The translations under genes and the position numbers were made by a program. DNA of 34,863 bases from Desulfobulbaceae bacterium (GTDB lineage: Bacteria > Desulfobacterota > Desulfobulbia > Desulfobulbales > Desulfocapsaceae). Position 1 is the first letter of the stretch; each line of letters begins with the position of its first letter. Location: contig WBUQ01000036.1 of assembly GCA_008933635.1 (NCBI GenBank), positions 1 through 34,863 on the forward strand. The letters are read 5' to 3'. A model generated the notes under the pieces. That model worked only from the letters and a program-made list of their open reading frames with translations, did no database searches and was not told the DNA's origin. Below, piece by piece: positions 1 through 34,863 of this stretch.

Positions 1-1737
1 TGCCATCCATCAGCCTGCCAGTTCGCGACGGCTGAAGGCGGCGATGGCCAGCCGTCGCCTGCCGCCTCGTCCCGCCAGATGGCTTCCAGCTCCTGCCCCG
101 AGAGTCCGAACCAGCGGCTGCGGTTTCAGGAGTATGCAAAACGCTGGGAGGAGCAGGGGGTGCTGGCGATGATGAGCGTCCTGCTGCGGAACGAGCGGGT
201 CCTCACCCATCTTGCCGCAGGTCAGAGGGGCGAGCGCCGGATCGCCAACGTCTTTCATCTGCTGGAGCTGATCCAGGAGCAGGCGGTGGGGGAGAACTTC
301 GGGCCGGCGCGGCTGCTGCAGTGGCTGCAGTCGATGCATGAACAGGCCGGGGAGCGCCGCGAGGAATACGAACTGCGCCTGGAAAGCGACGAGGAGGCGG
401 TGCAGGTGGTGACGATGCACAAAGCCAAGGGTCTCGAATATCCGCTGGTCTTCTGTCCCTTCCTCTGGTACCGCAACATCCGGATCACAAAAGAGAAGAA
501 TCTCGTGACCTTCCACGACAGGGAAAACCGGCTGATGGCCGATCTCGGCTCGGCCGATTTCGAGGCCAGACGGGAAGCTGCGGAGAGGGAGGAGCTGTCC
601 GAGGATCTGCGTCTGCTCTATGTCGCCGTGACCAGGGCCCGGCTGCGCTGCTGGGTGGTCTGGGCCGATGTCGCAGCGCATTCACCGGTGGCCGATTCGT
701 TCGACTCGGCCCTCGGGCATCTGCTGTTTCCCGATGGAAAAACGGATGAAGAGTTGCAGTTGGCCCGACTGCGGCAGCTGTCCGACGGCGGGGACGCCTC
801 CTGGCAGCTGATCGATCTCGAAAGCGCAGTTGCCGGCCTCCCTCGGAATCCCTCCGGTGAAGAGCTCGTGTGCCGGCAGCCGTCATCGCGCTCTCTTGCC
901 ACTGTCTGGCAGATGTCGAGCTATTCGGCACTGGCGGGGCAGAGCGTTCACGAGGAGGGTAGGGCGGCCGAGGGATGGGAGGATGTGACGGCGGATTCCG
1001 GAGCGGAGCCGCAACCGATCGAGGTCCCCGGTCTGCCGGCCGGAGCCCGGTTCGGCAATGTGGTGCATGACATCCTCGAACAGGTCCCGTTTGCCGATCT
1101 GGCGGCAGGCAGCGTTCCCGCCGACCGCCTGGAACCCATTGTCCGGCGGCACGGGCTCGCGGTCGATATGGAAAAACTGGCGTGCCTGCTCGGCCACTCG
1201 GCCGGCGCCAGGCTCCATCCCGAAGGAGAGGGCGCCCCGGCATTTTCGCTGGCAGAGCTGGCGCCGGACAGACTGATCAAGGAGATGCCTTTCTACATGC
1301 ATCTCGACCACGCGGCGACGACCGCGGTCAACGGCATCCTGGCCGGCGATCCGGCGGTGCTGCCGCTGTCGTTCAGGGAGATCCAGGGCTACCTGACCGG
1401 GTTTGTCGACCTGGTCTGCGAGCACGAGGGCCGGTTCCATATCGTCGACTACAAGACCAACAACCTCGGCGACCACTGCGGGGAGTACCATCCCGACCGG
1501 CTGACCCGGGCGATGCGGCAGCACAACTACGGGCTGCAGTACTGGATCTACAGCCTGGTCCTGCACCGGTACCTGCGGGCCTTCCTTCCGGGCTACGCGT
1601 TCGAGGACCACTTCGGCGGCATCATGTACCTCTTCGTCAGGGGCATGAGCCTGTCAAGGCCAGGCGCCGGCGTGTATCACGCCCGGCCGGACGCCTCCCG
1701 TCTGCTGGCCCTGGACGCCCTGTTCGGAGGGGAATGA
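1..1737 (+). CDS. recB: RecB, exodeoxyribonuclease V beta subunit (3' part)
   Basis: This is the C-terminal half of RecB, the 3'-5' helicase/nuclease subunit of RecBCD, which processes double-strand breaks. The frame is open from base 1, so the gene begins upstream; about 578 residues are seen of a family usually near 1200. Helicase motif V (VTMHKAKGLEYPLVF, about 412-456) and motif VI (LRLLYVAVTRAR, about 607-642) are clear. The C-terminal RecB nuclease domain has GFVDLV (from 1399) and VDYKTNNLG (from about 1444), carrying the metal-binding Asp, Asp and Lys. The stop overlaps the recD start in ATGA, so the two are translationally coupled. Oddity: roughly the first 78 bases translate into low-complexity, unconvincing protein, so a frameshift or divergent linker near the window edge cannot be excluded. 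recC is not in the window. Confidence 0.93.
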   Translation, partial: CHPSACQFATAEGGDGQPSPAASSRQMASSSCPESPNQRLRFQEYAKRWEEQGVLAMMSVLLRNERVLTHLAAGQRGERRIANVFHLLELIQEQAVGENFGPARLLQWLQSMHEQAGERREEYELRLESDEEAVQVVTMHKAKGLEYPLVFCPFLWYRNIRITKEKNLVTFHDRENRLMADLGSADFEARREAAEREELSEDLRLLYVAVTRARLRCWVVWADVAAHSPVADSFDSALGHLLFPDGKTDEELQLARLRQLSDGGDASWQLIDLESAVAGLPRNPSGEELVCRQPSSRSLATVWQMSSYSALAGQSVHEEGRAAEGWEDVTADSGAEPQPIEVPGLPAGARFGNVVHDILEQVPFADLAAGSVPADRLEPIVRRHGLAVDMEKLACLLGHSAGARLHPEGEGAPAFSLAELAPDRLIKEMPFYMHLDHAATTAVNGILAGDPAVLPLSFREIQGYLTGFVDLVCEHEGRFHIVDYKTNNLGDHCGEYHPDRLTRAMRQHNYGLQYWIYSLVLHRYLRAFLPGYAFEDHFGGIMYLFVRGMSLSRPGAGVYHARPDASRLLALDALFGGE

Positions 1738-3398
1738 TGAACGAAAACCTTTTCAATCACGATCTTCTCGATCGCCATCTTGCCGCCTTTCTCGCCGACC
1801 GCTCGGGTCTCGCCGAGCCCGGGCGCGGCCATTTCCGCACACTTGTCGCCGATCTCTCGGCGGCGATGGCCGGGGGGCATGTCTGCCTGCCGGTGACTGC
1901 GGCGGAAGCGGCGATGCTGGACGGGTCGCCAATGGCAGGGGATGGCAGCCGGCCGACTCCCCTCGTCGTTGCTGGCGGCCGCCTCTATCTCCACCGCTAT
2001 TACCGTTATGAGCGGAGGCTGGCCGATCAGCTGCTGCGGCTGGCCGGGGAGCGGCATCACGCCGACGCCCTGGAGGGGCTGCTCGATAGCGGTTTTCCTG
2101 CCGCCGGGGCGGCGGACCGGCAGCGGCAGGCGGCCCGGCTGGCCCTGACCCGGTCGCTGGTCCTGGTCACCGGCGGGCCCGGCACCGGCAAGACCTACAC
2201 CGTCGCCAGGGTTCTCGCGTTGCTGCTGCGGCTGCACGGACCCGGGCTGCGGCTGGCCCTGGCCGCGCCGACCGGCAAGGCGGCGATGCGCCTGAGCGAA
2301 TCGATCGCCGCCGGGACGAGCGGGCTTGACTTCGCACCGGAACTGCTGGCCGCGGTGCCGGCAAAGGCATCGACCCTGCATCGCCTGCTCGGGGTGCGGC
2401 CGGATTCGTCGCAATTCCGCCATGATGCCGGCAACCCGCTGCCGGCCGATGTCGTGGTGGTCGACGAGGCATCGATGATCGACCTGGCGCTGATGGCCAG
2501 GCTGGTGGACGCCCTGGGCCCGGGGGGGCGGCTGATCCTGCTCGGCGACCGCGACCAGCTGGCCTCGGTCGAGTCGGGAGCGGTCCTGGCCGACTGCTGC
2601 CAGGCGCTGACGGATAATACCGTCGAGCTCGACCGCAGCTTCCGCTTCGACGAGGGGATCGGGATGTTCGCCACCCTGGTCAACGGCCGGGATGCCGATG
2701 GCGCCTGGGACATGCTGGAGGCGGCGAGGCCGGGGAATGTATCGCTGCTGCAGGATGATTTCCCGGTTTATGCCGTTGCCAGATACCGGGAGTATATGGA
2801 AGCTGCGGTGCGGGTGGAGAGCGATGAAGGGATCCGCGAACTGTTCACCCTGCTCGGCCGATTCCGGGTTCTCTGCGCCGTGCGGCAGGGCGCTCAGGGA
2901 ACGATGGCGGTCAACGCGGCCATCGAGCATGGGCTGCGCCAGGCAGGCATCGCCGTCGGCTCGGGGGAGGCGTGGTATCCGGGCCGGCCGGTGATGGTCA
3001 CCAGCAACGATTACAACCTGGAGCTGTTCAACGGCGATGTCGGGATCTGCCTGCCGGACCGCTCGGCGGGCGGTCGCGGCATGGTCTGGTTCGAGCGCCC
3101 GGACGGCAGCCTGCGGTCCCTGCTGCCGGGAAGGCTGCCGCAGTGCGAGACGGTCTACGCGATGACGGTGCACAAGAGCCAGGGCTCCGAATTCGATGAG
3201 GTCCTGGTGGTCCTGCCGGAGCACGACAGCCAGGTATTGAGCCGGGAACTGGTCTATACCGCCGTCACCCGGGCCAGGAAGGCGGTACGGGTCGCAGGCC
3301 GGCGGGAGATCATGGCGGCGGCCATCGGCCGCACGCTGAGCCGTAACAGCGGCCTGTCGGCGATGCTGGCAGGAGGAACCGGTGGCGGGGCGGTCTAG
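1734..3398 (+). CDS. recD: RecD, exodeoxyribonuclease V alpha subunit
   Basis: RecD is the 5'-3' superfamily 1B helicase of RecBCD. The protein is about 554 residues, slightly shorter than E. coli RecD (608). The N-terminal region is the RecB-contacting domain. Walker A is GGPGTGKT with Lys153, Walker B is VVVVDEAS, and motif VI is VYAMTVHKSQGSEFDEV followed by ELVYTAVTRARKAV near the C terminus. Two adjacent ATG codons (1734 and 1737) overlap or abut the recB stop; either could be used. The stop TAG lies in a CTAG that also supplies, on the other strand, the stop of the convergent FlhB-like gene, so the two reading frames overlap by four bases. The recBD order agrees with a recCBD operon whose first gene lies outside the window. 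Confidence 0.95.
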   Translation: MMNENLFNHDLLDRHLAAFLADRSGLAEPGRGHFRTLVADLSAAMAGGHVCLPVTAAEAAMLDGSPMAGDGSRPTPLVVAGGRLYLHRYYRYERRLADQLLRLAGERHHADALEGLLDSGFPAAGAADRQRQAARLALTRSLVLVTGGPGTGKTYTVARVLALLLRLHGPGLRLALAAPTGKAAMRLSESIAAGTSGLDFAPELLAAVPAKASTLHRLLGVRPDSSQFRHDAGNPLPADVVVVDEASMIDLALMARLVDALGPGGRLILLGDRDQLASVESGAVLADCCQALTDNTVELDRSFRFDEGIGMFATLVNGRDADGAWDMLEAARPGNVSLLQDDFPVYAVARYREYMEAAVRVESDEGIRELFTLLGRFRVLCAVRQGAQGTMAVNAAIEHGLRQAGIAVGSGEAWYPGRPVMVTSNDYNLELFNGDVGICLPDRSAGGRGMVWFERPDGSLRSLLPGRLPQCETVYAMTVHKSQGSEFDEVLVVLPEHDSQVLSRELVYTAVTRARKAVRVAGRREIMAAAIGRTLSRNSGLSAMLAGGTGGGAV

Positions 3399-3694
3399 GA
3401 CATCCTGTCGCCCATCTTTTCCTTGAACTTCTCGTTGACCCGGTAGACGAAGGCCAGGACCTCGGCCACGGTCTGGTACAGCTCGACCGGGATTTCATTG
3501 CCGATCGGGATTTTCGACAGGACCTCGACCAGGTTGGGGTCTTCCTGGATATGGACCCCGGCAGCCCGCGCCGTCTCGACGATCTTGGCGGCGATGGTCC
3601 CCTTGCCGGAGGCGACGACCTTCGGCGCTGCCCCCTTGGCCTCGTCGTAGAGGATGGCGACCGCCTTTTCAATCGGTTTGCCGTTTTCCATCAT
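3395..3694 (-). CDS. Stand-alone FlhB C-terminal-domain protein (FhlB/EscU-like)
   Basis: A 99-residue protein matching only the cytoplasmic C-terminal domain of the flagellar type III export switch FlhB. Segments such as KVVASGKG, ILETA-like helix VETARAAGVHIQEDPNLVEVL and the end IPVELYQTVAEVLAFVY are typical of it. The membrane part of FlhB is absent, and the NPTH autocleavage motif is replaced (GAAPKVVASG), so it cannot self-cleave. Two ATG codons lie in tandem at the start (3692-3694 and 3689-3691). One base separates it from the stop of the FliK-like gene upstream, so it is the last gene of that operon. In the family, such orphan domains are often encoded beside FliK-like proteins; a role in substrate-specificity switching of flagellar export is inference. 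Confidence 0.85.
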   Translation of the reverse strand: MMENGKPIEKAVAILYDEAKGAAPKVVASGKGTIAAKIVETARAAGVHIQEDPNLVEVLSKIPIGNEIPVELYQTVAEVLAFVYRVNEKFKEKMGDRMS

Positions 3695-3695
3695 T

Positions 3696-4739
3696 TCATA
3701 CCGTAGTGTCGAGTACCGACTGCCCCGGCGGGACGATCAGCCGCATCAGCTCCCCGACCGGATCGCCTGCGTCGCCGGCAAAGGTCAGGCTGAGCAGCGG
3801 CACCTCCGAGATCGTCTGTTTCAGGTCGTCGCTGAACCGGGAGATGAAATCGCTCGTTTCCGGCGATTCGGTGTGGAACCTGATATAGAGCCCCTCCCTG
3901 GTGTGGAAGAACTCGACCCGCAGATGGCCGATGTCGCTCATGGTCAGGTGCAGGGAGAAGCGGATCTCGTCGCTGTCATACTCGCGCGGCTGATTATCCC
4001 GGCCCTGGTTGTCGACCAGCAGGAACCCCTGCTCGACAAAGGGGAGCGGCAGGGGAAAGAGAAACTGCCGGTCGCCGTCCAGATGGACCTGGGCCAGCTG
4101 GAACAGTTCGAGGGTGGAGAGGATCCTGTTGGTGTGTTCGGCGATGGTATCGGCCCCCCTGAAGCCCGCGCTCATTTCGAGCAGGGCCGCCTTCAGGGTG
4201 TTCCGTGCGCCGTCCCTGTCGCCGGCGGCGAGCAGGCGCTCCAGCGACAGGCCCAGCCGGTCGATCAGCTGCTTGAGGATGGCGCCGCTGCCGTCGCCCG
4301 CCAGCGGCTGCTGCTGTAGCGAAGCGAAGTCCGAGAGGACATTGCGGGTCGCCGGGGTGAGGCTGTCCATGGCCTGCGGCCCTTTCTGCAGCAGCGACTG
4401 GAAGAGGGTCGCGATGTCGATGGTCTTGCCGAGCAGGGTGATCGACTTGCCGAAGAACGGGCTGAGGTGTTCGGCGACGATCTTCAGTTCTATCTGCGGG
4501 GTCGTGGCAGTGACCTGCAGCTGCAGGGTCTGGCCGGGGGCCAGCGGCGCCCGCGATTCGGCCAGCAGGCGATTGCCGCCGATATCGATGATGAAACGGT
4601 TGTCCGGCCGTGCCTCCAGGATCAGGGCCTTGAGGAACTGACCCGGCTGTGCCGGCAGCTGCTCATGGGACCTCTCTCCCGGTCGCGGCAGGGGGGAACC
4701 GACCGGCGGGATTCCTGTAAGCGGGTTGATGGGCTGCAT
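3696..4739 (-). CDS. FliK-like flagellar hook-length control protein
   Basis: A 347-residue protein without signal peptide. The N-terminal 40 residues are proline-rich and probably disordered. The middle is a beta segment (about 45-90) followed by a helical region. The C-terminal third (about 235-330) has the pattern of the Flg_hook domain: a beta pair around LRVEFFHTREGLYIRFHTESPE, then an amphipathic helix ISRFSDDLKQTI. Its position directly before the orphan FlhB C-terminal domain supports the FliK assignment, since FliK signals to that domain in flagellar export. Start ATG at 4737-4739 has a weak GAAGAG about five bases upstream. It is third in the PilZ-PilZ-FliK-FhlB operon. Sequence similarity to classical FliK is low, as usual for this family, so the function is likely but not certain. 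Confidence 0.7.
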   Translation of the reverse strand: MQPINPLTGIPPVGSPLPRPGERSHEQLPAQPGQFLKALILEARPDNRFIIDIGGNRLLAESRAPLAPGQTLQLQVTATTPQIELKIVAEHLSPFFGKSITLLGKTIDIATLFQSLLQKGPQAMDSLTPATRNVLSDFASLQQQPLAGDGSGAILKQLIDRLGLSLERLLAAGDRDGARNTLKAALLEMSAGFRGADTIAEHTNRILSTLELFQLAQVHLDGDRQFLFPLPLPFVEQGFLLVDNQGRDNQPREYDSDEIRFSLHLTMSDIGHLRVEFFHTREGLYIRFHTESPETSDFISRFSDDLKQTISEVPLLSLTFAGDAGDPVGELMRLIVPPGQSVLDTTV

Positions 4740-4848
4740 ACAATCTCTTCGTCAGGCCGCGCGGCATTCTTTAGGCCATCTTCGGCCCGGTGTGCCGGAC
4801 CACCGGCTGGACCAGCGGAAGAGGGGGATGAAAGCGGGGTTTCCCGTC

Positions 4849-5538
4849 TCAGCGCGACGGGTGGACCGATTCCATCAGCTGCCGGCGCTGTTCAGCCAGG
4901 CAGTTGGAAATGATCATGTCCCGCATCTTCGGTTCGATCCGGTCGAAATGGAGGGCGATATGCCATCGTCCCTTGCGGACCCGGCGGGCGTAGACGGCGT
5001 GGCCGCTGCAGGTGACCGTAACCGGTGGCGAGGGGAGATCGAAGGTGATCGTCAGCCGGTGCCGGTTCCTGCACTCCTCATCGAAGAGGCCCAGGACGCC
5101 GGATCCGGAAAGATCGAGGGTCTCGCCGGTCATGGTCCAGTGGAGGTCAGATTCGTTGTCTGTTTGCGGGTTAAATCCGATGGTGATCGGCGTGCTGATG
5201 TTGACGCGGAAAAATTCGCGCAGGGTGGTCGGATCGATGGTGTCGGTCGCGAACAGTTCCATGTTGCGGCCGCCGATGATTCCTTCAATGCTGGCATTGA
5301 GGGAGAGGGGTTCGGTCACCTCGTCGTCGCTGCGGATGGACACAAGGCAGGATTGGGAGGTGTTGATTTTCTCCGGCAGCTTGTTCGGGGGAAAGACGAG
5401 GAAGAAACGCGGCGCGACACCTTCCTTGTAAATGCAGTCAATGTGCACTTTCTCGCCGGCTTCCGTGTGCAGGCTGACCCTGGCAGGCTGGCTGTCGGCG
5501 ATGGACTTGACAAGACGGATGACGGATGCGTTGGACAC
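4849..5538 (-). CDS. PilZ-domain c-di-GMP receptor (second of a tandem pair)
   Basis: A 229-residue cytoplasmic protein with a YcgR-like two-domain build. The N-terminal beta domain covers about residues 1-100. The C-terminal PilZ domain carries both c-di-GMP motifs: RxxxR as REFFR (Arg107, Arg111) and DxSxxG as DLSGSG (Asp142, Ser144, Gly147). Start is GTG; there is no in-frame ATG until residue 93 and no recognisable Shine-Dalgarno, so translation probably depends on reinitiation from the PilZ gene 24 bases upstream. That gene is in the same reading frame, separated by one TAA. With FliK- and FlhB-like genes downstream, a flagellar-brake-type output is the natural inference. Confidence 0.85.
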   Translation of the reverse strand: MSNASVIRLVKSIADSQPARVSLHTEAGEKVHIDCIYKEGVAPRFFLVFPPNKLPEKINTSQSCLVSIRSDDEVTEPLSLNASIEGIIGGRNMELFATDTIDPTTLREFFRVNISTPITIGFNPQTDNESDLHWTMTGETLDLSGSGVLGLFDEECRNRHRLTITFDLPSPPVTVTCSGHAVYARRVRKGRWHIALHFDRIEPKMRDMIISNCLAEQRRQLMESVHPSR

Positions 5539-5562
5539 GGTCGACTGAGTGGATATGCTGGG

Positions 5563-6261
5563 TTATTGGATTTCCTGGTCCCTGACCTGTACCCGCAGCC
5601 GCAACAGCTTCCGCTGCAGGACGAGACAACAGCCGATGATCTTGTCCCGGTCTTCGTTGCTGATATCGACGAAGTGATACGCCACTTCGTAATATCTGTC
5701 ACCGATTTTCTGGGACCGCACCGGCCGGGCGAGGGCGGAGATGACTTCCATATCGCTGGTCGGCAGGGTGATTTCGAGCCTGATCTGGCTGTCCATCGGC
5801 GGCTCCTGCGGGAAGGCGACGAGGATGCCGTTGCCGCTGATGTCGATGGTCCTGCCGGCCAGGGACCAGGAGGAATCCAGGTCGTTGACTATCTCCGGGC
5901 GAAAGGACCGGCCGATGACGGCGGCATTGGCGTCGACCCGGAAGAACTCCCGCATCTGGGCGTGACTCATCGATTTGACCGTCACCATCTCCAAGACCTG
6001 CTCTCCCTTGATGGCCTTGATCTTCGCTTCGATGGAGAGGTTCGGACCGCCGAGGTCGATGCTGATGATTGCCGTCCCGCCGGGGTCGATGGCATCGACC
6101 GGCAGCATCCCGGCACTGAACAGCAGGTCGAACGCCGGCGGGGATGTCTTCCGGTATACGCAGTGCACCCGGTACCGTTCCTCCGAGGTGATCAGGGGCA
6201 GAAAGGCGCGGACCGGCCTACTGTCGGGGATGGTATCGAGAATGTCGCGTCCCTGGGTCAT
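5563..6261 (-). CDS. PilZ-domain c-di-GMP receptor (first of a tandem pair)
   Basis: A 232-residue paralogue of the next gene with the same layout: an N-terminal YcgR-like beta domain (about 1-98), then PilZ with RxxxR as REFFR (Arg104, Arg108) and DxSxxG as DISGNG (Asp140, Ser142, Gly145). All residues needed to bind c-di-GMP are present. It is the first gene of the minus-strand operon that ends with the FlhB-like domain. A sigma70-type promoter lies about 100 bases upstream. The ATG at 6259-6261 has only a weak CAGG ribosome site. The protein is predicted cytoplasmic. The YcgR-like fold suggests it couples c-di-GMP level to the flagellum, but no motor-binding motif can be read from sequence. 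Confidence 0.85.
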   Translation of the reverse strand: MTQGRDILDTIPDSRPVRAFLPLITSEERYRVHCVYRKTSPPAFDLLFSAGMLPVDAIDPGGTAIISIDLGGPNLSIEAKIKAIKGEQVLEMVTVKSMSHAQMREFFRVDANAAVIGRSFRPEIVNDLDSSWSLAGRTIDISGNGILVAFPQEPPMDSQIRLEITLPTSDMEVISALARPVRSQKIGDRYYEVAYHFVDISNEDRDKIIGCCLVLQRKLLRLRVQVRDQEIQ

Positions 6262-6358
6262 GGCAGCCTGTTCTGTAAAGGGGGGACCGTGGAGTCGGAG
6301 CCTGCATCCTCCATCGCGAAGAGGAAACTTCCATTGTTCCGCATACTAGCATCTACGA

Positions 6359-6388
6359 ATTGTAGTATCAACAGTTCATGGGTATCAA
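6359..6388 (-). promoter_or_regulatory. Sigma70-type promoter for the PilZ-FliK-FhlB operon
   Basis: On the minus strand, TTGATA (6383-6388), an 18-base spacer and TACAAT (6359-6364) lie about 100 bases upstream of the first PilZ start. An inverted repeat ATACTA (6343-6348) / TAGTAT (6363-6368), with CTAC-GAATT-GTAG nested in it, overlaps the -10 and could be an operator. Confidence 0.5.
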
Positions 6389-6449
6389 GAAAATAATCTT
6401 TTCCTCCGGTCTGCCGTGCCCGGACTCCGTAACGCATGGCCGACATGAT

Positions 6450-6478
6450 TTGACTATCGCCGGCGGTTGCCCTACACT
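6450..6478 (+). promoter_or_regulatory. Sigma70-type promoter for the GAF/PAS kinase
   Basis: TTGACT (6450-6455), a 17-base spacer and TACACT (6473-6478) give a near-consensus promoter about 90 bases before the kinase ATG at 6570. The ATG itself is preceded by AAGGA with a 4-base gap. The 308-base region 6262-6569 holds this and the opposing promoter and no gene. Confidence 0.65.
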
Positions 6479-6569
6479 GTTGCAGACCGAAACCCCCGGT
6501 ACCTGAAGGCAGCGGCCGTCCCGCCGCGCCGGCAGGCATCCGCCGATCAGCTGCCCCAAAAAGGACACG

Positions 6570-9500
6570 ATGACTGAAAAACCCTCGTACGCCGAACTGG
6601 AACGACGCCTGCGGATCCTCGAGGAGGATGCGGCGCGCAGCAGAAGGTTCGAACGCATCAATCACGCCCTTTTCCGGATCGCCAGTTCCATCAGCCTGGC
6701 GTCGAGCCTGGATGAGGTCTTCGCCTCGATTCACCGGTCACTGTCGACCGTCATCGATACCACCAACTTTTTTATCGCCCTGTATGACGAACACAGCGAG
6801 ACTATCACCTTCCCCTACATTGTCGATGTGCTGGATCCGGGTTGTCCGCCGATCAGGGGGGTGCCGGTTGAGGAATCGCTGACGGCGCGGGTGATCGCAT
6901 CGGGCCGGCCGCTGCTCATCTCCCGGGACGAAATCCTGGAAATGCGTATCCGCACCGCCAGCCTGATTGTCCGCGGCAGTGTGCCCCAGATCTGGCTCGG
7001 GGTGCCGCTGATCGCCCATGACCGGCTGATCGGGGTCATGGTCGTGCAGAGCTACGAGCATGCCGGGGTGTACGATCAGACGGATATGGAGGTGATGTCC
7101 GCCGTTGCCGCCCAGGTGGCGATCGCCATCGAGCAGAAGCGGATGGAGCGGGAACTGCAGGACAGCGTGCAGCGGTTCCGCAACATCATCGGGGAAATCT
7201 CCGAATTCGCCATCCAGGGGTATGATGAGGGGCGACTGGTCACCTTCTGGAACCGGGCGAGCGAGAAACTGTACGGGTACACCGAGGCGGAAGTCCTCGG
7301 GCGCCGGCTCGAGGAGCTCATCATCCCCGAGGCGATGCGGCAGGATTTTGTGTCCCGGCATCGCCACTGGCTGGTCACCGGCGAGCCGATCCCTTCAGGG
7401 GAAATCACCCTCATCGACAAGGACGGCCGGGATGTCCCGGTCTTCGCGTCGCAGGTCCTCCTCGAGACGGGCGGCCGTCGGGAGATGTTCTGCATGGACG
7501 TCGATCTGCGGCCGGTCAAGCGGGTCGAGGAATCACTGCGGGCCGCCAATGCCAAGTTCGTCGCAGCGATGGATTCCCTCGATGCGGTGGTGTACGTCAC
7601 CGACATGCAGACCTACGAACTGCTGTTCATGAACAGTCAGGCCCGCGAGACATCCGGGGCGAAGGTCGGTGATATCTGCTGGTCGGCCCTGCAGCACAAC
7701 CAGGGCGGCCCCTGCTCATTCTGCACCAACAGCCTGCTGGTCGACAGCGAGGGCCGGGCCAGGCCGCCGCATGTCTGGGAATTTTTCAACGCCAAAACCG
7801 ACAGGTGGTATCAGTGCCGTGATCAGGCCATCCGCTGGCCCGACGGCAGGCTGGTGCGGCTGGAAATCGCCACCGACATTACCGGCAGGAAGATGATGGA
7901 GGAGGACCTGCGCGAGAGCGAGGCGCGGTTCCGGGCCCTGCACGACGCCTCTTTCGGCGGCATAATGATCCACGATGAGGGCCGGATCATCGACTGCAAC
8001 CAGGTCATGGCCGAACTGACCGGATACAGCCGGGAAGAGCTGATCGGCATGGACTGTCTCCAGTTCATTTCCCCCGGCTGGCGGGAGGCTGCACGGGAAA
8101 AGAGCCACGTCGATTCCGGCCCGGCCTATTTCGTCGAGGGGTTGCGCCGGGACGGCTCGACGTATGATCTGACGATCCTCGCCAAGACCATTCCCTATCG
8201 CGGTCGGAACGCCAGGGTTGCCGAGTGGCGCGATGTGACGCAGCTGCGGCAGGCCCAGAGGGCTGTCGAGGAGAGCGAGAGGCGTTACAGGATCACCTTC
8301 GAGAACTCGCCGCTGGGGATGGTCTATATCGGCAGGGACGGCCATGTCGTCGACTGCAACACCAGATACCAGGAGCAGATCAGGACCCCGCGCGACAGGA
8401 TCATCGGTTTCGACACCGTCAACCACCCGGATCCGATCATGGGGGCGGCCGTCCGCAAGGCCGTGGCCGGCTGCCAGTCGGACTACGAGGATCTCTATAC
8501 CATTGTCCTCACCGGCCAGAAAATCTGGATGCGGGTCATCTTCAACCCGGTGACGCCGGGCCAGGGGCCGTCCGATGTCATTGCCACCATCGAGGATATC
8601 ACCGAGCGCAAGCAGGTGGAACAGGCGCTGCGTGAGTCGGCCCGGCGTTTCCGGACCTTTTTCAGCGCCATCAACGACGCCGTGTTTGTCCACCCTTGCC
8701 GGGAAGAAGGTTTCGCCCCGTTCATCGAGGTCAACGAGGTCGCCTGCCGCCGATACGGCTACACCCGTGAGGAACTGCTGCGGCTGACGGTGGCCGATGT
8801 CAACGCGGTCGATCAGAAGACCGTCAGCAGCCTCGCGGTCAACCGGAGGAACCTGCAGGCACAGGGCAACCTGGTCTTCGAGTCTTTGCACCGGAAAAAG
8901 TCGGGAGAGGAATTCCCGGTCGAGATCAACACCAGCATCGTCGAGCAGGATGGCCAGCCGGTCATCCTCGCCGTCGTCCGCGATATCACCGAACGCAAGA
9001 ACGCCCAGCGGGAAAAGGAAAAACTGGAGGCCCAGCTCCTGCAGGCGCAGAAGATGGAGTCGATAGGCCGGCTGGCCGGTGGCATAGCGCACGACTTCAA
9101 CAACATGCTCGGCGTGATTCTCGGCCGGGTGGAGATGGTCCTCGAGGATCTCGGCGAGAAATCGCCGGTCAATGCCGATCTGGTGGAGATTTACCACGCG
9201 GCGCAGCGGTCGGCCGACCTGACCGGGCAGCTGCTGGCCTTCGCCCGCAAGCAGACCGCCTCGCCGAGGGTCATCGACCTGCAGGACAAGGTCGCTGAAA
9301 TGCTGACCATGCTCAAGCGGATGATCGGCGAAAACGTCGAGCTCGTCTGGCTGCCCTCCGAGACGCCGTGGCAGGTGCGGATCGACCCCGGCCAGGTGGA
9401 TCAGATCCTGACCAATCTCTGCGTCAATGCCAGGGATGCGATTTCCGGGCATGGAACGATCACCATCGCCGTCGAGAACATCAGCATCGGCGCGGACAAC

Positions 9501-10235
9501 AAACGCCGGGCCGAGGACAGGACGCCGGGTGACTATGTCGTACTGACCGTCAGCGATACCGGCTGCGGGATAGAACAGGAGATGCTGGGCAGCCTGTTCG
9601 AGCCGTTCTTCACCACCAAGGAGGTCGGCAAGGGCACCGGACTGGGCCTGGCAATGGTCTATGGCGTGGTCGAGCAGAACCGCGGGTTCGTCGAGGTGGC
9701 GAGTGTTCCCGGAGAAGGCTCCAGTTTCCGGGTGTATTTCCCCCGCTATGACGAGAACGAAGCGGTGGACGGCGTGCAGAACCAGCCTGCTGCCGGGAAA
9801 TCCGGCTCGGGGAGGACTGTGCTGCTGGTGGAGGACGAGGCCGTCATGCTGTCGCTGGCACGGACCATGCTCGAGCGGCTAGGCTGCCATGTCCTGCCGG
9901 CGGCCACGCCGGCGGAGGCGCTGCGCCTGGCAGCCCGGCACGCGGGTACGATCGATGTGCTGATGACGGATGTGATCATGCCGGAGATGAACGGCACGCG
10001 GCTGGCCGAATCCATCCTCCAGTGCTGCCCCGGGATCCGGCACCTGTTCATGTCGGGCTACGACGAAGATGTCATTACCCGGAATGGATTGCTCGTCGAC
10101 GGGATGCACTTCCTCCGCAAACCTTTCAACCGGATGAAGCTGTCAGCGAAACTGCAGGAAATTTTTCCGGAAGGCCAGTCCCTGTCCCCATCCCAGATGA
10201 CCGATCCCCAGGCCGGGGATGGGGATGACGCCTGA
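6570..10235 (+). CDS. GAF/multi-PAS hybrid histidine kinase with C-terminal receiver
   Basis: A 1221-residue sensor kinase with no membrane segment, so probably cytoplasmic. From the DNA the domains are roughly: GAF 27-187; PAS 202-315; a PAS with a Cys motif 326-440 (DICWSALQ, then GGPCSFCTN, then WYQCRD); PAS 449-560; PAS 569-680; PAS 691-810; dimerisation/phosphoacceptor helix with HDFNN (His841); ATPase domain with N box [10 protein letters not shown] (Asn953), G1 DTGCGI and G2 GTGLGL; and a receiver ending the protein with phospho-acceptor Asp1134 in [11 protein letters not shown] and Lys in FLRKPF. It should autophosphorylate on His841 and pass phosphate to its own receiver or to a soluble partner. 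No cognate regulator is adjacent, so it is an orphan. The Cys pattern in the second PAS recurs in PAS proteins of anaerobes; a metal or redox role is unproven. Confidence 0.93.
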
Positions 10236-10344
10236 GCATCCGGGTAATGAACTGCCGGGGTGTGGCCCGGCCGAGACGGCAGCGGGCCCCTTGATCCTGT
10301 GCATGGCATGCGCGGTATGGTGGCGGTCAGGCAACTCCTAACCG

Positions 10345-10363
10345 AGGGCTGTGCCTCAGCCCT
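10345..10363. terminator. Stem-loop between convergent genes
   Basis: AGGGCTG-TGCCT-CAGCCCT is a perfect 7-bp stem with a 5-base loop, spanning the stop codon of the minus-strand C_GCAxxG gene and lying 110 bases after the kinase stop. Neither strand has a T-run behind it, so termination is only possible, not clear. Confidence 0.35.
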
Positions 10364-10922
10364 TGCCGCTGCAGCTGATGGTGTCCTGCAGCTTTTCGAC
10401 ATTGGCGCCGAAGGGGGCCGAGGCGATCCCGCCTGCGTCGCTGGTGATCAGGGTTGCGGCCAGTTCGGCGGCATCGGTGATGATCTCCCGGCAGTGCAGG
10501 GCATGTTCGCGACAGAGCCACTGGTCCTGCCACGGGCCGGTGAGATCCCGGCAGAGGGTATGCCCGTATTTCTCCTTCAGCCTGTTGGGTATCTGGTTGA
10601 AGATCCGGTACAGCCCAGGCCTGCCGTACAGCTGCCTGGATGCTTCCTGCGCTGCCGCCTTGCGGTCCTCGTTCTGCGGCAGCTGATGGCGGCCATGGAC
10701 GGTGCCGACGGCGAGCACGGCCCCGGTGATAGCCCCGCAGGTATCGCCGAACAGGCCGACCCCGCCGCCGAACCCGGTCGCCAGCTTCAGCGACTCCCGC
10801 GGCAGGCCGGTGTCGACGGTCTCAAGGACCGCCTCGAGGATGCATTCGGCACAGTTGAACCCCCTGGAAAAATTCTTCCTTGCCCGCTCGCGGATGGCGG
10901 CGATCGTTTCGTCGTTGCTCAT
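10356..10922 (-). CDS. C_GCAxxG_C_C family protein
   Basis: A 188-residue soluble protein with the pattern of this redox-associated family: FNCAECIL near residue 23, then GFGGGVGLFGDTCGAITGAV around 70-90, and further Cys at LCRDL, LCREH, LHCRE and the C-terminal SCSGKG. The conserved Cys residues suggest metal or cofactor binding, but no biochemical function is established for the family. AAGGAG lies 6 bases before the ATG (10920-10922), fixing the start. A candidate promoter and an inverted repeat lie just upstream. It is monocistronic, convergent with the large kinase and divergent from the hydrolase. Confidence 0.85.
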   Translation of the reverse strand: MSNDETIAAIRERARKNFSRGFNCAECILEAVLETVDTGLPRESLKLATGFGGGVGLFGDTCGAITGAVLAVGTVHGRHQLPQNEDRKAAAQEASRQLYGRPGLYRIFNQIPNRLKEKYGHTLCRDLTGPWQDQWLCREHALHCREIITDAAELAATLITSDAGGIASAPFGANVEKLQDTISCSGKG

Positions 10923-10971
10923 GCATGTCTCCTTGCTGGATGGGTGGTTCTGTCAAGGTTGCGCAGTCCTG

Positions 10972-11016
10972 AGTCTAGCGCGTCCGCGGCGCTTCGCCAA
11001 CAGATTCCTGATCTGT
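10972..11016 (-). promoter_or_regulatory. Candidate promoter and inverted repeat for the C_GCAxxG gene
   Basis: On the minus strand TTGGCG (10995-11000), 17 bases and TAGACT (10972-10977) sit about 45 bases upstream of the start. ACAGAT-TCCTG-ATCTGT (11000-11016), a perfect 6-bp inverted repeat, abuts the -35 and is a possible activator site. Confidence 0.4.
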
Positions 11017-11162
11017 GGGGGCGGTTCGGCCGCATAGGCCTGCCGGCGGCGTGCAGCTGGACCTCCTCCGGCAACCTGGAGCTGGAAATTCCCACCATCT
11101 CGGGATAGACTGACAGGAGCGGACGGAGCGGAACCATACAACCAATTGTCAACCGGAGCCAG

Positions 11163-11774
11163 ATGACCATGAACGCATCAATCCTGCAACACGTGCCGGA
11201 CAGGCCCGACCCGTCAGGTTCGTATCTCCTGTATCTGCACGGACTAATCGTCGAAGAGGCGGGAATACGCCCGAAGAGCGAAGAGCACGGCTACTATGAA
11301 TACCAGCTGATCCTCGAGGAACTGGCCGGCGAAGGCTTCACTGTCATCAGCGAGGCGAGGGAGAAAGGGACCAGGGTCAAACCCTATGCCGAAAAGACCG
11401 CATCCCAGGTCAGGGCGCTGCTGGCCGGCGGCGTGCCGCAGGCGGCCATCACCGTGGTCGGCGCTTCCAAGGGCGGGATCATCGCCGCCTACGTCTCAAA
11501 TCTGCTCCGGGAAAACGAGCTCAACTACGTGTTTCTCTCCGGCCTGTTCGAGAAATGTCTGCAGGATGAGGAGCTCAGGCTCTACGGCAATGTCCTGTCG
11601 ATCCATGACCGGTCGGATACCCTGGCGATCACCCCAGCCCTCTACTTCCAGCGTTCGGCCGGGCTCGGCAGTTTCCGGGAGATCGTCCTCGACCTGGGCC
11701 TCGGCCATGGCCTGATCTATCAGCCGCGCCGGGAATGGATCGATCCGATGCTCCAGTGGCTGGCGGGAAAATAG
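11163..11774 (+). CDS. Small alpha/beta-hydrolase fold protein
   Basis: A 203-residue cytoplasmic protein with the alpha/beta hydrolase signature. An early YLHG strand-loop (residues 24-27) gives the oxyanion region, the nucleophile elbow is GASKGG (Ser102), the acid is probably Asp149 or Asp152 in SIHDRSD, and the catalytic His is His182 in GLGHGLIY. The substrate is unknown. The closing segment WIDPMLQWL is a typical last helix. Start ATG at 11163 has GGAG four bases upstream; a second ATG at 11169 is possible. It stands alone, convergent with the response regulator gene 45 bases away. Confidence 0.8.
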   Translation: MTMNASILQHVPDRPDPSGSYLLYLHGLIVEEAGIRPKSEEHGYYEYQLILEELAGEGFTVISEAREKGTRVKPYAEKTASQVRALLAGGVPQAAITVVGASKGGIIAAYVSNLLRENELNYVFLSGLFEKCLQDEELRLYGNVLSIHDRSDTLAITPALYFQRSAGLGSFREIVLDLGLGHGLIYQPRREWIDPMLQWLAGK

Positions 11775-11819
11775 CCGTTGCCGGGCCGAACGCCGGCGTG
11801 GTGCTGACCGCCGCCCGAT

Positions 11820-12464
11820 TTACGGCCTGAAGATGTCCGGGTAGTTGTCCCTAGCGCACTCCGGACAGACGCTGTGGCTGAACAGGGCCTTGGAATGGCG
11901 GGTGATATAGGATTCCACCTGGCTCCAGTAGCCCTGGTCGTCGCGGATCTTCTTGCAGAATGAGCAGATCGGCAGGATCCCCTCGAGGACCTTGACCTTT
12001 TCCAGGGTGTTCTGCAGCTCGACGTTCAGCTTCTCCAGGGCCTCATTCTGCTGCTGCAGTTCCCGGTTGCGCACCTCGAGGAGGTCCCGCGTCCGTTTGA
12101 GCTGGACATGGGTGCCGACCCGGGCCAGCAGCTCCGCCGTGTTGCAGGGCTTGGTCAGGTAGTCGACGGCGCCGGCCTCGAATCCCATGTTGATATCCTT
12201 CTGTTCACTGCGGGCGGTGAGAAAGATGATCGGGATGCCTGCTCTGCCGGGGATTTTCCTGATCCGCTGGCAGGTTTCGTAACCGTTCAGGACCGGCATC
12301 ATCACATCGAGGAGGATGAGGTCGCAGCCTTCGCTTTCGACGATCTCGATGGCCTGCTGGCCGGAGAGGGCGAAGGAAACCATGTATCCCGATCGTTCGA
12401 GAATATTGGCCAGTACCTGGATGTTTCTGTGGATATCGTCGACGATGAGGACGCTCGGTTTCAT
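11820..12464 (-). CDS. Response regulator: receiver, coiled coil and Cys4 C-terminal module
   Basis: A 214-residue regulator, last gene of the binding-protein/kinase cassette. The receiver (about 1-125) has IVDD near the N terminus, phospho-acceptor Asp in LILLDVMMPVLNG and Lys in YLTKPC. A helical coiled coil (about 130-158) follows. The C-terminal module has PICSFCKKIRDDQGYW and VCPEC, four Cys (about 167, 170, 200, 203) spaced CX2C-X29-CX2C, as in a zinc-binding unit. This module is widespread on receiver, PAS and GGDEF proteins but, as far as I know, unassigned. No DNA-binding or enzymatic output domain is present. I chose the ATG at 12462-12464, since an ATG 24 bases upstream lacks a ribosome site; AAGGAG lies 11 bases before the chosen start. 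The kinase stop is 44 bases upstream. Confidence 0.88.
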   Translation of the reverse strand: MKPSVLIVDDIHRNIQVLANILERSGYMVSFALSGQQAIEIVESEGCDLILLDVMMPVLNGYETCQRIRKIPGRAGIPIIFLTARSEQKDINMGFEAGAVDYLTKPCNTAELLARVGTHVQLKRTRDLLEVRNRELQQQNEALEKLNVELQNTLEKVKVLEGILPICSFCKKIRDDQGYWSQVESYITRHSKALFSHSVCPECARDNYPDIFRP

Positions 12465-12508
12465 CAGTGCTGGGTCTCCTTGTTCCATGCGATGCCCTGT
12501 TGCGGCGA

Positions 12509-15124
<2,616 letters not shown>

Positions 15125-15137
15125 CCCGGGGCCTGCT

Positions 15138-16280
15138 TCACTGCTGCGGGGAGAGGGTCTGCAGGTAATACGGCACCCCGTTGCGGATCTCGAAGACAAA
15201 GATGTTCTTGTCTATCGGGTCTCCCTGCCCGTCGAGGGTGATGCTGCCGGTGACTCCCCGCGGGTGGCTGCTGCGGGTCAGGGCCTCGCGGACCTTTTCC
15301 CGGTCTGTGCTGCCGGCCCTGGCGATGGCGGCGGCGAGGACATGCATGGCGTCATAGCCCAGGGCCGTGCCGAAGGTGACAGGGCCGGTCTGGCCGTAGT
15401 GCCGGACGAAACTGCGGGAATTGGGGTTGTCCCATTCCCTGGCCCAGTGGCTGAAATAATAGGCCTTTTTCAACCGGTTGCCGCCGGAGGCGAAGAAGTC
15501 GCCATCCCCCCAGCCGTCGCCGCCGATGATTGCCGCCTGCAGCCCCTTGTCCTGGAGCTGGGCGGCGATATAGCCGGATTCGTCATAGCCTGTCAGGACC
15601 ACCGCGTCGCTCTTGGCGGCGATCGCGGCGGCGATCTGCTGGTCATAGGAGAGCTGGTTGGATTTGTACTCGATTTCCTGTTCGATGGTTCCGCCCAGCT
15701 GCCGGAAATGGTCGATGAAGACCCGGCTCAGTTCCATGCTGTAATCGCTGGTGAGATCGACGAAGACCTGGGCGCTGCGCGCGTGGAGGTCGTTGTAGAT
15801 GAAGTCTGCCAGTTTCCTGCCCTGGAACTCGTCGGTGAAGCAGATCCGGAAGATCATGTCGCCGATGGCCGTCAGCTTCGGCACCGTTGACAGCGGCGAG
15901 ATCATCGGCACCCGGTTCTGCTGGGCCACCTCAGCGACCGCCAGCGAATGCGAACTCCAGGAGGCGCCGATGATTGCCGCCACCTGGCGGTCGACTGCCT
16001 GACGGGCAGCGATGCTCGAGCCGATTGGCGTGCTCTGGTTGTCGAAAACCAGCAGTTCGACCGGCCGGCCGAGGACACCGCCGTTGCTGTTGACCTCGTC
16101 GACGGCGATGCGGACTCCGCTGAGCACGGAATGATTGGAGGCCGCTGCCTGGCCGGTTTGCGAGAAGATGGCGGCGACCGGGATGGCTGGCCGGTCGACG
16201 GCTCGGGCGTCGCCGTCCGGGACCAGGGCGAGGCAGCAGACCATCGCAATAAACGTCAATGATCTCAGATTCTTTTGCAT
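15138..16280 (-). CDS. LivJ-type periplasmic binding protein (copy 1, kinase-proximal)
   Basis: A 380-residue exported protein of the branched-chain amino acid/amide type I binding-protein family. The signal peptide is about 1-27 (LTFIAMVCCLALV, then GDARA). Family marks are AAIFSQTG, EVNSNGGVLGRPVELLVFD, IIGASWSSHSLA, PMISPLST and IIGGDGW. Start ATG 16278-16280 has GGAGG seven bases upstream; an in-frame ATG at 16328 lies inside the upstream gene and is less likely. It is a clear paralogue of the next gene, sharing DNQSTPIG and WSSHSLA. No permease or ATPase gene is near, so it probably serves the adjacent kinase rather than transport. Ligand specificity cannot be read from sequence; the nearest named families bind amino acids, amides or short-chain acids. 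Confidence 0.88.
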   Translation of the reverse strand: MQKNLRSLTFIAMVCCLALVPDGDARAVDRPAIPVAAIFSQTGQAAASNHSVLSGVRIAVDEVNSNGGVLGRPVELLVFDNQSTPIGSSIAARQAVDRQVAAIIGASWSSHSLAVAEVAQQNRVPMISPLSTVPKLTAIGDMIFRICFTDEFQGRKLADFIYNDLHARSAQVFVDLTSDYSMELSRVFIDHFRQLGGTIEQEIEYKSNQLSYDQQIAAAIAAKSDAVVLTGYDESGYIAAQLQDKGLQAAIIGGDGWGDGDFFASGGNRLKKAYYFSHWAREWDNPNSRSFVRHYGQTGPVTFGTALGYDAMHVLAAAIARAGSTDREKVREALTRSSHPRGVTGSITLDGQGDPIDKNIFVFEIRNGVPYYLQTLSPQQ

Positions 16281-16324
16281 GGGAAGGCCTCCGGGGCGGA
16301 AAAAGGATCTCATTCCGGCATGCG

Positions 16325-17608
16325 TCATGGTGAAACCGCCTTGTGGAAGGTTCTTACGCCGTCCTGGAACCTGATGATGATGACCTTCTTGTTTTCCGGA
16401 TCGCCATTGCGGTCGAAGGTAAAGGCGCCCGTCGCGCCCTCAAAGCCGCGTATTGCCGCCAGCTGGTTGCGGATACTGACCCGGTCGGCCGAGTTGCCGG
16501 CCCGTATCGCCTCGGCCAGCAGGTTGACGGCGTCGTAGGCCAGGGGAGCGCTCAGGTTGGAGATCGGGGCGTTGAACTTCTGCCGGTACAGACGTTGCAG
16601 GTCGCGATTGCGCCGGAAGGGCACCTCGGGATGCCAGGGAGCCGACTGATAGCTGCCTTCGATGCTGTCGCCGGCGAACTGTTCTATCTCGTCCCAGGCA
16701 TCCCCGCCGAGGAAAACGGTCGTCAGCCCCATGCTCCGCGCCTGCTTGATCAGCAGGCCGCTGTCCCGGGTATAGCCGGGAAGATAGGCGATGTCGGGGG
16801 CGAGTTCCCTGATCCGGGCAATGCCGGGGCTGAAATCGATGGCGTTGCCGCGATATTCCAGATCGGCCACGATGGTCCCGCCCAGGGCCTTGAAGGCGTT
16901 GAGGAAAAAATCGGCAAGCATGACGCTGTAGGCCTCGTCGATATTGCGCAGCACCACCGCCGTGCGGGCCTTGAGCTCATCCCGGGCGAACCGGGCCATG
17001 GCCATGCCCTGGAAGGAATCGAGAAAGCAGGCGCGGAAGATATAGTCGCCGGTGCGGGTCACCTCGGGATTGGTCGAGCCCGGGCTGATCATCGGGATGC
17101 CAGCCTGCTGGAGGATCGGGGCCATGGCCAGCGAATGCGAGCTCCAGTGGGCGCCGATGACGGTGACGACGCCCAGGTCGACGGCCTTCCTGGCCGCCAG
17201 GGTCGCGCCGATAGGGGTGCTCTGGTTGTCGAGCCTGATCAGTTCGAGCGGGCGTCCCAGCAGGCCGCCGCTGGCATTGATCTCCAGCACCGCCAGCTCG
17301 GTCATCGCCAGCAGGGGGGCGTTGTGGGAGGCGGCGATGCCGGTCTCGGAGAAGATCGCGGCGATTCTGATCGGTCCGGAGTCCCGGGGCGAGGCGGCAG
17401 GGGCGGCCGAGGGCAGCAGGATAGCGAACAGGATGAGCAGCAGATGGAACCGGAATTGGCCGGGCCGGGCTCCGGAGTGTTCAGGGCACCTGTTTCCTCG
17501 CGGTTCACGGCCGGATGCCGCCGGCTTGAATGGTCGCGTTGACGGTGTGTTCATACACGTTTCAACTTCGATCTTGTTCAGGGTGTTCATTTGGAGGTCC
17601 GGAGGCAC
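16325..17608 (-). CDS. LivJ-type periplasmic binding protein (copy 2, first gene of the cassette)
   Basis: A 427-residue paralogue of the downstream binding protein, with the same landmarks: AAIFSETG, EINASGGLLGRPLELIRLD, VIGAHWSSHSLA, PMISPGST and FLGGDAW. The hydrophobic signal segment (about 54-67, FHLLLILFAILLP) is preceded by an unusually long polar N region if the GTG at 17606-17608 is used. That GTG has AGGGGAG five bases upstream, while internal ATGs at 17590 and 17554 lack good ribosome sites, so the start is uncertain. It precedes copy 1 by 44 bases and opens the cassette. Divergence from copy 1 suggests the two bind different ligands or act as agonist and antagonist sensors; this is inference. 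Confidence 0.86.
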   Translation of the reverse strand: MPPDLQMNTLNKIEVETCMNTPSTRPFKPAASGREPRGNRCPEHSGARPGQFRFHLLLILFAILLPSAAPAASPRDSGPIRIAAIFSETGIAASHNAPLLAMTELAVLEINASGGLLGRPLELIRLDNQSTPIGATLAARKAVDLGVVTVIGAHWSSHSLAMAPILQQAGIPMISPGSTNPEVTRTGDYIFRACFLDSFQGMAMARFARDELKARTAVVLRNIDEAYSVMLADFFLNAFKALGGTIVADLEYRGNAIDFSPGIARIRELAPDIAYLPGYTRDSGLLIKQARSMGLTTVFLGGDAWDEIEQFAGDSIEGSYQSAPWHPEVPFRRNRDLQRLYRQKFNAPISNLSAPLAYDAVNLLAEAIRAGNSADRVSIRNQLAAIRGFEGATGAFTFDRNGDPENKKVIIIRFQDGVRTFHKAVSP

Positions 17609-17689
17609 GGCCGCTCCCCTGCCGGCATTTTCGCCTGTTATCAGCCATATGGGATTGCAGGCAGTTCAAAGATGTATACTACCGGCTGG

Positions 17690-17715
17690 AGAAAAGCAAG
17701 GGGCGGTTCCGCCCC
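17690..17715 (-). terminator. Rho-independent terminator of the dld-Isf operon
   Basis: GGGGCGG-AA-CCGCCCC (17700-17715) read on the minus strand is followed by TTGCTTTTC, giving a strong GC stem and a T-rich tract 56 bases after the flavoprotein stop. The two-base loop implies the top pairs open. It separates this operon from the binding-protein cassette downstream. Confidence 0.6.
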
Positions 17716-17771
17716 CGGCCGATTGACTGGCGACCGTTTCCCACACTGCCCGGCGAAGCCTCTCTGCCCTG

Positions 17772-18428
17772 CTATCGTTTTGCCTGCAATCTTGCGGCAA
17801 TGCCTTTGCCCAGTTCCACGGCCGCCTTGACCGCCGCGGGCTGTTCCTCGAACGATCTGACCCCGACGGAGGCGACGGTGGCGTCAGGGCCGTAGATCAT
17901 GGTTATTCCCGTCATCCGGCACTCGTCCCCGTGACCGCATTTGATGCAGGGGACATTGCCGTACACCCGCACCTCGCCGACAAAATCCATCCCCTCCTCC
18001 ATCATGTAGAACTTGATGGCGTTGATGCCGAAATCGCAGGCAGGGGGCAGCATCTCGCTGCCGGCAGGGACGGCGCAGGTGACGATCGCCCCGCCTGGCT
18101 TGCCGGCCATGAAGCCGTTGCGGTGTCTGAGCGGGTACAGCCGTTCGATGAAGGACTTCGATCTGGCATCGAGGGAAGAGTAGGGCGTAAAGCCGGCAAT
18201 GATCAGGGCATCGGCCTCCTTCGCTTTTTCGGCCAGCAGGATGCCGTCGTCCCCGATCACGCACCTGTTGGTAGTGACGCATCCCAGGCAGGCCTGGCAT
18301 GGGGCGACAGTATAATCCTTGAGCTTGATGAACTCCGTTTCGAGTCCGGTTGATGCCAGGGCGAGTTGCAAGGCCCTGTCGGTGTTGCTGTTCGTGATGG
18401 GGGAACCTGATACGCCCAGTACTTTCAT
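17772..18428 (-). CDS. Isf-type iron-sulfur flavoprotein (NADPH-dependent FMN reductase fold)
   Basis: A 218-residue flavodoxin-like protein. The FMN phosphate loop is GSPITNSNT near the N terminus. A compact CX2CX2CX5C motif (Cys44, 47, 50, 56) matches the [4Fe-4S] motif of the Isf family known from methanogens and other anaerobes. A second cluster near the C terminus, CX2CX5C (Cys161, 164, 170), is an extra feature. Isf proteins are small electron carriers that can reduce O2 or H2O2. Start ATG 18426-18428 has GGAGG five bases upstream. It follows the D-lactate dehydrogenase by 41 bases and is the last gene before the terminator, so it probably shuttles electrons for, or protects, that enzyme; the partner is inferred. 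Confidence 0.85.
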   Translation of the reverse strand: MKVLGVSGSPITNSNTDRALQLALASTGLETEFIKLKDYTVAPCQACLGCVTTNRCVIGDDGILLAEKAKEADALIIAGFTPYSSLDARSKSFIERLYPLRHRNGFMAGKPGGAIVTCAVPAGSEMLPPACDFGINAIKFYMMEEGMDFVGEVRVYGNVPCIKCGHGDECRMTGITMIYGPDATVASVGVRSFEEQPAAVKAAVELGKGIAARLQAKR

Positions 18429-18469
18429 GAAATCCTCCGATTTACCTTTTTTATCAGTGCTGACTCTAT

Positions 18470-21295
<2,826 letters not shown>

Positions 21296-21354
21296 GGGAG
21301 CCTCGATGGGGGTTTCGGATTGGTCGCCGCCGGCTGTGTGCAGCTGCGGCGGAC

Positions 21355-21393
21355 GATTATATAAATAATCACTGTTCTCAAATAGTAATTATA
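21355..21393. promoter_or_regulatory. AT-rich control region with palindrome upstream of dld
   Basis: In GC-rich surroundings this short AT island carries a perfect inverted repeat GATTAT-ATAA-ATAATC (21355-21370) and two TATAAT hexamers on the minus strand (21356-21361 and 21388-21393), 60-98 bases upstream of dld. Neither hexamer has a good -35, which suits activator-dependent transcription. The region also serves the divergent MFS gene; the rest of 21296-21574 shows no gene. Confidence 0.45.
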
Positions 21394-21574
21394 CCTAATC
21401 GACAGGTAAAACCCAGAAAGATTTCATCCCCTCCCAGGCTTTCTCGCGGCGGGGGCCGCTTTGCCGGCGATCGCGGAAAAACCTCTTGTGCGGTGCCGCC
21501 ATTCCTGCTATGCAGAGGCCTGTCTGCCGGCCTCCCGGCACGATCAGGGGATACTCCCGCCATCAGGCATTGCC

Positions 21575-22759
21575 ATGCGTTTGCCACTTGTCAAACAGAT
21601 TGTCGCCGTGCTGTTCTTCCGGCTCCTGCTCAATACCGGCCGGCGCTTCGTCTATCCTTTCGCCCCGGCCATCAGCCGGGAGCTGGCGGTGCCGCTCTCC
21701 GCCGTCACCTCGATCATCGCCGCCTGCCAGCTGACGTCGCTGGTCGGCCTGTTCAGCGGGCCGCTGGCCGATCGTTTCGGTTTCCGGATGATGATGCGGG
21801 CCGGCCTGGCGATGCTCGCAGCCGGCATGCTGCTGTGCGGCCTGGCGCAGGAATACTGGCTGGTCTTTGTCGGCCTGGTGGTCGCCAGTTTCGGCAAGAC
21901 CGTCTTCGACCCGTCGATCCAGGCCTTTATCGGCCATACGGTGCCGTTTGAACGCCGGGGCAGGATAATCGGGATCGTTGAGACCGCCTGGGCCGGCTCG
22001 ACCCTGATCGGCATCCCGGCCCTCGGCCTGATCATTGCCCACGCCGGACTGCCCAGCGCCTTCTGGCTGCTGGGGGGGTTGGGGGCGGCCGGCTGGCTGG
22101 CGATCAGCCGGGTGATCCCCGCCGATGATCAGGATCTGAGCCCCGAGAGGCCGCGGATTTCGCTCTTCGCCACCCTGCCGCAGCTGTTCAAGGTCCGGCA
22201 TGCCGCGGGCATGCTGGCCTTCGGTTTCTGGATCAGCATTGCCAACGACAGCCTCTTTGTCGTGTATGGCGCCTGGTTCGAGCAGGATTTCTCGGTCAGC
22301 ATCGCCGCTCTCGGTTTTTCCACCGTCGCCATCGGGGCGGCGGAACTGTTCGGCGAGTCGATGACGGCCATCTTCGCCGATCGCCTGGGATTGAAAAAGG
22401 CGATCATCCTCGGCCTCTGCCTGGCGATGTGCGCCTATCTCCTGCTGCCCTTCTCCGGCGGATCGCTGACACTGGCCATGGTCGCCATGTTCTTCGTCTT
22501 CTTTGCCTTCGAGTTCACCATCGTCACCAGTTTTTCCCTCTCTACCGAACTGATGGCCGGCTCCCGGGCGACGATGATGGCCGGCTTCTACGCCACATCG
22601 GGGATCGGCCGGATGATCGGGGTGCTGGTCGGTGGCGGACTGTGGCAGCTCGGCGGCATCACCGCCGTTGCCTGGAGCTCTGCCGGACTCACCGGCCTCG
22701 GCCTGCTGTCCCTGCTGTGGGGGCTGCACCGCTGGCGGGATGAAGGGGCTGGCGGCTGA
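21575..22759 (+). CDS. Major facilitator superfamily transporter
   Basis: A 394-residue inner-membrane protein with about 12 hydrophobic helices. The loop between helices 2 and 3 has GPLADRFGFRMMMRAG, a recognisable MFS motif A variant, and the equivalent loop in the second half is IFADRLGLKKAIILG. The family includes drug, sugar and organic-acid carriers and the substrate cannot be told. Start ATG 21575 is taken from the onset of membrane-like sequence; the ribosome site is poor, and the frame remains open upstream to 21461 without plausible protein. Divergent from the D-lactate dehydrogenase gene across a shared control region, so a role in uptake of its substrate is possible but speculative. 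Confidence 0.85.
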   Translation: MRLPLVKQIVAVLFFRLLLNTGRRFVYPFAPAISRELAVPLSAVTSIIAACQLTSLVGLFSGPLADRFGFRMMMRAGLAMLAAGMLLCGLAQEYWLVFVGLVVASFGKTVFDPSIQAFIGHTVPFERRGRIIGIVETAWAGSTLIGIPALGLIIAHAGLPSAFWLLGGLGAAGWLAISRVIPADDQDLSPERPRISLFATLPQLFKVRHAAGMLAFGFWISIANDSLFVVYGAWFEQDFSVSIAALGFSTVAIGAAELFGESMTAIFADRLGLKKAIILGLCLAMCAYLLLPFSGGSLTLAMVAMFFVFFAFEFTIVTSFSLSTELMAGSRATMMAGFYATSGIGRMIGVLVGGGLWQLGGITAVAWSSAGLTGLGLLSLLWGLHRWRDEGAGG

Positions 22760-22834
22760 TGACCGCTCTCCGGACGGTTTTCCGGGCGGTTCTGTTCGCC
22801 GGTGAAATCATTCGCCCGGCGGCCGACCTTGGCG

Positions 22835-22865
22835 TTGACACCGCGGCCCAAATGGAGCAAATACT
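22835..22865 (+). promoter_or_regulatory. Candidate promoter for the STAS/PilZ protein
   Basis: A perfect -35 TTGACA (22835-22840) is followed by AATACT (22860-22865) at 19 bases, longer than ideal, about 110 bases before the start at 22974. A stronger-looking TACTAT hexamer lies two bases further away. Confidence 0.4.
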
Positions 22866-22973
22866 ATCTTCGTGCTTTCCGGTAAGCCGCTGATCCCGTA
22901 TCGACCCGACCTGCGATCGGCTGCGTGGTGCTCTTCAACCCGTCCCGTTTCCCTGTTCCCCGAGTAGCGACGT

Positions 22974-23681
22974 ATGGCAGTCAGATCCGGATCGAAAGTG
23001 AGGGCCGACATCAAGAGCAACCGGCTCTATATCACCCTGTCGGTGACCGCCAGCAAGAAAGAACTGGAGAAGGTCTATACCGATGTCCGTTTCTGTGTCG
23101 CCGATCTCAAACCCGGTTTTGACGTCATAACCGACCTCAGTCAATGCACCCTGGGCCACCTGAGCGGCATTCCGATCTTCCGCAAGATCATGGACTATCT
23201 GGTGCAGCACCGCCCCGGCGAAGTCATCCGGGTGGTGGGCAAGATGAGTGTCCTGTTCAAACAGTTGATCATGCTTGCTACCCGGTTCCAGGTGTACAAA
23301 CCGGTGTATGTCACCACCATCGAGGAAGCGGAGGAGCGGCTGGCCTCTTCCCGGCGCAACGCCCTGCGCTTTCACCTGCACCGGCAGAAGGTCGCGTACT
23401 CTGTCGGCGGCAAATCCGGTACCGGGCAGCTGGTGGACGCCTCGGTCCTCGGGTGCGCCGTGGGCGGATCGACGCTGCCCGTGGCCGTGGCCGATGCGGT
23501 CACCCTGACCTTTTCCCTGCGGCAGAGTCGTGACGACTGGGCCACGTTCACCCTGGCGGCGACGGTGACCCGGGTCGACGAGGAACTCTTCGCCGTTCAG
23601 TTCAACGATATCGGCGAGGAACAGACAGCCCGGCTCTATGCCTGCCTGGCCCATGAGGCGCGGTGCGATTCCTTGCCGTGA
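22974..23681 (+). CDS. STAS-like N-terminal domain fused to a PilZ domain
   Basis: A 235-residue cytoplasmic protein. Residues 8-122 have the alternating strand/helix pattern of a SpoIIAA-like (STAS) domain, with DVITDLSQCTLG in the position of the usual ligand/phosphorylation loop. Residues 126-228 are a PilZ domain with RxxxR as RNALR (Arg128, Arg132) and DxSxxG as DASVLG (Asp155, Ser157, Gly160), so c-di-GMP binding is expected. Start ATG 22974 has a poor ribosome site. It is the third PilZ protein in the window and not linked to the other two. It may couple c-di-GMP to a partner-switching type interaction; the partner is not in view. Confidence 0.78.
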   Translation: MAVRSGSKVRADIKSNRLYITLSVTASKKELEKVYTDVRFCVADLKPGFDVITDLSQCTLGHLSGIPIFRKIMDYLVQHRPGEVIRVVGKMSVLFKQLIMLATRFQVYKPVYVTTIEEAEERLASSRRNALRFHLHRQKVAYSVGGKSGTGQLVDASVLGCAVGGSTLPVAVADAVTLTFSLRQSRDDWATFTLAATVTRVDEELFAVQFNDIGEEQTARLYACLAHEARCDSLP

Positions 23682-23772
23682 GGGGGGCGGGTCCGGTTTG
23701 CCACAGTATCGGCCAGCTGCAGAGCGGGCGGCAATCATGGTGTGGTTTCATTTCAACAGGGGAGGGGCTGAC

Positions 23773-24507
23773 ATGAAAATCGCAGCAATGCTGGCATTGG
23801 CGCTGTCTCTCGGGGCCGTGATGACGGTGGCGGCGGAAACCTCGAAGAAGGATGTCATCGGCACATCCGGCGGGGACCTGGAGATCACCTGCATCGGCCA
23901 CGGTTCGCTGATGATGTCTTTCGGCGGCAGGGTCATTCACATCGATCCGTACAGCCGGGTCGGCGATTACAGCGCGATGGCGAAGGCCGACCTGATCCTC
24001 TTGACCCACGACCATTCCGACCACCTCGACCAGGCGGCGATCGATGCGGTCCGCCGCGCCGATACGGTGGTGGTGCTGCCACAGGTCTGCGCCGACCGGG
24101 TGAAGGGAGGGAAGGTCATGGAAAATGGCGACACCCTGACCCTGCTGGGGATCGGGGTGGAGGCCGTTCCCGCCTACAACATCGTCCACAGGCGGGACGG
24201 CGGCCAACCCTTTCACCCCAGGGGAGTTGGCAACGGGTATGTCCTGAACTTCGCCGGCACGCGCGTCTATATTGCCGGGGATACGGAGAACATCCCGGAA
24301 ATGCACGCTCTTCAGGGCATCGATGTGGCCTTCCTGCCGATGAACCTGCCATACACGATGACCCCGGAGATGGTGGCCGCTGCCGCCCGGGCGTTCAAAC
24401 CGAAGATTCTCTACCCCTATCATTTCGGCGATACCGATCCCGAGCGGCTGACCGCACTGCTGCGGGATGCGCCGGAGATCGAGGTCCGGATCCGTCCTAT
24501 GCGGTAG
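23773..24507 (+). CDS. Exported metallo-beta-lactamase-fold hydrolase (UlaG-like)
   Basis: A 244-residue protein with an N-terminal signal peptide (about 1-21, ending AVMTVAAET). The metal motif HxHxDH is HDHSDH (His79, His81, Asp83, His84); other ligands are probably Asp170 in YIAGDTE and His217 in PYHFGD. The layout with early GHGSLMMSF and IDPYSR matches the UlaG/RomA-like branch of the fold. Most relatives are cytoplasmic; export here points to a periplasmic substrate, unknown. Start ATG 23773 is set by the AGGGGAGGGG ribosome site and the signal peptide. It follows the STAS/PilZ gene by 91 bases and may be co-transcribed. Confidence 0.85.
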   Translation: MKIAAMLALALSLGAVMTVAAETSKKDVIGTSGGDLEITCIGHGSLMMSFGGRVIHIDPYSRVGDYSAMAKADLILLTHDHSDHLDQAAIDAVRRADTVVVLPQVCADRVKGGKVMENGDTLTLLGIGVEAVPAYNIVHRRDGGQPFHPRGVGNGYVLNFAGTRVYIAGDTENIPEMHALQGIDVAFLPMNLPYTMTPEMVAAAARAFKPKILYPYHFGDTDPERLTALLRDAPEIEVRIRPMR

Positions 24508-24570
24508 CTCCGCTGCCGACCCTGTGCTGCGTCGTCCCGGCAGGAATTGCCGCCGTCAGGGGCGATGCAG

Positions 24571-24850
24571 CAGACCAGGGCCGCCTGCGCCGGACGCGTC
24601 ATCGGCATTGTCGACCGCAGGGTGGATGCCGGCCAAGATCGCGGGGAGGCCGTCTGATGCTCTGGAACACCCTGCTCCTCGCCCTGCGCTCGATCCGTTG
24701 CAACCCGATGCGCTCCGCCCGACCAGCCCCGGAATCATCCTGCTGTCCTTCCTGTTCTCCGCCGCCATCGGCGTGATCTTCGGCTTCTTTCCGGCCCGCC
24801 GGGCAGCGGGGTCTGAACCCGATCGACGCCCTCCGCCACGAGCAGGCTGG
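24571..24850 (+). pseudogene. Remnant of a MacB/LolD-type ABC exporter (ATPase end and deleted permease)
   Basis: Three pieces remain in order. From 24571 a frame ending at TGA 24655-24657 reads like the last 25-30 residues of a LolD/MacB-type ATPase (CAGRVIGIVDRRVDA). The stop overlaps ATG 24657-24659, which begins a MacB-type permease N terminus (MLWNTLLLALRSIRCNPMRS). After about 20 codons the sequence jumps, in another frame, to a permease C terminus (IILLSFLFSAAIGVIFGFF, then PARRAAG). One extra G in the run near 24810 shifts the frame again before LNPIDALRHE. So most of the permease is deleted and at least one frameshift has occurred. This is a dead gene pair. Confidence 0.65.
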
Positions 24851-24861
24851 CGACCAGGGAG

Positions 24862-24893
24862 GGCAGGAGACGAAGGCACATGCGTCTCCTGCC
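24862..24893 (-). terminator. Strong stem-loop after the electron-conduit operon
   Basis: GGCAGGAGACG (24862-24872) pairs perfectly with CGTCTCCTGCC (24883-24893), an 11-bp stem with a 10-base loop, 17 bases after the stop of the minus-strand porin gene. No clear T-run follows, so it may act as an mRNA 3' stabiliser as well as a terminator. Confidence 0.55.
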
Positions 24894-24909
24894 CCGCGAA
24901 AATGACGGA

Positions 24910-26901
24910 TCAGAACCGGTAGGTGGTAATCAGATAACCGAGATGGGTCTCGTAATCATTGTCCAGTCCTGCTCCGCTGAGAACAAACGATGATGTGACG
25001 TAGCGGTAATTGCTGTACCTCCAGTCGTCCAGATTGGATTTCTCGTAGGCATATCCCAATGTTATAGACCATTGATCGGTAAGGCCATAGATGCCTCTGA
25101 TGCCGGCCTGCGTCTTGTAGTAGTCGTCTGCCTCGGTCACCGTCCCCAGAGGGGCGCCGGCGGCCGCAGACCTGACGAATTCGATATTGCCGTCGAGCAT
25201 CTGGTAGTCTGCGTTGATAACCATTTCCAGTTGCGGCATGATCGGTACGGTGACGCTGCCGCCAACGACAAAGAAGTCATAGCTGGTTTCCTGGCTCCAG
25301 TTGTAATTACTGGAATTGGGCGGGGTGAATGGATATGCCACGCCCGGGTTGTAGCGGCGGGAATTGAAATCGCTCTCGGTAAATTCGTAGCCGGTGTATG
25401 CATTCAGGCGGGCCTTGGCCGGCAGCTGAAAATCTGCATCGAGATAGATTTCATGCCGGATATCCTCCTGCAGACCGAACATGGTGGCATCGTAATCGTC
25501 AAACATTATTCCATAGTTCAGGCCCAGCCCGAGACCTTCCCATGGAATGGTTTCAAATTCCAGTCTGGCTTTATACCGATTTTTGGAGGCGTAATCAGCG
25601 CGGGTGAAGAATTCGTTGATGAGGCCGTCGCCTTCAAGGGTCTCTTCGTCGAAGTCGGAATCGGAGTTCCGGTTCAGATATTCCAGCCTGAATGTGCTGC
25701 TCACCCAGTCCAGCGAGGTATTCTTCAGTTCCGCAAAGAGCAGGTTGTCAAGCGTTGTTTCGGCGTCCTCTCTGGTGCGGTCGGTAAAAGACAATTCATA
25801 GCCGCCCTTGAGTTTGTTGACCTTGCTCAACCGGTAATCGGCGTCCAGGCTGGCCTGATGCTTGTCGTACTCGAACAGGCGGCCGGCTCGGATATCTTCA
25901 CCGACGACAATGATTTCATCCGACTGGTTGTCGCGGTCGACGTAGCTGTAGGACAGCCGGGTGTCCAGCGCATCGTTCCACTGCGAGCTCAGGACCGCGC
26001 TGCCCCGGAAATAGCGGACATCGCCGTCAAATTCGTTGTCGGCCACAGGTGAGACTATTCGCTGGAAATTCGAGAAGTCTGTTTCACTGTTATTAGCGTT
26101 ATATACAACCTTCACTGCCAGCAGGTTGTCCGCCGACAGCCTTTGGGTCAGCCGGCCGCTGAAGTTGTAGCTGTAATTGTCGTTCGGCGTGCTGTATTCC
26201 TCCAGTTCGATTCCGTTGAAAGTGGAGAGGACTTCGTTGTCATTGTCGAAATGGCTGTAGCCGGCGGCAAAGACCGCGGTGGTTTCCTTGCTCCGATAGC
26301 CGCCCTCCAGCGTCGTGTTGTAGGTGGTGTAATCGATCGGCATGGGCAGTTCGAAACCCGAGTTGGCAACGAGACCCCAGGGCATGATGCCGTCTTTGCG
26401 CTGTTGATCTGCCGAGACCTTGAAATAGAAAGGATTGTTGGTGTCAATGGTGACCTGGCCGCCGAGCGTTTCCACATCCACACTGTAATCGAACGTGGTC
26501 CAGGTGCTCATCGGCGGAATCGAGGTCGGGATAATCAGGAAGTTGCTGCCGATGCCCGTTGCAGGAGTCATTGCGTCGCGAGACAACTGATGGGTCAGCT
26601 CGTCATAAAAGATCTCGCCCTTGAAGACGCCGAAGAGTCCGCCCCTCAGCTCGTAGTACTGATCATCCAGCGCCGGATCTTGCACGGTCACGCCGACAAA
26701 GTTGGTATCGCTGTCGGTCAGCAGGTCAAGGCTTCCGAAAAGTCCGTCGCTCATGTCGCGGTATTCGTCGAATTTTGCACTTTCGTCATCGACAAAATGA
26801 GTCGCCCGGGCCCCCACATTCAGTTCACCCCGGACTTCGGCAAGACACAGGGAGGGAGCGGAAAGCGGCAGAGCCAAGAGAATATAGATCATCCGTTTCA
26901 T
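24910..26901 (-). CDS. MtrB/PioB family outer-membrane beta-barrel
   Basis: A 663-residue outer-membrane protein. The signal peptide is about 1-21 (IYILLALPLSAPSLCLAE). The rest is a long run of alternating aromatic/polar beta strands ending in the C-terminal aromatic TTYRF, typical of barrel insertion. It belongs to the decaheme-associated MtrB/PioB family, which sheathes a periplasmic multiheme cytochrome through the outer membrane so electrons can cross. I see no Cys in the mature protein, so the N-terminal CXXC pair of Shewanella MtrB is absent. ATG 26899-26901 has AAGGAGG six bases upstream. It follows the decaheme gene by 11 bases. No outer-surface cytochrome gene (MtrC/OmcA-like) is in the operon. 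Confidence 0.9.
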   Translation of the reverse strand: MKRMIYILLALPLSAPSLCLAEVRGELNVGARATHFVDDESAKFDEYRDMSDGLFGSLDLLTDSDTNFVGVTVQDPALDDQYYELRGGLFGVFKGEIFYDELTHQLSRDAMTPATGIGSNFLIIPTSIPPMSTWTTFDYSVDVETLGGQVTIDTNNPFYFKVSADQQRKDGIMPWGLVANSGFELPMPIDYTTYNTTLEGGYRSKETTAVFAAGYSHFDNDNEVLSTFNGIELEEYSTPNDNYSYNFSGRLTQRLSADNLLAVKVVYNANNSETDFSNFQRIVSPVADNEFDGDVRYFRGSAVLSSQWNDALDTRLSYSYVDRDNQSDEIIVVGEDIRAGRLFEYDKHQASLDADYRLSKVNKLKGGYELSFTDRTREDAETTLDNLLFAELKNTSLDWVSSTFRLEYLNRNSDSDFDEETLEGDGLINEFFTRADYASKNRYKARLEFETIPWEGLGLGLNYGIMFDDYDATMFGLQEDIRHEIYLDADFQLPAKARLNAYTGYEFTESDFNSRRYNPGVAYPFTPPNSSNYNWSQETSYDFFVVGGSVTVPIMPQLEMVINADYQMLDGNIEFVRSAAAGAPLGTVTEADDYYKTQAGIRGIYGLTDQWSITLGYAYEKSNLDDWRYSNYRYVTSSFVLSGAGLDNDYETHLGYLITTYRF

Positions 26902-26912
26902 GGGTTTCCTCC

Positions 26913-27815
26913 TTATCTGATAAACCGAAGGCCCGCGCCGTCCGGTGAATTGGAACCATGGATGGCCGAATGACAACGCAGGCACTCAAAGCGGCTGGTA
27001 AACGAGGCTTTGCTGTCGTACGGGGTGCCGGGGTGACGCGACCAGTCATGGCAATTCTGGCACAGTTGGGGAATCCGCTCTGTCAGCAATTTTGCGTGAC
27101 TGCTGCCATGGACCGTATGGCAGCTCTGACAATCCTCCTCGACCGGTGGATGTTCCCACACCGACGGTCCGCGCTTGTCGGCATGGCACTTGAAACACAA
27201 CTCCCTGGAATCGTCGGCCTTGACCATATGTTTACTGAGGCTGCCGTGGGGGGAATGGCAGGAAGAACAATTGACTTTGCCCTCGAGTATTGGGTGATGC
27301 GACCGCTTGTTCGCCTCAATCTTGACATCCTTGTGACAGCTGAAGCAGACCTCGGGCTCCCTGGCTTTCTGCCTGCCGCCGACATGCAGGTCATGGCAGG
27401 AATCGCAGGACACGTCATTCCGTTTATGCACTCCCATCTCCCACAGGTCCATGCCCGGGGTTTTTTCGTGGCAGGTGAGGCACTTCGCCGACTTGGCCGC
27501 CGCATCGACATCCGCATTGAAGGAGAAGATATCGACGTCGCGACCACCGCCCTTTTCGACATGCTTTGCTCCTCCGCCATGACAGGTTTCGCATGCGTCC
27601 TGTGATGCCGGGCCTTTTATCGCCTTCTTGAAATGGACTGATTTCGAATAGCTCTCATATTGGGCCTCGTGGCATTCCTTGCACGTCTCCGCACCAATGA
27701 ATCCCATGCCGGGATCTGCCATCTGCAGATTCTCAGGAGCGTCCATGGCCTGGGAGAGAGAGAACAGCAACAGGCCCAGCGGGAATAGAACAACACAGAT
27801 GTATTTTCTCTTCAT
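26913..27815 (-). CDS. DmsE/MtrA-type periplasmic decaheme cytochrome c
   Basis: A 300-residue exported protein with signal peptide (about 1-24) and ten CXXCH heme motifs: CKECH, CETCH, CLTCH, CDSCH, CFSCH, CSSCH, CFKCH, CQSCH, CQNCH and CLRCH. Length and heme count match the DmsE/MtrA family, which threads into an MtrB-type barrel as the wire across the outer membrane. Several extra His (for example RSHHP, HTVHGSSH) can serve as distal ligands. ATG 27813-27815 has GGAGG four bases upstream. Genes before and after are in the same operon. Direction of electron flow (outward metal reduction or inward oxidation) cannot be told. Confidence 0.95.
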   Translation of the reverse strand: MKRKYICVVLFPLGLLLFSLSQAMDAPENLQMADPGMGFIGAETCKECHEAQYESYSKSVHFKKAIKGPASQDACETCHGGGAKHVEKGGGRDVDIFSFNADVDAAAKSAKCLTCHEKTPGMDLWEMGVHKRNDVSCDSCHDLHVGGRQKAREPEVCFSCHKDVKIEANKRSHHPILEGKVNCSSCHSPHGSLSKHMVKADDSRELCFKCHADKRGPSVWEHPPVEEDCQSCHTVHGSSHAKLLTERIPQLCQNCHDWSRHPGTPYDSKASFTSRFECLRCHSAIHGSNSPDGAGLRFIR

Positions 27816-27868
27816 AGCGCCTCCAGGATTTTCTCTGTGATTATCAGCCAGCTTGTGCGCATCTCCTG

Positions 27869-28699
27869 TCATTGAGCGGTCTTCACCAGGCGAAAACCGA
27901 GGGCGTGATGACCGAAATCGGGTGAAAGGCCCACGCGATGGGAGCTTCTTATCCCCAGGGGCCCGTTGCTCCAGCCGCCACCGCGCATGACGCGGTATTC
28001 GCCTGCGCCCCTGTAAACCGGGTTGTCTTTGGGGAGTTTGGTGTATGCCTCGCTGTTGTAGACATCCTCGCACCACTCCCAGACATTTCCCAGCATATCG
28101 TTCAAGCCGTAGGCATTGGCCATGAAACTGCCAACCGGGGCCGAAACCGCAAACCCGTCGTCACAGATGAAGGTCGTCCACTTGGGCCATTGCTTTTTCG
28201 CGGTCAGGTCGCCCACATTGGCATACGTGCAGGCCTCGTCAGGATTATCCCCCCAGAACCGACTCTGCGACGACCCGGCGCGGGCTGCAAATTCCCATTC
28301 GGCTTCGGTAGGCAACCTGTAGGACTGGCCGGATTGCTGTGAGAGCCATTTGGCGAAGGCGGCGGCATCCTCCCATGACACATTGACTACCGGTTGTCTG
28401 CCGTCGTTGAGGGTGGAGTCTTCGGATGTGCCGCTATTGTGCTGGGGAGCGAATTTCTTGAATTGATCGTTGGTGACTTCAAATTTTCCAATGTAGAAAT
28501 CGGTTACACATGCTTCATGCACCGGTCTTTCGTTGAGGTCGCCGTCGCCTGCCGAATCGCCCATCTGAAAGCAGCCGCCTTTGACAAGGACAAGTTCCAT
28601 CCCCGTCGAGGTGTCCGCGTAAGGGGTTTCGGCGCTGGCTGCTACGGGATATGCCAAAGAGAAGAGTATCAGGAACGTACCGGGCATTTTCAAAGTCAT
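27869..28699 (-). CDS. Exported FGE-sulfatase (SUMF1) fold protein, no catalytic Cys
   Basis: A 276-residue protein with signal peptide (about 1-23, SLAYPVAASAE) and a full formylglycine-generating-enzyme fold: FQMGD, KFEVTNDQF, PVVNVSWEDA, RLPTEAEWEFAAR, NVWEWCEDVY, VMRGGGWSN and GFRLVK. In true FGE two Cys follow the RGGS segment; here that stretch is GGWSNGPLGIRSSHR, with none, so formylglycine synthesis is not expected. Five other Cys are scattered and could form disulfides or bind metal. ATG 28697-28699 has AAGGAGG six bases upstream. It is first in the operon with the decaheme cytochrome and the porin, so a role in assembling or extending the conduit is inferred; a ligand-binding or nonheme-iron enzyme is the alternative. 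Confidence 0.88.
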   Translation of the reverse strand: MTLKMPGTFLILFSLAYPVAASAETPYADTSTGMELVLVKGGCFQMGDSAGDGDLNERPVHEACVTDFYIGKFEVTNDQFKKFAPQHNSGTSEDSTLNDGRQPVVNVSWEDAAAFAKWLSQQSGQSYRLPTEAEWEFAARAGSSQSRFWGDNPDEACTYANVGDLTAKKQWPKWTTFICDDGFAVSAPVGSFMANAYGLNDMLGNVWEWCEDVYNSEAYTKLPKDNPVYRGAGEYRVMRGGGWSNGPLGIRSSHRVGLSPDFGHHALGFRLVKTAQ

Positions 28700-29136
28700 T
28701 CTGCACCTCCTTGTCTCATTGGTTTGTCAGGATATTGCGCGAGGGGAAATGACCCTTCCGATGAGAGTCACTTCATCGCCAATACCAAATGGTGGCCCTC
28801 CTTCATTTGTTTCCTTCAGGCCAGCTTGAAAACAGAAGCGAGCCCATCGGAAATATCATGCTGGATCGTTGAAATCCGGTTGGAGCACTTCCCCGGCCGG
28901 ACTTTGCTGGTTTACTTCGAACTGAAAATTTCAGACGCGCGTCTATTTCGACCTGGAGGCACGCGGTCTTTCAATCGAGGTACAGTTGGAGCGTAGGGCG
29001 ACATCCGTACGAAACAATGCAACATTCAACCGATGTTCTCATTTGTCACAGGATGAACAAGATGGCGATACTGGCGAGGTCATATCTGTTCCTCAAATGA
29101 TCACAATGAAGAAACATCAATATGAACTTGTATGAG

Positions 29137-29166
29137 AGTGTATGGCATTGCATCGGGCCATGTCAA
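29137..29166 (-). promoter_or_regulatory. Near-consensus promoter reading toward the conduit operon
   Basis: Minus strand TTGACA (29161-29166), 18 bases, TACACT (29137-29142). A transcript would start near 29130 and run through about 430 untranslated bases to the FGE-fold gene. Confidence 0.5.
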
Positions 29167-29474
29167 ATTTTTTGTACGAGCGCTAGGAAGCGATGATGTC
29201 CCGGTCCGCTGGCTGACAGAAACCGGGAGGTCCCGGCACCGCACGTTTCCGGAGCATCCTCCGCCTGCCGCCGGCGGTGGTGCGAACCAGCTACGGATGT
29301 CCGCTCACGGCAGCGGCAATATTACAGAACGTCTTGAAATCCCGCATGACAGCGATCGATTCAAGCGTGTTGCCGGATTGGGTCTGGCGATGGCCGTATG
29401 CCACCCGCAGTACCAGAACCAGAAGACGGCAGAAGACATGGGCGATGGTCGTCGCTTCGCCCACGGAGAAGGTT

Positions 29475-29509
29475 CGCCGGTCGCCAACCGTTGGCAATCA
29501 GCGCCGGCG
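29475..29509. repeat. Nested inverted repeat
   Basis: CGCCGG (29475-29480) pairs with CCGGCG (29504-29509), and inside it GCCAAC (29483-29488) is mirrored by GTTGGC (29490-29495). It lies 23 bases after the ZIP gene stop on the minus strand. It could be a transcription end or pause site; no T-run follows. Confidence 0.4.
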
Positions 29510-29531
29510 GTTTGGTGGTTGGCCGGAGCGC

Positions 29532-30431
29532 CTATTTCATCAGCAGCAGGCTGAGGGCCATCAGCGCCATTCCCGCCACCAGGCCGTAGAGGCTGTCGTG
29601 TCCCTTGCCGTAGGCCCGGCTGGTGGGCAGCAGTTCGTCGAGGCTGATGTAGACCATGATTCCGGCAACCCCGCCGAACAGCACCCCCATCAGTTCGGGC
29701 GGGATGACGCCGCTGTCGTTGCCGAGGAAGAACCGGATGCCGATATAGGCGATGACCGCGCCGACCGGCTCGGCCAGACCGCTCATCACCGACCAGAAGA
29801 AGGCGGTGCTGCGTCTGCCGGTGGCGTAGTAGAGCGGCACCGAGACGCTGATGCCTTCCGGGATGTTGTGCAGGGCCACCGCCACGGCGATGGCGAGCCC
29901 GACGCTGGGGTCCTCGAGGGCGGCGAGGAAGGTGGCCAGTCCTTCCGGAAAATTGTGGATACCGATCGCCAGCGCGGTGAAGAGTCCCATCCGCAGCAGC
30001 CTGCGGTGGTGCTCATGGTGGAAGGGATGGCTGAGGAGGGCCGTCGTGCCGGGCTCGCTTGCGGGGAGATCGGGCAGCGGCAGCGAGGGGTCGTGCAGCG
30101 GCCTGGTCTGGGCCTCGGTCGGCGTTTCGTGCGGGTTCTCGGCCGTGGGGATGAGATTGTCGATCAGGCCGATCAGCAGCATCCCGCCGAAGAAGGATCC
30201 GGCATTGACCCAGTGCCCCCAGTAATCGCCGTAGCGGAGGACCAGCGCATCCGTGCCCTTGACGAAGATCTCGACGAAGGAGACGTAGAGCATCACCCCG
30301 GCCGAGAAGCCGGTCGCCACCGAGAGGAAACGATAGTCGGTCCGCTTCGCGGTGAAGGCGATGATGCTGCCGATCCCCGTCGCCATGCCGGCAAAGACGG
30401 TGAGTCCCAGTGCGATCCAGACATCGTTCAT
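29532..30431 (-). CDS. zupT: ZIP family divalent metal transporter (ZupT-like)
   Basis: A 299-residue inner-membrane protein with about eight helices. The two ZIP metal motifs are HNFPEG (helix 4) and HNIPEG (helix 5), as in ZupT, which takes up zinc and other divalent metals. The cytoplasmic loop between helices 3 and 4 is long and has a His cluster ([10 protein letters not shown]), a common metal-sensing element. Start ATG 30429-30431 gives the usual N-terminal helix; AGGAG lies 13 bases upstream, rather far. Upstream is a candidate promoter with an inverted repeat over its -35, so repression by a metal sensor is possible. Monocistronic. Confidence 0.9.
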
Positions 30432-30579
30432 GGCAGTGTCGCGGCTCCTGAAATGGAGAGGGGGTGCCAGGCGGGCATCTGCCCGTGCCGGTATCAGACC
30501 GCTTGGCGAGAAAGGGGCAGGCGTGCGATGCGCGGGGAGCCGAGAGTTCTGCCGCCTTCCCTGATTGCTGACAATCGTC

Positions 30580-30608
30580 ATATTCCCCGATCACCGTCAC
30601 GGTGTCAA
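30580..30608 (-). promoter_or_regulatory. Candidate promoter for the ZIP transporter with operator-like repeat
   Basis: Minus strand TTGACA (30603-30608), 17 bases, GAATAT (30580-30585). CACCG-TCA-CGGTG (30592-30604) is a perfect inverted repeat lying in the spacer and touching the -35, where a repressor would block polymerase. The leader would be about 145 bases. Confidence 0.4.
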
Positions 30609-30759
30609 AATTTTTAAGGTCCTTTGCCGGGAATTCGCTGCTGTTTTCCACAGATGCCTGGGCATTGCGGCCGTGAAAACGAGGTCCCGCATCGTCTAGG
30701 GGAGGGTGCTGTCGCGTTCCGCCTAAGTCAAGGGGGACTGCTGCCGGAAAATCCGTGAA

Positions 30760-30773
30760 TTGACCCAGGTCAA
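30760..30773 (+). promoter_or_regulatory. CRP/FNR-family operator, TTGAC-N4-GTCAA
   Basis: TTGACCCAGGTCAA is a perfect palindrome with the half-site spacing of FNR (TTGAT-N4-ATCAA). The TTGAC/GTCAA form resembles sites attributed to HcpR/Dnr-like nitrosative-stress regulators in anaerobes. It lies 96-109 bases before the zinc-ribbon gene; a TAGCTT hexamer at 30796-30801 is placed as the -10 of a class II activated promoter. Confidence 0.55.
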
Positions 30774-30868
30774 GGCAGCTCGCTGGATTTGCCTGTAGCT
30801 TGCAGGAAAGGAGCCGGGTTGCGTACTGTCCCGGTTGTCAAGCCAACAACGGAAAACAGGAGTTGATC

Positions 30869-31153
30869 ATGTCAGGATGCGGATGCGGCTGCGGGAGCGG
30901 TTCAGGCGGGCCATTTTCGAAGGGAAGGGATCTCGTGGAGTTTGTCTTTCATGCCCATGGCGGGGCGATCAGGGATCAGAAGATCCTGCAGGGGCCGCTG
31001 GCGACTGTCTGCCAGGGGTGCGGCACGCCCTTTGCCCTCGAGACGTACCTGGGCACCTGTCCGGGTTGCGGCGGAGTGCACGCTGTCGCCCCGATGGCGC
31101 CGACGTCTGCGAACATCCAGTTCGCCGGCAGCGATTATCGCCTGCCGCTGTAG
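30869..31153 (+). CDS. Small Cys-rich zinc-ribbon protein
   Basis: A 94-residue protein. The N terminus is MSGCGCGCGSGSGG, three Cys alternating with Gly (Cys4, 6, 8). A zinc-ribbon follows: CQGCG (Cys48, 51) and CPGCG (Cys64, 67), CX2C-X12-CX2C. No signal peptide or membrane segment. AGGAG lies six bases before the ATG, which sets this start over an upstream in-frame one. The gene stands behind a CRP/FNR-type operator. The family is not one I can name; metal handling or redox/nitrosative response is a reasonable inference from the Cys content and the operator. Confidence 0.75.
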   Translation: MSGCGCGCGSGSGGPFSKGRDLVEFVFHAHGGAIRDQKILQGPLATVCQGCGTPFALETYLGTCPGCGGVHAVAPMAPTSANIQFAGSDYRLPL

Positions 31154-31317
31154 GCTGCGACGGTCACCGGCCCTGCCGCGCGCCCGGTTGCGCCGGATGT
31201 CGCAGGGGGCCGGTGCCAGGCTGACGCCGCCAGCCCGTCGTCCTTCGCTCAGGCATTGCCGTGCCGGGCCTTCGACGCAGGACGGTGGCGCATCTCCATG
31301 ACTGGGAGGGACGACTC

Positions 31318-31671
31318 GTGACAGTATTGCACCTGCTTCCGGCCATTGCCGGGTACATCCTGCTGTCGCTCCATTTCTTCAGGGCTGACAATCACCCGGC
31401 AATGATGGGCACACTGCTGCTGATCGCGGCGATGCTCATCCGTCGTCCCATCGTGGCTCGTCTGCTGCAGGTCGCTCTGCTCATCGGTGCCGTCGAGTGG
31501 GTGCGTACAGCTGCTTCGCTTGTGCTGATCAGAACAGAGATGGGCGAACCTTTTCTCCGTCTTGCCATCATCCTCGGTGCTGTAGCGATGGCCACCGCCC
31601 TCGCAGCCCTGGTCTTCCGGACGTCCAAGGTCAGATTGTATTTCAGGATAGCGCCGGAAGAAAAGTGGTGA
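31318..31671 (+). CDS. Small four-helix membrane protein, unknown
   Basis: A 117-residue protein with about four hydrophobic helices (roughly 2-20, 27-43, 48-64 and 78-99) and a basic C-terminal tail ending KVRLYFRIAPEEKW. Not a recognised family. The GTG start at 31318 has GGGAGG eight bases upstream; the frame also runs up to 31261 but that part lacks a ribosome site and is not membrane-like. It follows the zinc-ribbon gene by 164 bases and may share its transcript. Confidence 0.6.
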   Translation: MTVLHLLPAIAGYILLSLHFFRADNHPAMMGTLLLIAAMLIRRPIVARLLQVALLIGAVEWVRTAASLVLIRTEMGEPFLRLAIILGAVAMATALAALVFRTSKVRLYFRIAPEEKW

Positions 31672-32027
31672 TCGTCCTTCCGGGGCCAGTCTTTTCGGTG
31701 GTGAAACACCACGCCGGCATATCGCCTGCACTCCGCTTACCCCCCAATGAGAACAGGGCGGCCTTTTCACAGATTACTCTCTGTTATTTCAAGGTCATAC
31801 AGGTCTTTTCCAGTTTCCGTTCCTTGAATTCGCCTGAATAATTCTTAGCTTAAACTGATGATAGAGAGCATGGAACGTGCGGGTGAGCGACTTTGCCGGC
31901 ACGACCGTCAACAACCGGCTTCCGTGGTTCCGGCTGAACTGCGGGGAGGCTCCGCTCTTTATCGATATGATGCCCGGGAGGAGAGAGCGTTGGTCCTCTC
32001 ATCGGGCAATACGGAGGGAGGTGGCAA
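31672..32027. other. 356-base region before the mirror-Cys gene
   Basis: No gene I can support. A 53-codon plus-strand frame (31870-32031) ends in ATGA overlapping the next ATG, and another frame (31877-32080) overlaps that gene; neither has a good ribosome site. A candidate promoter is listed separately. The leader, if real, is about 170 bases. Confidence 0.4.
31824..31851 (+). promoter_or_regulatory. Weak candidate promoter for the mirror-Cys gene
   Basis: TTGAAT (31824-31829), 16 bases, TAGCTT (31846-31851) in an AT-richer patch about 175 bases upstream of the 32028 start. Both hexamers are partial matches. Confidence 0.3.
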
Positions 32028-32183
32028 ATGATACTCAACGACACCCTGCAAAAACATCAGGATTGTCTCGAGCAATGTGATCTCGAGCGCATCGCATGTG
32101 AACTTGACCGGGAAAATGACCAGACGTGCGACGCCGAAATGAAAAACTGTGAGATTAATTGTGACTTGGATTATGGTCCATAA
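32028..32183 (+). CDS. 51-residue acidic protein with six mirror-spaced cysteines
   Basis: A short frame with a strong ribosome site (AGGGAGG, six bases before ATG 32028). The product has Cys13, 17, 24, 34, 41 and 45, spaced CX3C-X6-C-X9-C-X6-CX3C, which is symmetric about its centre. The 4- and 7-residue steps put the three Cys of each half on one helix face, so the chain can fold as an antiparallel helical hairpin with pairs 13-45, 17-41 and 24-34, or bind a metal between the helices. About 14 acidic against 4 basic residues. No signal peptide. Twin-CX3C hairpins are known from mitochondrial small Tim proteins; I know no bacterial family of this kind. Real translation is likely from ribosome site and pattern but unproven. 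Confidence 0.6.
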   Translation: MILNDTLQKHQDCLEQCDLERIACELDRENDQTCDAEMKNCEINCDLDYGP

Positions 32184-32346
32184 TGGCTGGGAGGAGATGG
32201 CGGAACAACAGATCCATGGGTATGTGGTTGGCCGTGAAGGGGATGGCGTGAAGATTCACCTGACCCATCTTCATTGATCTGACGGCAGACTGACATTTCT
32301 CATCCTGTGCTGCCTCCGTATATAGCGCCGGATCAACGTGCAATAC

Positions 32347-32352
32347 TATAAT
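32347..32352 (+). promoter_or_regulatory. Consensus -10 before the coiled-coil gene
   Basis: TATAAT at 32347-32352, 33 bases before ATG 32385. No good -35 lies at 16-18 bases, so an activator or an extended element would be needed. Confidence 0.35.
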
Positions 32353-32384
32353 GGTCGAGTTATTTCTGGTATCGGGACAACAGG

Positions 32385-32855
32385 ATGAACTATCAGACAA
32401 TCGAGAATATACTGAAAAAGATCAACTACCTCGAAGCAGAGCTGGAAATCCAGAAACAGATACTCTTTTCGCTCCCCTCCGCCAGCAGGGAGGAGATCGA
32501 AAACACGATACACACCATCGCCGCACGCAAGAACGATATTGAAAATCTGCGCCAGCAGATCAACGAACAGAGTCCTGAAGAATTCGCTCGAATTGTCGCA
32601 TTTGAGGAAGCCTCAGCCAGGTTCATGGGCATTGGCGCTGAGAAAAAATTTACCGCGGTATTTCACAGGCACGCCGGTCAGGAATGCGATCTACGGCTTG
32701 TTGACGGGACGATCATCGATTGTCTTGTCAAGGCTCGTGACGAAAAAGGCGGTTGGACGATTATGACCGTTGATGGTGAGGTCGTGCAGTTTACCTGCGA
32801 TCAGGTTCTGGAGCAGCCTGCCAGCGATGACCCGGGTCACCTGCTGCGCTATTAG
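32385..32855 (+). CDS. Coiled-coil plus small beta-barrel protein, unknown
   Basis: A 156-residue cytoplasmic protein. Residues 1-65 form a helical hairpin/coiled coil (YLEAELEIQKQILFSL; ARKNDIENLRQQINEQ). Residues about 85-145 form five short strands (LRLVDGTIIDCLV, WTIMTVDGEVVQF) like an Sm/SH3-type barrel. This resembles small RNA- or peptide-binding folds but no motif proves it. The ribosome site is weak (CAGG touching the ATG). It follows the mirror-Cys gene by 201 bases on the same strand. Family not recognised. Confidence 0.72.
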   Translation: MNYQTIENILKKINYLEAELEIQKQILFSLPSASREEIENTIHTIAARKNDIENLRQQINEQSPEEFARIVAFEEASARFMGIGAEKKFTAVFHRHAGQECDLRLVDGTIIDCLVKARDEKGGWTIMTVDGEVVQFTCDQVLEQPASDDPGHLLRY

Positions 32856-32909
32856 CTTGTCTGCAGCCTAGCGAGCCGCTGACCGCACATTCTGTGCCTG
32901 AGCCGATGA

Positions 32910-33194
32910 TCAGAACAGGAATTTGTGGAAAATATCATCGATTGTCGCCTGATGGATTCCCTGTCCCTTCAGGACTTCCTTGGCGTGTTCCGCGAATTCC
33001 ATCCGTTTTGCCGCTGCCTTGCTCTCGAGAAGGCCCTGCTGGACGAAGCAGTTGATCAGCGCCGTGGTGTCGGAACCTTCCAGCGCCGCGGCTTTTTTCA
33101 CAGTTTCAAACAGCTCGGCAGGCATTTCGAGGGTTACCGTGGTGGTCGGCTGTCCTGCGTACTCCGTCTGCAACTGACACAGTTTTTCCTTCAT
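32910..33194 (-). CDS. Ribbon-helix-helix-like small protein (orphan)
   Basis: A 94-residue protein with TTTVTLEMPAELFETVKKAA around residues 17-36, the strand-helix pattern of ribbon-helix-helix (CopG/Arc-like) DNA binders, followed by a helix (ALINCFVQQGLLES) and a C-terminal helical tail. GGAGG lies seven bases before ATG 33192-33194. No toxin gene accompanies it on either side, so it is an orphan regulator or a stand-alone remnant of a toxin-antitoxin pair. It could control its own promoter or the divergent ade gene. Confidence 0.7.
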   Translation of the reverse strand: MKEKLCQLQTEYAGQPTTTVTLEMPAELFETVKKAAALEGSDTTALINCFVQQGLLESKAAAKRMEFAEHAKEVLKGQGIHQATIDDIFHKFLF

Positions 33195-33279
33195 GGCGAG
33201 ACCTCCTGCGTTGATGTCCGATTGCCCGGCCTTTGCAGCCGTTGCTGCCGTGGTGCGTGCCTACAGGCTCATTCTGATA

Positions 33280-33307
33280 CAACTATGTCCTGATGCGGTG
33301 AAGTCAA
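33280..33307 (-). promoter_or_regulatory. Candidate promoter for the ribbon-helix-helix gene
   Basis: Minus strand TTGACT (33302-33307), 16 bases, TAGTTG (33280-33285), about 85 bases upstream of the start. The -10 is poor. Confidence 0.35.
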
Positions 33308-33398
33308 GGGAAGAGCCTGGCGCTCTGGCGGTATCGCGTGCAGTACCGGCCGGGGAGGGCTGATGCAGAAAAGAGCTGCCGGGCAGCGTCGTCTTCCG

Positions 33399-33417
33399 GT
33401 ATCATCGATGATACAAT
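33399..33417 (+). promoter_or_regulatory. Perfect 16-bp palindrome over a -10 upstream of ade
   Basis: GTATCATCGATGATAC (33399-33414) is a perfect palindrome. It overlaps TACAAT (33412-33417), a good -10, 60 bases before the ade start; the matching -35 is weak. This is the expected place for a repressor operator. Confidence 0.5.
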
Positions 33418-33476
33418 CGATGGCTGGGGTCCATGTCGGCACCCCTGGAAATATCTCGTGAACGGGAGGGAGGAGC

Positions 33477-34863
33477 ATGACTGAGTCAACACAACGGCTG
33501 ACGGACATCATTGCCGCTGCCCGCGGCGGGCAACCCGTCGATCTGCTGGTGCGCGATGTCCGGCTGGTGAATGTGCTGTCCGGCGAGATCCATCCCGCCA
33601 ATATCGCGGTGAAGGACGGCGTGGTCATCGGTTTCGAGGAGTACGAAGCCGGGATGGTGGTCGAGGCCGGCGGCCGTTTCTGCGTGCCCGGCCTGATCGA
33701 TGGCCACATCCATATCGAATCGAGCCTGCTGACGCCGCCGCGCTTTGCCGAACTCGCCGCCCGCCATGGCACCGCTGCGGTGATCTGCGACCCGCACGAG
33801 ATCGCCAACGTCATGGGCGGAGCGGGAATCGAGTATATGCTGGCGGCAAGCGAGGGCCTGCCGCTGTCGGTGTTCGTGATGATGCCGTCCTGCGTGCCGG
33901 CTACCTGCATGGAGAGCGCAGGCGCGGCACTGACGGATGCCGATGTGCTGGATTTCCTTTCCCGTTATCCCCAGCGCATCCTCGGCCTGGCCGAGATGAT
34001 GAACTACCCCGGCGTGCTGTCCGGCCACGACGGAGCGCTGGCCAAACTGGCTGCCGCCGGGGACCGGGTGATCGACGGCCATGCGCCGCTGCTGACGGGC
34101 CGCGACCTCAACGCCTACCTGCTCGCCGGTCCGGCCAGCGACCATGAAACCACCACCGTCGCCGAGGCGCGGGAAAAGCTGCGCAAGGGCATGCACCTGT
34201 TCATCCGCGAAGGCTCCCAGGAGCACAACATGCTCGAACTGATCGGGGTACTGAACGACTTCAACAGCCAGCAGACCTCGTTCGTCAGCGACGACCGGCT
34301 GGTGAACGACCTGCTTGGTCGCGGCCATGTCGACGACATCCTGCGGCGGGCGATGGCCGCCGGCCTGCCGCCGCTCCGGGTGGTGCAGATGGCGACGATC
34401 AATTCCGCCCGCTACTTCCGGCTGCAGCGTCGCGGGGCGGTGGCACCGGGCTACCGCGCCGACTTCGTCCTGCTCGACGACCTCGAGACCTTCGCCATCG
34501 CCGACTGCTACCTCCGCGGCCGGCGGGTGGCAGACAGCGATTTTACCTCCGCCGCGCCCATCCCCGCCAGCGCCGTGCGGGTGGCGAAGCTGACGGCCGA
34601 TGTTCTGCGGGTTCCGGTGGAGGCGGGCCATCTGCGCGTCATCGGCCTGATCCCCGGCCAGATCATCACCGAGCACCTGCTGTACGAGGCACGGGTCGAA
34701 GACGGCAGCGCGGTTGCCGACCCGGGGCGCGATCTCGCCAAGCTGGCGGTGTTCGAGCGGCACAGGGCGACAGGCAGGGTCGGTCTCGGTTTCGTCTCCG
34801 GCCTGGGCCTCGCGCGGGGGGCGCTGGCCGGCACCGTCGCTCACGATTCCCATAACCTGATCG
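33477..34863 (+). CDS. ade: Adenine deaminase (3' end cut by window)
   Basis: 462 codons of adenine deaminase, which converts adenine to hypoxanthine in purine salvage; the family is usually about 570-590 residues, so roughly the last fifth is missing. The amidohydrolase metal motif is PGLIDGHIHIESS, followed by CDPHEIANV, which is distinctive for Ade. Further landmarks are LAEMMNYPGV, VIDGHAPLL, FVSDDR and, near the cut, AHDSHN. ATG 33477-33479 is preceded by GGGAGGGAGGAG. The gene is divergent from the ribbon-helix-helix gene and has a palindrome over its probable promoter. No other purine gene is visible. Confidence 0.95.
   Translation, partial: MTESTQRLTDIIAAARGGQPVDLLVRDVRLVNVLSGEIHPANIAVKDGVVIGFEEYEAGMVVEAGGRFCVPGLIDGHIHIESSLLTPPRFAELAARHGTAAVICDPHEIANVMGGAGIEYMLAASEGLPLSVFVMMPSCVPATCMESAGAALTDADVLDFLSRYPQRILGLAEMMNYPGVLSGHDGALAKLAAAGDRVIDGHAPLLTGRDLNAYLLAGPASDHETTTVAEAREKLRKGMHLFIREGSQEHNMLELIGVLNDFNSQQTSFVSDDRLVNDLLGRGHVDDILRRAMAAGLPPLRVVQMATINSARYFRLQRRGAVAPGYRADFVLLDDLETFAIADCYLRGRRVADSDFTSAAPIPASAVRVAKLTADVLRVPVEAGHLRVIGLIPGQIITEHLLYEARVEDGSAVADPGRDLAKLAVFERHRATGRVGLGFVSGLGLARGALAGTVAHDSHNLI

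Follow-up and report, generated by a model that had tools for sequence, protein, structure and literature searches.

Among described proteins, several helical families with facing Cys residues come close to the microprotein treated here. In the published description of Csp3 (PMC5171941), Cu(I) is bound within a cytosolic four-helix bundle by CXXXC pairs, each on a single helix, and by Cys residues of neighbouring helices; the Csp proteins have also been reviewed (PMC7558416). For reduced Tim9 and Tim10, the source describes one Zn2+ held by the twin CX3C motif with its full set of four Cys, and oxidised small Tims contain a helix-loop-helix (PMC3759932). Plant alpha-hairpinins are defined in the published account by the motifs CX3C-X4-20-CX3C and CX3CX3C-X4-20-CX3CX3C (PMC11591084).

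The gene reported here occupies positions 32028-32183 (plus strand) of the window, that is, of the whole 34,863-nt stretch of Desulfobulbaceae DNA that was analysed, and its product carries six Cys in the order CX3C-X6-C-X9-C-X6-CX3C. According to the description of Csp3, both proteins share a helical build, predicted for the microprotein, with Cys on the inner face and single-helix CXXXC pairs alternating with Cys of neighbouring helices; Csp3 is cytosolic, as the microprotein probably is, and its apo crystal is reported as free of disulfides (PMC5171941). Each Csp3 chain is, however, a whole four-helix bundle with 18 Cys in MtCsp3 and one more in BsCsp3 as given there, whereas the microprotein would form one hairpin with six. 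The twin CX3C motifs on two antiparallel helices of the small Tims are matched by Cys 13/17 and 41/45, and this layout of four CX3C Cys makes reduced Tim9/Tim10, as far as the source describes them, a precedent for a Zn2+ site (PMC3759932). In contrast to small Tims, which are chaperones of the mitochondrial intermembrane space, the microprotein is bacterial, has an extra inner Cys pair and keeps 23-25 residues between its CX3C motifs. With the alpha-hairpinins it shares the helix-loop-helix and the facing CX3C pairs, and their six-Cys motif is equally mirror-symmetric (PMC11591084), so the symmetry itself is not unprecedented. These plant antimicrobial disulfide peptides, as described, have X3 before the third Cys where the microprotein has X6, and the latter is an acidic protein in which no signal peptide is visible. 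The published motifs rule out an identity with alpha-hairpinins, because the microprotein reads CX3C-X23-CX3C or CX3C-X25-CX3C with an inner X6. Judged by its spacing, it is a new variant of Cys-lined helical hairpins.

The gene and its homologues

The ORF starts with an ATG at 32028, its stop codon ends at 32183, and its 156 nt encode the 51 residues MILNDTLQKHQDCLEQCDLERIACELDRENDQTCDAEMKNCEINCDLDYGP. Cys residues stand at positions 13, 17, 24, 34, 41 and 45, and the positions of the outer, middle and inner pairs sum to 58 each. The mirror-symmetric code that an initial annotation had pointed out is present on this strand and, across all six frames, occurs nowhere else in the window. Simulation of 100 windows of equal length and with the same nearest-neighbour base frequencies produced mirror-symmetric six-Cys groups of any spacing at 0.05 per window and the exact code not at all. 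The strong ribosome site claimed earlier was recovered as GGAGG (32017-32021, plus strand), 6 nt 5' of the ATG. The frame had also been called too short for default gene callers, which is probably wrong, as 156 nt exceed the default minimum gene length of 90 nt in Prodigal.

A peptide scan of contigs from 84,980 species yielded 28 candidates and three relatives; as the scan was keyed on two conserved stretches, relatives with different ends would escape it. The three homologues belong to Desulfobulbus sp. Tol-SR (JROS01000042.1), an uncultured delta proteobacterium MAG (CAIQWD010000013.1) and Desulfopila sp. IMCC35006 (NZ_SWCM01000003.1), whose proteins are 75, 71 and 51% identical to the one in the window. 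The Tol-SR and MAG genes likewise have a GGAGG before them, the Desulfopila gene an AGGAG. A profile search found full-length members in 4 of 93 genomes of the family, namely the window's own, where the gene is single-copy, one of its four genus mates and two of another genus, a patchy spread (2/5 genomes in the window's genus, 2/15 in the other). Thirteen further family genomes gave partial weak matches only (E up to 0.1), and a second search recovered the same four members. Searching the order, with 257 genomes including the family, added no member, and the class-level search returned an identical tally (257 genomes). A phylum sample of 395 genomes contained only the window's own member and one false match (in G424), a Cys-rich stretch of different spacing inside a 1042-aa frame. 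Among viral contigs, plasmids and phages, no match covered most of the microprotein, the best partial ones having E values of 5 and 9. Across 43 loci examined, the code was confined to copies of the four members.

The initial annotation had held that stops or lost Cys in homologous DNA would refute the gene. Such decay was looked for, and none was found in the three true homologues. Of ten weak matches with stops, eight were read (all but G104:C27 and G084:C3), and all eight proved to be non-homologues. Most of the remaining new weak matches (E up to 1) span just a portion of the query, within a longer frame. Six of them stem from one related genus: at L008, L015, L040 and L041 the matching frame runs antisense to a small hydrophobic protein, and L042 and L043 are frames without the code, which is likewise absent from L014 and L021, where stops lie inside the match. 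The hydrophobic protein is itself conserved (about 50 residues, SSYTMGGFIH...IQGRRL; 1486-1650 of L008 and 1486-1632 of L015, both minus strand, and also in L040 and L041), and its antisense mimics the start of the microprotein, which gives rise to false profile matches.

None of the four members matched a family in Pfam, NCBIfam or PHROGs above chance, and PDB sequences gave no match at E up to 10; in the Pfam search (E up to 10), HMMER filters discard most weak matches. Josephin, PI3K iSH2, DUF371 and Defensin_2 (Pfam, E 0.025-0.29), phrog_12294 (E 0.94) and NF047531 (NCBIfam, E 4) were rejected as weak matches, each to one member of the four. DUF326 (PF03860), which we take to be the profile for Csp, was absent among the matches of the four members at E up to 10 and from all four member genomes (0/4), with a positive control in Bacillus subtilis (1/14). 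Lacking DUF326, and with two predicted helices and six Cys, the microprotein is not a Csp; nor is it a small Tim, since at E up to 10 the Pfam matches of the four members include no small Tim family and no PDB sequence matched. Literature searches of partial coverage returned no bacterial protein of this kind and no paper on the microprotein, which represents a small, rare family, unnamed in the libraries searched.

Selection on the microprotein

The six Cys and the spacing within both arms are retained in all four members. In the middle the spacing is X9 in three members and X11 in the MAG member (9, 9, 11 and 9), and because this change sits at the centre, the mirror symmetry is preserved in the X11 member too. 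The window's gene differs from that of Tol-SR by 34 base changes, 18 of them synonymous (pS 0.64, pN 0.13); over the six member pairs, pS ranges from 0.62 to 0.95. The comparison of homologues proposed in the initial annotation, for conserved Cys and synonymous substitution, finds both: Cys are conserved in 4/4 members, and pN/pS lies at 0.16-0.43 over the six pairs. Cys codons swap between TGT and TGC at four of the six positions and never become another residue. Of the 51 columns, 21 are invariant, and the probability that these include all six Cys by chance is 0.003. The existence of three homologues, the retention of the Cys and arm spacings, and synonymous sites near saturation together mean that the code is not due to chance. 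On this comparative sequence evidence, 32028-32183 is a real protein-coding gene.

A short intergenic ORF might otherwise be open by chance, or its translation might act as a leader for the gene downstream, and many Cys might serve a Cys-sensing leader. The conservation of the microprotein refutes the chance frame, purifying selection also acts on non-Cys residues, the similarity stops at the stop codon, and the downstream genes differ between the four loci, which leaves this explanation with a negligible probability.

Outside its ends, the microprotein is variable save for the Cys and a few positions. Residues 4-9 and 45-51 contain 12 of the 21 invariant columns, with the motifs NDTLQK at the N-terminus and CD[LF]DYGP at the C-terminus. 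Metal binding offers no explanation for this strict conservation (NDTLQK, DxDYGP), which points to a partner. The Cys-metal core could then be structural only, and the invariant ends could attach to an enzyme or a regulator whose gene lies elsewhere. We regard such a partner-binding function as unlikely, although it would account for where the invariant columns lie; within about 10 kb, the four loci have no gene-specific neighbour in common.

Predicted structure and location

In the AlphaFold2 model of the window protein (32028-32183, plus strand), residues 2-27 and 31-49 form helices joined by a turn at 28-30 (mean pLDDT 83.5, pTM 0.59). The model of the MAG member has helices at 3-26 and 32-51 and a loop two residues longer (mean pLDDT 81.6, pTM 0.57); both runs used one four-sequence alignment and are not independent. 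The predicted turns, 28-30 in the window and 27-31 in the MAG protein, coincide, or nearly so, with the mirror centres at 29 and 30, and on an ideal helix each three-Cys set spans 40 degrees. These calculations are in line with the earlier claim that the spacing puts all six Cys on the inner face of a helical hairpin, and the microprotein probably folds as a two-helix hairpin. Foldseek found no PDB match for the window model at E up to 10 and for the MAG model only matches at E 7.0 to 9.6 (phage Aqs1, ING4, a ribosome chain). In a structural comparison with four chains, a Rom dimer chain scored best (Z 6.0, 50 residues, rmsd 3.2). Rom (Rop) is a two-helix hairpin of about 55 residues, but it shares 10% identity with the microprotein over the alignment and is an RNA-binding dimer not known to have a Cys-lined core. 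The likeness is weak evidence, perhaps of a common helical-hairpin arrangement and nothing more.

The family is acidic (pI 4.05-4.76), with 12-14 acidic residues per member and an equal range, 12-14, of A, V, I, L, M, F or W. Together with the six inward thiols, this composition suggests that metal, not a greasy core, holds the fold. His residues number 1, 2, 0 and 3 in the four members, and therefore His is not a constant ligand. Inspection by eye revealed no hydrophobic segment, N-terminal or other, in any of the four and, in keeping with the initial annotation, no signal peptide; the location is thus probably cytosolic.

Cys pairs at equal levels of a hairpin would also suit a ladder of interhelical disulfides. 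The protein might accordingly be disulfide-locked or redox-switching, forming up to three such bonds upon oxygen exposure or export by an unrecognised route, and in the accounts cited the oxidised small Tims (PMC3759932) and the alpha-hairpinins with CX3CX3C-X4-20-CX3CX3C (PMC11591084) offer precedents. We consider it improbable, given that none of the four members has an N-terminal hydrophobic segment discernible by eye. The group to which the hosts belong is mostly anaerobic, with reduced cytosolic thiols that would stay so. Metal rather than disulfides on the Cys is a fair guess.

Genomic context and upstream region

The gene is flanked in the window by a frame of hydrophobic character (31261-31671) and an orphan of 156 aa (32385-32855), has an O-methyltransferase on one side and a formate/nitrite transporter on the other in Tol-SR, adjoins an IS110-type transposase in the MAG, and in Desulfopila has two GPR1/FUN34/yaaH-type transporters nearby. 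Neighbours were compared as frames of at least 50 aa across the 34.9-kb window and across the 19.5-19.9 kb that surround each of the other genes (about 10 kb per side or less). No specific neighbour was common to the four loci, the microprotein being the sole ortholog-like match in all of them; the remaining cross-locus matches were apparent sensor, response-regulator and ABC families (labelled from Pfam matches of window genes, ABC by reading) and other frames of the microprotein gene itself. The gene stands alone, and there is no metal gene among constant neighbours, which counts against a metal role.

The orphan at 32385-32855 (plus strand), which has no Pfam family, recurs with 67-72% identity in three of four genus mates; in the 1.5 kb around it there, only the 156-aa gene aligns and the microprotein code is absent. 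Farther upstream in the window, a ZupT zinc transporter (29532-30581, minus strand) diverges from a zinc-ribbon-like frame of 94 aa (30869-31153, plus strand; beginning MSGCGCGCGSGSGG; weak Pfam matches, C-terminal part), and the two are a possible zinc-handling pair. Being near the microprotein in the window only, they are not functional evidence for it. Other features of the region are a MtrB/PioB-type outer-membrane porin adjoining a multihaem cytochrome c (24910-28076, minus strand), which looks like a conduit for extracellular electron transfer, and a weak CopG/RelB-like antitoxin candidate, below the cut-off (32910-33194, minus strand), beside which no toxin gene stood out. An FGE-sulfatase-domain protein (27869-28699, minus strand) precedes the porin-cytochrome region.

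That last gene lies 3.3 kb from the microprotein, and its fold includes Cys-modifying enzymes. A short peptide with six Cys and conserved ends could in principle be a RiPP precursor, for example of the six-Cys SCIFF type, but this appears very improbable. NCBIfam, which presumably contains the SCIFF/ranthipeptide precursor profile, listed neither that profile nor any other for the four members at E up to 10, save one unrelated family (E 4, one member). Among the neighbour ORFs scanned, a subset of those at the four loci, none belonged to a radical SAM family, no FGE-type gene was seen among those scanned at the other three loci, and the conserved part is distributed along the whole chain.

The MAG member shows 71% identity to the window's protein, against 51% to that of its own genus mate. 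This affinity, the patchy spread and the unrelated loci are, from four short sequences, a hint of horizontal transfer. A home on a mobile element was rejected, with no viral, plasmid or phage member and the transposase beside the MAG member only.

DNA similarity between the window and Tol-SR extends from about 60 nt before the ATG to the stop codon (blastn match 31969-32181). The conserved 5' block (31968-32027, plus strand), delimited by the alignment with Tol-SR, has 42 of 62 columns identical, versus 49/106 further upstream, 54/110 after the stop and 47% in shuffled sequence. A weakly supported RNA hairpin, TGCCCGG...TCGGGCA (31971-32008, plus strand), is predicted before the ribosome site; fold z-scores of the four 5' regions are -0.78 (window), -1.43, -1.48 and -2.49, and Rfam had no match for the leader. 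It is a possible, unproven RNA element. The leaders of the window and Tol-SR have a CCTCT stretch between two GGAGG-like stretches, and alternative pairing could free or hide the ribosome site. A consensus search of 31600-32900 found no sigma-70-like promoter and four terminator-like sites, versus 1.0 expected. One of them (31941-31955, plus strand), right upstream of the 5' block, would as a consensus match fit a separate microprotein transcript.

Possible function

By analogy and from the models, we tentatively favour, at slightly less than even confidence, a cytosolic Cys-lined hairpin that would hold soft metal and serve in buffering or sequestration. The stand-alone gene would yield a soluble acidic microprotein folding as an antiparallel two-helix hairpin, whose mirror spacing would bring Cys13/Cys45, Cys17/Cys41 and Cys24/Cys34 face to face on the inner faces. 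The host is probably an anaerobe with a reduced cytosol, where one four-thiolate site could arise from the two CX3C pairs and a second, two-thiolate layer from Cys24/Cys34. Such sites may bind soft metal ions, Zn2+ or Cu+. As hydrophobic residues are otherwise few in the core, the metal would probably drive or lock the folding of the hairpin. Two hairpins may further dimerise in the manner of Rom to a four-helix bundle that encloses 12 Cys. Such a protein would likely buffer or sequester metal.

In a more speculative extension, which as a whole is rather doubtful, the family would be a new type of minimal metal store or buffer, in which two hairpins pair into a four-helix bundle and point 12 thiols inward, so that each gene supplies half a Csp; it would be encoded as a stand-alone unit in Desulfobulbus-related bacteria, possibly moved horizontally and perhaps controlled by the 5' RNA leader.

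Regardless of metal, the microprotein adds a small gene family that is nameless in the libraries searched. Should metal binding hold, the microprotein would provide a very small natural example of a helical metal site lined with Cys, with a spacing code simple enough to be legible by eye, a natural model for designed metal hairpins, and a route by which Desulfobulbus-related bacteria may keep soft metals in the cytosol.
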